Below, one piece after another: positions 1-64,000 of a stretch of 64,000 nucleotides of DNA. The DNA is from Ancylobacter sp. IITR112. GTDB taxonomy: Bacteria > Pseudomonadota > Alphaproteobacteria > Rhizobiales > Xanthobacteraceae. The DNA is taken from contig NZ_JBGCUS010000001.1 of the NCBI RefSeq assembly GCF_041415945.1, positions 2,666,001 to 2,730,000 of the forward strand. Direction: 5' to 3'. Position 1 is the stretch's first letter; each line of letters starts with the position of its first letter. Under the pieces are notes generated by a model. It ran no database searches, was not told the DNA's origin, and saw only the letters and a program-made list of their open reading frames with translations. Made by a program: the position numbers and the translations under genes.

Positions 1-622
1 CCATGCCGAGGTTGCCGCCTTCGACGGTTCCGTCTCCGGCACGCTGCGGATTGCCTGCTTCCCAACCTTCGGCAAGCGCTATGTCCTGCCGGTTGTCGCG
101 GCGTTGCAGGCCGAACATCCGGCTCTGAATGTCGAGCTCGACCTGACGGAACGGCTGGCCGATCCGGTGGCCGAGCGTCTCGACCTTGTCATCCGCATGG
201 GCACGATGACCGACAGTACGCTGATCGCAACGAGGCTGGCGCCGCTCACGCGGCTGCTGGTGGCGAGCCCGGCCTACCTGGCGCGGGCGGGCACGCCCGG
301 CCGCGCGGCGGATCTGTCATCACATCGGCTGCTCGACAAGCTTCACGGCGCCGATCTCCTTGGTTGGCGCGACGTGCTCGGTTGCGCGGCGGGCCACGCC
401 GGCAAAGGCACGGTGACGCTCCGGTCAGATGATTTTGAAGCCCTGCGCGCGGCAGCTGAGGCAGGCTTGGGTATTGCGTTCCTATCGAGCTGGGTTGTCG
501 GATCGGATGTCAGGGCGGGAAAGCTGGAGCGGCTAGGACTCGGCGGTGAGCCATGGAACGACGACTCGTCAGGAATCTATCTGCTACGTGTGACGTTGCC
601 CCCTGAATGCCCTCGTTCATAA
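1..622 (+). pseudogene. LysR-family transcriptional regulator, 5' cut by window edge, 3' end disrupted by an IS element
   Basis: The reading frame is open from base 2 and encodes the effector-binding half of a LysR-type regulator: a GTLRIACFPTFGKRYVLP strand, a DLVIRMG motif and a GIAFLSSW segment, as in the periplasmic-binding-like domain of this family. The DNA-binding HTH lies upstream of the window. Native coding ends at about 589 (GIYLLR). The last ten codons ([10 protein letters not shown]) and the stop come from the terminus of the insertion sequence that follows. LysR proteins usually continue 15-25 residues past this point, so the C-terminus is lost; activity is uncertain because only the tail is missing. 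The target is unknown. The tautomerase remnant on the other side of the IS faces it tail to tail. Confidence 0.85.
590..607 (+). repeat. Left terminal inverted repeat of the IS3-family element
   Basis: GTGACGTTGCCCCCTGAA is the exact reverse complement of 1773-1790. The leading G may belong to the target rather than the element. It supplies the last codons of the truncated LysR frame. Confidence 0.9.
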
Positions 623-1438
623 CCAGAATCCGTTCTGGTTGTGGTCCTGCCTGGACCGGGCTGCGAACTCGTTTGGGGTAAGGCCGCCGAGGCTCGTGTG
701 AGGCCGGTGGCCGTTGTAGTCGATCCGCCAAGCTTCGATGATCCGACGTGCCATCGGCAAGCCCTGGAACAGGTGCTCGTTCAGACATTCGTCGCGGAAG
801 CGGCCGTTCAGGCTCTCGACGAAGGCGTTCTGAACCGGCTTGCCGGGAGCGATGTAGTGCCACTCGACACCTGTGTCCTGCTGCCAACGCAGGACCGCGT
901 GCGAGGTCAGTTCGGTGCCGTTGTCGCTGACGACCATGAGCGGCTTGCCACGACGTTGGATGATGGCGTCCAGCTCCCGTACGACCCGGTGGCTCGACAG
1001 CGACGTGTCGGCCACGAGCGCCAGGCACTCCCGGGTGAAGTCGTCGACGATCACCAGCACGCGGAACCGGCGTCCGTCCGCGAGCACATCGGAGACGAAG
1101 TCCAGGCTCCATCGCTGGTTGGGTGCCTGCGGCAAGGTCATCGGCGCTCGCGTGCCAAGCGCTCGCTTGCGTCCGCCGCGACGGCGCACCGACAGCCGCT
1201 CCTCGCGGTAGAGCCTGAAGAGCTTCTTGTGGTTGATCTCCTTGCCCTCTCGCCGAAGCAGGATCAGCAGACGCCGATAGCCGAACCGCCGACGCAAGCT
1301 CGCCAGCTCACGAAGGCGCTGGCGGAGCGCGGTATCGTCGCCTCGCGTCGAGGCGTAGCGATAGGTCTTCGGCTCGATGCCGATGAGGCCGCACGCACGC
1401 CGCTGCGAGTAGCCCTTCTCCTCGATCGCCCAGGTCAC
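617..1438 (-). CDS. IS3-family transposase OrfB (DDE integrase domain)
   Basis: This is the catalytic part of the IS transposase. It shows an HTH_21-like segment ([11 protein letters not shown], then RRFGYRRL) and a retroviral-type integrase core with Asp113 (SLDFVSD), Asp172 (VSDNGTE) and Glu208 ([14 protein letters not shown]). The 35-residue gap between the second Asp and the Glu is the family DD(35)E spacing. The listed start is a GTG at 1438. The frame is open upstream through [11 protein letters not shown] to the slippery site, so the functional protein is most likely the OrfAB fusion read from 1728 by -1 frameshifting. The gene looks intact and the element potentially active. Confidence 0.93.
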
Positions 1439-1461
1439 GACCTTCCTCCGGGAACTGGGCG

Positions 1462-1728
1462 TCAGAAGTTTTTTCCAAGAGCCTCGCGGAGAGTGGCTAC
1501 GTCGAGCATCGACTCGGCCAGAAGCTTCTTCAGCTTCCGGTTTTCCTCCTCGAGCGCCTTAAGGTTGCGGGCGTCGGACACCTCCATCCCGCCGTACTTC
1601 GTGCGCCACGTGTAGAAGGTCGCGTCGCTGATCCCGTGCTTCCGGCAGAGGTCCACGACCGGGATTCCGGCCTGGTGCTCCTTCAGGATCCCGATGATCT
1701 GTTCCTCGCTGAACCGGCTCTTGCGCAT
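1462..1728 (-). CDS. IS3-family transposase OrfA (HTH protein)
   Basis: This 88-residue protein has a helix-turn-helix ([15 protein letters not shown], then [16 protein letters not shown]) followed by a leucine-zipper-like coiled coil ([17 protein letters not shown]), the standard OrfA layout. It binds the terminal repeats and forms the N-terminal part of the OrfAB transposase. ATG at 1728 follows a GGAGACGG stretch. Its last codons overlap the -1 frameshift site and it stops at 1462. Confidence 0.93.
1468..1474 (-). promoter_or_regulatory. Programmed -1 frameshift slippery heptamer of the IS transposase
   Basis: On the minus strand the sequence is A AAA AAC in the orfA frame, a canonical -1 heptamer, four codons before the orfA stop. 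After slippage translation continues as [13 protein letters not shown] into orfB without a stop, which supports an OrfAB fusion. Confidence 0.8.
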
Positions 1729-1751
1729 CGTCCGTCTCCTCTCGACGGATC

Positions 1752-1985
1752 CTAGCTTCTGAGCGGGGTCATTTCAGGGGGCAACGTCACGGGCATTCCG
1801 CCCCATCCCCAGTCCTGCGTGTCAATTTCCTGGATCACCACCCAGGTCCACGCTGGTGGTTTGCCGAGCACGTCGAGCAACACCTGGCTCATGCCGTGAA
1901 AGATCGCGGACTTCTGCGCCGGGGTCAGCGAGTCGGTGCCTGGCTCGGTGCCTTCCCGGGTCAACTGGACAGTAACGAACGGCAT
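1752..1985 (-). pseudogene. 4-oxalocrotonate-tautomerase-like protein, C-terminus replaced by IS sequence
   Basis: The protein begins MPFVTVQLTREG, with the amino-terminal proline that is the catalytic base of the tautomerase superfamily. It continues through LTPAQKSAIFHGMSQVLLDVLGKPP and VVIQEIDTQDWGWGG, typical of small homo-oligomeric tautomerases. After GGMPV the frame enters the IS terminal repeat and ends TLPPEMTPLRS, so the last native residues are lost. ATG at 1985 is preceded by GGGAGA. Such enzymes isomerise unsaturated keto acids; the substrate here is unknown. The core fold may survive because only a few residues are missing. Confidence 0.75.
1773..1790 (-). repeat. Right terminal inverted repeat of the IS3-family element
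   Basis: TTCAGGGGGCAACGTCAC is the exact reverse complement of 590-607. It encodes part of the foreign tail of the tautomerase remnant. Confidence 0.9.
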
Positions 1986-2285
1986 TGAATTCTCCCATCA
2001 TGTCATGGCGGGCGCCGGGTGGCGCCGATCCAGACGACATGGGGTGCCGTTGCGCGAGGAAAATAGTACCATGGTATTGATGCCGACCTACTGCAGCAGG
2101 ACACACCGTCATCACGCTGCGGTCTAGCCTTCCCGGCGCTGTATCGAGATGAAACGAAGAGCGATTTCTGGTATTCAGCGGCGACGTGGACTAATGTATC
2201 GCCGCCATGAGATGCCCCGCTTGGGGAAGGCGTGAAATCTGGCGCAATTTCGCTGTTGCCTTCGAGCTGACGTAGGGGCCGTCGC
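1986..2285. other. Intergenic region between tautomerase remnant and MEDS operon
   Basis: These 300 bases lie between the divergent tautomerase and MEDS-kinase genes and must hold both promoters. No convincing paired -35/-10 boxes, operator dyad or RNA gene is visible. Short frames here lack family features. Confidence 0.4.
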
Positions 2286-2921
2286 GTGGGGGAAGTGCCG
2301 TCGATCCATCTGGGCTGCCGAACACTGGGGAGGATGCGACACGTGTGCGCCTTCTTCCATGGCGAGGAGGAGGCGTACCGGATTCTGCTGCCCTTCGTCG
2401 CCGAGGGATTTGCCGCCGGCGAGAAGGCGATCCACATCGTTCCCCCGCACCGCCATGGCGAGCATCGCGCGCGCCTGCGCGAGCGCGGGATCGACGTCGA
2501 GGCGGCCCTGGCCGGCGGCCAGCTCGATCTGCGCAGTACCATCGACACCTATTTGCCCGACGGGCGTTTCGACGGCGAGCGCATGCTCCGCTCGTTCACC
2601 GCCATGGCGGAGGAGAAGCAGGGCTATCCTCTCAGCCGGATCGTCTGCGACATGGACTGGGCGAGCGGAGCCCGCCCGGCGATGACCGATCTCATCGCCT
2701 TCGAAGCCCGAGTGAACGAACTGTGGAGCCGGCATGACGACGTGGTGATCTGCGTCTATGACGCCGGCAAGCTCAGTGGCGACATGGTGATCGACATCAT
2801 CCGCACCCATCCGATGGTGCTGATCGGCGACAGCCTGCAGGAAAACCCGTTCTTCGTTCCGCCCGACCGGTACATCGCCGACGCTGCGGGGCCGCACGGC
2901 GCCGGCGGGGGCGCTCCGTGA
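2286..2921 (+). CDS. MEDS-domain sensory protein (DcmR-like)
   Basis: The 211-residue protein is a MEDS domain (methanogen/methylotroph DcmR sensory domain), recognised by RHVCAFFHGEEEAYRILLPF near the start, AGEKAIHIVPP, the central LDLRSTIDTYLPDGRFD and a VVICVYDAGKLSGDMVID segment. The domain has an RecA-like fold and in DcmR-type proteins senses ligands, sometimes one-carbon compounds; the ligand here is unknown. No DNA-binding domain is fused. The gene overlaps the following histidine kinase by GTGA, so it probably supplies an input to that kinase. The start is uncertain: GTG at 2286 or 2295 keeps the usual residues before the domain, while ATG at 2334 would trim it. Confidence 0.8.
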   Translation: MGEVPSIHLGCRTLGRMRHVCAFFHGEEEAYRILLPFVAEGFAAGEKAIHIVPPHRHGEHRARLRERGIDVEAALAGGQLDLRSTIDTYLPDGRFDGERMLRSFTAMAEEKQGYPLSRIVCDMDWASGARPAMTDLIAFEARVNELWSRHDDVVICVYDAGKLSGDMVIDIIRTHPMVLIGDSLQENPFFVPPDRYIADAAGPHGAGGGAP

Positions 2922-5900
2922 GTCTTTTGCTGGCCGACCCGAGGGATCGGGAACTCGCCGAGCTACGCGCCAGCCTCGGCGACCTGATGAGCCTGCTCGG
3001 GCTGTCTGCGACATGGGCAGGGCGCGGGCCGGACGAGGTCGCCCGGCTGCTCGGCGAGGCGCTGCAGGCGATGCTGCGGCTCGACCTGGTGCTGGTGCTG
3101 CCGGGCGAGCACGCCGGACGCGGCTTCCTCGCCGCCGGCGCGGGCATCGACCGGGCTGTCGTCGAAGGCGAGTTGCGCCAGATGCTGGGCGAGGACCATC
3201 GCGCCTGGCCGGCACGCGCGCACGGCGCACTTTCGGGCCGGCCGCTGGCCCTCGCCATCTTCCCCGTCGGCGTCGCGGCGACGTTCGGCCTGCTCGTCGT
3301 TGGCAGCGGCCGGCCCGTTTTCCCGACCGAGCCGGAAGCCCTCGTGCTGAACGTCGCGCGCAACCAGATGCTGCTGGCGCTTCAGGAGGCGGAGCTGCGA
3401 CGCGAGGAAAGCCGGCGGGCCAGCGAACTCAGTGCCGCCGCGCTGATCGAGGGGTTGCCGGGGCTGGTGGCCGTTCTCGGCCCGGACGGGCGGGTCGAGC
3501 GCGTGAACCGCCCGATCCAGGACTATACCGGCCAGACGCTCGAGGAACTGCGCAACTGGGGCAGCAACGGCACGGTGCATCCCGACGACCTGCCCCATGT
3601 TGCGGAGATGTTCGGCCGATCGATCGCGTCGGGCACGCCCTACCAGATCGAGCAGCGGCTGCGTCGCTTCGACGGCGAATACCGCTGGTTCGACAACCGC
3701 GGCCATCCGCTGCGCGACACGACCGGCGCCATCGTCGCCTGGCACGTGCTGCTGAACGACATCGACGACTTCAAGCGCGCCGAAGAGGCGCTGCGCGTGC
3801 GCGAGGGCGCGCTGCGCCAGCAGTCCGAGACCTTTCCGCAGATGCTGTGGAGCGCCACGGCGACGGGCGACATCGACTACTGCAACGAGCGGCTGCTGGA
3901 ATATAGCGGCCTCTCGGCCGACGAGGTGATGAACGAGCGTTGGGTGAACCTGCTGCACCCTGACGACCGCGAGCCGACCGCCCGGATCTGGATGCACTGC
4001 ATCGCCACCGGAGATCCCTATTCGGTCGAGGTGCGCCACTTCCATGTCGCCGACCAGACCTATCGCTGGATCCTCACCCTGGCGCTCCCGCTGCGGGATG
4101 CGGAAGGCCACATCGTCAAATGGTACGGCTCCTGCGTCGACATCCATGATCGCAAGCTGGCGGAGCAGGCGGTGCGGGCCAGCGAGCGCCACCTCGCCCA
4201 GATCATCGCGACGATCCCGCAGAACCTGTTCGGGGCGGGCCCGGACGGCATGGTCAACTACCTAAATCCGCAGATGGGGGAATGGTTCGGGCGGGCCGAC
4301 GACACCATCATGGCCGACGAATGGGTGCATCTGGTGCATCCCGACGATCGCAAGGGCACGGTCGAGGCGTGGATGAGCGCGGTGGCGGCGGGCACGACCT
4401 ACCGGCGCCAGGTCCGTTTTATCCACCGCTCGGGAGAGTATCGCTGGTGCGACGTGCGGGCCCGGCCGCTGCGCGACAAGGACGGCCGTATTCTCGCCTG
4501 GCATGGCGTCGTCGACGACATCCATGATCGCCGGCTCGCCGAGGACGCGATCAAGGCCAGTGAGCGCAACCTCCAACTGATCATCGACACCATTCCCGCC
4601 CTCGTCTGGTCGGCCAACGCCGATGGCACCGCCGACTTCTTCAGCCAGCATTACCTCGACTATGTCGGCGAGAGCCGGGATGACCTGCGCGGCTGGCAAT
4701 GGACCCGCTTAGTGCATCCCGACGATCTCGGCGCAATCGCGGCCGCCTGGGAGGCGTGCCGTGCGGCCGGCAAGGACGGCGAGGCCGAGGCCCGGTTACG
4801 CAGGCATGACGGCACCTATCGCTGGTTTCTTTTCCAGACGAGCAGCCTCACCGACGAGAAAGGCGAGATCGTTAAGTGGTATGGCGTCAATACCGATATC
4901 GAAGATCGAAGGCGCGCCGAAGAGGAGCTTGCCGCGCGCGAACGCAATCTGAGAGAAGCTCTTGATCACCTCAGCCAGGCTCAGCGTCTCAGCCATACCG
5001 GAAGCTTCAGGGCGCATGTGAACGCCGATGCGCAGGTCTGGTCCGAGGAGCTTTATCAGATCCTGGAGTACGACCGCGAGGAACCACCCACGCTTCGCGC
5101 CTTCATGCAGCGGATCCATCCCGAAGACGTGGCGACCTTCGAAGCGAGCTTCGCGCGCTCGATGGCCCGTCAAGAGGAGCTGGACGAGGTTTTCCGGATC
5201 GTCACGCCCGGCGGCACGACAAAATACGTCCATGCCGTGGCGCATTTCCTCACCGCGGACCCCAGCAACCCGATCGTCATGGGATCGGTTCAGGACATCA
5301 CCGAAAATAAGCGTGCCGAGGACGAACTGCGCCGAAGCGCCTATTATCTCGCCATTGGCGAGCGGGTCAGCTCGACCGGCTCATTCGCCTGGGATTCCGA
5401 GACTGACACCATTGTCGCCTCGGAACAGCTGCGTCTGCTGCACGAACTCGATGAGGGAGTGGAGTTCACCGGCGCCGACTTCAGGAGCAGGATCCACCCG
5501 GACGACATCCCGCTCTTTGAAGCAAAGACCGCCGAGCTCGCGAAGGGCAGGGATGTCGAATATGAACTCAGATTCTATACAGCCCGGGGCCGTCTCAGGC
5601 ATGTGCGCGCCTTCGTCCAGGTCATCCGGCAGCCCGGCGGCCGGGTGCAGCGGGTCGGTGCGGTGCAGGATGTGACGGCCCGCCGTGCCGCCGAGGAAGC
5701 GCTGGAAAAGGTCAGAAGCGAGCTCGCTCACGTGGCACGTGCGGCAAGCCTCGGCGAGCTTGCCGCCTCCATCGCTCACGAGGTCAATCAACCCCTTGCC
5801 GGTATCATCACCAATGCCAGCACATGCCAGCGCCTGCTTGCCGCGAACCCGCCCGACATAGAAGGGGCCATCAAGACGGCCCAGCGCACCCTTCGCGATG

Positions 5901-6460
5901 GCAACCGGGCGTCCGAGGTGACAAAGCGCCTGCGCAGCCTGTTCCGAAAACAGGATTTCGTGCCCGAGCCCTTCGATCTCAATGAGGCTGCGCAGGAAGT
6001 AATCGCCATTTGCGCGCATGATCTGCAGTGGCGCCGCATATCGCTGACGGCCAGCCTCGATCCCGGGCTGAGGCCGGTGACCGGGGACCGCATCCAGATT
6101 CAGCAGGTGATTCTCAACCTCGTGCTGAACGCCGCCGATTCGGTGCAGCTCGGCGCTGGCCCAGCGCGGCAGATTTTCGTCGAGACGGGCGAGGCGAGCC
6201 CGGCAAGCGGGCAACTCGAGGTCCGCGATACCGGTCATGGCCTGTCGGCCGAGGCCTATCCGCGCATCTTCGAGGCCTTCTATACGACCAAGCCGCAGGG
6301 GCTGGGCATCGGCCTGTCGGTCAGCAGGTCGATCATCGACCGCCACGAGGGCCGGCTCTGGGCCCGCCCGCGTGAGGGCGGCGGGGCCATCTTTGCCTTC
6401 ACCATCCCCTATGCCGAGGCGTACGCGAGCAGCGGTGAAGCGCAGTATGGCGGTGGATAG
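2918..6460 (+). CDS. Cytoplasmic multi-PAS sensor histidine kinase
   Basis: This 1180-residue kinase has no membrane segment. In order it shows a GAF-like N-terminal region (about 1-165), six PAS domains (from about 175 to 925; four share the HPDD motif and a following YRWF or YRWC type strand, the last two begin HTGSF and STGSF), a HisKA domain with phospho-acceptor His954 in SIAHEVNQPLAG, and an HATPase with DTGHGL and GLGIGLS. It presumably autophosphorylates in response to cytosolic signals. The GTG start overlaps the TGA of the MEDS gene, so the two are translationally coupled. No response regulator follows, making it an orphan kinase here. The HisKA sequence resembles that of the kinase at 60334, so they may belong to one subfamily. 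Confidence 0.93.
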   Translation: MSLLLADPRDRELAELRASLGDLMSLLGLSATWAGRGPDEVARLLGEALQAMLRLDLVLVLPGEHAGRGFLAAGAGIDRAVVEGELRQMLGEDHRAWPARAHGALSGRPLALAIFPVGVAATFGLLVVGSGRPVFPTEPEALVLNVARNQMLLALQEAELRREESRRASELSAAALIEGLPGLVAVLGPDGRVERVNRPIQDYTGQTLEELRNWGSNGTVHPDDLPHVAEMFGRSIASGTPYQIEQRLRRFDGEYRWFDNRGHPLRDTTGAIVAWHVLLNDIDDFKRAEEALRVREGALRQQSETFPQMLWSATATGDIDYCNERLLEYSGLSADEVMNERWVNLLHPDDREPTARIWMHCIATGDPYSVEVRHFHVADQTYRWILTLALPLRDAEGHIVKWYGSCVDIHDRKLAEQAVRASERHLAQIIATIPQNLFGAGPDGMVNYLNPQMGEWFGRADDTIMADEWVHLVHPDDRKGTVEAWMSAVAAGTTYRRQVRFIHRSGEYRWCDVRARPLRDKDGRILAWHGVVDDIHDRRLAEDAIKASERNLQLIIDTIPALVWSANADGTADFFSQHYLDYVGESRDDLRGWQWTRLVHPDDLGAIAAAWEACRAAGKDGEAEARLRRHDGTYRWFLFQTSSLTDEKGEIVKWYGVNTDIEDRRRAEEELAARERNLREALDHLSQAQRLSHTGSFRAHVNADAQVWSEELYQILEYDREEPPTLRAFMQRIHPEDVATFEASFARSMARQEELDEVFRIVTPGGTTKYVHAVAHFLTADPSNPIVMGSVQDITENKRAEDELRRSAYYLAIGERVSSTGSFAWDSETDTIVASEQLRLLHELDEGVEFTGADFRSRIHPDDIPLFEAKTAELAKGRDVEYELRFYTARGRLRHVRAFVQVIRQPGGRVQRVGAVQDVTARRAAEEALEKVRSELAHVARAASLGELAASIAHEVNQPLAGIITNASTCQRLLAANPPDIEGAIKTAQRTLRDGNRASEVTKRLRSLFRKQDFVPEPFDLNEAAQEVIAICAHDLQWRRISLTASLDPGLRPVTGDRIQIQQVILNLVLNAADSVQLGAGPARQIFVETGEASPASGQLEVRDTGHGLSAEAYPRIFEAFYTTKPQGLGIGLSVSRSIIDRHEGRLWARPREGGGAIFAFTIPYAEAYASSGEAQYGGG

Positions 6461-7013
6461 GCGTTCAAAGCGCCAGAATGTTGATTGCCGGTGAGGAGTG
6501 ACCCTGCATTCTCACTGAGAATTGCCCCTGAGTCAGGGAATGGTCGGGGGCGCGCCAGTAGCGAAAATACGCTGCGGCGACGACAAATGGCTGGTTCGGG
6601 GCCGTATGCAGACTGTCCGCTATTGGGGACTTTAAACGAGAAGCGGACATAACGCCGATGAAGGTCCGAGTCCGGAACTGACCCATTGCTGACGCTTGGA
6701 ACGTCTGGTTCTCAGGTCACAAAGTCTGCTTTTGGCGCAACCTTGACGTCCAGAGCGGTGAGCGAAAACGTCTGCCTTCAAGAATTAGATAATTTGATCT
6801 CTACGTCCGATATCGGGGCGCAAAGCAGACTTCGCTGCAGGGGCAGGCGAACGCCAAGTATGGGTCGTTGCCGCGAGACCGCTCCACCAAGCGTATCCCG
6901 GGAAACACTCCCGCGCCGCATCTGACAAGCATTTTTGCGCTGCTGCACGCAGTTATTCTGCGGCGTAGAATCGGCCCCTTGGCGAGTGAGGGGATGCCCT
7001 TGATCCTCCGCGC
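6461..7013. other. Gene-poor stretch with inverted repeats, possible mobile-element remnant
   Basis: About 550 bases without a credible gene follow the kinase. They contain a dyad TGTCCGCT/AGCGGACA (6614-6621 and 6642-6649) and a longer 11-bp inverted repeat (6722-6732 and 6822-6832). The stretch is less GC-rich than its neighbours. GAGAATTGCCCCTGAG near 6510 is vaguely like a transposon terminus, but no partner end or transposase was found. Confidence 0.4.
6722..6832. repeat. 11-bp inverted repeat, 89-bp spacer
   Basis: AAGTCTGCTTT at 6722-6732 is the exact reverse complement of AAAGCAGACTT at 6822-6832, and GCGC blocks continue the symmetry inward with a 2-base offset. The enclosed 89 bp hold no gene. 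Function unknown; a remnant of a small non-autonomous element is possible. Confidence 0.5.
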
Positions 7014-7301
7014 ATGCGCCACTCGCGTCCGTTTCGTACGAAGAAAATATTCAGTGTGGGCAGCGATGCTCCATCGCCAGCTTCGAGCTTGGCTGGCGCA
7101 CCACTCTCAAAGATCCCGCACCGTGATGCGCGCGTCATTCGAGATGCTGAGCAAAACCTTGCGCCCGCTGACTCCGTCGAGCATGTTTCCAAGGTCGCGC
7201 ATCTCACCGACGACTGGCCGTCGAACGTTCCGGTCACACCTGACGAGGTCGATGTTGTCGAAGCCTTCTTCAGGCGGGAGATCGATGCGCTGCTGAGGTG
7301 A
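7014..7301 (+). CDS. Small protein encoded upstream of serine recombinase
   Basis: This 95-residue frame ends in an acidic, structured-looking segment (VEHVSKVAHLTDDWP, then TPDEVDVVEAFFRREIDALLR), while its N-terminal half is low-complexity and doubtful. The stop codon overlaps the GTG of the recombinase (GTGA), which suggests coupling. From memory, similar short ORFs precede phage-type serine recombinases in Rhizobiales, but I assign no function; a recombination directionality factor is a guess from position and size only. The true start may be further downstream. Confidence 0.55.
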   Translation: MRHSRPFRTKKIFSVGSDAPSPASSLAGAPLSKIPHRDARVIRDAEQNLAPADSVEHVSKVAHLTDDWPSNVPVTPDEVDVVEAFFRREIDALLR

Positions 7302-9004
7302 CGGTGCTGCCGAAGGGACCTGAGGGAGGCGATTGGGCCATGAACGTAACCTTGCCGATTACCAGCCGGGCCGCCCTCTATCTCCGCGTTTCTACCACGC
7401 GGCAGGCCGACGTTGACCTCTCCATCCCAGACCAGCGCCTCCAGACAGCCGCCTATTGCGAGCGGCAGGGCTGGTCCGTTGTCGCGGAGTATGTCGAGCC
7501 GGGCGCGTCCGCCATGGACGACAGCCGGCACGAGTTCCAGCGGATGATCGAGCGGGCATCCGATGACGATCGCCCATTCGATGTGATCGTCGTCCATAGC
7601 TTCAGCCGGTTCTTCCGCGATGCCTTTGGGCTGGAGATGTATATCCGCCGCCTAGCCAAGCATGGCGTGCGGCTCGTCTCCATCACCCAGGAACTTGGCG
7701 ATGATCCGGCTCAGGTCATGATGCGGCAGGTCATCGCCCTGTTTGACGAATACCAGTCCCGCGAGAATGCCAAGCATGTGCTGCGGGCTATGAAAGAGAA
7801 CGCCCGGCAGGGTTTTTATAACGGCTCCCGCCTGCCGCTTGGTTTCACCCTTGAAGAGGTCGAGAAGCGCGGCCATCGCACGAAGAAGCGGATCGTCGTC
7901 GATCCGGTTGAGGCCGAGCTGGTGCGGCTGATGTTTGCTCTCTACCTGCAGGGAGATGGCACATCGGGTCCCATGGGCATCAAGGAGATCACCAAGCACC
8001 TCAACGCCAAGGGCTACCGCACCCGCCTCGGAGCCCGCTACGGCGTCGGCACCATCCACGGGATACTGACCAATTCCGTCTATATCGGGGAATGGAGCTT
8101 CAACAAGCGCAGTTCCAAGACCGGCCGGGTGAAGCCGCAGCACGAGGTCATACCCATCTCGGTGCCAGCCATTCTCGATCGCCGCACCTTCGACAAGGTG
8201 CAGAAGGCCCTCAGGGCCAAGAGCCCGCACAACAGTCCGCCCCGGGTCATCTCAGGTCCGATCCTTCTGACCGGCTTGGCCTATTGCGCCAGTTGCGGCA
8301 GCGCCATGACGCTGCGCACCGGCACCTCGAAGAGCGGCAGGGTCTATCGCTATTACAGCTGCTCGACCTCCGGCCGGGTCGGCAAGTCCGCCTGCAAAGG
8401 GCGAACTGTGCCGATGGAGAAGCTCGACTATCTGGTCACACGCCATGTCGCTGAACGCGTCTTGAAGCCCGATCGGTTGGAGGCGCTGTTACAGTCCGTC
8501 GTTGACCGGCGAGTGAAAGCCGATGCCGAGGTCCAGGCGCGGATCGATGAACTCTCTCGCGAAAGAACGACGGCGGAAGACAAGTTGCGGCGGCTCTACC
8601 AGCTTGTCGCCGACGGCATCGCCGAACCCGACGAGATGCTCAAGGAGCAGATTGCCGAGCTCAAGGCAGATCGGGACCGTGCACATTCGGCGCTGGAGCG
8701 GATCGAGAACCAGGGTGCCGCCGCAAGCCGGCTTGATCCGGACAAGCTTGCCCGCTTCGGCCAGCTCATGCGCTCAAACATCACAGAGGGCGAGGTGCCG
8801 TTCCGCAAAGCCTATTTGCGGTCGCTTATCGACGCGGTCGAAGTCGACCAGTACGTAGTGCGGATCCACGGGTCAAGGTCGGTGCTGGAAAGGGCCGTAC
8901 TCGCCGACCGCGCCACCCAGCCGGGTGTTCGCGGTTTTGTACGGAAGTGGCGCGCCCACGGGGAATCGAACCCCGGTTTTCGCCGTGAGAGGGCGACGTC
9001 CTGA
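7298..9004 (+). CDS. Large serine recombinase (site-specific integrase)
   Basis: A 568-residue large serine recombinase. It has an N-terminal resolvase domain with nucleophile Ser32 in YLRVSTTRQ and the arginine motif HSFSRFFRD. A recombinase domain follows (GIKEITKHLNAKGYRT, then GTIHGILTNSVYIGEW), then a zinc ribbon (CASCG about residue 330 and a CSTSGRVGKSAC segment) and a coiled coil. Such enzymes integrate and excise phages and islands. The last 19 or so codons (WRAHGESNPGF and the rest) are antisense to tRNA-Glu, so the native C-terminus probably ends near RGFVRK and the tail depends on the integration site. GTG at 7298 overlaps the upstream ORF; ATG at 7340 is an alternative start. Confidence 0.93.
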   Translation: MTVLPKGPEGGDWAMNVTLPITSRAALYLRVSTTRQADVDLSIPDQRLQTAAYCERQGWSVVAEYVEPGASAMDDSRHEFQRMIERASDDDRPFDVIVVHSFSRFFRDAFGLEMYIRRLAKHGVRLVSITQELGDDPAQVMMRQVIALFDEYQSRENAKHVLRAMKENARQGFYNGSRLPLGFTLEEVEKRGHRTKKRIVVDPVEAELVRLMFALYLQGDGTSGPMGIKEITKHLNAKGYRTRLGARYGVGTIHGILTNSVYIGEWSFNKRSSKTGRVKPQHEVIPISVPAILDRRTFDKVQKALRAKSPHNSPPRVISGPILLTGLAYCASCGSAMTLRTGTSKSGRVYRYYSCSTSGRVGKSACKGRTVPMEKLDYLVTRHVAERVLKPDRLEALLQSVVDRRVKADAEVQARIDELSRERTTAEDKLRRLYQLVADGIAEPDEMLKEQIAELKADRDRAHSALERIENQGAAASRLDPDKLARFGQLMRSNITEGEVPFRKAYLRSLIDAVEVDQYVVRIHGSRSVLERAVLADRATQPGVRGFVRKWRAHGESNPGFRRERATS

Positions 9005-9022
9005 CCGCTAGACGATGGGCGC
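8951..9022 (-). tRNA. tRNA-Glu (anticodon CTC)
   Basis: On the minus strand the acceptor stem GCGCCCA pairs with TGGGCGC. The anticodon stem CGCC/GGCG encloses loop CTCTCAC (anticodon CTC), the T-arm GGTTCGATTCC is canonical and the discriminator is G. CCA is encoded at 8950-8948. The 3' half overlaps the antisense recombinase frame. This tRNA probably serves as the attachment site of the element to its left; no second copy of its 3' end was seen in bases 1-8940. Confidence 0.95.
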
Positions 9023-9155
9023 ATCTAGGCAGGGCGGTCTCTTAGAGTGCTTTGCCCTCGGGATCAAGAGCGTGCATGCGCCTCAGCGACGTTTTCGACC
9101 GGCTATCCCCCGCGCCGCGGCCCTCCCCGCCCGCCAGACCGCCCGGCCGGCTGCG

Positions 9156-9494
9156 TCAGGGCGTGCTGGCGAAACCCAGCACGCCGCGCGGGGCGCGGGA
9201 GTCCAGATCAAAGAAATGTGTCTCCACGCGGCCTTCGCGCACCACCGTCACGGCGATGAGATCGCCGGACACCGTGGCGGCGCGCACCTCGGCGCCCTTG
9301 GGCAGTTGGATCGTCCCGGCAATGTCCGCCGGGGCGCTTTTCCTGCCGCTCATCAGCTTGTATCCGATAGCGCCGAAGACGGCGAGAAAGCCCAGAAGCA
9401 TGATAAGCCCGGAATAGGCGGCGAAGCGGCGCATGCGGCGCAGCACGCGCTCGGCTGCGGGGTCGAGCGTGTCGTCGGAATCAGGAGAGGTCAT
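9156..9494 (-). CDS. Small single-pass membrane protein beside rluD
   Basis: This 112-residue protein has a charged cytoplasmic start (DDTLDPAAERVLRRMRRF), one membrane helix (SGLIMLLGFLAVFGAIGYKL) and a roughly 60-residue beta-rich domain (GTIQLPKGAEVRAATVSGD, then DLIAVTVVREGRVETHFFDL). It resembles the small DUF6476-type proteins found next to rluD in alphaproteobacteria; that name is from memory. ATG at 9494 is chosen because upstream codons run through rluD coding sequence. The two divergent ATGs share the tetramer CATG at 9492-9495, an extreme head-to-head arrangement. Function unknown. Confidence 0.8.
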   Translation of the reverse strand: MTSPDSDDTLDPAAERVLRRMRRFAAYSGLIMLLGFLAVFGAIGYKLMSGRKSAPADIAGTIQLPKGAEVRAATVSGDLIAVTVVREGRVETHFFDLDSRAPRGVLGFASTP

Positions 9495-10536
9495 GCCGGC
9501 ACCGGAACTCAGCGAAGAGATGGACGATGACGCGCCGGAGGCGGTCGCGAGCCGTGTCGATATCACCGTCGGGCCGGAGGATGAAGGCCAGCGGCTTGAC
9601 CGTGTGCTGGCGCGCCATCTCCCCGAGTTCAGCCGCACCCGCCTGCAGGCGCTGATCGCCTCCGGCCAGGTTCAGCGCGCCGGCCAGCCGGTGAGCGGCG
9701 GCGCGGCCAAGGCGGTGGCCGGCGACTGTTACAGTGTCGAAGTGCCCGAACCCGAGGACGCAGCGCCCGCAGCACAGAACATCCCGCTCGCGATCGTCCA
9801 TGAGGACGAGCATCTGATCGTGATCGACAAGCCGGCCGGCATGGTGGTGCACCCCGCCCCCGGCAGCCCGGATGGCACGCTGGTCAATGCGCTGCTGCAT
9901 CATTGCGGCAGCAGCCTTTCCGGCATTGGCGGCGTGCGCCGGCCGGGCATCGTGCACCGGCTGGACAAGGACACGTCTGGCTTGCTCGTCGTCGCCAAGA
10001 ATGATCGCGCGCACAAGAAGCTGGCGGCTCAGTTCGCCGATCACGGCCGCACCGGCCCGCTGGAGCGCGCCTATCTCGCCTTCGTCTGGGGCGCGCCGGA
10101 CTTGCCCAGCGGCACCGTGGACGCGCCGCTCGCCCGCCATCCCATCGCGCGCGAGCGCATCGCCGTGCGCAGCGGCGGACGCTTCGCCATCACCCACTGG
10201 CAGCGCCTCGCCAGCTTCGCCGACACCGCCGGCCGGCCGATCGCCACGCTGGTCGAGTGCCAGTTGGAAACCGGACGCACGCATCAGATCCGCGTGCACA
10301 TGGCCCATATCGGCCATCCCATGCTCGGGGACGCGCTCTATGGCGTCGGGCAGCGCACCCGCGCCAGCCGCCTGCCCGAGGCCGCGCGCATGGCGCTGGA
10401 CGGCCTCGGCCGGCAGGCGCTGCATGCGGCGCGGCTCGGTTTCGAGCATCCGGCGACCGGCGAGATCCTGTCGTTCGAAAGTCCTCTGCCGGCGGACCTT
10501 GCCCGCCTTGAGGAGGCGCTCGCTGCCGGCAGTTGA
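9493..10536 (+). CDS. rluD: RluA-family 23S rRNA pseudouridine synthase (RluD type)
   Basis: The 347-residue protein has an N-terminal S4 RNA-binding domain (QRLDRVLARHLPEFSRTRLQ, then LIASGQV) and the RluA catalytic domain with HRLDKDTSGLLVVAKN, whose Asp is the nucleophile. LETGRTHQIRVH and GHPMLGDALYG are also family motifs. RluD-type enzymes isomerise uridines in helix 69 of 23S rRNA and are needed for good ribosome assembly. ATG at 9493 has a strong AGGAGAGG site 3-10 bases upstream; a longer frame from 9433 would overlap the divergent gene. rpoH follows on the same strand, a common alphaproteobacterial order. Confidence 0.9.
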   Translation: MPAPELSEEMDDDAPEAVASRVDITVGPEDEGQRLDRVLARHLPEFSRTRLQALIASGQVQRAGQPVSGGAAKAVAGDCYSVEVPEPEDAAPAAQNIPLAIVHEDEHLIVIDKPAGMVVHPAPGSPDGTLVNALLHHCGSSLSGIGGVRRPGIVHRLDKDTSGLLVVAKNDRAHKKLAAQFADHGRTGPLERAYLAFVWGAPDLPSGTVDAPLARHPIARERIAVRSGGRFAITHWQRLASFADTAGRPIATLVECQLETGRTHQIRVHMAHIGHPMLGDALYGVGQRTRASRLPEAARMALDGLGRQALHAARLGFEHPATGEILSFESPLPADLARLEEALAAGS

Positions 10537-10687
10537 CGGGCGCCGCCTCAACGTATCGTGACCCCGGCTCGGCTTGCGCTTTCGCAAATTCGGCTTCTTC
10601 CTGCTAGTATAAATCTGAGGCCGGCTGACAAGCGGCCGCGTGCCGGTCGCCCGCTGACGGGGACCGCGAAAGAAGGAGGGTGCAGTC

Positions 10688-11599
10688 ATGGCCCGTTCCG
10701 CTATGAGCCTACCGTCCGCCGAAGGTGGCCTGAGCCGCTACCTCGCGGAAATCCGCCGGTTCCCCATGCTGGAGCCGCAGGAAGAATATATGCTCGCCAA
10801 GCGCTGGCGCGAGCACGAGGATCCTGACGCCGCGCACCGTCTCGTCACCAGCCATCTGCGTCTCGTCGCCAAGATCGCGATGGGCTATCGCGGCTATGGC
10901 CTGCCGATTTCCGAGGTCATCTCGGAAGGCAATGTCGGGCTGATGCAGGCGGTCAAGCGCTTCGAGCCGGACAAGGGCTTCCGCCTCGCCACCTATGCCA
11001 TGTGGTGGATCAAGGCCTCGATCCAGGAATACATCCTGCGCTCGTGGAGCCTAGTCAAGATGGGCACCACTGCGGCGCAGAAGAAGCTTTTCTTCAATCT
11101 GCGCAAGGCCAAGAGCCAGATCTCCGCGCTGGAAGACGGCGATCTCCGTCCCGACCAGGTGCAGCAGATCGCGACCAAGCTCGGCGTCACCGAGCAGGAA
11201 GTGGTGGAGATGAACCGCCGCCTCGGCGGCGATGCCTCGCTGAATTCGCCGCTGCGCGGCGATGTCGAGGGCGGGGGGGAGTGGCAGGACTGGCTGGCGG
11301 ATGATCACGACAGTCAGGAATCGGTGCTCGTCGAGCATGAGGAGATGGATAATCGCCGCAATGCGCTGTCCGGAGCGCTGTCGGTGCTCAATGAGCGCGA
11401 GCGGCGCATCTTCGAGGCCCGCCGGCTGTCGGACGATCCGATCACGCTGGAAGACCTCGCCGCCGAGTTCGGCGTGTCGCGCGAGCGCGTGCGGCAGATC
11501 GAGGTGCGGGCCTTCGAGAAGGTGCAGAAGGCGGTGATCGACCGCGTGCACCAGATGGAGACCGCGCCGATGCGGCAAGATTCCGCGCCGGCTATGTAA
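10688..11599 (+). CDS. rpoH: RNA polymerase heat-shock sigma factor RpoH (sigma-32)
   Basis: The 303-residue protein has sigma region 2 (HLRLVAKIAMGYRGYGLP, then SEGNVGLMQAVKRFEP and YAMWWIKASIQEYILRSWSL), the diagnostic RpoH box QKKLFFNLRK (131-140), and region 4 (TLEDLAAEFGVSRERVRQIE). It directs transcription of chaperone and protease genes under heat stress. AAGGAGGG at 10673-10680 precedes ATG 10688. The 150-bp leader contains a TTGCG/CGCAA dyad (10574-10587) and a TAGTATAAAT stretch (about 10605) that could be a -10 element; no clean -35 is seen. A strong terminator follows. Confidence 0.97.
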   Translation: MARSAMSLPSAEGGLSRYLAEIRRFPMLEPQEEYMLAKRWREHEDPDAAHRLVTSHLRLVAKIAMGYRGYGLPISEVISEGNVGLMQAVKRFEPDKGFRLATYAMWWIKASIQEYILRSWSLVKMGTTAAQKKLFFNLRKAKSQISALEDGDLRPDQVQQIATKLGVTEQEVVEMNRRLGGDASLNSPLRGDVEGGGEWQDWLADDHDSQESVLVEHEEMDNRRNALSGALSVLNERERRIFEARRLSDDPITLEDLAAEFGVSRERVRQIEVRAFEKVQKAVIDRVHQMETAPMRQDSAPAM

Positions 11600-11626
11600 C
11601 TTCTTTGCCGATTAATTAACGAAGAG

Positions 11627-11653
11627 ACCGCCCGGTGCCCGCCGGGCGGTTTT
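11627..11653 (+). terminator. Rho-independent terminator after rpoH
   Basis: A 9-bp stem ACCGCCCGG/CCGGGCGGT with a 6-base loop is followed by TTT. It lies between rpoH and the convergent CBS gene and may serve both strands. Confidence 0.85.
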
Positions 11654-11670
11654 CCTTATGGATAAAGCGC

Positions 11671-12126
11671 TTACGCGGAAAGCGGTGCCGCCGCCACGCC
11701 CAGGGTCGGCTCGCCCGCCAGTCCCGCGGCAGCGCGGACATCATGGGCGATCACGTCGCGTATGCTCAGCACGCCAACCAGCTGGTGCTCTTCCATGACC
11801 GGGAGATGGCGCACATGGTGGGTGTCCATCAGCGCCCGGACATGGTCGACCGTGTCTTCCATCCGGCAGGAGATCATGTTGCGCGACATCAGCTCGCCGA
11901 CGGTGAGCCGCAGCGCGCCCACGCCGCGCTCGGCCACGGCGCGGACCACATCGCGTTCGGAAAAGATGCCGACCACGGTGACGCCTTCGGAGCCGCAGGC
12001 ATCCTTCACCACCACGGCGCCGATGCGCTCGCGGTTGAGCAAAGTCGCTGCCATTTCAACGGTTTCGCCCATGCGGATGGTCGGCACGCGGGCGCTTTTC
12101 AGCTTCATGAGATCGGCGACAAGCAT
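11671..12126 (-). CDS. CBS-domain protein (two CBS motifs)
   Basis: A 151-residue stand-alone CBS pair: VPTIRMGETVEMAATLLNRE, then GAVVV and GIFSERDVVRAV form the first motif; LMSRNMISCRMEDTVDHVRA, then HVRHLPVMEEHQLVGVLSIRD the second. Such small proteins bind adenine nucleotides and modulate partner enzymes or sense energy state; the partner is unknown. ATG at 12126 follows GAGGGGATA and fits better than the upstream TTG at 12153. It is convergent with rpoH. Confidence 0.9.
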   Translation of the reverse strand: MLVADLMKLKSARVPTIRMGETVEMAATLLNRERIGAVVVKDACGSEGVTVVGIFSERDVVRAVAERGVGALRLTVGELMSRNMISCRMEDTVDHVRALMDTHHVRHLPVMEEHQLVGVLSIRDVIAHDVRAAAGLAGEPTLGVAAAPLSA

Positions 12127-12252
12127 GGCGTATCCCCTCTGGTGGAGCCTCAACTGTCACGCTTCTTTGTCTTTGGTCTAAGTCTGGTATGCAATACACA
12201 CGCCGTCAACGAAATCCGTCGCGGCGGTGCAGCATCCACGCCCCCCCATGCA

Positions 12253-12280
12253 AAAAGGCCCGCCTTGAGGCGGGCCTTTT
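12253..12280 (-). terminator. Bidirectional terminator after pntB
   Basis: A 12-bp perfect stem AAAAGGCCCGCC/GGCGGGCCTTTT with loop TTGA. The T-run on either strand makes it work in both directions. It ends the pnt operon, whose pntB stop is at 12370. Confidence 0.85.
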
Positions 12281-12369
12281 CGGGTGTTCGGCGCGTGGCC
12301 GATGAGTGCGGTGAGGTGGACGATGAGACCGATCCGGCCGGATCGCGCCCCCCCCGCCCTTTGCCCCCC

Positions 12370-13773
12370 TCAATGGCTGAGGTTCTTCACCACGTCCTCG
12401 ACCATCTTCTTGGCGTCGGCGAACAGCATCATCGTGTTGTCGCGGAAGAACAGCTCGTTCTCCACGCCGGCATAGCCCGCCGCCATGCCGCGCTTGATGA
12501 ACAGCACCGTCTTGGCCTTCTCCACATCGAGGATCGGCATGCCGTAGATTGCCGAGGTCGGGTCGGTCTTCGCCGCCGGGTTGGTCACGTCATTGGCGCC
12601 GATGACGAAGGCGACATCGGCCTGCGCGAACTCGGAGTTGATGTCCTCCAGCTCGAACACCTCGTCATAGGGCACGTTGGCTTCGGCCAGCAGCACGTTC
12701 ATGTGCCCGGGCATGCGGCCGGCGACGGGATGGATGGCGTATTTCACCTCGACGCCTTCCTCCTTCAGCTTGTCGGCCATCTCGCGCAGCGCGTGCTGGG
12801 CCTGCGCCACCGCCATGCCGTAGCCCGGCACGATGATGACCTTGGAGGCGTTCTTCATGATGAAGGCGGCGTCCTCGGCCGAGCCCTGCTTCACCGGGCG
12901 CGTTTCCACCGCCCCGGCCGGGCCGGAGGCGCTGTCGCCGCCAAAGCCGCCCAGGATCACCGAGATGAAGGAGCGGTTCATGCCCTTGCACATGATGTAG
13001 GACAGGATCGCGCCCGACGAGCCGACCAGCGCGCCGGTGATGATCAGCGCGGTGTTCTGCAGGGTGAAGCCGATGCCCGCCGCCGCCCAGCCGGAATAGG
13101 AATTGAGCATCGACACCACGACCGGCATGTCGGCGCCGCCGATCGGGATGATGATCAGCCCGCCCAGCACCAGAGCGGCGATGACGATGAGCCAGAACAC
13201 GGTGTGGCTCTCGGTCGCCACCAGCACGCCGATCAGCACCACGATCAGCCCGGCGAGCGAGGCATTGATGAGGTGGCGCGCCGGCAGCAGGATCGGCTTG
13301 CCCGACATGTTGCCGTTGAGCTTGGCGAAGGCGATGACCGAGCCGGTGAAGGTGATGGCGCCGATGGCGACGCCGAGGCTCATCTCGATCAGCGCCTGGG
13401 CATGGATATGGCCATCGCTGACAATATGGAACGCCGCCGGCGCGTAGAGCGCCGCCGCCGCCACCATCACGGCGGCGAGGCCGACCAGCGAGTGGAACGC
13501 CGCCACCAATTGGGGCATCTGCGTCATCGCGATCTTGCGGGCGATCACCGCGCCGGCGCCGCCGCCCAGCGCCAGGCCGCCGAGCACCAGCGCCCAGCCG
13601 CCCGGGCCGGCCGGCGGCGCGGAGCCGAGCGTCGTCAGAATGGCGATGGTCATGCCGACCATGCCGAAAATATTGCCCTGGCGCGAGGTCACCGGGCTGG
13701 AGAGCCCGCGCAGCGCCAGGATGAACAGCACGCCGGAGACGAGATAGAGCAGCGCGACAAGATTGGCGTTCAT
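12370..13773 (-). CDS. pntB: NAD(P) transhydrogenase subunit beta
   Basis: This 467-residue subunit has about nine membrane helices (MNANLVALLYLVSGVLFILA onward) and a C-terminal NADP(H)-binding domain III with VIIVPGYGMAVAQAQHA and the late GANDVTNPAAKTDP motif. It forms the proton-translocating membrane part and NADP site of transhydrogenase, which uses the proton gradient to make NADPH from NADH. ATG at 13773 lies 8 bases after the pntA2 stop; upstream codons are shadow sequence. It is the last gene of the operon coxIV-like, pntA1, pntA2, pntB. Confidence 0.97.
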   Translation of the reverse strand: MNANLVALLYLVSGVLFILALRGLSSPVTSRQGNIFGMVGMTIAILTTLGSAPPAGPGGWALVLGGLALGGGAGAVIARKIAMTQMPQLVAAFHSLVGLAAVMVAAAALYAPAAFHIVSDGHIHAQALIEMSLGVAIGAITFTGSVIAFAKLNGNMSGKPILLPARHLINASLAGLIVVLIGVLVATESHTVFWLIVIAALVLGGLIIIPIGGADMPVVVSMLNSYSGWAAAGIGFTLQNTALIITGALVGSSGAILSYIMCKGMNRSFISVILGGFGGDSASGPAGAVETRPVKQGSAEDAAFIMKNASKVIIVPGYGMAVAQAQHALREMADKLKEEGVEVKYAIHPVAGRMPGHMNVLLAEANVPYDEVFELEDINSEFAQADVAFVIGANDVTNPAAKTDPTSAIYGMPILDVEKAKTVLFIKRGMAAGYAGVENELFFRDNTMMLFADAKKMVEDVVKNLSH

Positions 13774-13781
13774 GGTCGCGC

Positions 13782-14315
13782 TCACTTCTTCTTCGAGTAC
13801 ATGGCGAGCATGCGGCTGGTCACCAGGAACCCGCCGAAGATGTTCACCGCCGCCAGGACGAGGCCGACAAAGCCGAAGCCGCGCGCCCAGCCCGTGCCCT
13901 CGGCCCAAAGACCGTCAGCGCCAACCGTATCGACGCCGACCGCGAGCAGCGCGCCGACCACGATCACCGAGGAGATGGCGTTGGTGACGCTCATCAAGGG
14001 CGTGTGCAGCGCCGGGGTCACCGACCACACGACGTAATAGCCGACGAACACCGCCAGCACGAAGATGGCGAGCTGGAACACGAAGGGGTCGATCGCCCCG
14101 CCGGTCAGCGCATGCGCGGCGTTGCCGGCGAGTTCCGCATAGCTCTGCTGCGCCGCCTGGGCATAGGCCTGCGCCGCTTCCGCCGCCTGCCGCGCCACTT
14201 CCGCCGCCATCCGCGCCCCTTCGGCCGCGTTCTGCGCCATCGCCCCCTGCCCTGCCGCCTCGGCGGCGCCGGGCATGTTCTGGGCGAGTATCACGCCCCC
14301 TGCCGGATTGGCCAT
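13782..14315 (-). CDS. pntA: NAD(P) transhydrogenase subunit alpha, membrane part (PntA2)
   Basis: This 177-residue protein carries the three or four helices of the alpha subunit membrane domain ([20 protein letters not shown], then [20 protein letters not shown] and [20 protein letters not shown]). In Rhizobiales pntA is usually split in two, as here. Its N-terminal 80 residues are an Ala/Gln-rich helical extension ([20 protein letters not shown]), longer than in most PntA2 proteins. The true start could be later than 14315. It works with PntA1 and PntB in one membrane complex. Confidence 0.93.
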
Positions 14316-14400
14316 TTCCTCGATTCCCTTGTCTCTGTCTCTTGGCGGCGCCGCTCAGCCTGTCGGCCGGACGCCCGATCGGATCCGTGATGATGTCGTC

Positions 14401-14432
14401 ATCCCGGAACCGCCAGTGGCGGCCTCCGGGAT
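14401..14432. repeat. Imperfect palindromic intergenic repeat in the pnt operon
   Basis: ATCCCGGA (14401-14408) pairs with TCCGGGAT (14425-14432), and inside it CGCCA pairs with TGGCG. Such CCGGGAT hairpins are dispersed in rhizobial intergenic spaces. It lies between pntA1 and pntA2 and could fold in their mRNA. Confidence 0.7.
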
Positions 14433-14504
14433 CGCAGGCAAAACAGGCGGGCGCCGGACGGGCGCCGGGCCGGCGGGCGTTCCCCTCCCTCTGAACCCCT
14501 CATC

Positions 14505-14533
14505 CCCGTCCCCGGATCAAGTCCGGGGACGGG
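14505..14533. repeat. Perfect 12-bp hairpin repeat between pntA1 and pntA2
   Basis: CCCGTCCCCGGA and TCCGGGGACGGG flank the loop TCAAG. This palindrome type is a common dispersed repeat in Hyphomicrobiales. There is no U-tract, so it is more likely an mRNA processing or stabilising hairpin than a terminator. With the repeat at 14401 it fills most of the 256-bp gap. Confidence 0.75.
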
Positions 14534-14571
14534 CATGAGGAAGAAAGGGTGCCGCCCTCAGCCCACCCGGC

Positions 14572-15747
14572 TCACGCCGCCGACGCGCCCTCGGCCGGTG
14601 TTGCAGCGGGCTCCGCCGGACGGAAGCCGGGATGCACCACCGCCCCGTCCTTGGTCAGCAGCGTCGCCTTCACCAGCTCGTCGTCCCACTTCACCGCGAG
14701 CGCCTTCGACCCCTTGTCCACCAGCGTCTCGACAAAGGCATAGAGGTTCTTGGCGTAGAGCTGCGAGGCGGTCGCCGCCAGGCGCCCCGGCACGTTGAGA
14801 TGGCCGACGATCTTGACCCCGTTCGCCGTGGTCACCACCTCGCCCGGCACGCTGCCTTCGACATTGCCGCCGCGCTCAACCGCGAGGTCGATGATGACCG
14901 AGCCCGGCTTCATCGACGCCACCATGTCGGCCGACACCAGCTTCGGTGCCGGGCGGCCGGGGATCAGCGCCGTGGTGATGACGATGTCCTGCTTGGGCGT
15001 GTGGCTGGCGACCAGCGCCGCCTGCTTGGCCTGGTATTCCGCCGACATCGCCTTGGCGTAGCCGCCGGAGGTTTCCGCCTGCTTGAACTCCTCGTCCTCG
15101 ACCGCGATGAACTTCGCGCCGAGGGATTCGACCTGTTCCTTCGCCGCCGGGCGCACATCGGTGGCCGAGACCACCGCGCCGAGACGGCGGGCCGTGGCGA
15201 TGGCCTGAAGGCCGGCGACGCCCGCGCCCATGATGAAGACGCGCGCCGCCGGCACGGTGCCGGCCGCCGTCATCATCATCGGGAAGGCGCGGCCGAACTC
15301 GGAGGAGGCGTCGATCACCGCGCGGTAGCCGGCGAGATTGGCCTGGGAGGACAGCACGTCCATCACCTGCGCGCGGGTGATGCGCGGCATCAGCTCCATG
15401 GCGAACAGCGACACGCCGGTGCCGGCGATCTCGGTCAGCGCGGCCTCATGGCCATGCGGGTCGGCGATGGCGATGACCAGCGCGCCCTTATTGGCGCCCG
15501 TCAGCGCGGAAGCCTCCGGCCGGCGCACCGCCAGCACAATATCGGCGCCGGCGACGGCGGCGGCATTGTCCGCCACCACGGTCGCGCCCGCGCCCTCATA
15601 GTCGGAATCGCCAATCCCCGACGCCGCCCCCGCCCCCGACGCGACAACAACCGTCGCACCAAGACCGACATAACGCTTCACCGTGTCGGCGGACGCGGCG
15701 ACCCGTGGCTCCGAAGCAGAGCTCTCTTTGACAATCGCGATACGCAT
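14572..15747 (-). CDS. pntA: NAD(P) transhydrogenase subunit alpha, NAD-binding part (PntA1)
   Basis: The 391-residue protein matches domain I of transhydrogenase: MRIAIVKESSASEPRVAAS at the start, the dinucleotide-binding motif FIMGAGVAGLQAIATARRLG, and the RQD-loop neighbourhood with later HLNVPGRLAATASQLYAKN. It binds NAD(H) and passes hydride to the NADP domain of PntB. ATG at 15747 is the family start, and the short coxIV-like gene ends 8 bases upstream of it. Confidence 0.96.
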   Translation of the reverse strand: MRIAIVKESSASEPRVAASADTVKRYVGLGATVVVASGAGAASGIGDSDYEGAGATVVADNAAAVAGADIVLAVRRPEASALTGANKGALVIAIADPHGHEAALTEIAGTGVSLFAMELMPRITRAQVMDVLSSQANLAGYRAVIDASSEFGRAFPMMMTAAGTVPAARVFIMGAGVAGLQAIATARRLGAVVSATDVRPAAKEQVESLGAKFIAVEDEEFKQAETSGGYAKAMSAEYQAKQAALVASHTPKQDIVITTALIPGRPAPKLVSADMVASMKPGSVIIDLAVERGGNVEGSVPGEVVTTANGVKIVGHLNVPGRLAATASQLYAKNLYAFVETLVDKGSKALAVKWDDELVKATLLTKDGAVVHPGFRPAEPAATPAEGASAA

Positions 15748-15755
15748 GGCTGGTC

Positions 15756-16049
15756 TCAGGAGGTGATGATCAGGGCGAGCACGAGAACGCCGAGCAGGCC
15801 GAACAGCAGCTTGGGCTTGCCGTCTTCCGAGGCGAGGCCGATGGCGCAGGCGGCGACCGAGGCGAGCGTGCCGATGGTGAAGATGCCCCAATGGCCGTTG
15901 GCGCCGCCAATGGCGAAGGCGACCATGAAGCAGGACAGGGCCAGCGTGCCGACCAGCGTCAGCTTGGTGAAGAACTGATAGGTGCCACGGTGCTCGGCAT
16001 AGTCGTTACCGTCCGCCTTGGCGTATTCGGTCACTCCGTGATCGGCCAT
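15756..16049 (-). CDS. Small membrane protein with aa3-type cytochrome oxidase subunit IV domain
   Basis: A 97-residue protein beginning MADHGVTEYAKADGNDYAEH, followed by FFTKLTLVGTLALSCFMVAF and two further hydrophobic segments. The start matches the bacterial aa3-type subunit IV family (a single conserved helix in cytochrome oxidase), which in Rhizobiales is often encoded directly ahead of pntA. Whether it acts with oxidase or with transhydrogenase is not settled by sequence. ATG 16049 follows GAGGGGG. Confidence 0.85.
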   Translation of the reverse strand: MADHGVTEYAKADGNDYAEHRGTYQFFTKLTLVGTLALSCFMVAFAIGGANGHWGIFTIGTLASVAACAIGLASEDGKPKLLFGLLGVLVLALIITS

Positions 16050-16137
16050 GTCGACCCCCTCCCAAAGAATAATGAGCGCGCGATGCTCCGCTTTAGCGGA
16101 AGACTCCGCCTGCGGCAACGGCGCGCGCCGGGGCAGG

Positions 16138-17559
16138 TCAGCGCAGGCCGGCCTCCACCAGCGCGGCGCCTTGACGCGCCGCCACGCTCTCGACCGTGAA
16201 ATCGGCGATCGCTTCCTCGAACAAAGCGTGGAAATTCAGCTCCGCCTTGAGGTGCAGGAACACCCCGCCAAGGCCGATGGCGGCGCGGTCCATGAAGACG
16301 AATTCGCGCGGCACCCGCACCGGGCCCTGTTCCTTCAGCGCGCGATGCACGGTGAAGGCCTCGCGCCGGCCATATTCACCCGGCGCCACGCCATCGGCGA
16401 TGGTGCGGACGCGATCGTCGAGCAGCGGGCCATAGATGAAGCGAGCCCAGATGTTGAGCACGTCGATCAGCGCGCGCGAGAGGCCGCGGAAGCCCCAGAC
16501 CTCATAGGCATGGACGATGCGGGCCTCGTCCCCCGCCTGCAGGCCGCGATAGAGATCGACCACGCCGCCGACGAAGCTGGGCGGGAAGATGCGGATGCAG
16601 CCATAGTCGAGCAGGTTGATACCGGCCGGCGACGCCTTCTCCCCGCCCGCCTCCTCGAACACGGTGTAATTGCCGAGATGCGGGTCGCCATGAATGACGC
16701 CATAGCGCGAGAACGGCCCCCACCACGCCGCGAACATGGCGCGGGCGATGGCGTTGCGCTCCTCGAGCGAATGGTCGACGAAATCCAGCAGCCGCCGGCC
16801 CTCCAGCCAGTCGAGCGTGAGCAGGCGCCCGGTGGAGAGGTCGGGATGCACGCGCGGCACCCGCACCATCGGCTCCTGCGCCAGCATGGCGGCGTAGAGC
16901 CCGGCATGGGCGGCCTCGCGCTTATAGTCGAGTTCCTCGCGCACCCTTTCGCCGATTTCCTCGGCGATCTCCACCGTGTCGATCGCCGGGTCCATGCGCC
17001 TATGGATCGCCAGCAGCACGCCGAGCTGCCGGAGATCGGCCTCCACCGCCGACTGCATGTCGGGATATTGCAGCTTGACCGCCAGAGATGTGCCGTCGAG
17101 GGCGCGGGCGCGGTGCACCTGGCCGAGCGAGGCGGCGGCGGCGGGCTCCTTGTCTAAAGAGAGGAAGCGCGCCTGCCAGTCCGGGCCGAGCTCGGCCACC
17201 ATGCGGCGCTTGACGAAGGCCCAGCCCATGGGTGGGGCCTGGTTCTGCAGCGTGGCGAGTTCCTTGGCGTATTCGGGCGGCAGCGCGTCGGGGATGGTCG
17301 CCATGAGCTGGGCGACCTTCATGATCGGCCCTTTCAGCCCGCCGAGCGCCGCGGCGAGCGCGGCGGCGTCGCCCTGCTTCGCGCCATTGCCGAACAGGCG
17401 GGTGCCGGCCATGCGGGCGGCGACGCCACCGACGCTGGTGCCGACGCGGGCATAGCGCAAAGCGCGGGCGGACAGGCGGTTGGCTTCGCGGTCGGGAGAA
17501 TCGGTCAAGGCAGCCTCGCGGGATGGCCCATCACTTAGGCCGAACCGGACGCGCGGCAA
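16138..17559 (-). CDS. ABC1/AarF-family atypical kinase
   Basis: The protein of up to 473 residues belongs to the ABC1/ADCK kinase-like family: the N-terminal helix motif KVAQLMATIPDALPPEYAKE (family KxGQ-type region), the Ala-rich loop AAASLGQVHRA, VAVK-like LAVKLQYPD, HGDPHLGNY and the metal-binding LLDYG. Relatives support ubiquinone synthesis or lipid homeostasis by ATPase activity; the substrate here is unknown. It is a different clade from the UbiB protein at 40441. Start uncertain: TTG at 17559 or TTG at 17508. Confidence 0.9.
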   Translation of the reverse strand: MPRVRFGLSDGPSREAALTDSPDREANRLSARALRYARVGTSVGGVAARMAGTRLFGNGAKQGDAAALAAALGGLKGPIMKVAQLMATIPDALPPEYAKELATLQNQAPPMGWAFVKRRMVAELGPDWQARFLSLDKEPAAAASLGQVHRARALDGTSLAVKLQYPDMQSAVEADLRQLGVLLAIHRRMDPAIDTVEIAEEIGERVREELDYKREAAHAGLYAAMLAQEPMVRVPRVHPDLSTGRLLTLDWLEGRRLLDFVDHSLEERNAIARAMFAAWWGPFSRYGVIHGDPHLGNYTVFEEAGGEKASPAGINLLDYGCIRIFPPSFVGGVVDLYRGLQAGDEARIVHAYEVWGFRGLSRALIDVLNIWARFIYGPLLDDRVRTIADGVAPGEYGRREAFTVHRALKEQGPVRVPREFVFMDRAAIGLGGVFLHLKAELNFHALFEEAIADFTVESVAARQGAALVEAGLR

Positions 17560-17581
17560 GCGCGCCCGCCGGAGCGGGCCA

Positions 17582-18079
17582 TCACCTCTTCGGTACGGGT
17601 CCGAGCACGCGCTGGATCAGCAGCAGGCCGAGCACAGCGAGCGGGGTGAGGAAATCGGTGTAGAAGATCGGCCCGGCATTGCCGCTGGCCATATTGCCGG
17701 TCTCCTCGATCTGGATGGCATGGCCGATGCCGGCGCCGCCGAGAAAGCCGAGCGCGACGATGCCCACCGCCGCGCGGTAGCCGGGCGAGCCGAGAAAGGC
17801 GCCGATCACCCCGGCGACGCCGATGCCGAGATTGGCCATGCCGACCTCGAACTGGAACGGGCTCGGCGCCCAGCCGATCGAGGCCGCCGCCTGCGCGGCG
17901 AAGAACACATGGCCGAGAAACGCCCACAGCCCCATCAGCCCGACCGGGAAGAGCAGGATATAGCGCAGCAGCTGGTCCACCACCACCGCGAGCGAGAACG
18001 GGTGCGGCCCGCGCCACGACATGAGCAGGGCGACGCCGATGGCGAGCGCCCAGGCGATCAACGGAACCCAGAAAACCAT
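17582..18079 (-). CDS. Conserved membrane protein (DUF6790-like)
   Basis: This 165-residue protein has four or five membrane segments (FWVPLIAWALAIGVALLMSW, then LLRYILLFPVGLMGLWAFLG, GVAGVIGAFLG and FLTPLAVLGLLLIQRVLG) and a conserved-looking loop GNMASGNAGPIFYTDF. It resembles DUF6790 proteins. Function unknown. It lies between the ABC1 kinase and DUF3445 genes on the same strand with short gaps, so the three may be co-transcribed. Confidence 0.75.
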   Translation of the reverse strand: MVFWVPLIAWALAIGVALLMSWRGPHPFSLAVVVDQLLRYILLFPVGLMGLWAFLGHVFFAAQAAASIGWAPSPFQFEVGMANLGIGVAGVIGAFLGSPGYRAAVGIVALGFLGGAGIGHAIQIEETGNMASGNAGPIFYTDFLTPLAVLGLLLIQRVLGPVPKR

Positions 18080-18106
18080 CGGCGCATCCCCCTGCCCGGC
18101 TGAAAA

Positions 18107-19045
18107 CTACTCCCCGGCGGCGAGACGCTCCAGCGCCGCCGCCACCGCGTCGCGATGCGCGGTCAGTCCCTTATAGGCGAGTTGGTCGGCATCGAGGCCG
18201 AGAATCTGTTCGCGCAGCGAGGCGGCGAGGCTGCGCCCTTCCGGGTGGCGGCGGAAGGCGAGGAACGGGTCGACATGAATGCGGATGGTGAACAGCATGT
18301 CGCCGCTCTCCGGCAGGCGCCGCAGCGTCTGCCGCTCCACCCGCACGAAGGCTTCCGGCGCCAGTTGGTCGGGATCGTCGAACCAGTGGCGCGGCCGCTC
18401 CTTGGACTCGGGATGGTGCAGCTCGTCATCGGGATAGATCGACCAGTTCACCCGCCACACCGGCTGGTCGACCTTCAGATTCTCGAAAATGCGGTTCATC
18501 ACCCGGGCGAGCTTGCTCTCATAGCCCGGCACCGCGCGGTGGAGTTCGTCCAGCGACTGGCCGAATTTCTCGGTGAGCGACCAGGCGGAGGGAAAGCACA
18601 GCACGGCGGCGACGAGGCGATAGCCGGCCTCGCCTTTGCGCAGCAGCACGAGATCGTCGGAGACGATCTGGCCGGCGACGGCCAGCGGGGCTTCGCGCTC
18701 ATCGTCGAGATCGAAGGTTCGGCCGGTCGCCGCCACGGTGAGGTCGCGGCCCTCCAGCCGGTACTGCGCGGGAAAGCGCGCGGTGAGATGTTCCACCAGC
18801 AGGTCCAGCGTCTCGCGCTGCGCCGCGCGGGTGTCCGGCTCCTCGCACAGCACGATGTCGCGCTTGTCGCGGATCAGCGCCGCGCGCTCTGCCAGCGTGG
18901 CGGCGAGATCGGTGTCGGGCTCGATCCATTCGGCAAGGTCGAGCGGGGCGAGGCCGACGGAGAACGCCTTGCGCGACCCGTCATAGGGGGTGTGGGCGAA
19001 GGGCGCATCCTCATGCGGGACGGGCGGCGGGGCGGCGATGTTCAT
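18107..19045 (-). CDS. DUF3445 protein, heme-dependent oxidative N-demethylase family
   Basis: The 312-residue protein fits the DUF3445 family: LAEWIEPDTDLAATLAERAA near the start, LVLLRKGEAGYRLVAAVLCF, FPSAWSLTEKFGQSLDELH and VWRVNWSIYPDDELHHP. A characterised member is a heme-dependent oxidative demethylase of secondary amines such as dimethylamine. The conserved histidines are present, but the heme ligand cannot be proven from sequence alone. ATG 19045. The first 81-bp direct repeat begins 11 bases upstream, so the cassette insertion may have replaced its native promoter. Confidence 0.85.
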   Translation of the reverse strand: MNIAAPPPVPHEDAPFAHTPYDGSRKAFSVGLAPLDLAEWIEPDTDLAATLAERAALIRDKRDIVLCEEPDTRAAQRETLDLLVEHLTARFPAQYRLEGRDLTVAATGRTFDLDDEREAPLAVAGQIVSDDLVLLRKGEAGYRLVAAVLCFPSAWSLTEKFGQSLDELHRAVPGYESKLARVMNRIFENLKVDQPVWRVNWSIYPDDELHHPESKERPRHWFDDPDQLAPEAFVRVERQTLRRLPESGDMLFTIRIHVDPFLAFRRHPEGRSLAASLREQILGLDADQLAYKGLTAHRDAVAAALERLAAGE

Positions 19046-19055
19046 CGAAGCGTGC

Positions 19056-19136
19056 TCGGCTGGCAGGCGCGGACGGCGCCCGCGCGGCCACAGCTTAGAA
19101 CCTGTGCAGGCTTTTCGTCAGCCCAACTTTTCGCCA
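19056..19136. repeat. 81-bp direct repeat, copy 1
   Basis: Identical to 19716-19796 over 81 bases; the match stops at C/G on the left and A/G on the right. It contains a 5-bp dyad CACAG/CTGTG around CTTAGAAC and two direct CTTTTCG motifs 16 bases apart, features that could form a recombinase site. Confidence 0.95.
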
Positions 19137-19168
19137 ACGGTACGAGAGGCGGAGAAAAACCACGAGGA

Positions 19169-19606
19169 CTAGCCGATCAATTCAATCTCCGGAAAAGGTT
19201 GGTAAACAGCCTCGCGACAATGCGCTTCTATCTGGCCTGCGAAGTCAGGACCGGACAGAACCAACTGAATTTGCTCACCATTGAATGCCAGCAACGTCAA
19301 TTGCTGACCAGCATAGGCACCCATCCTATTTTTAGCGTTAGCCCGAATACATACAATCCAGGCCGACCTCGGAATAGGCGTTTGTCCATCAAAAATATAA
19401 TTTACATACAATGGGTTAGAAATGTAAGCATCCCGAACGCTATATGGATCGAAAAACGATGCGCGCACTTCCGTAACAGCGATTTCTCTATAACCTTGAG
19501 GTGGCGGACCCATTTCAGAAATAGATGAATTAGATGAATTTGTATTACAGCCAATCAACAATGCCGCGAGCGCCAAAGGCGCGATCTTCATGATCGGGTG
19601 TCGCAT
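19169..19606 (-). CDS. Small lipoprotein carried by the cassette
   Basis: A 145-residue protein with a lipoprotein signal (KIAPLALAALLIGC, lipid-anchored Cys20), a Ser/Asn-rich linker and a compact domain with DPYSVRDAYISNP, WIVCIRANAKNRMGAYAGQ and LSGPDFAGQIEAHC. The DPYS..RDA and CxRxNAKN pattern recurs in small alphaproteobacterial lipoproteins of unknown function (from memory). Codon use is AT-rich and unlike every neighbour, which points to recent acquisition. ATG 19606 or 19591. It is the only gene of the 660-bp cassette. Confidence 0.85.
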   Translation of the reverse strand: MRHPIMKIAPLALAALLIGCNTNSSNSSISEMGPPPQGYREIAVTEVRASFFDPYSVRDAYISNPLYVNYIFDGQTPIPRSAWIVCIRANAKNRMGAYAGQQLTLLAFNGEQIQLVLSGPDFAGQIEAHCREAVYQPFPEIELIG

Positions 19607-19715
19607 TGATGACTAACTCATCTAGAAACCTCGCAAGGTTACAATTACGCGACTCTGAGACGCGGAACGCAACTCTTAATTTTGGCAAAATCTCGAAAGG
19701 TCATTTATCCGCATG

Positions 19716-19796
19716 TCGGCTGGCAGGCGCGGACGGCGCCCGCGCGGCCACAGCTTAGAACCTGTGCAGGCTTTTCGTCAGCCCAACTTTTCGCCA
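19716..19796. repeat. 81-bp direct repeat, copy 2, overlapping the IMPACT gene 3' end
   Basis: Identical to 19056-19136. The IMPACT stop codon (19778-19780) and its last six codons fall inside it, so this copy is probably the original chromosomal site or its reconstituted form. Confidence 0.95.
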
Positions 19797-20413
19797 GTGC
19801 CGTTTTCCCTCGGCGCCGCACCCTCCCAGCGCATCGGCGAGCGTCCGCTGGTGAGGTCGGACAGCAGCCGCTCCACCGTGCCGGCCTCGGCATGCGGTGC
19901 CGAGACGGCGAGCACGGCGCCGCTGCCGGTGAAGGACTGCACCGCCACCTCGACGCCCGGCAGCGCGCCGAGCCGCGCCTGCACCAGAGCCAGATCGCCG
20001 AAGCCGCATTCCGCCGTCCCCGCCACGGTTTCCACCAGCGCGACCTTGCCGGCCTCGCGCAGGCACAGCGCCGCCGTGCCGCCATAGGCGCGGATGAGCC
20101 CGCCGCTGCCCAGAAGAATGCCGCCGAACCAGCGCGTGACCACCACGGCGACGCGGTCGAGCCCCTGCCCGTCAAGCGCGGCGAGGATCGGCTTGCCAGC
20201 GGTGCCGGAGGGCTCGCCATCATCGCTGAAGCGGTAGGCCGGCCCGAGCCGCCACGCCCAGCAATTATGATTGGCGGCGGGATCGGACTGCGCGGCGATG
20301 AACGCTTTCGCCGCCGTCTCGTCCGCGATGGGGCCGGCGGTGGCGCGAAAGCGGCTCTTCTTGATCTCTTGCTGCTGCGTGGTGACGCAGGTGAGGGTGA
20401 AACGGTCGGCCAT
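19778..20413 (-). CDS. IMPACT/YigZ-family protein
   Basis: The 211-residue protein has the UPF0029/IMPACT N-terminal domain: KKSRFRATAGPIADETAAKA, NHNCWAWRLG, SDDGEPSGTAGKPIL and VVVTRWFGGILLGSGGLIRAYG, plus a C-terminal DUF1949-like ferredoxin fold. Bacterial members are ribosome- or nucleic-acid-associated by fold; the exact role is unclear. The last codons (GEKLG) lie in the 81-bp repeat. ATG 20413. Confidence 0.92.
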   Translation of the reverse strand: MADRFTLTCVTTQQQEIKKSRFRATAGPIADETAAKAFIAAQSDPAANHNCWAWRLGPAYRFSDDGEPSGTAGKPILAALDGQGLDRVAVVVTRWFGGILLGSGGLIRAYGGTAALCLREAGKVALVETVAGTAECGFGDLALVQARLGALPGVEVAVQSFTGSGAVLAVSAPHAEAGTVERLLSDLTSGRSPMRWEGAAPRENGTGEKLG

Positions 20414-20421
20414 GCGCCCCC

Positions 20422-20531
20422 TTAGGGCATTTCACTGTTTCATGGAAACAGTGAAATGCCCTAACTCTTTCTTTTGTCGCGTTTTCTTCACGCGAACCGG
20501 TATCCACTTCGCTCGAAAACGCTCTAGAGCA
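20422..20531. repeat. Composite intergenic repeat: 20-bp hairpin plus rhizobial palindromic motif, copy 1
   Basis: A perfect 20-bp stem (20422-20441 with 20445-20464, loop ATG, core ATTTCACTGTTTC) is followed by a conserved tail holding ATCCACTTCGCTCGAAAACG and the palindrome GCTCTAGAGC. A related copy with a degenerate hairpin is at 54684. This family is dispersed in Rhizobiales genomes (from memory). It fills the space between the DUF4010 and IMPACT genes. Confidence 0.85.
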
Positions 20532-20535
20532 CGTT

Positions 20536-21801
20536 TTACCGCAGCAGCAGAACCGAACCGGCGGCCAGCAGCGCCAGCGCCGTCGCCCCGGCGAGCGCGA
20601 GGGCGAAACGCGGCGCGCCGAGCAGCGCGGCATAGGCCGTCTTCGCCAGCATGTTGGCCAGCACGGCGAGGCCCAGCGCCCGCGCCGCCACGGCGGCATC
20701 AAGGGTAGGCAGCATGCCGGCCACCGTTACCGTCACCGCGTCGACATCGGCGAGGCCGGAAAGGGCGGCGGCGGCATAGAGCCCGCCATCGCCCCAGATT
20801 TCGCTGGCGACCCGCGCGGCGAAGGCGACCGCCACCAGCAGCAGCGCCATCTTGAACACGGCGAGAAGATCGAACGGGTTACGCGGCTCCGGCCGCTCTG
20901 CCTCCCCTTTGCCGCGCGCGACGCCGTGGATCAGCACCAGCGCACCGGCGAACATCACCGCCGCCCCGGCCGCCAGTGGCAGCAGCAGCCGCTCGGTCAG
21001 CGTCGGCAGCAGAGCCGACACCAGCAGCGCGGTGCGCAGCAGCGACACGCCGCCCGCGCTCACCGCCCCCGCCGCCAGTGCCCGCACCCCCTCGCTCTGG
21101 CGTGAGCGGCGGGCATTGGTGATGGTGGTCGCGGTGGAGGAGATCAGCCCGCCAATGGTGCCGGCCACCAGTTCGCCGCGCGTCGCCCCGAACAGGCGCA
21201 CGGCGATGTAGCCGCAGAAGGAAATGGCGGCGAGCACGATCGCCATCGCCAGGATGCGGGCCGGCGAGATGCCGCCATACGGGCCGATCGGCTCGGCCGG
21301 CACGATGGGCCGCAGCACGAAGGCGAGCGCCAGCAGGATGAGCGCCGAGCGCAGTTCCGCCCAGCGCAGCCGGCGGATCGCCCGGTGCAGGAAATCGCGG
21401 CTGGCAAGAATCACCGCCAGCACCACCCCGCCGGCCGAGGCGAGCGTGACATCGCCGAGCAGCGCCAGCGCGCCGAGCGCGAAGGTCAGCATCGCCGCCA
21501 CCACCGCCGTCGCGCTGAAGCGGTTTTCCGCCACGCCCTCACGATACTGGAACAGCGCGATGACCGCAGTGAGGGTGACGAGAAAGCCGACCAGCACCAG
21601 CCCCGGCAGCGCGGCGGGCGCAAGCAGCCGCTCCAGCAGGCCGGCAAGGCCGCCCAGCATGCCGATGAGGGTGAAGGTGCGGATGCCGGCGGTGCGGGCG
21701 CCGTCATCCTCGTCGCGCTCGCGCCAGTGCCGCTCCACCCCCACCAGCGCGCCGATGGCGATCGCCAGCGCCAGGCGGCGGAAAATCTCCATCTCGTCCA
21801 T
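20536..21801 (-). CDS. MgtC/SapB-type membrane protein with DUF4010 domain
   Basis: A 421-residue membrane protein. The N-terminal MgtC-like domain has RLALAIAIGALVGVERHWRE and GIRTFTLIGMLGGLAG; the rest is a DUF4010 region of about nine helices, including GTIGGLISSTATTITNARRS and LSGLADVDAVTVTVAGM. The family is associated with magnesium or phosphate homeostasis, but transport is not shown for this type. ATG 21801 (MDEMEIF) is chosen because upstream codons read antisense through the divergent secreted-protein gene. It diverges from the gene at 21953. Confidence 0.88.
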   Translation of the reverse strand: MDEMEIFRRLALAIAIGALVGVERHWRERDEDDGARTAGIRTFTLIGMLGGLAGLLERLLAPAALPGLVLVGFLVTLTAVIALFQYREGVAENRFSATAVVAAMLTFALGALALLGDVTLASAGGVVLAVILASRDFLHRAIRRLRWAELRSALILLALAFVLRPIVPAEPIGPYGGISPARILAMAIVLAAISFCGYIAVRLFGATRGELVAGTIGGLISSTATTITNARRSRQSEGVRALAAGAVSAGGVSLLRTALLVSALLPTLTERLLLPLAAGAAVMFAGALVLIHGVARGKGEAERPEPRNPFDLLAVFKMALLLVAVAFAARVASEIWGDGGLYAAAALSGLADVDAVTVTVAGMLPTLDAAVAARALGLAVLANMLAKTAYAALLGAPRFALALAGATALALLAAGSVLLLR

Positions 21802-21952
21802 GCCGGCCTCGCCTCCCGGCCCCGGGGCCGAATGCGGACTATCGGCCGGGGCCCCTGGCGCCGGCAAGCGGAGGACTACGCAGGCTCCGCGCCGTCTCGA
21901 CAGGAAGAGGGATTTCCGCCATGTCCTCGGCACGACGAGGCGGGAGGCCGGC

Positions 21953-22708
21953 ATGCGGGGACAGGGGGTGAAGAGGGGGCGGCGGCTCGCCGCTCTGGGG
22001 CTTTTCGCCCTGCTTCTCGCGGCGCCGGCCCATACCGACGCCCAAGCCGACGCCCAAGCCGGGGCTCCCGCAGGCGCTCCCGTCTGGCCGGACGACGCCG
22101 TCCACCGCCTCGCCGCGCTGGCGCTGCTGCAGACGCTGAACGCCGATCTGCTGTCCAATCCCAGCGCGACGCTGACGCTGGACCGCTGGTGTGCCACGCA
22201 CCGGCTGGCGGAGCAGCCCACCATCGTCGCCGACCGCGTGCGCGGGCAGGACAAGCCGGCCGGCCCGGAGATTCGCGCTCTGCTCAAGGTCGATGCCGAC
22301 GCGCGGGTGAATTACCGCCGGGTACGGCTCACCTGCGGCGACAAGGTGCTGTCGGAAGCCGATAACTGGTACCTGCCGGCGCTTCTGACCGCGGCGATGA
22401 ACACGGCGCTGGAGACCACCGACACCTCTTTCGGCCGGGTGGTGAAGCCGCTCGATTTCCGCCGCACCACGCTCGGCGCGCGGCTGCTGTGGCAGCCACT
22501 GCCCGAGGGCTGGGCGATGGGTGCGCCGCTGCCGCCCGCCGGCGACGGCGCCCTCGCCCTCCCGCCCTTCGTGCTGGAACACCGCGCCGTGCTGACGCTC
22601 CCCGACGGCACGCCATTCAGCGCGCTGGTCGAGAGCTACACAAGCCAGACGCTGGCCTTTCCCGCGCCCCCGCTTGCCGCGCCGCAGCCTCAGGGCGCGC
22701 CGAGATAA
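21953..22708 (+). CDS. Secreted protein with chorismate-lyase-like fold features
   Basis: The 251-residue protein has a signal peptide (GRRLAALGLFALLLAAPAHT) and a domain whose layout resembles chorismate lyase UbiC: RVNYRRVRLTCGDKVLSEAD (UbiC has an essential Arg in a similar strand), TDTSFGRVVKPLDFRR (like the UbiC TPLGR segment) and LTLPDGTPFSALVESY, with Glu227 where UbiC has its catalytic Glu. This is my alignment by eye; activity on chorismate in the periplasm is not implied. ATG 21953 follows GGGAGG. Its 3' end overlaps the convergent DUF1993 gene by 19 bp. Confidence 0.75.
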   Translation: MRGQGVKRGRRLAALGLFALLLAAPAHTDAQADAQAGAPAGAPVWPDDAVHRLAALALLQTLNADLLSNPSATLTLDRWCATHRLAEQPTIVADRVRGQDKPAGPEIRALLKVDADARVNYRRVRLTCGDKVLSEADNWYLPALLTAAMNTALETTDTSFGRVVKPLDFRRTTLGARLLWQPLPEGWAMGAPLPPAGDGALALPPFVLEHRAVLTLPDGTPFSALVESYTSQTLAFPAPPLAAPQPQGAPR

Positions 22709-23196
22709 TCCATCTTGCCCACCGGCACGCCCTTGTGGCGCAGGATGTCGTAGGCGGTGGTGACATGGAAGAAGAAGTTCGGCAGCGCGAAGGTGAGCAG
22801 ATAGCTCGTGCCGACGAAGTGCCGCTCGCCGCGCCGCGACTTCTGCACGATCGCGCGCGTCTCGCTGCCCTCGAAGCCCGCGGGATCGACGCTGGCGAGG
22901 TAATCCCGCGTGGCGGCGATGCGCTGGTGCAGTTCCTCGAACGTCGTCTCGGTGTCGGGGAAGCTCGGCGCATCGGTGCCGGTCAGCCGCGCGGCGGCGA
23001 ATTTGGCGGAATCGCACGCGCTCTGCACCTGGCCGGTCAGCGCGAACATGTCCGGCGCGAGCCGTGCGGAGGCGAGTTCCGCGAGATCGAGCCCGGCGGC
23101 GGCGGCGTGTTCCTCGCCCTTGCGCAGAATCGCATCGAGATTGCCCAGCGCGCGCTGGAACACGGGAACGGAGGCGTCATACAGGGAAAGCGGCAT
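22690..23196 (-). CDS. DUF1993 family protein
   Basis: The 168-residue protein matches DUF1993: SLYDASVPVFQRALGNLDAI, ARLAPDMFALTGQVQSACD, then TTFEELHQRIAATRDYLAS and the C-terminal ALPNFFFHVTTAYDILRHKG. It is a DinB-like four-helix fold of unknown function. ATG 23196 is preceded by a weak GGAGAT site. It is convergent with the secreted-protein gene. Confidence 0.92.
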   Translation of the reverse strand: MPLSLYDASVPVFQRALGNLDAILRKGEEHAAAAGLDLAELASARLAPDMFALTGQVQSACDSAKFAAARLTGTDAPSFPDTETTFEELHQRIAATRDYLASVDPAGFEGSETRAIVQKSRRGERHFVGTSYLLTFALPNFFFHVTTAYDILRHKGVPVGKMDYLGAP

Positions 23197-23274
23197 GGAA
23201 ATCTCCAGAAGGGGAGTGCGACAGGATCATCCGCGCCACATCATCGTCCGGCGATGGCACGCGCGGCGGGAACG

Positions 23275-23306
23275 AAAAACCCCGGCGCGGAGGACCGGCC
23301 GGGGTT
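23275..23306 (-). terminator. Rho-independent terminator after trxA
   Basis: Read on the minus strand, stem AACCCCGGC/GCCGGGGTT with an 11-base loop is followed by TTTC. It lies 27 bases after the trxA stop and ends the addB-addA-trxA transcript. Confidence 0.8.
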
Positions 23307-23332
23307 GTTCGCGGGGAGCAGGGAGCAGGCGA

Positions 23333-23653
23333 TCAGATCGCGCTGCCGACCCAGCTCAGCATCTTCGCTTTCGGCGCCGCGCCGACCTGACGCGAGGCAA
23401 GCTGGCCATCCTTGAACAGCAGCAGGGTCGGGATCGACATGATGCCGTATTTGGAGGCCGTCGCCGGATTCTCGTCGACGTTCAGCTTGACGATCTTCAC
23501 CTTGTCGCCGAGCTCGTTCGCCATTTCATCGAGCACCGGGGCGACCATGCGGCAGGGACCGCACCATTCCGCCCAGAAATCGACGATCACGGGAGAAGAC
23601 GAGTTCAGCACCTCGGACTCGAAATTCTGGTCCGAAACCTTTTCGACGCCCAT
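23333..23653 (-). CDS. trxA: Thioredoxin
   Basis: A 106-residue classical thioredoxin with active site WAEWCGPCR (Cys31 and Cys34), the cis-proline loop SIPTLLLFK and the buried Asp in VIVDFWA. It reduces protein disulfides, including ribonucleotide reductase and PAPS reductase. It lies downstream of addA on the same strand, a conserved alphaproteobacterial order, with an 83-bp gap that may carry its own promoter. Confidence 0.97.
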
Positions 23654-23736
23654 TTGGACACCTTTCTAGAATCGTGTGATTTCCACAGAAGTTGACGGGA
23701 AGGTAGGTATCCGCCCCCCTGTGCGTCAAGGCAGCG

Positions 23737-26700
23737 TCACCCCAACGTGACTCTTTCCACCGCCCTCTCCAGCGTCGCGCCGTCGAGCGTGTGCACGAGA
23801 GGGCCGGCGGTGTAGACCAGCAATGCCCGCACAGGCTTGCCTGGGAATAGCTTGGCGAGAAGCCGGGCATAGAGCGCGACCTGGCGGATATGCGCCGGCG
23901 GCATGGCTGATGCGGCGCGCGGCACATGCCGGTCGGTCTTGAAGTCGGCGAGCAGCACCAGCCCCTCTGTCACGCTCAGCCGGTCGATGCGGCCGGAAAC
24001 CGGGGTGCCGTCCTCCAGTTCACCGGCCAGCGGCACCTCGGCGAGGCTTCCGGGCGCGAACAGCGCGGCGAGTTCCGGCAGAGCGAGCGTCGCCAGCGCC
24101 TCGGCGAGCAGTTCCTCGCGCGCGGCCTCCGGCCAGTCGGTGCTCGACGCCAGCAGCCGCCGGCCGGGCTCCGCGCGCGCCCCGTCCGGCAGCGGCGCCA
24201 GCGCCGCCATCAGCCGGTGCAAGAGGTCGCCGCGTTCCAGCGCGCGGGCGGCATCGCCGGTGGGCGCGGGGCCAAAGACATCGGCGCCGGAGGGGCGAAG
24301 GCTCGCCGGTGCCAGCGTCTCGCGCACCGGCCGGGCCAGCGCCCGTGCCAGCGTGCGCTCACCTTCGCGCATCTCCGCTTCGTCGGGCGACGGCACGGCC
24401 GCGGACGGCGCGGCAAGCGGGCTCGCCGCACCCCGCTCGCGCCAGCGCAGCACCGTGCCGGCGAAACCGGCGGCGGGGGCCTCCACCGCCTCCGGTTCCA
24501 GCGCGCCACGCACGAGATCATACCAGCAATCAGCGGGGCGCTGGCGGGCGCCATCCGCCCCGCACAGCACCAGCGCGGTCTCGGCGCGGGTCAGCGCGAC
24601 ATAGAGCAGGCGGCGATATTCGTCCTGCTGCCCGTCGTCGCCACGCTGGCGGGCGGCGGCCATGGCCGGCGTGTCGCCCTTCTTGGCCGGAGCGTGCAGC
24701 GCGACGCGGCGCCCGTCGGCCAGTTCCACGCGCAGCAGCCCGGCGCTGCGGCGGGTCATCGGGCCCGACGTGGTGTCGGCGAGGAGGACATAGGGCGCCT
24801 CCAGCCCCTTGGCGCCGTGCACGGTCATCACCCGCACCTCGTCGCGCCCGGCCTCCATGTCGCGCTTGGCCTCGGCACCACCGCGCCGCAGGAAGGCCAA
24901 GAATCCCGCGAGCGAGGGCGCTTCCAGGCTTTCATAGGACCGCGCCAGCGCCAGCATCTCGTCGAGCGCGTCCGCCGCTTCCGGCCCCAGCCGGGCGAGC
25001 ATGGCGGCGCGTCCGCGCTCGCGCCCGAGCACGCGGGTGTAGAAATCGAACGGCCGCAACCGCCGCGCCTCGTCGCGCAGCCGCGCCAGCCTCATCGCGG
25101 CGGCGCGCCATTTCGGGTTTTCCCCGGCGCGGGCGTTCAGCGCGTCTTCCAGCAGCCCATCGCGACCGGGCGCCAGCTTCATGAGATCATGATCATCGAA
25201 GCCGAAAAGCGGGCTCTTCAGCACGCTGGCCAGTGCCAGCTCGTCATCACGCGCCAGCAGCGCGTCGCCCAGCGCCATCAGGTCCATGACAGCGATATGC
25301 TCGGCCACCACCAGCCGGTCGGCGCCGGCCACCTCCACCCGCGCCTGTTTCAGCTCGCGGATGATCGAGGTGAACAGCCCGTCGCGCCGGCGCACGAGGA
25401 TGAGGAAATCGCCGGGCCGTGCCGGGCGGGTGCCGTGGCGGCCGGTGACGGGGAAGCCTTCGCGGATGCGGGCGGCGATATGGGCGGCGATCTTCTTCGC
25501 CAGCCGCCCCTTGGGATCGTCGGCGCCGGGCGCGTCGAGCGGGCGCTGCCAGGCGTCGACATCCACCTTCTCGCTCGGCGCTTCCGGCTCCCACATCTCC
25601 ACCAGCGCCGGCAGCGCGGCGTGGATCGGCGCATGCACCGGGGGCTTGGCCTCGGCGGAAAGCCCGCGATAGGAGGCCTCGCGGCCGAACACCGCGTCCA
25701 CCGCTTCGAGAATGCCCGGCGCCGAGCGGAAGGAGTGCTGCAATTCCACATGCACGAAGCCTTCGCCGCCCGCCGCCTCGAATTCGCGCCGCACCGTGTC
25801 GAAGCGGCGCGGATCGGCGCCCTGGAAGGAGAAGATCGACTGCTTCTCGTCGCCGACCACGAACAGCGTGCGCGGCAGTTGGCGGTCCTCGCGCGCGCCC
25901 TCGCCGGCGAAGAACTCCGCCACCAGCGGGCGGATCACCTCCCATTGCTCCGGGCTGGTGTCCTGTGCCTCGTCCAGCAGCACATGGTCGATGCCCTGGT
26001 CGAGCTTGTAGTGCACCCAGGCCGAGGCGCCCGACGCCAGCAGCCGGCGGGCGGCATCGACCAGATCGGCGAAGTCGAGCACGCCGCGCGCCGCCTTGGC
26101 GCGCTCATAGCGCCGCGCCGCCTCGCGGCCGAGGATCAGCACCGCCCGGCTGCGCTCGAAGGCGCGGGCCGCCGCGAGTTCGCGCGCCAGCGGGGCGATG
26201 CGGTCGCGCTCGGCGAGAAGCTGGGGGTATTTCGCCCGCGCCGCCGCATTGCCGAACTGCCCGTCGGAATAAGCTTCGCCGTCCTCCTTTAGGAACACGC
26301 CGGCATAGGTGTCGGCCACCGCCTCTTCCGGCGCCAGCGCCGCCGCCCGCAGCCCCTGCCCGCGTTTGGCGCAATTGCCGCCTTCCAGCAGCAGCGCTTC
26401 CGCCAGCCCCAGCCACGCGCCGCGCGGGATCAGCGCCGCCTCGATGATCGCGCGCTCGATGTCGGCGGCGGCGATGGGCGCGTCGAGCCCGACGGCGCGG
26501 GCGAGGTCGTCCTCGCTCGCCGCCAGCGCTCGCGCGTCGGCGACCAGTTCCCTGAGCAGGTCGTTGATGCCGGCATCGGAGGTCTGCCCGACGATCAGCG
26601 CCAGCGCCTGGCCGAGGTCGCTCTCGGGGGCGCCGGCGGCGTGCAGCACCACGTCCGCCCGCACCCGGGCCAGCAGTTCCAGCCGCGCCGCTTCCTCCAA

Positions 26701-27159
26701 CTCGCCGAAGCCGGCGGGGACGCCGGCCTCGAAGGGGAAGGCGTGCAGCAGCGCGCCGCAAAAGGCGTGGATGGTCTGGATTTTCAGCCCGCCCGGCGTT
26801 TCCAGCGCCTGCGCGAACAGCCGCCGCGCCTGCGCCCGGCGCAGAGGGCCGGGCGCGCCGCCATCGGTGCGGACGATCTCGGCGTCGAGCGCGTCGTCGT
26901 CCAGCGTGGTCCAGCGCCGCAATTCGCCGAGCACGCGGTTGGCCATGTTGGCCGCCGCCGCCTTGGTATAGGTGAGGCAGAGAATGCGCCCCGGCTTCAC
27001 CCCGCGCATCAACAGGCGGATCACCCGCCGCGCCAGCACATGGGTCTTGCCGGAGCCGGCATTGGCCGAAACCCAGGCGGAAAGCAGCGGGTCGGAGGCG
27101 GAGGTCTGCAGCACGGTGGCCGCCCGCAGCGCGCCGGGGGCGAGGTCGGTCCCGCTCAT
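23737..27159 (-). CDS. addA: Double-strand break repair helicase AddA
   Basis: The 1140-residue protein is a UvrD/RecB-type helicase-nuclease. Walker A is VSANAGSGKTHVLARRV, motif Ia LTYTKAAAANMANRV, motif II LLDEAQDTSPEQWEV, motif III VVGDEKQSIFSFQGADP and motif V VMTVHGAKGLEAPYV. The C-terminal PD-(D/E)XK nuclease has VLLADFKTDR. With AddB it resects DNA ends to a Chi-like site and loads RecA. Its start overlaps the addB stop (ATGA, 27156-27159), so the two are translationally coupled. Confidence 0.97.
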   Translation of the reverse strand: MSGTDLAPGALRAATVLQTSASDPLLSAWVSANAGSGKTHVLARRVIRLLMRGVKPGRILCLTYTKAAAANMANRVLGELRRWTTLDDDALDAEIVRTDGGAPGPLRRAQARRLFAQALETPGGLKIQTIHAFCGALLHAFPFEAGVPAGFGELEEAARLELLARVRADVVLHAAGAPESDLGQALALIVGQTSDAGINDLLRELVADARALAASEDDLARAVGLDAPIAAADIERAIIEAALIPRGAWLGLAEALLLEGGNCAKRGQGLRAAALAPEEAVADTYAGVFLKEDGEAYSDGQFGNAAARAKYPQLLAERDRIAPLARELAAARAFERSRAVLILGREAARRYERAKAARGVLDFADLVDAARRLLASGASAWVHYKLDQGIDHVLLDEAQDTSPEQWEVIRPLVAEFFAGEGAREDRQLPRTLFVVGDEKQSIFSFQGADPRRFDTVRREFEAAGGEGFVHVELQHSFRSAPGILEAVDAVFGREASYRGLSAEAKPPVHAPIHAALPALVEMWEPEAPSEKVDVDAWQRPLDAPGADDPKGRLAKKIAAHIAARIREGFPVTGRHGTRPARPGDFLILVRRRDGLFTSIIRELKQARVEVAGADRLVVAEHIAVMDLMALGDALLARDDELALASVLKSPLFGFDDHDLMKLAPGRDGLLEDALNARAGENPKWRAAAMRLARLRDEARRLRPFDFYTRVLGRERGRAAMLARLGPEAADALDEMLALARSYESLEAPSLAGFLAFLRRGGAEAKRDMEAGRDEVRVMTVHGAKGLEAPYVLLADTTSGPMTRRSAGLLRVELADGRRVALHAPAKKGDTPAMAAARQRGDDGQQDEYRRLLYVALTRAETALVLCGADGARQRPADCWYDLVRGALEPEAVEAPAAGFAGTVLRWRERGAASPLAAPSAAVPSPDEAEMREGERTLARALARPVRETLAPASLRPSGADVFGPAPTGDAARALERGDLLHRLMAALAPLPDGARAEPGRRLLASSTDWPEAAREELLAEALATLALPELAALFAPGSLAEVPLAGELEDGTPVSGRIDRLSVTEGLVLLADFKTDRHVPRAASAMPPAHIRQVALYARLLAKLFPGKPVRALLVYTAGPLVHTLDGATLERAVERVTLG

Positions 27160-30100
27160 TCCTCGCCCTCCCCGCCGGTGGACCATTCCTTGGCCCGCGC
27201 CAGATGGTCGTAATCGCCATAGCGCCCGCCGAACATCGGCCGCGCCAGCGAGGCATAGCCGCGCGCGGGGTTCTCGAAGGCGGCGATCAGCGTCTGCAGC
27301 CGCGCCAGCGTGTCGGCCGCGAGGCCGGCGGCGGTCGTCTCCTTGTCCACCGCGTTCACCTCCTTCACCTCGGCCGTGCCGAGCCTGACATAGGCGAGGC
27401 CGGCCGCCTCCTCGCCAGGCACGTCGGGGAAGCAGCCGGCCGCCGCCATCGCCGCTTCCAGCGGCAGTTGCGGGGAATAATGCACCGCCGTCTGCTTGGC
27501 CGTCGGCACGGCGCCGGTCTTGAAGTCGAGGATCGCCAACCCGCCGTCAGTGAGTTGCTCGATGCGGTCGGCGCGGCCGGTCAGGGTGAAGCGCCCGCCG
27601 GCGAGCGGCAGCCGCCCATATTTCTCGGCGAAGACGCGCCGTGTCCGGGTGCGGCGGGCCCGCTCCCAGCCGATGAGGCGCGGCACCAGCCGCTCGAACC
27701 GCGCCCACCACAACGCGTGCTCGGCGGGAAAGCGCTCCAGCGGCGCGAAGGCGCGCCGGCCGAAGGCGAGCAGCGCCGCCTCCGCTTCCTCGGGCAACCC
27801 CTCAGGATAAGCCTGCGCGAAGGTGCCGAGCGCGTCGTGAATGGCGCTGCCGCGCTCGCCAGCGCCCGGCGCCTCGTCCAGACCGTCGAGCGGGGAAAGG
27901 CCCAGCACGTGGCGGGCATAGATGGTGTAGGGGTCGCGCAGCCAGGTCTCAATCTCGGTGACGCTGAGTTGGCGCGGCCTCAGTTCCAGCGGCGGCGCCG
28001 GTTCCGGCCGGGCGATGCGGGCGGCGGGCGGCTCTTCCTCGATGAAGCCGGCGAGGCGGCGGAAGCGGTCGCCGCGCGCAATCGCCGCGCGCCAGCGCGC
28101 CTCCCCGCTCACCGCCGCCAGCCGCTGCAGAAAACGCGAGGGCACGGTCGGCGCCCCGCCGAGCTTGCGCGGATAGGACAGCACCAGCTCCGGCGCGCCG
28201 CAGCCCTGGGCGAAATCGTGGGCGGAAAGGCCGATGCGCCGCTCCGGCGCCTCCAGCCCCAGCGCGGCGCGCATCGGCCGGCTGAGCCACGGGTCGGCGC
28301 GCACCGCGTTCGGCCAGGTCTGTTCGACCAGCCCGGCCAGCACCACGCGGTCGACGCCGACGAGGCGGGCTTCCAGCGGCCCCAGAATGCGCAGCCGCGC
28401 GCCGGGCACCAGCGGCGGGCGCACCGGCTGGCTGGACAGCAGCAGCACCAGCGCGGCGGCGTAATCCGCCAGCGTCATATCAGGCGCATGGGCGGCGCCC
28501 TCGCCCAGCGCCTCGAAGGCACGGGCGAGCTCAGTCAGCGCCGTCGCCTCGGCGGGCGAGTCGATCTCGGGGCCTGTGGCCTCCGGCCCGTTCCACGCGG
28601 CGGCGATGGCGGCGCGGTGTGCCTCCAGCAGAGCCGCGAAGGGGTGCTCGCCCTCCCCCAGCGCCAGCAGCGGGGCAAGGGCGCCGGCGAGGCGGCCCGC
28701 CAGCGCCTCGGCCAGCGCGCGGCGCTCCTCGCCCAGCCGGGCGCGGGGGTCGCGCGGGTGGAAATCGGACGGGTTGAACCCGGCCACCGCCTCGGTCAGC
28801 CCGTCCCCACCCGGTGCCGGGCGCGGCCCGCGCAGCACCATCATTTCCAGCGCGTCGGCACCGGCGTCGAGGCTGGCGCGGTCCAGCCCGAAGCGGGCGA
28901 GCGGGTGGCGCAGCAAAGCGGAAAGCGGCAGCGGCGCCAGCGCGTCGCGGCAGGCATCCGCCACCAGCCGGGCAAAGCGCCCCGGGCCGCTCTCGGACAG
29001 TGGCTCGCCGGCGGAATCGTCGATGGCGACCTCGAAGCGCAGCAATTCCGCCGCCACACGCCGGGCGAGGTCGCGGTCGGGAGTAATCAGCGCGCCGGTG
29101 CGGCCGGGAGCCTCCAGCACCTCGCGCAGGGCGAGGGCGATGGCGAGCGCCTCCTCCCGCGCATCCTCCGCCTCGATCACGCTCACCTGCGCCAGCGCGG
29201 CGTCGAGGGCGGCGGGGTTCAGCCGCTCGGCCAGCGTCGCCCATTGCTCGGTGGAGTCGACCGGGCGCAACGCTTCCGACAGCAGCCGCTCGCGGCCGTG
29301 AGCGGCCGGCGGGGCGAGTTCGCGCACCGCCGCGCGGGTGACGCGCATATGCCGCTCAAGCAGCAAGGCGAGGCCATATTGCGGGTGGCTCGGCGCGCCC
29401 TCCTCCCGCGTCAGCGCGTCCCAGGAAGGCCCGTCGAGCGTCATGTCGAGCCCCGGCAGCACCACGGCGCCGCGCGGCAGATGCGCCACCGTCGCCAAGA
29501 GCCGGGCGGTGGCCGGCATGGAGCCGGTCGAGCCGGCGGCGATCACCGGGCCGCCCGCGGGCAGGCTCGCCAGCCGCGCCGCCTCGGCGGCGATCAGCCG
29601 GTCGCGCCGCACCGCCGCATCCACCTGACCCTGTTCCTCCAGGAAGCCCGGCCAGAAGGCGCGGGCGATCTTGAGGAAGTCGAGCGCCATGTCCCAGTAG
29701 CGGTCATGTTCGCCGGGCACCAGCGTGTCCAGCCGCTCCCACGGCACTTCCTGCGCCGCCATCTCGTCGATCAGCCGCGCCAGCTCGTCGGCGAGGGCGA
29801 ATTCCGCCCCGGGCCCAGCGGCGACGGCGGTGCGCCCGTCATCGCCCGCCAGCGCCCGCCGCCACAGCCGGATCAGGCTCGCCAGCGCCAGCCGGCGGGT
29901 GGTGGTCGGCACGGCGCGCGGCGGGTCGGTGACGATCTCGGCAAAGGCCAGCGCATCCTCGTCGACATCGCCGACCGGGACGATGCGCGGCAGCAGCGTC
30001 ACCCCCGCGCCCATGCGCTGGCGCAGCGCCTCGGCCATGAGGCGCCCGGCGCGGCGGGTCGGCAGATAGACGGTGGCGGTGGCAAGAAGCAGCGGATCGC

Positions 30101-30224
30101 CACGCGGGGCGAAGCCCTCCACCAGCACGCCGTCGAGCAGCGCGTCGGCGAGGACAGCCACAAAGGGCGCCGAGGGCGGAATGGTGAACAGCCGCGGGTC
30201 GCGGCGCGGGGCGTCCGCGCTCAT
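27156..30224 (-). CDS. addB: Double-strand break repair protein AddB
   Basis: The 1022-residue protein is the alphaproteobacterial AddB. It has an inactive-helicase-like N-terminus (FTIPPSAPFVAVLADAL, then VYLPTRRAGRLMAEAL) and a C-terminal PD-(D/E)XK nuclease with TLTGRADRIEQL and GLAILDFKTGAVPT. No iron-sulfur cysteine cluster of the Bacillus type is visible, as expected for this subfamily. It partners AddA in end resection. ATG 30224 lies 30 bp after the murU stop. Confidence 0.96.
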   Translation of the reverse strand: MSADAPRRDPRLFTIPPSAPFVAVLADALLDGVLVEGFAPRGDPLLLATATVYLPTRRAGRLMAEALRQRMGAGVTLLPRIVPVGDVDEDALAFAEIVTDPPRAVPTTTRRLALASLIRLWRRALAGDDGRTAVAAGPGAEFALADELARLIDEMAAQEVPWERLDTLVPGEHDRYWDMALDFLKIARAFWPGFLEEQGQVDAAVRRDRLIAAEAARLASLPAGGPVIAAGSTGSMPATARLLATVAHLPRGAVVLPGLDMTLDGPSWDALTREEGAPSHPQYGLALLLERHMRVTRAAVRELAPPAAHGRERLLSEALRPVDSTEQWATLAERLNPAALDAALAQVSVIEAEDAREEALAIALALREVLEAPGRTGALITPDRDLARRVAAELLRFEVAIDDSAGEPLSESGPGRFARLVADACRDALAPLPLSALLRHPLARFGLDRASLDAGADALEMMVLRGPRPAPGGDGLTEAVAGFNPSDFHPRDPRARLGEERRALAEALAGRLAGALAPLLALGEGEHPFAALLEAHRAAIAAAWNGPEATGPEIDSPAEATALTELARAFEALGEGAAHAPDMTLADYAAALVLLLSSQPVRPPLVPGARLRILGPLEARLVGVDRVVLAGLVEQTWPNAVRADPWLSRPMRAALGLEAPERRIGLSAHDFAQGCGAPELVLSYPRKLGGAPTVPSRFLQRLAAVSGEARWRAAIARGDRFRRLAGFIEEEPPAARIARPEPAPPLELRPRQLSVTEIETWLRDPYTIYARHVLGLSPLDGLDEAPGAGERGSAIHDALGTFAQAYPEGLPEEAEAALLAFGRRAFAPLERFPAEHALWWARFERLVPRLIGWERARRTRTRRVFAEKYGRLPLAGGRFTLTGRADRIEQLTDGGLAILDFKTGAVPTAKQTAVHYSPQLPLEAAMAAAGCFPDVPGEEAAGLAYVRLGTAEVKEVNAVDKETTAAGLAADTLARLQTLIAAFENPARGYASLARPMFGGRYGDYDHLARAKEWSTGGEGEE

Positions 30225-30254
30225 CCGCGCGCTCCCTGCGGTGCGGGCACGGCG

Positions 30255-30974
30255 TCAGTCCTTGGAACGCGCAATGGCTTCCTCGGCCTCGGCGATGGCT
30301 TCCGGCGTGCCGACATGCATCCACACCCCTTCCATGCGCTGGCCGAACAGCCGCCCCGCCTCGGCGGCGCGGCGGAACAGCCGGCTGAGCGAGAACGCCC
30401 CTTCCGGCGCGTCGCGGAAGATCGCGGGAGAGACCACCGCCGCCCCCGCATAGACGAAGGGCACGGTCAGCCGCTCCGGGCGCGGCGTCAACCGGCCGAG
30501 CCCGTCCATAAGGAAATCCCCGCGTCCATCATAGCCGATCGAGGCCGCCGCCGAGGCGAGCAGCAGGCAGATGTCCATCTCCTGTGCATCGAAGCGGGCG
30601 GCGAGGCTGCGCAGATTGGGGCGGATGCCCTCGATCCATACCGTGTCGGCGTTCATCACGAAGAACGGCGCGTCGCCCAGCAAGGGCAGCGCCTTGCGGA
30701 TGCCGCCGCCGGTTTCCAGCAATTCGCCGCGCTCGTCGGAGAGCAGGATCTCCGGGCGGGTGCGCCGGGCGAGATGGCGCTGCAGCAGGTCGGCATGGGC
30801 GTGGAGATTGACCACGGCGGTGGTTACGCCGGCGTCCGCCAGGCTGTCGAGCGCGAAGTCGATCATCGCCCGCCCGCCGACCTCGACCAGCGGCTTGGGC
30901 AGGCGATCGGTGATCGGGCGCATGCGCGTGCCGAGGCCGGCGGCGAGCACCATGGCGGTGGTGATGTCGGTCAT
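30255..30974 (-). CDS. murU: Nucleotidyltransferase, probable N-acetylmuramate-1-phosphate uridylyltransferase MurU
   Basis: The 239-residue protein has the nucleotidyltransferase signature AMVLAAGLGTRMRPITDRLP with KPLVEVGGRAMID, the LLETGGGIRKALPLL loop, and a metal-binding MNADTVW. It lies directly after a TsaE-kinase fusion whose kinase half resembles AmgK. The AmgK-MurU pair phosphorylates MurNAc and makes UDP-MurNAc in peptidoglycan recycling, so MurU is the best call. A GDP-sugar or other uridylyltransferase role cannot be excluded. Its start overlaps the fusion gene by 4 bp. Confidence 0.85.
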   Translation of the reverse strand: MTDITTAMVLAAGLGTRMRPITDRLPKPLVEVGGRAMIDFALDSLADAGVTTAVVNLHAHADLLQRHLARRTRPEILLSDERGELLETGGGIRKALPLLGDAPFFVMNADTVWIEGIRPNLRSLAARFDAQEMDICLLLASAAASIGYDGRGDFLMDGLGRLTPRPERLTVPFVYAGAAVVSPAIFRDAPEGAFSLSRLFRRAAEAGRLFGQRMEGVWMHVGTPEAIAEAEEAIARSKD

Positions 30975-32680
30975 GAACGGCCGGATTCGTTCGGCGGAGG
31001 GGATGCGGGAGATGTGGAAGCGGACGGCGTGGAAGCGGACGGCGTCGAGCCAGAAGGCGTGGCGGCGGCAGGCGCGACCCTCACCGGGAACACGGCCGGG
31101 CGCACGCCGGGCGGCAGGCGCGAGGCACCGGGCGCGGTCACATGGTCCTTGTACCAGCTCGCCAGCCCGCCGAGTTCGGGAAAGGCGAGGCAGCGCTGCA
31201 GATAGGTCCAGATGCGCGGCAGGTGCTTGAGATAGACCGGCTTGCGGTCGCGCTGGTTCAGCCGGGTGAAGATGCCGAGAATCTTGGTCGCCCGCTGCGC
31301 GCCCATCACCGCATAGGACGCGGCGAACGCCTTGGTGTCGAAGCCGGGATCGGCGGTGCGGCGCGCCTTCACATAGCGCGAAAGCAAGGCGAGTTCGAGC
31401 GCCTCGGGCACGTCAACGCGCGCATCCTGCGCCAGCGAGACGAGGTCATAGGCTGGCGGGCCCATCACCGCGTCCTGGAAATCCAGAAGGCCGATCCGCG
31501 CCAGCCCGCTGCGCTGGGGCAGCCACATCAGATTGGGCGAATGATAGTCGCGCAGCACCCAGACCGGCTTCTGCGCCAGCGAGGGCGCCAGCGCCGCCGC
31601 CCAGAGCTGGCCGAAGGAGCGGCGGGCATCGGCGGAAAGCCGGTTGCCGGAATGCGGCAGGTACCAGTCGAGCAGCAGCTCGACCTCGATCAGCAGCGCG
31701 TCGAGGTCATAGGGCGGAATCACATGGTCGAGCCCGGTGGTGACGGCGACGGTGGCGGTCAAATCCTGCCCGTGCAGCGCCGCCAGAACGTCCACAGCCA
31801 GCTCATAGCGTTCGGGCACCGGCGCCGGCGGGGTGCCCTCCAGCACGCCCTCATGGCCGAGATCCTCGATCACCAGTAGCCCGGCATCGAGATCGCCGCC
31901 ATAGATGGCCGGCGCCGAGAAGCCGCGCGCCCGGAGCGCCCGCGCCATGGCGACAAAGGGCCTCACATCCTCGGCGAGATGGGCGATGGCGCTGTAGGGC
32001 TTGCCGCCGCGCACCGGCGGCCCGTCCGGCCGGCGCGGCGCGTTCATCAGCACGGCGTTGCGCTTGGCGCCGATCAGCCGCTCATAGGTGCGGGAGGAGG
32101 CGTCGCCCTGCAGGAAGCGCCGCTGCGCCGGGCCGAAGCCGACCTGGTCGATCAGCGCGCGGATCGCCTTCATGCGGTAGAGCGCGCCGGCCATGCGGCC
32201 ATAGCCGAACAGCCGCACCCGGCGCATCTTCTCCGCGCCCTCGCTGGGCAGGGTGATGTGCACTTCCATCCGGTCGGGCCGCAGCACCGCGCCCTCGGCG
32301 CGCTCGGCCCATTCCACCAGCGTCACCGCGCCATCGGTCTCCTCGCTCCAGCCGAGTTCATCGAGTTCGGAGGAATCGCCGAGCCGGTAGAGATCAGCAT
32401 GCACCACGCGGTGGCGCGGCAGATCATAGGTCTGCATCAGGGTGAAGGTCGGGCTCGGCACGTCGAGAGCGGGGTTGCCCGCCAGTTCGCGGATGATGGC
32501 GCGCGCCAGCGTGGTCTTGCCGGCGCCGAGATCGCCGCCGAGCGTGACGAGATCGCCCGGCCGCAGCAGCGCGGCGAGGTCCATGGCGAGACGGCCGGTG
32601 GCGGTCTCGTCCGGCAGCACCACGTCCCAATGCGCCACCGGCGAGGTGGGAACGGCGCCCGTGTTGCGGCTCTCGATCAT
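30971..32680 (-). CDS. tsaE: Fusion: TsaE (t6A synthesis ATPase) plus AmgK-like sugar kinase
   Basis: The N-terminal about 150 residues are TsaE: the P-loop LGGDLGAGKTTLARAII, SPTFTLMQTYD and HADLYRL, then LVEWAER. It drives threonylcarbamoylation of tRNA A37. The C-terminal about 340 residues are an APH-fold kinase with VLRDYHSPNLMWL and IGLLDFQDAVMGP, like the MurNAc/GlcNAc kinase AmgK. The tail is a Ser/Thr/Pro/Ala repeat encoded by a 15-bp tandem repeat (31014-31058). The fusion couples two unrelated pathways in one chain. ATG 32680 is preferred to 32710, which would overlap divL. Confidence 0.93.
   Translation of the reverse strand: MIESRNTGAVPTSPVAHWDVVLPDETATGRLAMDLAALLRPGDLVTLGGDLGAGKTTLARAIIRELAGNPALDVPSPTFTLMQTYDLPRHRVVHADLYRLGDSSELDELGWSEETDGAVTLVEWAERAEGAVLRPDRMEVHITLPSEGAEKMRRVRLFGYGRMAGALYRMKAIRALIDQVGFGPAQRRFLQGDASSRTYERLIGAKRNAVLMNAPRRPDGPPVRGGKPYSAIAHLAEDVRPFVAMARALRARGFSAPAIYGGDLDAGLLVIEDLGHEGVLEGTPPAPVPERYELAVDVLAALHGQDLTATVAVTTGLDHVIPPYDLDALLIEVELLLDWYLPHSGNRLSADARRSFGQLWAAALAPSLAQKPVWVLRDYHSPNLMWLPQRSGLARIGLLDFQDAVMGPPAYDLVSLAQDARVDVPEALELALLSRYVKARRTADPGFDTKAFAASYAVMGAQRATKILGIFTRLNQRDRKPVYLKHLPRIWTYLQRCLAFPELGGLASWYKDHVTAPGASRLPPGVRPAVFPVRVAPAAATPSGSTPSASTPSASTSPASPPPNESGRS
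31014..31058. repeat. 15-bp tandem repeat in the tsaE fusion 3' end
   Basis: Two exact units GTGGAAGCGGACGGC and a degenerate third are in register, encoding a repeated STPSA-type tail. The copy number may vary between strains without breaking the frame. Confidence 0.8.
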
Positions 32681-32684
32681 CGCC

Positions 32685-35273
32685 CTACTCCGCCGCGTCC
32701 CGGCCGGCATCCGCCGCGCGCGGGAAGGTGCAGGTCACCAGCGTGCCCCCGCCCGGCGCCGCGCCGAGACTTACCGTACCGCCATGCAGCGCCACGAGCG
32801 AGCGGACGATGGACAGGCCGAGCCCGACCCCGCGATGGCGCGAGCCGGCGGTGTGGCTTTCGAAACGGTCGAACACCCGCGCGCCGATTTCCGGCGGAAT
32901 GCCCGGGCCGCGGTCGCGCACGCGGAACACCACCTTGTCGTCGTGCCGCTCGGCCGACAGCGTGACGGTGGAGCCTTCGGGGGCGAAGCCGACGGCATTG
33001 GAGAGCAGGTTGTAGAGCACCTGCCGCACCCGCTTGGCATCGGCGCGGAAGGTGCCGGCGGCGGGCGGCAGCTCGATGGAGAGGCGGATATCACCCTCGG
33101 CGAGGCGGTCGCGCACCCCTTCCGCCGCCGCCTCCATCGCCGCCCGCAGATCGACCTCGGCGAGTTCCAGCGTCATCGCGCCGGCGTCGATGGTGGCGAG
33201 GTCGAGAATGTCGTTGATGATGGCGAGCAGCGCGGCGCTACTCTCGGTGATGTGGTTCACATAGGCGCGCTGCTTGGGGTTGAGCGGTCCGATGCCGGTG
33301 TCGTCCAGCAACTGGGCGAAGCCGATGATCGTCGTCAGCGGCGAGCGCAGCTCGTAGGAGACATGGCCGACAAAGGTGCTCTTGAGGTGGTCGGCCGCCA
33401 CCAGCGCCTCGTTGCGCTCCACCAGCGCGCGCTCGACATGCACGCTGTCGGTGATGTCGCGCAGCGTCACCAGCGTGCCGCCATCCGGCAGCGGCTGGGT
33501 GGAACCGTCGAGCACGAGGCCGTCGCTGCGCTCCAGCCGGAATTCGGTCGGCACCCGCGCCTCGATACCGGTGACGGCGGCGCGCAGCTTCGACCACACC
33601 GCGGCGTCGGCGGTCAGCCGGCGGCAGGCCTCCGCCACCGCGTCGATATGCGGATGGGCGCCGAGCGCGGCCTTGTCGAGGTTCCACAGCCGGCGGAAGG
33701 CGGAATTGGACAGGCCGAGCCGCCCGTCGCTGCCGAACACCGCCACCGCCTCGGCCAGTGCGTCCAGCGTCTCGCTCTGGATGCGGGTCAGCGAGTTGAA
33801 CCGGCTTTCCAGCGCCAGACGCTCGGTGACTTCGTCGAACAGATAGGTGACGCCGCCTTCCGGATTGGGGGCGGTGACGACGCGCAGCGTGCGCCCGCCC
33901 GGCAGGTGCCACCAATGTTCGCGCGGCTCGATGGCGCGGTAGGCGGCGTGCAGATCCTCGCGCCAGACGCGGAAATCCGCCTGTTCCGGCAGGCGCCGCG
34001 CCGCGCGCAGCCGGTCGAGCACCGCGCCGTCGGTCGGGCGGTCGTCGAGAAAGGCGGCGTCGAGCTCGAACAGGCTGGCATAGGCGGCATTGTGGAACAC
34101 CAGCCGCTGATCCTTGCCGAAAATGGCCACAGCGGTGGCGAGCTGGTCCAGCGTGCGGCGATGGGCGCCGACGACATGGGCGAGTTCGGCCCGCACCGTC
34201 TCCGCCTCGGTGGCGTCGAGCGCGATGCCGGCCGCGCCGCCGCCAACCGGCACTTCCAGCACGTCGCGCACCTGCCGCGTGCCGGCGATCACGACAGGCA
34301 TACGCGCCTTGAACGGCAGGCTGGCTTCATGCGCCTTCTGCGCCTTGGCCCGGCTCTGCTGGTCGAGCAGCCAGAGGTCGCGCGCCGCCGCGTCATGCGG
34401 GTCGCGCGCTTCCACCGCATGGGCATAGGCGGCATTGCTCCAGCGCAGCTTGCCGTCCTCGCCGCCGACCCAGACGGGGGCGGGCAGCGCGTCGAGCAGC
34501 GCGCGCAGCGCCGTGCTCTCGTCGTCGAGGGCGCGATAGGCGACTTCGAGCCGCGCCTGGTCGAGCCGCACGCCGGTGATGTCGCGCAGGCGCAGCACCA
34601 CGGCGGAGCCGACAGGGCGGCCTTCCGCCTCGACGAAGCGGCCATCCTGCGTCGCCAGCGTGGCGGTGAGCGGGGTGCCGCGCGCCCGCAGCCGGTCCAC
34701 CGCCGCCTCGATCTCGCCTGCCGCCGCCGGCGCCAGCCAGGAACCGAAGGCGAGGATGCGGGCCGGGGCGGCGACGCCGGTGAAAGCGGGGGTGTTGCCG
34801 ATGATCTCCGGCTCGGCGGCGGGGTCGCGCCAGACGATGACGATCTGCGGCTCGGCCATCAGCAGCGCGCGCGCCTCGTCGATCTGCGCTTCCAGCCGGG
34901 CGATCTCGCCATAGGCTTCCGCCTCGCGCAGCAGCGACTGCCGGCGGTAGCGCAGATGCACGATGGCGGTGGTGGCGGCGAAGACGATGAGGCCGACGAC
35001 AAGGGCGAGGCCGATCAGCGCGCTCGGGTCCTGCACCGCCAGCACGGCGAAGACGCCCTCGCCCGCCGGCTGGGCCAGCGCCGGGCGCCCGGAAAGGACA
35101 AGATCGGCAAGGGCAAGACTGGCGGGGGCAAGACCGGCAAGGGCGCGAGCGACAGGGCCGAGGTCGGCACCGGCCCGCGCCGTGCGCCAGCACCACGGGC
35201 GCGGCGCACGGGCGGCACGCGCCGCACGGCGCCAGCCGTCTTCCCTCCCGCCGCTGTCGGCCGGATGCGCCAT
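32685..35273 (-). CDS. divL: DivL-like cell-cycle sensor kinase with Tyr in the phospho-acceptor site
   Basis: The 862-residue protein has an N-terminal membrane segment (LIGLALVVGLIVFAATTAIV), at least three PAS domains (about 80-600), a HisKA-like domain and an HATPase (RVRDRGPGIPP, then GLGLSIVRSLVALHGG). The HisKA motif reads HVSYELRSPLTTIIGF, so Tyr replaces the phosphorylated His; the codon is at 33354-33356. This is the hallmark of DivL, which in Caulobacter steers CckA-CtrA signalling and DivK sensing. Location next to tsaE also fits. ATG 35273 is chosen with GGAG upstream; ATG 35345 would add 24 residues. Confidence 0.88.
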   Translation of the reverse strand: MAHPADSGGREDGWRRAARAARAPRPWCWRTARAGADLGPVARALAGLAPASLALADLVLSGRPALAQPAGEGVFAVLAVQDPSALIGLALVVGLIVFAATTAIVHLRYRRQSLLREAEAYGEIARLEAQIDEARALLMAEPQIVIVWRDPAAEPEIIGNTPAFTGVAAPARILAFGSWLAPAAAGEIEAAVDRLRARGTPLTATLATQDGRFVEAEGRPVGSAVVLRLRDITGVRLDQARLEVAYRALDDESTALRALLDALPAPVWVGGEDGKLRWSNAAYAHAVEARDPHDAAARDLWLLDQQSRAKAQKAHEASLPFKARMPVVIAGTRQVRDVLEVPVGGGAAGIALDATEAETVRAELAHVVGAHRRTLDQLATAVAIFGKDQRLVFHNAAYASLFELDAAFLDDRPTDGAVLDRLRAARRLPEQADFRVWREDLHAAYRAIEPREHWWHLPGGRTLRVVTAPNPEGGVTYLFDEVTERLALESRFNSLTRIQSETLDALAEAVAVFGSDGRLGLSNSAFRRLWNLDKAALGAHPHIDAVAEACRRLTADAAVWSKLRAAVTGIEARVPTEFRLERSDGLVLDGSTQPLPDGGTLVTLRDITDSVHVERALVERNEALVAADHLKSTFVGHVSYELRSPLTTIIGFAQLLDDTGIGPLNPKQRAYVNHITESSAALLAIINDILDLATIDAGAMTLELAEVDLRAAMEAAAEGVRDRLAEGDIRLSIELPPAAGTFRADAKRVRQVLYNLLSNAVGFAPEGSTVTLSAERHDDKVVFRVRDRGPGIPPEIGARVFDRFESHTAGSRHRGVGLGLSIVRSLVALHGGTVSLGAAPGGGTLVTCTFPRAADAGRDAAE

Positions 35274-35408
35274 CCGCGCCCGTCTCCCCCTCGCCGACTG
35301 CCGAAATCCCGCCGGCGCCCCGCGCCAGGCGGAGCACCGAATCATCGCGACTTTAGCGAAGCCGGACGGGCTCTAGAAGGGCTGGGCCCGGCATACACAG
35401 GGGGAGGC

Positions 35409-36386
<978 letters not shown>

Positions 36387-36502
36387 GGGTGCCTCCAGCA
36401 AGCGGGCCGGCTCATGGCACGGCCCGTCATTGGCGAATTGCTTTCGCTGGCAGCGCTACCATATTCACGTTGCCAAGTCGAGAAAACAAATTTTAAACAA
36501 AA

Positions 36503-36946
36503 TTAAATTGTGAAATCTATGCCTTCCGGCAGCCCCTTGCGCAGCGTGTTCTGCGCGGCGGCGCGGCAGAGGTCTTCCACCGTCACCCCGTCCAGCGCCG
36601 TCTCGAAGGCGCGCTCGGCCTCGGCCACCGCCGGCTGGACGATGTCGCGCACCAGCGGCGGGAAGCCTTCCAGCGCCTCCTCGGCTTCCGCCTCGACCAC
36701 CCGGACCACTTCGGCCACGGTGATGCGCCGCCGCTCGCGGGCAAGTTCATAGCCCCCACGCGGACCGCGCACGCCCTTGAGCACGCCGGCATGAACGAGG
36801 GCCTGCAGCACCGGCTCCAGATGGCGCGGCGGCAATTCGTGGCGCGCGGCAAGCGCCTTGGCCGCCACCGGTGCGCCACGGGCATGCAGCGCCACGTCGA
36901 CGACGGCGGCGATGGCGAGAAGGCTTTTATCGGAGAGGCGCGGCAT
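36503..36946 (-). CDS. Rrf2-family transcriptional regulator
   Basis: The 147-residue protein has an N-terminal winged helix (LSDKSLLAIAAVVDVALHAR, AKALAARHELPPRHLEPVLQ, GVRGPRGGYELARERRRIT). Unlike IscR it lacks the three-cysteine iron-sulfur cluster motif and has only one Cys (VEDLC). It is therefore more like CymR-type regulators that sense cysteine synthase or O-acetylserine. Its place immediately upstream of cysK supports control of cysteine synthesis; this is inference. Confidence 0.9.
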   Translation of the reverse strand: MPRLSDKSLLAIAAVVDVALHARGAPVAAKALAARHELPPRHLEPVLQALVHAGVLKGVRGPRGGYELARERRRITVAEVVRVVEAEAEEALEGFPPLVRDIVQPAVAEAERAFETALDGVTVEDLCRAAAQNTLRKGLPEGIDFTI

Positions 36947-36955
36947 GGCTCTTGG

Positions 36956-37429
36956 CTAGCGCGATATTTGCCGGCCGTCGAGCCCTGTGGAGCCAAATCC
37001 ACCATCGCCGCGCGTTGTTTCGTCGAAATCCCCGGTCTCGACCAGATGAATCCGCGTCACCGGCGCCACCACCATCTGGGCGATGCGCTGGCCGCGCTCC
37101 AGCACCACCGGCTCGGTGCCGAGATTGACCAGGATCACCTTCACCTCGCCGCGATAGTCGCAATCGACGGTGCCCGGCGCGTTCAGCACCGTCAGCCCCT
37201 GTTTCAGCGCCAGCCCGGAGCGCGGGCGCACCTGCGCCTCGAAGCCTTCCGGCAAGGCGAGCGCCAGCCCGGTCGGCACCGCCGCGCGGGCGAACGGGGC
37301 GAGCGTCAGCGCCTCGCCCTCGGGCAGCGCCGCCATCAGATCGAGCCCGGCCGCGCCTGGCGTCGCATAGGCGGGAAGCGGCAGGCCCTCGCCATGGGGC
37401 AGCACGCGGACAGTGACAGAAAGGCTCAC
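36956..37429 (-). CDS. dut: dUTP diphosphatase (dUTPase)
   Basis: The 157-residue trimeric dUTPase shows motif 1 [12 protein letters not shown], motif 2 RPRSGLALK, motif 3 [17 protein letters not shown], motif 4 GQRIAQMV and the C-terminal motif 5 [10 protein letters not shown]. It hydrolyses dUTP to dUMP, keeping uracil out of DNA. The GTG start at 37429 overlaps the coaBC stop (GTGA), a conserved coupling. Confidence 0.97.
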
Positions 37430-38655
37430 GGGGAGGTCTCCGGCTGGTCGAGCGAGGCGGCGATGCGGGCAACGAGGCGCTCGGCCACCGCGCCCTTGGA
37501 GGCGGTCGGCCAGGCTTCCACCCCGGCGGCGGTAATCAGATGCACAGCGTTGCTGTCACCGCCCATTACCCCACCGGCAATGCCGCTGCGGGCGGAGACA
37601 TCATTGGCGAGGATCCAGTCGCAGCCCTTGCGGGCGCGCTTGGCCTGCGCATAGGCCACCACATTCTGCGTCTCCGCCGCGAAGCCGATCACGAGGCGCG
37701 GCCGCCCCTCGCCGCGATGGGCGATGGTGGCGAGAATGTCGGGGTTCTCGATCAGCGCCAGCGGCGGCAGGGCGCCGCCATCCTTCTTCATCTTCTCGCC
37801 CGCCTCGCTGGCCGCGCGCCAGTCGGCCACGGCGGCGGCGAAGATGGCGATATCGGCCGGAAGCGCCGCTTCCACCGCCGCCAGCATCTCGCGCGCGCTC
37901 TCGACGCGGCGGACATCGACGCCGAAGGGGTCGGGCAGGTTGACCGGCCCGCTCACCAGCGTCACCCGCGCCCCGGCCCGCGCGGCCGCGGCGGCGATGG
38001 CATGGCCCTGCTTGCCGGAGGAACGGTTGGCGATGTAGCGCACCGGGTCGATCGGCTCATGCGTCGGGCCGGAGGTCACCAGCACATGCCGGCCGGTGAG
38101 CGGGCCCTCTCCGGCCAGCAGCCGCGCGGCGGCGTCGGCGATCTCCAGCGGCTCGGCCATGCGGCCCGGCCCGTCCTCGCCGCGCTCGGCCATGGCCCCG
38201 GCATTCGGCCCGACAAAGCGCACCCCGTCGGCGGCGAGCTGCGCGGCGTTGCGGCGTGTGGCGGGGTTCGCCCACATGGCGGGGTTCATCGCCGGGGCGA
38301 GCAGGACGGGGCGGGTATTCGCCAGCAGCACGGCGGAAGCGAGGTCATCGGCAAGGCCATGCGCCATCTTCGCCATCAGATCGGCGGTGGCGGGGGCGAC
38401 GAGGACGAGGTCGGCCTCGCGCGACAGGCGGATATGGCCGACATCCTGCTCCGCCTCGCGGTCGAACAGTTCGGTGAACACCGTGTCGTGGGAAAGCGCG
38501 CCGGCCGCCAGCGGGGTGATGAAATGCTGCGCGGCGGATGTCATCACCACCCGCACCGCCGCGCCGCGCTCCTTCAGCCGGCGGATCAGGTCGAGGCTCT
38601 TATAGGCGGCGATGCCGCCGCCGATGATGAGCAGGATGCGCGGTGTGGCGAGCAT
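37426..38655 (-). CDS. coaBC: Bifunctional phosphopantothenoylcysteine decarboxylase/synthetase
   Basis: The 409-residue protein has the CoaC flavoprotein half ([20 protein letters not shown], then [20 protein letters not shown]) and the CoaB half ([20 protein letters not shown], then [11 protein letters not shown] and the CTP-binding [10 protein letters not shown]). It performs two steps of coenzyme A synthesis. ATG 38655 (MLATPRI) is taken as start. Confidence 0.97.
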
Positions 38656-38784
38656 GGCGTTTCCCGAAGGCCCGGAGCGGGAGGTCGGGCGTTCATACAG
38701 CCAAACGCCGATTCGGCCGAAGGGCAACCGCGAACATGCTGAACGCCCGCCGCCGGCCAGGGGAACCGGCGGCGGGAGCCCGGC

Positions 38785-40335
38785 TTACTGCGCGAACTGG
38801 AACCGCGTCGGTGTGGGCGTGGCAAGGCTCGGCAGGAAGCTGAAATCAGACGGGGTCTTGCCGTCCACCAGCGTCGCCGCGCGGTGGCAGCCGATGCAGG
38901 AGCCCACGCCGCCGGACGCGGTCGGCTTGGTGTTGTTCTGAATATAGGTTTCCAGCGTCGCGTTGGAGAGAAGGCCGGGCACCGCGTCGATGGGATAGGG
39001 CGCCAGGAATGTTTCCAGGCCGGCGCCCCACTGGGTGCCGACCAACTGGTAATTGGCCAGCGCTGATCCGGCGAGCGCCTTCTGCCATTGGGCGTTGAGG
39101 TCGACGGTGAGGCTGTAGATCTGCCAGCAGCGCACCACCTGCGGGCCGGAATACAGCGTGCGCGCGCCCACGCTCACCGGCTGCGCATAGCCCTTGGCGT
39201 AGGGCTGGACCGGGTTCCAGACGAAGTTGGGCAGGCTGGACGAGGCTGTGGGAGGAATATTGGTCGCCGCGCTGGTGGACGGGACGAAATAGGACGCGAC
39301 GGGGCTCCCCGGCGCCGCCGCGCCGCAGGAGGGCTGGTCGAAGTTCCGGCATTTGGTGGGAGCGGTGGGGTCGCAGGCCGCTTCCGCCAGAGGCGCATTG
39401 TCGACATGCTCGAAGGTGGACCAGATCCATTCGGGCCGCAGGTTCTTGTTCGTGGCGTAATCGGGATTGCGCTGGATGATGTGCATGCCGACCATGCCGA
39501 CCGTCACATTGGCGCAGATCGGCTGGGCGTTGCTCACAAGGTCGGGCGCCACCGCCAGCAGCACGTTCTGCGTGATGTAGCGGCTGGCGGTGTCGTTGGG
39601 TCCGAGCACGCGCCAGGCGATCTTCAGTTCGATGGCGCCGCGCGCGCCCTGCGGGTCGGTGGAAGAGGCGGTGAAGGCGACACTGTTGCCGCCGGCGACG
39701 AAGTTCTTTTGACCCGCGACGGTCAGCAGCGTGTTGAGCGGGTTGCCGCCGGGCGCGGCGAGATAGGCGATTTCAGTGACGTTGACCCGCCGCTCATACA
39801 GCGTCCAGTTGCCGTTGATTTCGATCAGCGGCACATCGGTGGAGGCCTGGTAATAGTCGTCATTCTTCTGCGACGGATTTCCCTTGCCGTCGCTGCCGAT
39901 GGAAATGACCGGCAGGCCCGACGGGTTGGCGCAGGAGGCTTGAACCGGCGCATTGCCGAATACTTGGTTCACTTTCGCCCAGGTCTGCCACACGCGCGGC
40001 CCGCTGGCGGCGAGGCCGGTGGCGGCGGGGGCGGATTCCGTATCCGCCGTCCAGTTAAGCCCGACAAAGCTCTGCCACGACATATTGTCGAACGGCGTCT
40101 GCGAATCCTTGGCGGCGTTGGTGGGCCGCCCGCCAATGATACCGTTATAGCCAACGCCGTTGCCCAGCATCGGGTCGGGGCCGATATAGGCCGGGATGAT
40201 CGCACAGGGCGCGCTGGCGCCATTGGCGCAGAACTGCGCCACCGGCACATAGGGGGTCTGGCTGTAGGCGTATTGCGCGGCGGCGGTGGTGAGGCCGACC
40301 GCTCCGGCGAGGCACAGCATGGTGAGGGCACGCAT
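38785..40335 (-). CDS. Secreted monoheme protein of unknown function
   Basis: The 516-residue protein has a signal peptide (MRALTMLCLAGAVGLTTAAA), a roughly 450-residue region that matches no family I recognise, and one c-type heme motif CIGCH (480-484) close to the C-terminus with no Met after it, so the second ligand must come from elsewhere. An even number of Cys outside the motif suggests disulfides. It is therefore a periplasmic heme protein. It sits between coaBC and ubiB, breaking an otherwise conserved cluster, and has its own AT-rich promoter region. Confidence 0.8.
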   Translation of the reverse strand: MRALTMLCLAGAVGLTTAAAQYAYSQTPYVPVAQFCANGASAPCAIIPAYIGPDPMLGNGVGYNGIIGGRPTNAAKDSQTPFDNMSWQSFVGLNWTADTESAPAATGLAASGPRVWQTWAKVNQVFGNAPVQASCANPSGLPVISIGSDGKGNPSQKNDDYYQASTDVPLIEINGNWTLYERRVNVTEIAYLAAPGGNPLNTLLTVAGQKNFVAGGNSVAFTASSTDPQGARGAIELKIAWRVLGPNDTASRYITQNVLLAVAPDLVSNAQPICANVTVGMVGMHIIQRNPDYATNKNLRPEWIWSTFEHVDNAPLAEAACDPTAPTKCRNFDQPSCGAAAPGSPVASYFVPSTSAATNIPPTASSSLPNFVWNPVQPYAKGYAQPVSVGARTLYSGPQVVRCWQIYSLTVDLNAQWQKALAGSALANYQLVGTQWGAGLETFLAPYPIDAVPGLLSNATLETYIQNNTKPTASGGVGSCIGCHRAATLVDGKTPSDFSFLPSLATPTPTRFQFAQ

Positions 40336-40372
40336 GGCATAACTCCCCGCAATGGTTGCGGAAAGTATCATT

Positions 40373-40386
40373 ACACCATTTGGTGT
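40373..40386. promoter_or_regulatory. Operator-like dyad upstream of the monoheme gene
   Basis: ACACCA and TGGTGT flank a TT spacer, 38 bases before the ATG at 40335. On the minus strand TTGATA, 16 bases, TAACAC just upstream looks like a promoter, which would place the dyad near the start of transcription. Confidence 0.35.
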
Positions 40387-40440
40387 GTTATGGCACTTTA
40401 AAGTTGTATCAATTCAGTTTAGCAACCGAAACACCCTGGC

Positions 40441-42009
40441 TCAGAACAGCATCTGCGCCAGCAGCAGCGCCGCGATCGCCCACAGGCCGGCGGCGACCCA
40501 GCGATTGCCCCGCCCCTCGGCCCGGCCGATGGCCTCCGTCGTCTCGGGCGAGAGGGTCAGTCCGTCGCGGGTGGCGGCGTCGAGCTGTATGGCGATGCGC
40601 TGGCCGTGGGCGATGAGCTCCGGCAGCGTCTGCAGCGAGCGGCCGACCGCCCCGATGCCGGTCGCCATCTCCTCCATCCGCCCGGCGGGGCCGAGATTGC
40701 GCTCGATCCAGGCGCGGACGACCGGCTCGGCGGTCTTCCACATGTCGAGCTGCGGGTCGAGATTGCGGGCGACGCCCTCCACCACCACCATGGTCTTCTG
40801 CAGCAGCAGCAGTTCCGGCCGCGTCTGCATGTCGAACAGCGCGGTAACCTCGAACAGCAGCGTCAGCAGCTTGGCCATGGAAATCTGGTCGGCGCGGCGC
40901 GAATAGATCGGCTCGCCAATGGCGCGGATCGCCTGGGCGAAATCCTCCACCGAATGATGCGGCGGCACATAGCCGGCCTCGAAATGCACCTGCGCGGTGC
41001 GCAGCCAGTCGCGGGTGATGAAGCCGAACAGGATTTCCGCGAGGAAGCGCCGCTCCTTATGGCCGAGCCGGCCCATAATGCCGCAATCCACCGCCACCAG
41101 CCGGCCCTCGGCGTCGATGAACAGATTGCCGGGGTGCATATCGGCGTGGAAGAATCCGTCGCGCAGCGCGTGGCGCAGGAAGGACTGCATCACGATCTGG
41201 CCGAGACGCGGCAAATCGTGCCCGGCCGCGCGCAGCGCCTCCAGATTGTTCAGCTTGATGCCGTCCACCCATTCGGTGGTCAGCACCTCGCGACCGGTGC
41301 GGTCCCAGTCGACCGCCGGCACGCGGAAATCGGCATCTTCTTCGGTGTTCTGCGCCAGTTCGGACATGGCGGCGGCTTCCAGCCGCAGATCCATCTCCAT
41401 CGACACCGAGCGCGCCAGCGTGTCGACCACCGCCACCAGTCGCAACCGCTTGCCCTCGGGCGAGGAACTCTCGCCGAGCCGCGCGGCGCGGTAGAAGGAA
41501 GAGAGGTCGATGCGGAAGCGCCGCTGCACGTCCGGGCGCAGCACCTTCACCGCGACGCGGCGGGCGGTGCCGTCGGGGTCGATCACCTCGCCCTGATGCA
41601 CCTGGGCGATGGAGGCGGCGGCGAGCGGCGGGTCGAGCCTTGCATAGACCGCGCCCACCGGCCGGTCGAAGGTGCGGGCGATGGTCGCCTCCGCCACCGC
41701 CTGCGGAAAGGGCGGCATGCGGTCCTGCAGCAACTCCAGGTCGCGGGCGAGCTGCGGGCCGACTACATCCGGCCGTGTGGCGAGGAACTGGCCGAGCTTC
41801 ACATAGGACGGCCCCAGCCGGGAGAGCGCGGCGCCGAGCCGGGCGGCGCTGGAGGCCGGCCCGCGCCGGGCGATCAGCGCCGCCAGCGCGAAGAGCGGCT
41901 CGGAGCCGGGCGGGCGCACGCCGGGGTCGATGCGCGAGGCGACGCCCTCGCGCGCCATCACGAAGCCGGCACGGGCGAGGCGCAGATAATCGCCGAGAGG
42001 AGTCGCCAC
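40441..42009 (-). CDS. ubiB: UbiB, ubiquinone biosynthesis ABC1 kinase-like protein
   Basis: The 522-residue protein has the UbiB signatures: SYVKLGQFLATRPDVVG (KxGQ), AAASIAQVHQG (Ala-rich loop), VAVKVLRP, HADMHPGNLF, VAVDCGIMGRL and two C-terminal membrane helices (VAAGLWAIAALLLAQMLF). It supports late ubiquinone synthesis at the membrane. It lies 4 bp after ubiE on the same strand, so the two share a transcript. Confidence 0.97.
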   Translation of the reverse strand: MATPLGDYLRLARAGFVMAREGVASRIDPGVRPPGSEPLFALAALIARRGPASSAARLGAALSRLGPSYVKLGQFLATRPDVVGPQLARDLELLQDRMPPFPQAVAEATIARTFDRPVGAVYARLDPPLAAASIAQVHQGEVIDPDGTARRVAVKVLRPDVQRRFRIDLSSFYRAARLGESSSPEGKRLRLVAVVDTLARSVSMEMDLRLEAAAMSELAQNTEEDADFRVPAVDWDRTGREVLTTEWVDGIKLNNLEALRAAGHDLPRLGQIVMQSFLRHALRDGFFHADMHPGNLFIDAEGRLVAVDCGIMGRLGHKERRFLAEILFGFITRDWLRTAQVHFEAGYVPPHHSVEDFAQAIRAIGEPIYSRRADQISMAKLLTLLFEVTALFDMQTRPELLLLQKTMVVVEGVARNLDPQLDMWKTAEPVVRAWIERNLGPAGRMEEMATGIGAVGRSLQTLPELIAHGQRIAIQLDAATRDGLTLSPETTEAIGRAEGRGNRWVAAGLWAIAALLLAQMLF

Positions 42010-42013
42010 GGCG

Positions 42014-42829
42014 CTAGATCCGCACGCCGGAATGCAGCGCCACGATGCCGCCGGTGAGCGGCTGCCAGGCCACCCGCTTCAGCCCCGCCTCGCGCATGAG
42101 ATCGGCGAAGGCTTCCGGCGGCGGGAATTTGCGGATCGATTCGACCAGATACTGGTAGGACTCGGCGTCCCCCGTCACCAGCTTGCCCATGCCGGGAATC
42201 AGCTTGAACGAATAGGCGTCGTAAATGGCGTCGAGCCCCGGCACGTCGACGCGGGAGAATTCCAGCACGAAGCAGCGCCCGCCGGGCTTGAGCACCCGGC
42301 GCATCTCGGCAAGCGCCTTGTCCATGCGCGGCACGTTGCGGATGCCGAAGGCAATGGTGGCGGCGTCGAAGCTCTTGTCGGCGAAGGGCAGCGATTCTGC
42401 GTTGGCCTCGACGAACTCCACCCGGTCGGCGAGGCCGAGCCCCTGCGCGCGCTCCCGCCCGACGCCGAGCATGCCGCCATTGATGTCGGCGACGACGGCG
42501 CTGGTGCCCGGCCCGCCGGCCTCCACCGTCCGGAAGGACACGTCGCCGGTGCCGCCGGCGACATCGAGCAGGCGGAAGGCGCGCGCGCTCTTGGGCGGGC
42601 GCAGGCGGGAGACCAGCAGGTCCTTCCACACCCGGTGGAGGCCGAGCGACATCAGGTCGTTCATCAGGTCGTAGCGGCGCGCCACCGAGTGGAACACCTC
42701 GTCGACCATGCGCTGCTTGGCCTCCAGCGGCACGGTGCGGAAGCCGAAATGCGTATCGGCGCCGGCGCCCGCCTGCGGCGTGTCGCCAGCCACCGGCGTA
42801 GCGCCGGCCACCTGTGTGTCGCCAAGCAT
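42014..42829 (-). CDS. ubiE: Ubiquinone/menaquinone methyltransferase UbiE
   Basis: The 271-residue SAM methyltransferase has [20 protein letters not shown], motif [24 protein letters not shown] and [20 protein letters not shown]. It C-methylates the benzoquinol ring in ubiquinone synthesis. A roughly 20-residue low-complexity N-terminus ([17 protein letters not shown]) precedes the family core, so the real start could be inside. Confidence 0.96.
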
Positions 42830-42984
42830 GGTATCGCGGCTCCCGCGTTCGATGCGATTTGCGGCCGGACCATAGCGGAGTGCCCCGGCGCCTCCAAGCC
42901 GCCGGCCGGAGCGTCAGGACGCCCCAGCCCTGCGGGCCGTGCAGGACGGCGCCGGGCGGCGGGTGCCCGGCTCAGCGCGCCCGC

Positions 42985-43464
42985 TCACGCCGGGCAGCGG
43001 ACATAGACCATGGTGCCGTAGCGGCCGGCCACTTCCGGGTCGAGCCATTTGAGCACCAGCACCTGCCCGTCGAAGCGCACCACCTCGCGGTCCGATCGCG
43101 CGCCCGGGGGTTCATCGGCGAGGCCGATATAGATCGGCCCGCCCGCCACCTGCTTCGACACCACCTCGGAGGGCGACGAATCGTCGGCGAGATACATCAT
43201 GAAGCCGCCGGTCGGGCCGATGCTGATGACATAAGGCTGGCGGCAGCCCTGGCGCGCCTGCGCCTCGGTGCGGGCGGCGTCCTCCGGCCGGTGATAGGCG
43301 GCCAGACCCCATTTGCCTTCCACCTGCTGCGCCGTGATCGGCGAGGTGAACTGCGGGCGCGGCGGCTCGATCGGCTGCGGCGCGGGCGCGGAAGCGCAGC
43401 CGGCGAGCAGGGCGGCGAGCAGGGCGGCCGAAGCCAGGCGGAGGACGGGTCGGGACAGGTTCAT
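42985..43464 (-). CDS. Predicted lipoprotein
   Basis: The 159-residue protein starts with a lipoprotein signal (LASAALLAALLAGC, Cys23) and has a small domain with VEGKWGLAAYHRPEDAART, GGFMMYLADDSSPSEV and KWLDPEVAGRYGTMVYVRC. The VEGKWGLA strand recalls inhibitor or META-type beta barrels, but I cannot assign a family. It probably sits in the outer membrane, facing the periplasm. ATG 43464 is chosen as the codon in front of the signal sequence. Confidence 0.8.
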   Translation of the reverse strand: MNLSRPVLRLASAALLAALLAGCASAPAPQPIEPPRPQFTSPITAQQVEGKWGLAAYHRPEDAARTEAQARQGCRQPYVISIGPTGGFMMYLADDSSPSEVVSKQVAGGPIYIGLADEPPGARSDREVVRFDGQVLVLKWLDPEVAGRYGTMVYVRCPA

Positions 43465-43655
43465 CGAGCACTCCGGAACGGAAGGCCAAGCGGACGGGCC
43501 GTCGCGGTTAAGCACCAGCCCGCCATTTCAGATCCATGCATCGGGCATAATGAATGGTCTTTACGCCAGAAGCCGGGCCGAACATAGTCCGCCCGCGCCC
43601 CGCCGTCGAACTCTCCCAGCCTTCCCGGCGAGAAAATGGACCGCGCCGGGCCGGA

Positions 43656-44183
43656 GTGACCGACGTGAGCGATTTCCTGATCCGGCCGGCGAGCGACGCG
43701 GATGGCGATGCCATCGCCGCGCTGATCGCCGCCGCCTTCGCCGAATATGAGGGCTGCGTGTTCGACCGCGCCGCCGAATTTCCTGAACTCGACGCCATTG
43801 CCAGCCATTTTTCCGCACGCGGCGGCTGTATCTGGGTGGCCGAAGGGACGCAGGGCGTCATCGGCTCGACGGCGCTGGCGCCGACGCGCGATGCCGACGC
43901 CCCGGCCGGCGGGCAGGAGATCTTCAAGGTCTATGTCGCCCGCGCCGCCCGCCGCCGTGGCATCGCCCGCGCGCTGTTCGACACCTCGCTCGCCGCGGCG
44001 CGGGCCGCCGCCGCGCCGGAAATCCGGCTGTGGACGGATACGCGCTTCACCGATGCCCACCGCTTCTATGAGCGCTGCGGGTTCATCCGCGACGGGGCGG
44101 CGCGCGAGTGCCACGACCTGTCCGCCACCTGGGAATATCTCTACCGCCTGCCGCTCGCGGCCGGCCGGGCGGGCGAAGGCTGA
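43656..44183 (+). CDS. GNAT-family N-acetyltransferase
   Basis: The 175-residue protein shows IRPASDADGDAIAALIAAAF at the start, the acetyl-CoA motif VYVARAARRRGIARALFDTS and the C-terminal FTDAHRFYERCGFI. The substrate is unknown. GTG 43656 or 43665 is likeliest because the upstream part of the frame has no family sequence. EamA follows after 6 bp, so an operon is likely. Confidence 0.88.
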   Translation: MTDVSDFLIRPASDADGDAIAALIAAAFAEYEGCVFDRAAEFPELDAIASHFSARGGCIWVAEGTQGVIGSTALAPTRDADAPAGGQEIFKVYVARAARRRGIARALFDTSLAAARAAAAPEIRLWTDTRFTDAHRFYERCGFIRDGAARECHDLSATWEYLYRLPLAAGRAGEG

Positions 44184-44189
44184 ACCTCC

Positions 44190-45104
44190 ATGTGGCAGGC
44201 AACCCTTCGACGCGCCGTGCTCAACGGCCCCGCTCTGGTGGCCATCGCCGCCATCGGCCTTCTCTCGATCATGGACGGCGTCATCAAATATGTCGCCGTC
44301 GCCCATGGCCCCGGCCAGATCGCGATGCTGCGCTATGCCGTCGGCGCGCTGGCGGCGGGCGCGGTGTTCCTCGCCTGCCGCACCCCCCTGCCCGGCCCTT
44401 CCCTGCTGCGCCCGCATCTGTGGCGCTCGGTGCTGGTGTCGATCACCGCCCTCACCTTCTTCTATTCGCTCTCCGTGCTGCAGCTTGCCGTGGCGCTGGC
44501 CCTGTCCTTCTCCTCGCCGCTGTTCATCGCCCTGTTCGCCGCGCTGTTCCTCGGCGAGCGGCCGGGAAAGTCGATCCTGCTCGCTCTCGCCCTCGGCTTC
44601 GCCGGCGTGCTGGTGGTGCTGTGGAACGAGCTCGACATGAGCGCGGGCGGCAGCCTCGCCAATGGGCCGGGCGTGGTCGCGGCGCTGGTGGCGGCCGTCA
44701 CCTATGCGCTGGCCATGGTGACGCTGAAGAGCCGCGCCGCGCGCGACCCGATACCCACCATCGTGCTGCTGCAGAACGGCTTCGCCTGCGTGCTGGTGTC
44801 GCCGCTCGGCACCTGGCAGTGGGTGCCGGTGTCGGGCGAGGCGGTGTGGCTGTTCGTGCTGATCGGCGTGCTCGGCACAATGGGACATCTGGGCATGGCC
44901 TGGGCCTATGGAAGGGCGGATGCCAGCCAGCTCGGCGTGTTCGAATACACCTCCTTCCTGTGGGCGCTGGTGATCGGCCTGGTGGCGTTCAGCGAGATTC
45001 CCGCTCCCAGCACGCTCGCCGGCGCGGTGCTGATCGCCGGCGGCGCGCTTATCGCCTCGCGACGCAGCCATCTGCACGAGGCGGAGGTCGAGGTCGGCCC
45101 CTGA
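44190..45104 (+). CDS. EamA/DMT-family exporter
   Basis: The 304-residue protein has ten predicted helices in two EamA repeats (LLSIMDGVIKYVAVAHGPGQ first, GVVAALVAAVTYALAMVTLK second) and the AYGRADASQLGVFEYTSFLW segment near the end. Relatives export amino acids or metabolites; the cargo is unknown. It is co-directional with the GNAT gene 6 bp upstream, so the pair may acetylate and export a compound. Confidence 0.92.
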   Translation: MWQATLRRAVLNGPALVAIAAIGLLSIMDGVIKYVAVAHGPGQIAMLRYAVGALAAGAVFLACRTPLPGPSLLRPHLWRSVLVSITALTFFYSLSVLQLAVALALSFSSPLFIALFAALFLGERPGKSILLALALGFAGVLVVLWNELDMSAGGSLANGPGVVAALVAAVTYALAMVTLKSRAARDPIPTIVLLQNGFACVLVSPLGTWQWVPVSGEAVWLFVLIGVLGTMGHLGMAWAYGRADASQLGVFEYTSFLWALVIGLVAFSEIPAPSTLAGAVLIAGGALIASRRSHLHEAEVEVGP

Positions 45105-45204
45105 CCGCGATGCGTGATCCGTCGCGCGGGGCTGGACCGCGCGCCGCAAGACGGTAGGTTAGGCCGCGACACGCCCCCCTCCTCGGTTCACCCGGAGTTC
45201 TGCG

Positions 45205-46470
45205 ATGCGCCCCCTCACGGCAGCGCCGTTCCTGTCGGCGCCCCTTCCGCGCCGCGCGGCCCTTGGCGCGGCGACCCGCGCGGCCCTGTTCGCCCTCGCC
45301 GCCCTCGCTGTGCTGCCGGCGCTGCCGGCCGGCGCGGCGGAGCCGATCCGCATCGGCGAGCTCAACAGCTACAAGGCGCAGGCCGCCTTTCTCGACCCCT
45401 ATCGCAAGGGCATGGAACTGGCGCTGAAGCAGGTCAACGACGCCGGCGGCGTGCTCGGGCGCCCGCTCGAACTGATCTCGCGCGACGATGGCGGCAATCC
45501 CGGCGACGCGGTGCGCGTCGCCACCGAACTGCTCACCCGCGACCGGGTGGACCTCATCACCGGCACCTTCCTCTCCCATGTCGGGCTGGCGGTGGCGGAA
45601 CTCGCCAAGCGGCGCAAGGTGTTCTTCCTCGCCGCCGAGCCGCTGACCGACAAGCTGACCTGGGCGGACGGCAACCGCTACACCTTCCGCCTGCGCCCCT
45701 CCACCTATATGCAGGTGGCGATGCTGATGCCGGAGGCGGTGAAGGCCAACCGCAAGCGCTGGGCGATCGTCTACCCCAATTACGAATATGGCCAGTCCGC
45801 CGCGCAGACCTTCAAGACCCTGCTCACGGCGGCGCAGCCGGATGTGGAATTCGTCGCCGAACAGGCGACCCCGCTGGGCAAGATCGACGCCGGCCCGGTG
45901 GCGCAGGCGATCGCCGACGCCAAGCCCGACGCGGTGTTCAACGTGCTGTTCGCCGCCGACCTCGCCCGCTTCGTGCGCGAGGCCAATGCCCGCAAGGCAC
46001 TGGACGGCACCTTCGTCGTCAGCCTGCTCTCCGGCGAGCCGGAATATCTCGACCCGCTGAAGGACGAGGCGCCGACCGGCTGGGTGGTCACAGGCTATCC
46101 CTGGTACGCGATCACCATCCCCGAGCATCAGGCGTTTCTCGACGCCTACCGCGCCGCCTATAATGACTATCCCCGGCTCGGCTCCATCGTCGGCTATGCC
46201 ACCATCAAGTCGCTCGCCGCCGGCATCGCCAGGGCCGGCAGCACCGATGCCGAGAAGCTGGTGGATGCTTTCGAGGGGCTGGAAGTGGACGGGCCGTTCG
46301 GCCCCTTCACCTACCGCGCCAGCGACCACCAGGCGACGATGGGCGCCTTTGTCGGCACGCTGGCGGTGAAGGACGGGCGCGGGGTGATGATCGATCCCGT
46401 CTATGTCGACGGCGTCCGCGTGCTGCCCTCGGATGACGAGGTTACGAAGCTGCGCCCGGCGGCGAACTAG
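45205..46470 (+). CDS. Branched-chain-amino-acid-type ABC transporter substrate-binding protein
   Basis: The 421-residue protein has a signal peptide (AALFALAALAVLPALPAGAA) and a type I periplasmic-binding fold (IRIGELNSYKAQAAFLDPYR, then GMELALKQVNDAGGVLGRPL, and GGNPGDAVRVATELLTRDRV). The family takes amino acids, amides or aromatic acids. Ligand unknown. First gene of a four-gene importer operon. Confidence 0.94.
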   Translation: MRPLTAAPFLSAPLPRRAALGAATRAALFALAALAVLPALPAGAAEPIRIGELNSYKAQAAFLDPYRKGMELALKQVNDAGGVLGRPLELISRDDGGNPGDAVRVATELLTRDRVDLITGTFLSHVGLAVAELAKRRKVFFLAAEPLTDKLTWADGNRYTFRLRPSTYMQVAMLMPEAVKANRKRWAIVYPNYEYGQSAAQTFKTLLTAAQPDVEFVAEQATPLGKIDAGPVAQAIADAKPDAVFNVLFAADLARFVREANARKALDGTFVVSLLSGEPEYLDPLKDEAPTGWVVTGYPWYAITIPEHQAFLDAYRAAYNDYPRLGSIVGYATIKSLAAGIARAGSTDAEKLVDAFEGLEVDGPFGPFTYRASDHQATMGAFVGTLAVKDGRGVMIDPVYVDGVRVLPSDDEVTKLRPAAN

Positions 46471-46494
46471 CGCGGCGGCGGGCGGTTGGCGGGG

Positions 46495-48378
46495 ATGAGC
46501 GTCGAGGCGCTGGCGTTCCAGGCGATCAACGGCTTCGCCTCGGCCTCCGGCCTGTTCCTCGTCGCGGCGGGACTGTCGATCATTTTCGGCGTCACCCGCA
46601 TCGTCAACATGGCGCATGGCTCCTTCTACATGCTGGGGCTGTACCTCGCGGTGACGCTGGCGCCGTGGCTGGGCGAGGCGTTTGGGGGGATGCTGGGCTA
46701 TTGGGGCGCGGTGCTGGGCGCGGCGCTGATCACCGCCGCGCTCGGCGCGGTGGTGGAGGTGCTGCTGCTGCGGCGCCTCTATGCCGCGCCGGAACTCTAC
46801 CAGTTGCTCGCCACCTTCGCCCTGCTGCTGATTCTGAGCGACGCCACCCTCGCTTTGTGGGGGCCGGAGGACATTCTCGGGCCGCGCGCGCCGGGACTGT
46901 CGGGCTCGGTGGAATTCCTCGGGCGGCATCTGCCCGATTACGACATTTTTCTCGCTCTCATCGGCCCGATCGTCCTCATCGTCCTCCACATCGTCCTCAC
47001 CGGCACCCGCTTCGGCCGGCTGGTGCGGGCGGCGACGCAGGACCGCGAGATGGTCGCCGCGCTCGGCATCAACGAGGCGGTGCTGTTCACCGCCGTCTTC
47101 GCGCTCGGCACCGGCATTGCCGGCTTCGGCGGTGCGCTGCAAATGGCGCGCGAGCCGGCAAATCTCGCGCTCGACCTCTCCGTTCTCGGCGACGCCTTCG
47201 TCGTGGTGGTGGTGGGCGGCATGGGCTCGATCCGCGGTGCCTATGTCGCGGCGCTGCTGGTGGCGGAGGTGAAGGCGCTGTGCACCGCGCTAGGGATTGT
47301 GGAGGTGGCGGGCTTCACCTTCAATATGTCGCGGCTGACTCTGGTGGCGGAGTTTCTCGTCATGGCGGTGGTGCTGGTGGTCCGCCCGCACGGGCTGTTC
47401 GGCCGGCCGCTCGCCCCCGCCGCCCGGCGCGGCGAAGCCGAGGCGCCGCTGCGCCCGCTCGGCCCGCAGGGTCGGCTCATCGTGCTGGCGGTGCTGGCGT
47501 TTTTCGCCGGCATTCCCCTGCTCGGTACCTTCGCCAGCTACGCCCCGGTGCTGGCGCTGGACATGCTGATCGCGGCGCTGTTCGCCGCCTCACTGCACCT
47601 GCTGATGGGCCCGGGCGGCCTCGCCTCCTTCGGCCACGCCGCCTATTTCGGCCTCGGCGCCTACGGCACCGCCTATGCCGCGACCGTGCTCGGCCTGCCG
47701 ACGCCGCTCGCCTTAGCCGTTGGAATCCTTACCGCTTCTTCCGGTGCCGGCCTGTTCGGCTGGTTCTGCGTGCGGCTGGAAGCGGTGTCCTTCGCCATGC
47801 TGACCCTGGCCTTCGCGCAGATCGTGTGGTCGATCGCGCATCAGTGGGAAGAGGTGACGGGCGGCTCCAACGGGCTGTTCGGCGTCTGGCCGGACCCGCC
47901 CTTCGACAGCGCGAACGGGCTCTATCTCGCCGCGCTGGCGGTCGCCGTGCTCGGGCTGTTCCTGCTCCGGCGCGTGGTGTTCGCCCCCTTCGGCCTCGCC
48001 CTGCGGGCATCGCGGGACTCCCGCCTGCGGGCGGAAGCCTCAGGAATCGCGGTGGAAAAGGTGCGCTGGCTCGCCTTCGCCCTGGCCGGCACGCTGTGCG
48101 GCGCGGCGGGTGGGCTGTTCGCCTTCGCCAAGGGCTCGATCTCGCCGGAGGCGATCTCGGTCGGGCGCTCCATTGACGGGCTGGTGATGGTGCTGCTCGG
48201 CGGCGTCCACAGCCTGATGGGCCCGCTGCTCGGCGCCGGCGGCCTGACGCTTTTGCAGGACATGGTGATGCGCGAGAGCCCTTACTGGCGTGGCCTGCTG
48301 GGCCTGCTGATCCTCGCCCTCGTCCTGCTGTTCCCCTCCGGCATCGCCGGCGGGCTGCGCCGCAGGAGTGTGCGATGA
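46495..48378 (+). CDS. Fused LivH-LivM ABC permease
   Basis: The 627-residue protein joins the two normally separate permeases of a Liv-type importer. Residues 1-300 are LivH-like (GLSIIFGVTRIVNMAHGSFY, VVVVGGMGSIRGAYVAALL); residues about 330-625 are LivM-like (LLMGPGGLASFGHAAYFGLG, then GLVMVLLGGVHSLMGPLLGA). Both EAA-like loops are present. ATG 46495 has GGCGGGG beside it; TTG 46486 is an alternative. The stop overlaps livG. Confidence 0.92.
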   Translation: MSVEALAFQAINGFASASGLFLVAAGLSIIFGVTRIVNMAHGSFYMLGLYLAVTLAPWLGEAFGGMLGYWGAVLGAALITAALGAVVEVLLLRRLYAAPELYQLLATFALLLILSDATLALWGPEDILGPRAPGLSGSVEFLGRHLPDYDIFLALIGPIVLIVLHIVLTGTRFGRLVRAATQDREMVAALGINEAVLFTAVFALGTGIAGFGGALQMAREPANLALDLSVLGDAFVVVVVGGMGSIRGAYVAALLVAEVKALCTALGIVEVAGFTFNMSRLTLVAEFLVMAVVLVVRPHGLFGRPLAPAARRGEAEAPLRPLGPQGRLIVLAVLAFFAGIPLLGTFASYAPVLALDMLIAALFAASLHLLMGPGGLASFGHAAYFGLGAYGTAYAATVLGLPTPLALAVGILTASSGAGLFGWFCVRLEAVSFAMLTLAFAQIVWSIAHQWEEVTGGSNGLFGVWPDPPFDSANGLYLAALAVAVLGLFLLRRVVFAPFGLALRASRDSRLRAEASGIAVEKVRWLAFALAGTLCGAAGGLFAFAKGSISPEAISVGRSIDGLVMVLLGGVHSLMGPLLGAGGLTLLQDMVMRESPYWRGLLGLLILALVLLFPSGIAGGLRRRSVR

Positions 48379-49151
48379 ATCCCGCCGCGCCCGTGCTGGA
48401 AGTTTCAGCTCTGACAAAGCGTTACGGCGGCGTACAGGCGCTGGATGGGGTGAGCTTTTCCATCGCGCCGGGCGAGCTTCTGGCGCTGATCGGCCCGAAC
48501 GGGGCCGGCAAATCCACCTGCTTCAACATCGTCAACGGCCAGTTGCGGCCGGATTCCGGCGCGGTGCGCCTCGGCGGACGCGCCATTACCGGGCTTCCCC
48601 CGCGCCGCATCGCCCGGCTGGGCGTCGGCCGCACCTTCCAGGTCGCCAGCGTCTTCGCCTCGATGACCGCGCGGGAAAATGTGCAGATGGCGCTGATCGC
48701 CGCGCGCGGGCAGGTGTTCCGCCTCTGGCGGTCGGCGCAGGGGCAGGCGCGCGAGGCGGCGCAGGCCCTGCTGGAGCAGACCGGCATGGCGGCTTTGGCG
48801 GAGCGGCCCGCCGCCGCCCTCGCCTATGGCGATGTGAAGCGGCTCGAACTCGCCATGGCGCTCGCCGGCGAACCCCGCCTGCTGCTGATGGACGAGCCCA
48901 CCGCCGGCATGGCGGGCGAGGAACGCCAGGCGATGATCGCACTGGTGCGTCGGCTCACGCGCGCACGCGGCCTCGCCGTCCTGTTCACCGAGCACGCCAT
49001 GGATGTGGTGTTCGGCCATGCCGACCGTGTGGTGGTGCTGGCGCGCGGCCGGCTCATCGCCGATGGCAGCGTGGAGGCGGTGCAGAACGACCCCGCGGTG
49101 CGCGAGGTCTATCTCGGCGACACCACCTTCCTCACCCGGGACGACCGATGA
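48375..49151 (+). CDS. livG: LivG-type ABC transporter ATP-binding protein
   Basis: The 258-residue ATPase has Walker A GPNGAGKSTCFNIVNG, the ABC signature region ALAYGDVKRLELAMAL (AYGD replaces the usual LSGG, as in many LivG), Walker B LLLMDEPTAGM and the H-loop FTEHAMD. It powers the fused permease. ATGA overlaps on both sides show tight coupling. Confidence 0.95.
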   Translation: MNPAAPVLEVSALTKRYGGVQALDGVSFSIAPGELLALIGPNGAGKSTCFNIVNGQLRPDSGAVRLGGRAITGLPPRRIARLGVGRTFQVASVFASMTARENVQMALIAARGQVFRLWRSAQGQAREAAQALLEQTGMAALAERPAAALAYGDVKRLELAMALAGEPRLLLMDEPTAGMAGEERQAMIALVRRLTRARGLAVLFTEHAMDVVFGHADRVVVLARGRLIADGSVEAVQNDPAVREVYLGDTTFLTRDDR

Positions 49152-49825
49152 ACACCCTGGCGCCGCTGCTCGATGTGGACGGTCTCGACGCCTGGTATGG
49201 CGAGGCGCGGATCCTGTTCGGCCTTTCCTTCCACATCGCCCCCGGCGAAGCCGTCGCCCTGGTCGGGCGCAACGGAGCGGGCAAATCGACGACGATGAAG
49301 GCGATTCTCGGTCTTGTGCGGCGGCGGGCGCGCCGGCTGCGCTTTGGCGGAACCGACCTTTCCGCATTGCCGACCCACGCCATTGCCCGCCTCGGCATCG
49401 GCTATGTGCCGGAGGATCGCCGCATCTTTACCGAGCTGACCGTGCGGGAGAATCTCGATCTCGGCCGCCGTCCGCCGCCGCCCGGCGCCCGCCGTGCGGC
49501 GTGGTCGGAGGAGGCGGTGTTCGAGCTGTTTCCCCAGCTCGGCGCGATGCGCGAGCGGCAGGGCGGGCAGATGTCCGGCGGCGAGCAGCAAATGCTGGCG
49601 GTGGCGCGCGCGCTGGTCGGCAATCCGGCGCTGCTGCTGCTCGACGAGCCCTCCGAAGGTGTGGCGCCGATCGTGGTCGAGCAGATGAGCCGGGCGCTGG
49701 CACGGCTGAAGGCGGCCGGGCTATCGCTGCTGATCTGTGAGGAGAGTTCGCATTTGTGCGCGGCGATCTGCGACCGGGTGCTGCGCATCGAGCAGGGCGA
49801 GATGCGGGCGCCGGCGCAAGCGTGA
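49148..49825 (+). CDS. livF: LivF-type ABC transporter ATP-binding protein
   Basis: The 225-residue ATPase has Walker A GRNGAGKSTTMKAILGL, signature MSGGEQQMLAVARAL, Walker B LLLLDEPSEG and the Q-loop region YVPEDRRIFTELTVRENL. ATG 49148 overlaps the livG stop. Residues just after Walker A (RRRARRLRFGG) are more basic than in most relatives. Confidence 0.94.
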   Translation: MNTLAPLLDVDGLDAWYGEARILFGLSFHIAPGEAVALVGRNGAGKSTTMKAILGLVRRRARRLRFGGTDLSALPTHAIARLGIGYVPEDRRIFTELTVRENLDLGRRPPPPGARRAAWSEEAVFELFPQLGAMRERQGGQMSGGEQQMLAVARALVGNPALLLLDEPSEGVAPIVVEQMSRALARLKAAGLSLLICEESSHLCAAICDRVLRIEQGEMRAPAQA

Positions 49826-49910
49826 TGACCAGCGCGGCGAACACATACTGAGCGCCGCCACCGCAGCGTCTCGTTCAAAAAATGGCATTTGCGCTTCGGC
49901 GCGCCTGTGC

Positions 49911-49933
49911 TCTGATACGCCGATGGTATCAGA
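49911..49933. promoter_or_regulatory. Inverted-repeat operator upstream of the MarR gene
   Basis: TCTGATAC and GTATCAGA are perfect 8-bp arms around a 7-base spacer, ending 13 bases before the MarR start codon. Position and form fit an autoregulatory MarR site. The alternative ATG at 49923 lies inside it. Confidence 0.6.
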
Positions 49934-49946
49934 AGGGGTTACAGCG

Positions 49947-50402
49947 ATGACAAGGGGCGGTCCGGAACGGCCGGACGGCGCCAGGGACGGCGAGCCCTAT
50001 CGCGTCGACGCCCAGGTCGGTTTCCTGATGCGCGTCGCCTGCCAGCGCCATGCCTCCCTCTTCGCCGCCCGGATGATCGAAGGGCTGACACCGCCGCAAT
50101 TCGCCACGCTGGCCAAGCTGCGCGAGATCGGCCCCTGCTCGCAGAACCATCTGGGGCGGATGATCCATCTCGACGCCGCCACCATCAAGGGCGTGGTCGA
50201 CCGGCTCGCGGCCCGCGCCTTGCTGGTCATCACCGATGATCCGCGCGACCGGCGCCGGCGCACGGTCGACCTCTCGGCCTCCGGCCGGGAGGTGGCTGAC
50301 GCGGCGATCCGCGTCGCCGGTGAGATCACCGACGCCACCCTCGAACCCCTCACCCCGGGCGAGCGGACCGAGGTGGTGCGGCTGCTGCACAAGCTCGGCT
50401 GA
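49947..50402 (+). CDS. MarR-family transcriptional regulator
   Basis: The 151-residue protein has the MarR winged helix: TPPQFATLAKLREIGPCSQN, then HLGRMIHLDAATIKGVVDRL and the wing DDPRDRRRRTVDLSASG. Such regulators often respond to aromatic acids. It follows the Liv-type importer on the same strand with a 121-bp gap, so it may control that operon and itself. ATG 49947 has AGAAGGGG upstream. Confidence 0.9.
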   Translation: MTRGGPERPDGARDGEPYRVDAQVGFLMRVACQRHASLFAARMIEGLTPPQFATLAKLREIGPCSQNHLGRMIHLDAATIKGVVDRLAARALLVITDDPRDRRRRTVDLSASGREVADAAIRVAGEITDATLEPLTPGERTEVVRLLHKLG

Positions 50403-50459
50403 GGCGGCGTCCGCCACCCGTTGGCGCCAGGGGAAGGCACGGGATGCCGGCGGGAGAGA

Positions 50460-51434
50460 TCAGCCCCGGTGCGCCTCATGCCGGCAGGATTCGGAGCGGA
50501 ACCACGCCCGGCGTCCGGTCTCGTCGATCCAGTTCTCGATCAGTCGGCTCACATCGCCCCGCCCGTCGCACAAGGCGTCAGCGGCCAGTGCCTCGACCGC
50601 CACCCAGCGGTTCCAGTCAGCGGCGAGGCTCCAGCCGGGTCGGCCGACATAGGCCAGCGGCAGCCGGTAATGCAGCACGGCCCGCGGCGTGACCTTGCCG
50701 CGAATCCGCGCGCGGACCTCGTCGGGAAAGAGATGCAGGAACAGCGGCAGCAGGTCGAGCGACCGCTTGCGTGTGGGATTGGCCGCGACATAGTCGGCGC
50801 AGAGCATGGCGAGGTCCGGCCGGTAGTCCGCCGACAGCACACGCCGGACATAGGCCGGCGGATAGGCCGGCGGCGCGTGAAAGCGCAGCAGCGGGCCGGT
50901 AAGCGTCGCCCGCCTCAACGCCGGTTCGAGCAGAAGATAGGCCCGCAGCAGGCGCAGTAGCGTCCGTGCATCGGTGGCCGCCGGCCCGATATTGAAATGC
51001 AGGCCGAGCGAATCGGTCGCGATCGCCCCCTCGCCCCCCGCCCCCGCCGCGCGCAGCGCCTGCGTCACGGCGTCGAGCTCGTGCAGCCGTTCCGGCGGCA
51101 AAGGGTCGGTGATGAGTTCGCGCGGCACCAAGGGGCGCGCCAGCCTCCCCAGCCAGCCGGCCAGGGAGCCGAGCCGCCGTCCTGGGCCGGCGCGCTTCGG
51201 GTGCACATGGCGCATGTCCAGCTCGATGCCGATGGTACCGAGGCGGGAGCCGACGAGCCGGAAGGCGTGAGGGTCTTCTTCCTCGACACTGCCGCCAAGG
51301 ACGGCGCTGAGGCACCGCGCCGCCTCCCGCTCCGCCAGGCGCGTGAACTCGATCTCCACCCCGACCCGCCGGGAACGGCCGTGGTCGGTCGATGGCGTCG
51401 GCAGGGGGTCGAACGGCGGAGCGGGCACGCTCAC
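50460..51434 (-). CDS. Amidoligase-family protein (COOH-NH2 ligase fold)
   Basis: The protein has the amidoligase_2 pattern: RRVGVEIEFTRLAEREAARC at the start of the domain, GTIGIELDMRHVHP, ITDPLPPERLHELDAVTQAL, DSLGLHFNIGPAATDA (the conserved His-x-Asn strand), and LLRAYLLLEPAL. These enzymes make amide or peptide bonds with ATP. No glutamine amidotransferase or acceptor peptide gene lies next to it, unlike the usual two-gene arrangement. Start uncertain: GTG 51434 is used because the upstream frame is shadow-like. Confidence 0.78.
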   Translation of the reverse strand: MSVPAPPFDPLPTPSTDHGRSRRVGVEIEFTRLAEREAARCLSAVLGGSVEEEDPHAFRLVGSRLGTIGIELDMRHVHPKRAGPGRRLGSLAGWLGRLARPLVPRELITDPLPPERLHELDAVTQALRAAGAGGEGAIATDSLGLHFNIGPAATDARTLLRLLRAYLLLEPALRRATLTGPLLRFHAPPAYPPAYVRRVLSADYRPDLAMLCADYVAANPTRKRSLDLLPLFLHLFPDEVRARIRGKVTPRAVLHYRLPLAYVGRPGWSLAADWNRWVAVEALAADALCDGRGDVSRLIENWIDETGRRAWFRSESCRHEAHRG

Positions 51435-51730
51435 CCGCGGCACCAATGGGGCTGGCTCATGCGCGGCATATGGGGAAGCCGCGCGTCTTGTCCAGAAGCG
51501 GCGGTCCGCTCCCGTGAGACAGGTCAGCCTCACGCAAGACAGCGGCAGGAAGTTCGCGTCACGGTCAGGTGAACGCTCCGTGAGAAGTGTGCCCCCCCGG
51601 CCGGCTCTTAACCTGGGCTCCGCAGATCTCCTCCAACCGTGTCCGGATCGCGCCCCGCCACTCCCTGCCACGGCAGGCGCCGGTGCATGCGCGACCGCCG
51701 CATCACCTGGCCGCCGCCCGGAGACCTGGA

Positions 51731-53410
51731 ATGAACATGAAGAATTTAGCGATCCGTACCAAGATCATGCTGGCATTCGGGCTTGTCCTCATCGCCAGCC
51801 TCGTCACCGGCGGCGTCATTTTGCAGGCGCAGTCCGCTGTCCGGCAAAACGTGGACTGGACGGTCCACACCTACGATGTCCTGGAGCACATCGACGGCAT
51901 GATGGCCGCCATGGTCGATCAGGAAACCGGCCTGCGCGGCTATCTCATCACCGGCAACGAGGCCAATCTGGCGCCGCTCCGGGCAGGAGAGGCGGCCTTT
52001 GTTGCGGACTGGACCGAGGCGAAGTCGCTCACCAGCGACAATCCCACTCAGCAGGAGCGGCTTGAGGCCGTTCGCCAGCAGGTCGAGGCTTGGAAGCGCG
52101 ACGTGGCCACTTTTGCCATCAACCTCATGAAGTCAGGTTCTGCAGAAGGCGCCCGCGAGGTCGAATACGCCGGCAAGGGCAAGGTCTATTTCGACAAGAT
52201 CCGCAGCCTTGTTGCCGAACTCCGGGAAGCCGAGGCTTCACTGCTCACCGTGCGGCGGAACGACATGGAAGCGGCCGAGGGGATGATCCTGTTCGCTGTC
52301 GCCCTGTCAGTCGCGGTGATTCTGCTGATCGGCGTCGGTGCGGCCTTCATACTGAACAAGATGATCGCCGTGCCGATCCGCGCCACCGTGTCGGCCATGG
52401 AGCAGATCCGGGGCGGCGATTTCGCCACCGCCGTGGACTACACCGAACGCAAGGACGAGATCGGCGCCATCAGCAACGCGCTTCTGGCTTTCCGCGACGG
52501 CCTTCAGGAAGCCGAACATGCCCGCCAGGCGGCGGCCGCGCGTGCCGAGAGCGAGCGTCAGGCGATGGCCCGGCGCGACCAGCTCGCCCAGAGCTTCGTC
52601 GCCAAAATGGAGAGCATCGTCAATCAGGTCGCCTCATCCTCCAGCGAGGTGTCGGTGGCGGCTCACAACCTATCCGACACAGCGGAGGAAACCTCGCGCC
52701 AGGCGGTCGCCGTCACCAATGCGGCGGCGGAAGCTTCCACCAATGTGCAGACGGTGGCCAGCGCCACCGAGGAAATGAGTTCCTCCATCAGCGAGATCGG
52801 CTCGCAGGTGACACAGGCCGCCGCCTTTGCCGCCTCCGGCTCGGATGAAGTGACCCGCGCCGCCGGTGAAATCCGCGAGCTGTCCGAAGCGGCGACCAAG
52901 ATCGGCGAAGTGGTCAACCTCATCACTGACATCGCCGCCCAGACCAATCTCCTCGCGCTCAACGCCACCATCGAGGCGGCGCGGGCGGGCGAGGCGGGAC
53001 GCGGCTTCGCGGTGGTGGCACAGGAGGTGAAGCAGCTCGCCGAGCAGACCGCCCGGGCGACGCAGGAAATCGGCCTGAAAGTGCAGGGAATCCAGCAGTC
53101 CACCAGCCGCACCGTCGGTTCGATCGAGAAGATCGTCGGGACCATCACCCAGATCCGCGATGTCACCACCGCGATCGCCTCGGCGGTGGAAGAGCAGGCT
53201 GCCGCCACGCGGGAGATCGCCAGCAACACCCATATGGCGGCGAGCGGCACCGGCGCGGTGAACGACAATATGGCGGGTGTCGGCCGCGCGGCGGAAATGA
53301 CCGGCGCCGCCTCGACCCAGCTCTCCTCGCTGTCGAATTCGCTGTCCTCGCGGGCCGGCGACCTGCAGCGCGAAGTGGCCGAGTTCGTGCAGAATCTGCG
53401 CGCGGGCTGA
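51731..53410 (+). CDS. Methyl-accepting chemotaxis protein with CHASE3 sensor
   Basis: The 559-residue protein has a membrane helix ([20 protein letters not shown]), a periplasmic CHASE3 four-helix sensor ([20 protein letters not shown]), a second helix ([20 protein letters not shown]), a HAMP domain and a signalling hairpin with the highly conserved [20 protein letters not shown]. There is no CheB/CheR pentapeptide at the C-terminus. The ligand is unknown. ATG 51731 has only a weak GGAG region. It is monocistronic. Confidence 0.96.
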
Positions 53411-53479
53411 TCCACTCCCCGGCGAGGTCGCGGCGCGACGGCGCGGCCTCATGCACCCGGGCGACGGGAAGGCCAGATC

Positions 53480-53516
53480 GACAACGCCCGCCTTCGAGCC
53501 GAAGGCGGGCGTTGTC
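53480..53516. terminator. Very stable hairpin after the chemoreceptor gene
   Basis: A perfect 17-bp stem (53480-53496 with 53500-53516; core AACGCCCGCCTTCG) has loop AGC. No T-run follows, so it may end transcription poorly or act as an mRNA 3' protector. It lies 69 bases past the stop. Confidence 0.6.
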
Positions 53517-53700
53517 ATGCGGTCGGCTGGCGAGGATGGCGAGCGGCGTTTCGCAGCGCCGCGCCGAAGCGGCACCGGCCGGGAAGGCTGGCGCTGCCGC
53601 ATCAGGGGAGCGGCACCTTTGTGGCCGGGCAGGAATGTCGTTCTGTTGGGCCCTGGTGTGCCCATGTTCCAAGACATTGAAATGTCTCGGATCCGCGTGG

Positions 53701-53774
53701 TCGGAGTGGCAGGATTTGAACCTGCGACCCCCTCGTCCCGAACGAGGTGCGCTACCAGGCTGCGCTACACTCCG
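53701..53774 (-). tRNA. tRNA-Pro (anticodon CGG)
   Basis: On the minus strand CGGAGTG pairs with CACTCCG. The anticodon stem CCTCG/CGAGG encloses TTCGGGA (anticodon CGG), the T-arm is GGTTCAAATCC and the discriminator is A. CCA is encoded at 53700-53698. Confidence 0.96.
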
Positions 53775-53949
53775 CCGCGGCGCGCAGCCTCTAGCATGTG
53801 AATGAGCCGGCCGGCAAGGGGCCCGCCGCCACTTGTCGAGGGATCGGTGGATAAGCCGGCTGTGGCCTGCCCGAGCGTCGAGGTTGAAAGCGGCGGCAAG
53901 CTGTGGCTATCTCCGCGCCCACGGAACGCGCCCGGCAGGGCGCGACGAT

Positions 53950-54021
53950 TGGGGCGTCGCCAAGCGGTAAGGCAGGGGATTTTGATTCCCCCATGCGGAG
54001 GTTCGAATCCTCCCGCCCCAG
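53950..54021 (+). tRNA. tRNA-Gln (anticodon TTG)
   Basis: TGGGGCG pairs with CGCCCCA. The anticodon loop TTTTGAT carries TTG, the T-arm is GGTTCGAATCC and the discriminator is G. CCA is encoded at 54022-54024. Divergent from tRNA-Pro, 175 bp away. Confidence 0.96.
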
Positions 54022-54122
54022 CCAATCTCGTTATCTCGTTGAGGTCAGGCGCGGTTGGCGAGCGATGCGCCGCCACCGCACGTCCGTGAGGCGTGCCGCG
54101 CCGACAGGTCTTTTCCGGAGCA

Positions 54123-54716
54123 ATGATGACAGCACAGCCGCGGCTTTATGTGATGGGGGCGTCATGCTCCGGCGTTTCCACCCTCGGGAACATCGTAGCC
54201 GGGAGGCTCGGCCTGCCGCATCTCGATGTGGACGCCTTCTACTGGATGCCGAGCGATCCGCCCTACAGCCAGAAGCGCCCGCCGGAGGACCGCGTCCGCC
54301 TGATCGCGCAGAAGCAGGCCGAGGCGGAGGGCTGGGTGCTCACCGGGTCGTTCATCGGCTGGGGCGACGCACTGATTCGCGGCGTCGACCTGATCGTGTT
54401 TCTCGTCACGCCAACGCCCATTCGGCTGCAGCGGCTGGACGCGCGGGAGGTGGAACGGCACGGCGCGCGCATCCGGCCCGGCGGCGACATGCACGACGCG
54501 CATCTCGCCTTTCGGCAATGGGCCTCGCGCTATGACGATCCCACCTTCGAGGGACGAAACCTCGCCCAGCATGAGCGCTGGCTGGAGCAGCAATCCGCCC
54601 CCGTGCTGCGTCTGCAGGGCGAGCGCCCAACCGAGGAACTGGCGCGCGCCGTCATTGACGCGCTGGCCCGCCTCGACGCCGGCTCATTTCACGGTTTCAA
54701 GGACACAGTGAAATGA
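54123..54716 (+). CDS. P-loop NTPase, adenylate-kinase-like
   Basis: The 197-residue protein has a Walker A variant MGASCSGVSTLGN, HLDVDAFYWMPSDPP and the DLIVFLVTPTPIRLQRL strand seen in adenylate-kinase-like and topology-modulation proteins. It may phosphorylate a small molecule. Its last about ten codons (SFHGFKDTVK) and stop are encoded by the composite repeat at 54684, so the native C-terminus is altered. ATG 54123 or 54126; CCGGAG is upstream. Confidence 0.82.
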   Translation: MMTAQPRLYVMGASCSGVSTLGNIVAGRLGLPHLDVDAFYWMPSDPPYSQKRPPEDRVRLIAQKQAEAEGWVLTGSFIGWGDALIRGVDLIVFLVTPTPIRLQRLDAREVERHGARIRPGGDMHDAHLAFRQWASRYDDPTFEGRNLAQHERWLEQQSAPVLRLQGERPTEELARAVIDALARLDAGSFHGFKDTVK

Positions 54717-54778
54717 CCTCATTCTTTGTTTTGGCGTGCTTCCTTCAGGCTACGGCATCCACTTCGCTCGAAAACGCT
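54684..54778. repeat. Composite intergenic repeat, copy 2, spanning two convergent gene ends
   Basis: This has the same layout as 20422-20531: an imperfect hairpin (TCATTTCACGGTTTC with GACACAGTGAAATGA) then ATCCACTTCGCTCGAAAACG. It supplies the stop of the P-loop gene, and the stop codon of the HlyD gene (54777-54779) overlaps its other end. Confidence 0.8.
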
Positions 54779-55694
54779 AAGGAACCGCCGCGCCTTGCGG
54801 ATCGCCGCTGATCGAGACAGTCGCGGTTAAGCCGGCCGCGAGGGTGATGCCGGGCGGCACCGGGTCGAGAGCGATCCGCACGGGAACGCGCTGGGCAAGC
54901 CGAACCCAGGTGAAGACCGGATTGACCGTGGCGAGACCGGAACCGTCGGGCTGCGCGTTGGCAATGGCGATCCCACGCCCGATGCCGGAGACCTTGCCGG
55001 TCAGCGTGCCGGGATAGGCCATCAGCGCCACCCGTGCGGTCGCTCCCGGGCGAATGCCGCTCAGCACCGATTCCTCGAAATAGGCGTCGACCCAGAAGCT
55101 GTCGGCGTCCACCACGGACAAGGCCCGCTGGCCGCTGGTGGCGTAATCCCCGGGCTGGGCGAGGAGATTGGTGACATAGCCATTCACCGGCGAGACGATG
55201 CGGGTGCGGCTGAGGTCCAGTCGTGCCTTATCGCGCACGGCGAGCGCCTGCTGATAGGCGGCGGCCGCCATCTCGGCCCCTGCGGCAAAGCTCTGCTGCT
55301 CCTCCTTGGAGACCGCCAGCGTATCGAGATCAGCGCGACGCCGGGCTTCCGCCTGCTTGTTGTCGAGGTCGGCCTTGGCCCGCGCCACGGCGGCTTCGGC
55401 GTTGGCGAGGGCGATCTGGTAGTCATCCGGTTCGATGAGAGCGAGCGTGTCGCCCTTATGCACGAACTGGTCGTCCTTGACCGGCAGGTCGACGATGCGG
55501 CCGGACACTTGCGGCGCGATGGTGACGACATAGGCGCGCACCGTGCCGTCGCGGGTCCAGGGTGTTTGCATATAGGCCTGCCAGCCCCACCAGCCCAACA
55601 GAAGGGCGGCGCCCAGCGCGCACAGGGTGAGCAGCATGGGCGTGACAGCATAAGTGGTCGACGGCCGCTCATCGGCCGGAGAAAGAGCGGTCAT
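54777..55694 (-). CDS. HlyD/AaeA-type membrane fusion protein
   Basis: The 305-residue protein has one N-terminal helix (VTPMLLTLCALGAALLLGWW), a biotinyl-lipoyl-like half (VAPQVSG-type VTIAPQVSGRIVDLPVKDDQ), a coiled coil and the second half VSPVNGYVTNLLAQPGDYAT. It is the periplasmic adaptor of an efflux system. It overlaps the DUF1656 gene by 4 bp. The stop lies within the composite repeat. Confidence 0.94.
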   Translation of the reverse strand: MTALSPADERPSTTYAVTPMLLTLCALGAALLLGWWGWQAYMQTPWTRDGTVRAYVVTIAPQVSGRIVDLPVKDDQFVHKGDTLALIEPDDYQIALANAEAAVARAKADLDNKQAEARRRADLDTLAVSKEEQQSFAAGAEMAAAAYQQALAVRDKARLDLSRTRIVSPVNGYVTNLLAQPGDYATSGQRALSVVDADSFWVDAYFEESVLSGIRPGATARVALMAYPGTLTGKVSGIGRGIAIANAQPDGSGLATVNPVFTWVRLAQRVPVRIALDPVPPGITLAAGLTATVSISGDPQGAAVP

Positions 55695-55897
55695 TGGCGC
55701 GGCCCCAGCAGCAGCACGAGGAGGGACAGGAGGATGATGTAGAGCGAGAGATTGAACAGGCCGGGATGCCAGACCCGGCGCGTCAGGCTGACATGATGGG
55801 CGATGCGGCTCAGGGGAAAGGTCGCCAGCCAGGCCGCCAGCATCATCACCGCGAAGGGGGCGACATAGACCCCGAAAATGTCGAATTCCCTATACAT
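55691..55897 (-). CDS. DUF1656 small membrane protein (AaeX-like)
   Basis: The 68-residue protein has two helices (IFGVYVAPFAVMMLAAWLAT and GLFNLSLYIILLSLLVLLLG) and begins MYREFDIFGVYVAP, the DUF1656/AaeX pattern. It belongs to the Aae-type efflux set together with its neighbours on both sides. Confidence 0.92.
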   Translation of the reverse strand: MYREFDIFGVYVAPFAVMMLAAWLATFPLSRIAHHVSLTRRVWHPGLFNLSLYIILLSLLVLLLGPRQ

Positions 55898-55911
55898 GAT
55901 CTCTCGCTTTC

Positions 55912-57969
55912 CTAGCTGAAGGACGACAGGAACAGCGCTCGCGCGTCGAACCGCGCGCTGAGCAGCCCGGCATGCAGATCGACGGCGTCGCGCAGCACAT
56001 CCACCGCGGCACGAATTTTCACGGTGCGAAAGGGCGAGTCTTCCGGCAGGCCCGCCGGGCCGGCGTCGCCCATATTCTGTATATCTTCCAATGCATTACG
56101 GACAACATCGAGTCGACCACCGGCCAGCGCGTCGAGGGCGCGCCGCAAGGCGGGAGCAGCAACCGGGCAATCGGGCAGCGCCTTGAGTTGAAGCACCGCC
56201 TGTCCCATTGCGAGCAGGCCCGTCAGGCTACCGGCCTGTTCGGGCGCCGCCTGCGGCGGCAGCGCCTCGGCGCGTCGCGTCAGCCGCGCGGTCCAGCGGG
56301 CGGCGTCGCCCGGGCCCTCGTCCCGTGCCAGCCGGCGCAGATCCCGCACCGACAGGGCGACGAGGCGGCGGGCGCGGTGTTGCGGGTCGATGGTCGGCAT
56401 GACGACAAAGAACAGCACACCGATGACCGTGCCGGAGACGATCGCCAGAGCGAGATTGAAATAGGCGGCCGCGTCGTAGCTGATCGGATTTCCCACCCCC
56501 AGCAGCGGCAATGAGGCGATGGACATGCCGAGAAAGGCGACATTATGCCAGGTGCCCGCCTGCATCATGCCGAGGCAGACGAACAGAGGCGCGAGCACCG
56601 CCAAAAGGCCGGCAAAGGTCGAAAGCCCTGGAAGTACAGCGAAATAAAGCACGCCGCCCAGCACCACCATGGCGGCGGCACCGATCGCGTAGTCCTTTGC
56701 GAACGCGCGCGCCTGATCGCCGAACGAGCCGAACACCAGCGTGCCGACGGTGGCGAAGACGATGGCGAAGGCGCCGTTCGGCCAGGCGGACTCCACCCAG
56801 AAGACGCTGGTGACGAGAACCGCGAGGAAAACCCGGGCACCGTTCAGCAGCGCCGGCAGCAGATCGGCGGTCACGAAGGGCCGGCGCGGCGCCGCACGGC
56901 GCGGACTTTCGAGTTCGATGAGGAGGACGATCGTATCGGTGAGGCCGATGAGACCGGCGACCACCTCCCGCGCCGCGTCCACCGCGATGCGGCTCGCCGG
57001 GTCGGCGGCGGGCAGCGCGTGAAGCGCGCCGGCGACCTCTTCCGCCGTGCGGCGCCACTGCCGCGGGGCTCGTTCGAGCCGGGCGGGATCGACCCGGCGA
57101 AGCAGCGGCACTAGTTGCTCGCGGATCGGCGCCAAATCCTCCGGGTGCAGCGCCAGATGCGCGGCGGCATTGCGCCAGCCGACCAGCGCGCCGACCAGCC
57201 CGTCCATCATCCGCTGAAGATTTCCCGCGCGCGAGCGCAGATAGGAGGACTCGCCGACCGCGGCGTCGATCTGCGCCTGCAGCGGGCCGAGGCTCTGGGC
57301 GACGGCGCGCCGCGCCGCCGCGTGCTCGGGCGTCTCGCCGGGCTGTTCCAGCGTCGCGAGGAAGCCGGCCGCGACCTGTCCGGCGGTGTGCCGCAGCGTG
57401 CCGGCAAGCTGCTTGCGCGCCGCTCCGAAATCGGTGAGCACCATGACCAGGCCGGCCGAGGCGATGCCGATGCAGATCTCGCCGACGCGGATCACCGCGA
57501 GAAAGAAGGCCCCGCCCGGATCCGCCAGACTGTCGGCGAAGATGATCACCGCCGTGATGCCGGCCAGCGACGCCGCATAGGCCGCGAAGTTGCGCAGCAG
57601 CACCACGGCGACGCCGCACAGCCCGCACCACAGGGCGAGAGAGAACAACAGCGCATCGCGCTGCTGCGGAAACAGGGCGAGCAGCGCCACCATCGCCACC
57701 CCGCCAATGATCGTGCCGATGGCGCGAAAGCGCCCCTTCTGCAGCGAGGCGCCGAGATTGGGCTGGCAGACGATCGCGGCGGTCGTCGCCGCCCAGAAGG
57801 CATTCTGCAGTTCGAGATAATAGGTGATGTACAGCGCGAGGCACACCGAGGCGGCGAGGCGAAGCCCGAACAACAGGCGCGGCCGGAGAACGGTGAGAAG
57901 CGCCGCCGCCTTCCCCCGGCTTGACGCCGGGCCGCGACCTGTCGCCAATGATGCGTGAGCTTCGCTCAT
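55912..57969 (-). CDS. FUSC/AaeB-type aromatic acid exporter
   Basis: The 685-residue inner-membrane protein has two blocks of about six helices separated by a long soluble stretch. It starts with LRLAASVCLALYITYYLELQ and AFWAATTAAIVCQPNLGASL, and the second block begins GARVFLAVLVTSVFWVESAW, typical of the FUSC family (AaeB, YccS). Relatives export p-hydroxybenzoate-like acids. First gene of the minus-strand operon fusC, DUF1656, hlyD. An upstream regulator is not apparent. Confidence 0.94.
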   Translation of the reverse strand: MSEAHASLATGRGPASSRGKAAALLTVLRPRLLFGLRLAASVCLALYITYYLELQNAFWAATTAAIVCQPNLGASLQKGRFRAIGTIIGGVAMVALLALFPQQRDALLFSLALWCGLCGVAVVLLRNFAAYAASLAGITAVIIFADSLADPGGAFFLAVIRVGEICIGIASAGLVMVLTDFGAARKQLAGTLRHTAGQVAAGFLATLEQPGETPEHAAARRAVAQSLGPLQAQIDAAVGESSYLRSRAGNLQRMMDGLVGALVGWRNAAAHLALHPEDLAPIREQLVPLLRRVDPARLERAPRQWRRTAEEVAGALHALPAADPASRIAVDAAREVVAGLIGLTDTIVLLIELESPRRAAPRRPFVTADLLPALLNGARVFLAVLVTSVFWVESAWPNGAFAIVFATVGTLVFGSFGDQARAFAKDYAIGAAAMVVLGGVLYFAVLPGLSTFAGLLAVLAPLFVCLGMMQAGTWHNVAFLGMSIASLPLLGVGNPISYDAAAYFNLALAIVSGTVIGVLFFVVMPTIDPQHRARRLVALSVRDLRRLARDEGPGDAARWTARLTRRAEALPPQAAPEQAGSLTGLLAMGQAVLQLKALPDCPVAAPALRRALDALAGGRLDVVRNALEDIQNMGDAGPAGLPEDSPFRTVKIRAAVDVLRDAVDLHAGLLSARFDARALFLSSFS

Positions 57970-58152
57970 CGTGTAGCCCGCCGGGTTGAGGACGTTCCCA
58001 GCATAGGCCGTGCGGCACCGGCGAAAATCATACGGCCGTTCCGCCGTCTAGCCCTTTGGTATGCCGGAGCCCGATCCGATCCGTTTGAGAAAACCTGATC
58101 GGTAAAACCGTCTCCGGCGCCCGCGCCGACACGGCGCGGCCGGGCGCATGCG

Positions 58153-58185
58153 AAAAGCGGCGATGCCCGTAAAGGCACCGCCGCT
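58153..58185 (-). terminator. Rho-independent terminator after the alpha/beta hydrolase
   Basis: Read on the minus strand, AGCGGCGGTGCC pairs with GGCATCGCCGCT (one G-T) around TTTACG, followed by TTTTC. It lies 28 bases after the stop. Confidence 0.75.
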
Positions 58186-58212
58186 CTCCGGTCACGTCAC
58201 CAGCCGTGAGGC

Positions 58213-59049
58213 TCAGGCTTTGATGAAAGCAAGCAGGTCCGGATTGATCACATCGGCATGGGTGGTCAGCATGCCGTGCGGGAAGCCCGGATAGGTCTTC
58301 AGCGTGCCGTTCTGCACCAGCTTCACCGAGAGATGGGCGGAATTGGCGATCGGCACGATCTGGTCGTCCTCGCCATGCATCACCAGCACCGGCACGGAGA
58401 TCGCCTTGAGGTCTTCCGTCTGATCAGTCTCGGAGAAGGCCTTGATGCCTTCATAATGCGCCTTGGCGCTGCCCATCATGCCCTGGCGCCACCAATTATT
58501 GATCGCGCCCTGCGAGACCTGCGCGCCCTCACGATTGAAGCCATAGAACGGGCCGGAAGCGACATCGAGGAAGAACTGCGCACGGTTGGCGGCAAGCGCG
58601 GCGCGGAAGCCATCGAACACCTCGATCGGCAGGCCGCCGGGATAAGCTTCGGTCTTGGCCATGATCGGGGGAACGGCGGAGACCAGGACCGCCTTGGCGA
58701 CGCGGCCCTGCGGTTCGCCGAACCGGGCGACATAGCGCGCCACCTGGCCGCCGCCGGTGGAATGGCCGATATGCACCGCGTTCTTCAGGTCGAGATGCTC
58801 CACCACGGCCGACACGTCGGCGGCGTAATGGTCCATGTCATGGCCCTCGCTCACCTGCGCCGAGCGACCATGGCCGCGGCGGTCGCTGGCGACGACGCGG
58901 AAGCCCTGGCCGAGGAAATACAGCATCTGCGCGTCCCAATCGTCCGAGGACAGCGGCCAGCCGTGATGGAAGACGATGGGCTGGGCGTCCTTCGGGCCCC
59001 AGTCCTTGTAGAAGATCTCGACGCCGTCCTTGGTCGTGACGTAACCCAT
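58213..59049 (-). CDS. Alpha/beta hydrolase, non-heme chloroperoxidase-like
   Basis: The 278-residue enzyme has a Ser97 nucleophile in HIGHSTGGG, Asp228 in GEDDQIVP and His258 in FPHGM, matching the bacterial chloroperoxidase/esterase triad. The oxyanion motif is [12 protein letters not shown]. Such enzymes are mostly esterases with perhydrolase side activity. AGAAGGAG precedes ATG 59049. It follows an AT-rich promoter region with an operator-like dyad (59157-59175), so it is probably inducible. Confidence 0.95.
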
Positions 59050-59156
59050 GATGATACTCCTTCTGATGGAAGAGGATGTGTTTCAGGCTCTTGCTGCGCC
59101 TTTGCGGGAGAACGCAGGGAATGCGGGGCGCCGCCGGGAGGTGCCCGCCGACCTTT

Positions 59157-59175
59157 GTATCGTACGCGACAATAC
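59157..59175. promoter_or_regulatory. Operator-like dyad upstream of the alpha/beta hydrolase
   Basis: GTATCGTACGCGACAATAC is an imperfect dyad (GTAT.GT with AC.ATAC) 108 bases before the hydrolase ATG. A second dyad TTTATC/GATAAA lies about 20 bases further upstream. The whole 59050-59355 gap is otherwise empty of genes. Confidence 0.35.
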
Positions 59176-59355
59176 ATAGCGCGATATCATTTATCGCGAA
59201 AGATAAAATCGACGGCAGCGATGCGTTTTCGTGTCTGCAGCTCTGCACAGTTGCGCGCGGGCGGCGGCGGCACGTCCCCACTGGCACGTTCCCACCGGCA
59301 CGGGATGCCTGCGGGAGACGAGAGGGGGTAAGCGAGAGACGCGGCTGCGCGGCGC

Positions 59356-59931
59356 TCAGAACCCGGTGACGACGCCCGCCTGCGCGGCCGTGGCGTGATC
59401 CTTCCACAGCGCGGTGACGAGACCGAGACGGGCGGACGCCGAGGACAAGGCGCGCAGGGGTTGCGCCGGCTTCAGCATCTTGCGCCGGCGGACTTCGGCA
59501 ACGCGCCAGCGGCGCGGCGTCTCGCCGGTGAGGCGCTTGAACACGGTGGTGAAGTGCGCCTGGGTCTGGAAGCCGACCGCGAGGGCAACGTCGATGACGC
59601 GCTGCTGCGTGCCCGCCAGCAGTTCCTGGGCCGCCTCGATACGACAGTGCAGCAGATAGTCATGCGGGCGCATGCCGGTGGCGCGCCGAAACTGGGCGGC
59701 GAAATGCATGCGGCTCAGCCCGGCGGCGCCGGCCATATCGGCAAGGGTGACACGCTCGCCGATGTTCATCCTCACATAGTCGACAACGCGCTTGAGGCGC
59801 CATTTCGGCAGGGCCGAAAGGGCCCGCGCATTGCGGTCGATGGCGCTGATCGCGCCGTCTGCTTCCTGAAGGCGCTCGGCGCTCTCGCCATACACGCCGT
59901 TGTCGGTGGTCCGGGCTGCGCAGGGATGCAT
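59356..59931 (-). CDS. AraC-family transcriptional regulator
   Basis: The 191-residue protein has the C-terminal AraC double HTH: RLKRVVDYVRMNIGERVTLA, DMAGAAGLSRMHFAAQFRRA, then YLLHCRIEAAQELLA and IDVALAVGFQTQAHFTTVFK. The short N-terminus lacks a recognisable ligand domain. It is transcribed towards the hydrolase and may regulate it. ATG 59931 has AGAGGA five bases upstream; TTG 59997 and ATG 59982 are alternatives. Confidence 0.9.
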   Translation of the reverse strand: MHPCAARTTDNGVYGESAERLQEADGAISAIDRNARALSALPKWRLKRVVDYVRMNIGERVTLADMAGAAGLSRMHFAAQFRRATGMRPHDYLLHCRIEAAQELLAGTQQRVIDVALAVGFQTQAHFTTVFKRLTGETPRRWRVAEVRRRKMLKPAQPLRALSSASARLGLVTALWKDHATAAQAGVVTGF

Positions 59932-59997
59932 GTGAAATCCTCTCAAGATCATCAGGCAATGCGATGAGTTGAGAGTAGACATCCCGGCGCCCGGCAA

Positions 59998-60333
59998 AAT
60001 TGTACGAGCGTTTCAATACCTATTCTGTTGGATGCCGGTCCCCATACCTTGGTATGTCGGCGGCGCCTGTTTCATCCCGCACCAGGAAACGCCGCCGCCG
60101 CGCCGGGACTGACGACCAGCCTTAATATAACACCTCTTGCTTGTAGGCGGATTCCGGAAAGGAAGACTGCCCGCGCCCGCCCTGCGCCGGCGCCGCTCTG
60201 GACCGTGCGATCAGGATAGCTTTAATCAACGCCTTCGCCCGACATGCGGGGCCTGCCCATACGTCACGACAGACGGCGCCGCAGGGCGCAGGTGCGGTAG
60301 CGGCAGGTGCGGTACCAGAAAGGACGAGGCGCG
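59998..60333. other. Divergent intergenic region between AraC and sensor kinase genes
   Basis: About 336 bases with an AT-richer patch near 60120-60140 (CTTAATATAACACCTC) and another near 60005-60030. It must hold both promoters; no clear boxes or dyads are assigned. Confidence 0.4.
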
Positions 60334-61761
60334 ATGGCGGGACGGTCACCCTATTTTTTCCCGGCACTCGCCGTCGCCATGGCCGCGCCGATCTTCGCGG
60401 TCGACACGCTCACCCCGCTCGACACCGCCATCGCCGTTCTCTACGTCGCCGTCATCATGCCATCGGCGCATTTCCTCGGACAGCGCGGCGTGCTGGTGGT
60501 CTCCGGCAGTTGCATCGCCCTCGCGCTCACCAGCTTCATCATCGTGCATCAGGACGACTGGGAGAGTTCGGCACTGGTGCGGCTGGGGGTGAGCCTCGCG
60601 GCGATCCTCATCACCAGCGCGCTGACCCTGCGCAACCAGCAGGTGACGGCGGCGCTGCGCGCCCAGGCCAACCTCTTGAACCTGACGCACGACGCCATCT
60701 TCGTGCGCGACCTGACGGACCGCATCACCTACTGGAACCAGGGGGCGGAACGGCTCTATGGCTGGAGCCGGGCGGAAGCGCTCGGCCAGACCGCCGCCAG
60801 CCTGCTGCGCACCCGCTTTCCCGACACGCCGGCGCGCATCCACGCCGCCCTGCTGGCCGAGGGCCACTGGGCCGGCGAACTCCTCCATTTCAAGCGCGAC
60901 GGCACGCAGGTCGCCGTGCTGAGCCGATGGTCGTTGCAACTCGACAAATCCGGGCGTCCGGTTGCGGTTATGGAGACCAATAACGACGTCACCCAACGCA
61001 AGCGCTCGGAAGCCATGCTGCAGAAGGCCCAGACCGAACTGGCCCACGCGACCCGCGTGGCGACGATGGGCGAACTCACCGCCTCCATCGCGCATGAGGT
61101 CAACCAGCCGCTCGCCGCCGTCGTCACCAATGGCGAGGCGTGCCTGCGCTGGCTCGGCCGCGAGGTGCCCGATCTCGACGAGGCCCGCGCCTCGGTGGAG
61201 CGCATGATCAGCAATGGCCGGCGCGCCAGCAACGTCATCGCCCGCCTGCGCGCGCTCGCCCGGCGGGACGATCCCGACCATGTCGCCGTCAACCTCAATG
61301 ACATCGTCGAGGAGGCGCTGACGCTGGTGGAACGCGAGGCGGACACGCAGGGCGTCGGCGTCGCGCTTGAGCTTGAGGCCGCGCTGCCCGCCATTTCCGG
61401 CGACCGCGTGCAGTTGCAGCAGGTGGTCATCAACCTGATGATGAACGCCATTCAGGCGATGGCGGGCGTTTCGGGGCGGGCGCGGCGGCTGTCGGTCACC
61501 ACCCGCCGGGACGGCGAAGCCGCCGGCCAGGGCTGCGTCCGCGTCGAGGTGCGCGATACCGGGGTGGGCATCGACGCGCAGAGCGCCGACCGGCTCTTTA
61601 CCGCCTTCTACAGCACCAAGAAGGACGGGCTCGGCATGGGTCTCTCGATCTGCCGCTCCATCGTCGAGGCCCATGGGGGCCGCATCGCCTTCGCCGCCAA
61701 TCCCGACCATGGGATGAGCTTCTCCATCCGGCTGCCCGCACTCGAGGAATCCTTGCCGTGA
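60334..61761 (+). CDS. Membrane-bound PAS sensor histidine kinase
   Basis: The 475-residue kinase has three or four N-terminal helices (MAAPIFAVDTLTPLDTAIAV, then LVVSGSCIALALTSFIIVHQ), one PAS domain (LLNLTHDAIFVRDLTDRITY), HisKA with His254 in SIAHEVNQPLAA, and an HATPase with DTGVGID and GLGMGLSI. Its signal is unknown. The stop overlaps the response-regulator GTG by 4 bp, so kinase and regulator are a pair. ATG 60334 is chosen by domain start. Confidence 0.93.
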   Translation: MAGRSPYFFPALAVAMAAPIFAVDTLTPLDTAIAVLYVAVIMPSAHFLGQRGVLVVSGSCIALALTSFIIVHQDDWESSALVRLGVSLAAILITSALTLRNQQVTAALRAQANLLNLTHDAIFVRDLTDRITYWNQGAERLYGWSRAEALGQTAASLLRTRFPDTPARIHAALLAEGHWAGELLHFKRDGTQVAVLSRWSLQLDKSGRPVAVMETNNDVTQRKRSEAMLQKAQTELAHATRVATMGELTASIAHEVNQPLAAVVTNGEACLRWLGREVPDLDEARASVERMISNGRRASNVIARLRALARRDDPDHVAVNLNDIVEEALTLVEREADTQGVGVALELEAALPAISGDRVQLQQVVINLMMNAIQAMAGVSGRARRLSVTTRRDGEAAGQGCVRVEVRDTGVGIDAQSADRLFTAFYSTKKDGLGMGLSICRSIVEAHGGRIAFAANPDHGMSFSIRLPALEESLP

Positions 61762-62417
61762 TAAACCGCGCCTCTTCCGGTCGCCCGCCTGCCCCCGCGC
61801 CCGCCCCGACGGTGATCGTGGTCGATGACGACGAGGCCCTGCGCGAAGCGCTGAGCAGCCTGTTCCGCTCGGTGGGGCTGCGCGTCGAACTCTATGGCTC
61901 GGCGGCGGAACTGCTCGCCGCCAAGCCGCCCGCCGCGCCGCGCTGCCTGGTGCTCGACATCCGGCTGCCCGGGGTCAGCGGGCTGGACTTCCAGGCGCAG
62001 ATCGCCGCCTCGCCGATGAACATGCCGATCATCTTCATGACCGGGCATGGCGATATACCGATGACCGTGCGGGCGATGAAGGCCGGCGCGGTCGACTTCC
62101 TCACCAAGCCCTTCCGCGACCAGGACATGCTCGACGCGGTGGCGGCGGCGCTGGAGCATGACCGCCGGCAGAGCGAGGCGGAGAAGGCCGCGACCGATCT
62201 CCGCGACCTGTACCAGTCGCTCACCGCGCGCGAGAAGGAGGTGATGGCGTTGGTGACCTCGGGGTTGATGAACAAGCAGGTGGCGGCGCAGATCAACCTG
62301 TCGGAAATCACCGTAAAGATTCACCGCGGCCATGTGATGCGGAAAATGAACGCGAGATCGCTGGCGGATCTGGTGCGGATGGCGGAGACGCTCGGCCTCG
62401 GCATCACAAAGGCTTAA
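61758..62417 (+). CDS. FixJ-family response regulator
   Basis: The 219-residue regulator has a receiver with phospho-acceptor Asp67 (VLDIRLPG), Lys117 (FLTKPF) and a LuxR-type HTH (LTAREKEVMALVTSGLMNKQ, then EITVKIHRGHVMRKM). It should be phosphorylated by the kinase whose gene it overlaps. GTG start. Confidence 0.95.
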   Translation: MINRASSGRPPAPAPAPTVIVVDDDEALREALSSLFRSVGLRVELYGSAAELLAAKPPAAPRCLVLDIRLPGVSGLDFQAQIAASPMNMPIIFMTGHGDIPMTVRAMKAGAVDFLTKPFRDQDMLDAVAAALEHDRRQSEAEKAATDLRDLYQSLTAREKEVMALVTSGLMNKQVAAQINLSEITVKIHRGHVMRKMNARSLADLVRMAETLGLGITKA

Positions 62418-62515
62418 AGTGCAAACCTCCGTATGATTTGAATCCCGGAACTTTCGCGCCATCCTCTGCTTGACGCGCCAAGGCGTGCCGCTTTGTCCGC
62501 GAAAGGATTTCTCCC

Positions 62516-62899
62516 GTGTCTGACGTTCCGATGATCGCCATCGTCGACGACGATGAGTCGGTGCGCGTGGCAACCGCAAGCCTTGTCCGTTCCTTCGGCT
62601 TCAAGACCGCGGTGTTCGACTCGGCGGAGGCTTTTCTCGCCTCGCCGGCCCTGCCGCAAACCCGGTGCCTCGTGACCGATGTGCAGATGCCGAGCATGAG
62701 CGGGCTTGAGCTGGTCGAGCTGCTGCGGGCGCGGGGCGTCGGCCTGCCGGTCATCTTCATCACCAGCTTCCCCGAGGAGCGGATACGCCGCCGGGCGCAG
62801 GAGGCCGGCGCCGCCGGTTTCCTCTCCAAGCCCTTCGATGCCGACACCATGATGGGCTTCGTGCTCGACGCGCTGAAGCGCCCCACGCCGCCCAACTGA
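62516..62899 (+). CDS. Single-domain response regulator
   Basis: The 127-residue receiver has Asp55 (VTDVQMPS), Lys105 (FLSKPF) and no output domain. It lies 98 bp after the FixJ-type regulator on the same strand, so it may be a phosphate sink or relay for the same kinase. GTG 62516. Confidence 0.93.
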   Translation: MSDVPMIAIVDDDESVRVATASLVRSFGFKTAVFDSAEAFLASPALPQTRCLVTDVQMPSMSGLELVELLRARGVGLPVIFITSFPEERIRRRAQEAGAAGFLSKPFDADTMMGFVLDALKRPTPPN

Positions 62900-62941
62900 C
62901 GGCGATCGCCGGCCCTGCCAGAAGGCGGGCCGCCGCCTCGG

Positions 62942-63487
62942 TCAGCTCGCGATCGCCACCACTACCGGGTCGCGCCCCACCTTGGCGAGAGCGCGAGGCG
63001 TCAGGCGCTTCTCCGCCAGCAGGCGCAGGGACTCCGCCGCCCGCTGGTGGTGCGTCATGCCGGCCTGCAGCAGCCGGCCGCAATCGGGCCGGCCGACGCC
63101 CACCAGCCGCCCGATGAGGCTCGCATAGCGCGCGGCGGTATAGGCGGCGGCGGCGTGAACCGTGCCAGCAATGGCGATATCCAGCACATGATCGTCGTCG
63201 ATCTCGCCGGCCAATTCTTCTTCACTGATGAAGATGCCGTCGATCGCGGGGGATTCCGTCACATGCGGACGGCAATCCCGCCGGCGGCACACTTCCTCGA
63301 TCTGCGCGATATTCCCGCTGCCTGCGGCCTGGCAGGCCTCGATATCGTGGCGCAGCGCCGGATCGGACACCTTGCCCGCCAGCACGGCCAGCGTCTTGGA
63401 AATACGGCGCTCGGTGTAGAGCAGTTCGCCGAGTCCCTGGATCAGGAGGTCGTCAAGCGACCTGATGTCTTTCGAGAGCAGTCCCAC
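62942..63487 (-). CDS. DUF892/YciE-type ferritin-like protein
   Basis: The 181-residue protein matches DUF892: SLDDLLIQGLGELLYTERRI, SKTLAVLAGKVSDPALRHDI and HHQRAAESLRLLAEKRL. It adopts a four-helix ferritin-like fold and is stress-associated in other bacteria. GTG 63487 follows GGGAGGA and starts the domain; the longer frame from 63541 has no family sequence. Confidence 0.9.
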   Translation of the reverse strand: MGLLSKDIRSLDDLLIQGLGELLYTERRISKTLAVLAGKVSDPALRHDIEACQAAGSGNIAQIEEVCRRRDCRPHVTESPAIDGIFISEEELAGEIDDDHVLDIAIAGTVHAAAAYTAARYASLIGRLVGVGRPDCGRLLQAGMTHHQRAAESLRLLAEKRLTPRALAKVGRDPVVVAIAS

Positions 63488-63586
63488 GGCACGTCCTCCC
63501 GCCTTATGGCTGATGGACCGGCAGCGCCGGTCGAGCGCCAAACGCGGGGTGCGGGGTGGAAGTTCCGGGCCTCTCAGCCAAAAGTA

Positions 63587-64000
63587 TCAGGCCGGTGCGA
63601 AGGTGCCGTCGGGACGCAGCCGCTCCAGCACGCCAGTGGCGACGGCGAAATAGGCGCCCTGCAGGGCCAGCCTTCCGTCATCGAGCCGCTCGCGAACCCA
63701 GGGAAAGGTCGCGAGATTGCGCAGGGAGAGCTTGACGCACTGATATTCAAGAATGGTGCGCCGTTCGGCGGGATCGTCGCTGAGCTTGAGGGCGATGTCG
63801 CGCGCGGGAGAGCCGATGCGAATCCAGTCGGGCAGGAAGTCCTGCGCCTGCGGCGGCGCGCCGTCGATCATCGCGCCAGCGCCGCCGCACAGCGCATGGC
63901 CGAGAACCACGATCTCGCGCACTTCGAGCACACGGACGGCAAATTCGATGGCGGCGCTGGTTCCATGGTGCTGATGGTCCGGCGTGGAATAGGCCGGCAC
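63587..64000 (-). CDS. Beta-class carbonic anhydrase, 5' cut by window edge
   Basis: The visible 137 residues hold HHGTSAAIEFAVRVLEV and VLGHALCGGAGAMI, the second zinc-ligand region of beta-carbonic anhydrases (His and Cys of GHxxC). The first part with the CxDSR motif lies beyond base 64000. It interconverts CO2 and bicarbonate. Confidence 0.9.
   Translation of the reverse strand: MPAYSTPDHQHHGTSAAIEFAVRVLEVREIVVLGHALCGGAGAMIDGAPPQAQDFLPDWIRIGSPARDIALKLSDDPAERRTILEYQCVKLSLRNLATFPWVRERLDDGRLALQGAYFAVATGVLERLRPDGTFAPA

Follow-up and report, generated by a model that had tools for sequence, protein, structure and literature searches.

Genes inserted between long direct repeats of their target were described in Helicobacter pylori as "insertion with long target duplication" by Nobusato et al. 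(2000, Gene 259:99-108), a work that is also among the references of PMC3077401; according to the available passages of PMC3031569, PMC1643837, PMC4978471 and PMC3154945, the cargo is frequently restriction-modification genes, and the duplications are long and variable. Small variable segments in three bacterial species, as excerpted from PMC2884548, are species-level small inserts of which 10–18% are repeat-flanked, most of the repeats being <30 bp, and the repeats flanking indels in Haloquadratum are mostly <20 bp in the excerpt of PMC3119063.

The locus considered here lies in a stretch of 64,000 nucleotides of Ancylobacter sp. IITR112 (NZ_JBGCUS010000001.1, positions 2,666,001 to 2,730,000), the whole of which is called the window and supplies the position numbers. 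Most single-gene gains leave no trace of their route, whereas here an empty site in relatives, native outer flanks and a second example make the entry of a gene readable. The insert is of interest in that its genome shows two events of this type, and it bears on a question raised in 2000, namely the origin of long target duplications around recombinase-less genes.

The repeat pair, its insert and the empty site

Two 81-bp copies at 19056–19136 and 19716–19796, both assigned to the minus strand, are 100% identical with a start-to-start spacing of 660 bp, exactly as the sequence-only reading of this DNA had claimed. An exact repeat of this kind would be far beyond chance expectation. At E ≤ 0.001 the block has just these two copies in its own genome (40 of 56 first-look candidates scored), and a window-wide repeat search (seed 16, length ≥30, within 6 kb) yields one other direct-repeat pair (34 nt, 76%, separated by 3.5 kb) and none besides. 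The enclosed 579 bp (19137–19715) are considered foreign from their composition and from the search of genus DNA described below: GC is 0.44–0.50 in 300-bp windows within 19150–19749 versus about 0.61–0.75 around. The earlier description of GC-poor DNA with one lipoprotein gene is likewise confirmed, a single ORF of 145 aa (19169–19606, minus strand) with a lipoprotein-type start, MRHPIMKIAPLALAALLIGC, filling most of the insert, while further ORFs of at least 40 aa are short or enter from outside.

Both native neighbours of the insert are encoded on the minus strand. A HODM_asu-like gene (haem-dependent oxidative N-demethylase alpha subunit-like, PF11927; 18107–19045), hereafter HODM, has its start codon 10 bp from the left copy, which forms its upstream region. 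The right copy is upstream of the lipoprotein gene, on the same strand, and includes the end of an IMPACT-type gene (PF01205, PF09186; 19778–20413). The right copy had been said to contain the IMPACT stop codon and last six codons; the stop is indeed inside, but the shared 19 nt amount to the stop, five whole codons and one base. Beyond the IMPACT gene, a perfect 20-nt inverted repeat with a 3-nt loop occupies 20422–20464, and the stretch that follows it, to about 20535, resembles what we take to be a dispersed intergenic repeat of Rhizobiales.

A search of 60 relatives for this region supplied 27 HODM loci, each taken with flanking sequence of up to 1.5 kb at either end. IMPACT adjoins HODM in two of the 27, in genomes G009 (locus L004) and G002 (L005), and in both a single copy of the 81-bp block lies between HODM and IMPACT without insert, so that the predicted insertion with an empty single-copy site is borne out in two relatives. 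Alignment at the HODM upstream region comprised 13 of the 27 loci. The outer flank of the left copy, GCACGCTTCGATG, continues to the HODM start just like that of L004 and almost like that of L005. The outer flank of the right copy (CAC, then TGGCGAAAAG) continues as in L006 and L007, the last C alone being common to L004 and L005, and the inner flanks of both copies show no continuation as in the 13 aligned relatives. Native outer flanks combined with non-continuing inner flanks indicate duplication of the target on either side of the insert. Of the two outer flanks, the right one is weaker and is shorter than in G009 and G002, the distance from the last aligned IMPACT residue to the block being 14 bp in the window versus about 80 bp (G009) and 60 bp (G002), which suggests a small deletion before or with the insertion, or bases gained by the relatives.

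Among 30 genomes of the genus that were searched, DNA of the insert is matched once, in its own genome, and in none of the 29 others. The 81-bp block is matched in 16 of the 30, with two full copies in the own genome alone (at most 30 candidates scored per genome in both counts); a second match in G021 covers 32 bp at another place, and the sole match in G022 covers 28 bp away from HODM. Full-length block matches in relatives are 78–86% identical, i.e., 14–22% different. Two outcomes had been named as fatal to the idea of an inserted cassette, an insert-free relative already carrying two repeats and a repeat that is only an unrelated duplicated promoter segment; neither was seen, and none of the 29 relatives combines absence of the insert with two repeats (at most 30 candidates scored each). 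As read from these alignments, the entry event at 19056–19796 is an insertion, the order of events being what parsimony would give, and the insertion with long target duplication is real and probably recent.

The block contains a core, GGCTGACG-N7-TGCACA-N-GTTCTAAGCT, recognized by its conservation before HODM and located on the minus strand at 19092–19123 in the left copy and, 660 bp on, at 19752–19783 in the right copy, where it precedes the start codon of the lipoprotein gene by 145 bp. The core is present in 16 of the 27 HODM loci, where it lies about 45–82 bp ahead of the HODM start; 13 loci have at most one change in it and three have three to four, and the other 11 have no core at a limit of 5 changes. 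The remaining 62.9 kb of the window contain no match on either strand. The core is also kept upstream of HODM where IMPACT was not found as a neighbour, and the 81-bp block is therefore most simply a HODM control region and not an IMPACT gene-end site. The conserved core is thus a probable, putative promoter or regulatory site of HODM. A promoter and terminator scan that used a sigma-70 consensus was without useful result and found no sigma-70-like promoter, so that a promoter is something we infer. The IMPACT protein has 211 aa here versus 203 aa in G009 and G002, where its stop precedes the block by 72 bp and 51 bp, respectively; overlap of the stop with the repeat is seen in this lineage alone and results from a differing IMPACT tail. 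The proposal of integration at the IMPACT gene end is not supported, the repeat being the HODM upstream region. A CACAG/CTGTG dyad in the repeat, suggested as a possible crossover site, was also rejected, both arms being present in none of the 13 aligned relatives.

The lipoprotein gene and its phage relatives

The lipoprotein matches the phage family phrog_2320 with E 5e-12, and a large protein set contains 72 relatives, the best having 56% identity over 95%. Relatives occur in Rhizobium phage P106B and Klebsiella phage KPP5665-2, on three Rhizobium plasmids, on 9 viral contigs and at 7 bacterial loci, one of which (L079) has the same gene map as a viral locus (L074). A tape-measure gene is adjacent to or within about 0.6 kb of the relative in 7 of the 9 viral loci; the other two (L072 and L075) gave no tape-measure match among nine neighbouring ORFs tested. 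The relative precedes an annotated tape-measure gene in KPP5665-2 and is not near the tape-measure gene in P106B. A place near the tape-measure gene is a common spot for a phage "moron" gene. A protein match to the lipoprotein was obtained in 15 of 101 genomes searched (own included), and within the genus the only relative besides the own genome is one in G023 at 41% identity, elsewhere in that genome. This G023 relative (C18:17071-17403, L034) has a GC of 0.65 versus 0.62 in its surroundings and is without flanking repeats.

Searches for the donor found the DNA of the insert unmatched in plasmids, phages being searched by protein alone; the whole region has partial plasmid matches, those listed (20 of 50 records) being to the IMPACT gene. 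Taken together with the relatives above, the inserted DNA is probably phage-derived. Pfam gave no match for the lipoprotein, NCBIfam a single hit far below cut-off, and one viral model without a name matches at E 6e-5. A good structure model was obtained (mean pLDDT 86.4 from a 22-member alignment).

HK97 gp15 and TP-J34 Ltp, as described in the accessible text of PMC10883804, are small membrane proteins or lipoproteins of temperate phages that act in exclusion and are linked to the tape-measure protein. Relatives of the present family are similarly often near a tape-measure gene, and this neighbourhood, together with the link of HK97 gp15 and TP-J34 Ltp to the tape-measure protein, suggests an exclusion function. 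Phage origin and a place near the tape-measure gene hold for the relatives and not for this copy. Unlike a member of a proven exclusion family, the lipoprotein has no sequence or fold link to such proteins in the searches made, which returned no chain from a PDB profile search, no Foldseek hit of the model in the PDB at E ≤ 0.001 and no PADLOC model. By analogy, the lipoprotein may act against infecting phages in the manner of superinfection-exclusion proteins.

A second insert and genome-wide scans

Direct repeats were scanned in 2.464 Mb of the 4.99-Mb genome (the window and 120 stretches, with 7,500 masked bases), counting exact pairs ≥24 bp long that are separated by >150 bp and whose starts lie within 15 kb of each other. 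For three of the 170 exact pairs, the GC of the enclosed DNA is below that of its flanks by 0.07 or more, namely for the 81-bp pair, a 24-bp pair that is presumably tRNA-like sequence, and a 73-bp pair at C1:1365778 and 1368250. The last pair delimits a second insert (C1:1365778-1368322, L145:5778-8322) in which exact 73-bp repeats enclose 2399 bp of GC 0.44 carrying genes for an FkbM-type methyltransferase and a Core-2/I-branching-type enzyme. The left 73-bp copy is formed by the 3' end of a response-regulator gene, and a convergent CobW gene runs with its end into the right copy. In G009 and G002 this second site has one copy, 14 bp longer inside, without insert and with both outer flanks continuing. 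The 81-bp and 73-bp units have no mutual similarity, and neither insert shows terminal inverted repeats. An unrelated duplication at an unrelated site argues for duplication of whatever target is hit and against a single attachment site.

In the left part of the second insert, L145:5851-6297 resembles by eye a remnant of an insertion-sequence transposase; G008 and G027 contain 78–85% matches to parts of it, and Pfam gave no match for the two ORFs tested there. In G009 and G002 the CobW gene directly adjoins the response-regulator gene, and in G019, G026, G023 and G028 the two are separated by 4.5–6.5 kb, with a putative ribonucleotide reductase gene between them. The reductase gene is elsewhere in the own genome and in G009, and G002 has no match to it. 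These differences in layout are a small rearrangement.

The counts speak against generality of such repeats. Of 116 GC-poor islets, 70 are in the tested size range, and flanking repeats are present in two of these and absent from 68. Likewise, 33 other lipoprotein loci have no exact flanking repeat >16 bp (longest 16 bp) when exact repeats of at least 13 bp are sought within 1.5 kb on both sides. Of the long direct-repeat pairs without a GC drop, six were inspected, five of them being within longer or multi-copy repeats. The sixth, at L115:15034-15128 and 17075-17169 (C1:175034-177169), is a 95-bp, 98% identical direct repeat, presumably the end of the reductase small-subunit gene, and it surrounds a chemotaxis-receptor-like gene of normal GC. 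The receptor gene is beside the reductase gene in G019 and G026, and G009 has one copy of the L115 repeat and no receptor gene there.

Routes of entry and comparison with known systems

The account that we favour, with moderate confidence, is insertion of a foreign 579-bp fragment between IMPACT and HODM with duplication of the 81-bp target through fill-in of a staggered break and end joining. A double-strand break with staggered ends of about 80 nt would have occurred in the HODM upstream region, both ends would have been filled in by a polymerase, and a stray foreign fragment would have been joined in by end joining. HODM would thereby keep its own copy and the second copy would end up upstream of the lipoprotein gene, with neither neighbour broken. 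To produce the observed scar, target bases must be copied to either side of DNA that lacks recognized ends of its own; fill-in of a staggered break with end joining is a fitting mechanism for this and, we infer, a likely one. With the second copy upstream of the lipoprotein gene on the same strand, a single insertion could have supplied the incoming gene with a host control region; the position of this copy is plain, and it could drive the lipoprotein gene. Ku is matched three times in the own genome, one match being partial, and in 25 of the 30 genus genomes, which is only permissive for such repair.

Certain considerations weigh against repair. Overhangs of 81 nt are long, the ends of the fragment cannot be checked because no donor DNA was found, and the 68 islets and 33 lipoprotein loci without such repeats speak against its generality. 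Template switching also leaves the same scar and fits nearly as well: a stalled fork would have copied foreign DNA and returned 81 bp upstream of its exit point, giving the same anatomy for any target length and making defined ends, inverted repeats and a recombinase unnecessary. We nevertheless regard it as rather unlikely, given that no microhomology can be demonstrated, the host and insert bases differing beside each junction, that its donor was not found either, and that lengths near 75–80 bp in both events would have to agree by chance, although so small a number of events limits this argument. Two further routes fit less well. In insertion-duplication by a single crossover, a circle bearing the gene and 81 bp of the host locus, e.g., from another strain, would have entered by homologous recombination, which agrees with the identity of the two copies; a repeat-flanked unit can excise and reintegrate by a single crossover. 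This route leaves the first joining of host bases to the gene unexplained, must draw its circle from very close kin in view of the divergence of the full-length block matches, and demands a second such circle for the second, unrelated site, all of which makes it improbable.

Integration at a specific site by a trans-acting recombinase, or decay of a prophage or integrative element until a single gene was left between attL and attR, is in keeping with the phage-type cargo and with direct repeats that overlap gene ends at both inserts. However, no integrase was recognized within either insert, the repeat was found in the genome as this pair alone, two full copies were found in none of the 29 relatives, the dyad is not conserved, and the two sites are unrelated; moreover, attP sequences would have to match the host at all of 81 and 73 bases, which is unlikely where host DNA varies by about a fifth from species to species, and we consider this route very doubtful. 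The earlier idea of a tiny mobile gene cassette moved by a trans-acting recombinase is not supported, the unrelated second site arguing against it, and the search for other cargo between such repeats found none in the own genome or the genus. A reused attachment site was rejected as well, no second full copy and no insert having been found in the 29 relatives. A recombinase gene was not found in the insert. A transposon, insertion sequence or MITE was rejected on the single genome copy and the lack of terminal inverted repeats, the best hit between the end 120 bp being 7 bp and not terminal. On present evidence, the 660-bp unit is not a mobile element. Least probable of all, the two-copy state would be ancestral and the relatives would have lost the gene by recombination between the repeats, a type of deletion described for Haloquadratum in the excerpt of PMC3119063; the insert is GC-poor and its DNA is confined to one genus genome, and copies identical to each other yet 14–22% off those of relatives fit a recent event in this lineage.

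With break repair thus preferred, its closest described parallel is eukaryotic. In mammalian cells, fill-in tandem duplications at staggered breaks are largely Ku80-dependent and their duplicated segment derives from the overhang, according to the available part of PMC8355091. The present case would share that derivation of the duplicated segment; the mammalian events differ in being tandem copies without the foreign insert seen here. Our literature search found no paper combining all features of bacterial fill-in insertion. Acquisition of foreign DNA by bacterial end joining is reportedly the subject of Dupuy et al. 2019, which PMC7719229 lists among its references. It is a tentative and, on balance, unlikely extension that short foreign fragments enter genomes of this genus by a repeatable route that needs no transposase and copies about 70–80 bp of the target each time. 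If so, inserts between genes would gain a copy of a host control or end region with both neighbours spared, the near-equal lengths of 73 and 81 would reflect a defined break or processing step and not chance, and phage exclusion genes would be among those domesticated by transposase-free capture. The locus points to a little-studied form of transposon-free gene gain, and with Ku as widespread in the genus as it is, the end-joining idea is directly testable.

Compared with the small variable segments excerpted from PMC2884548, this is similarly a small, repeat-flanked insert at species level, and it differs from most of those described there in repeats of 73 and 81 bp. The resemblance to insertion with long target duplication is closer. 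As in that class, the inserted gene has long direct repeats of the target at either end and is recognized by genome comparison; the orthologous site is empty, the repeat is native target with native outer flanks, and the repeats of 81 bp and 73 bp exceed the usual transposase duplications and vary between events. Restriction-modification genes are present in neither insert, a feature not taken as defining. The case is therefore one that shows the tested features of insertion with long target duplication and differs from the Helicobacter pylori cases in cargo, which is a phage-type lipoprotein here and two transferase-type genes in the second insert, and in host, a GC-rich bacterium with Ku genes.
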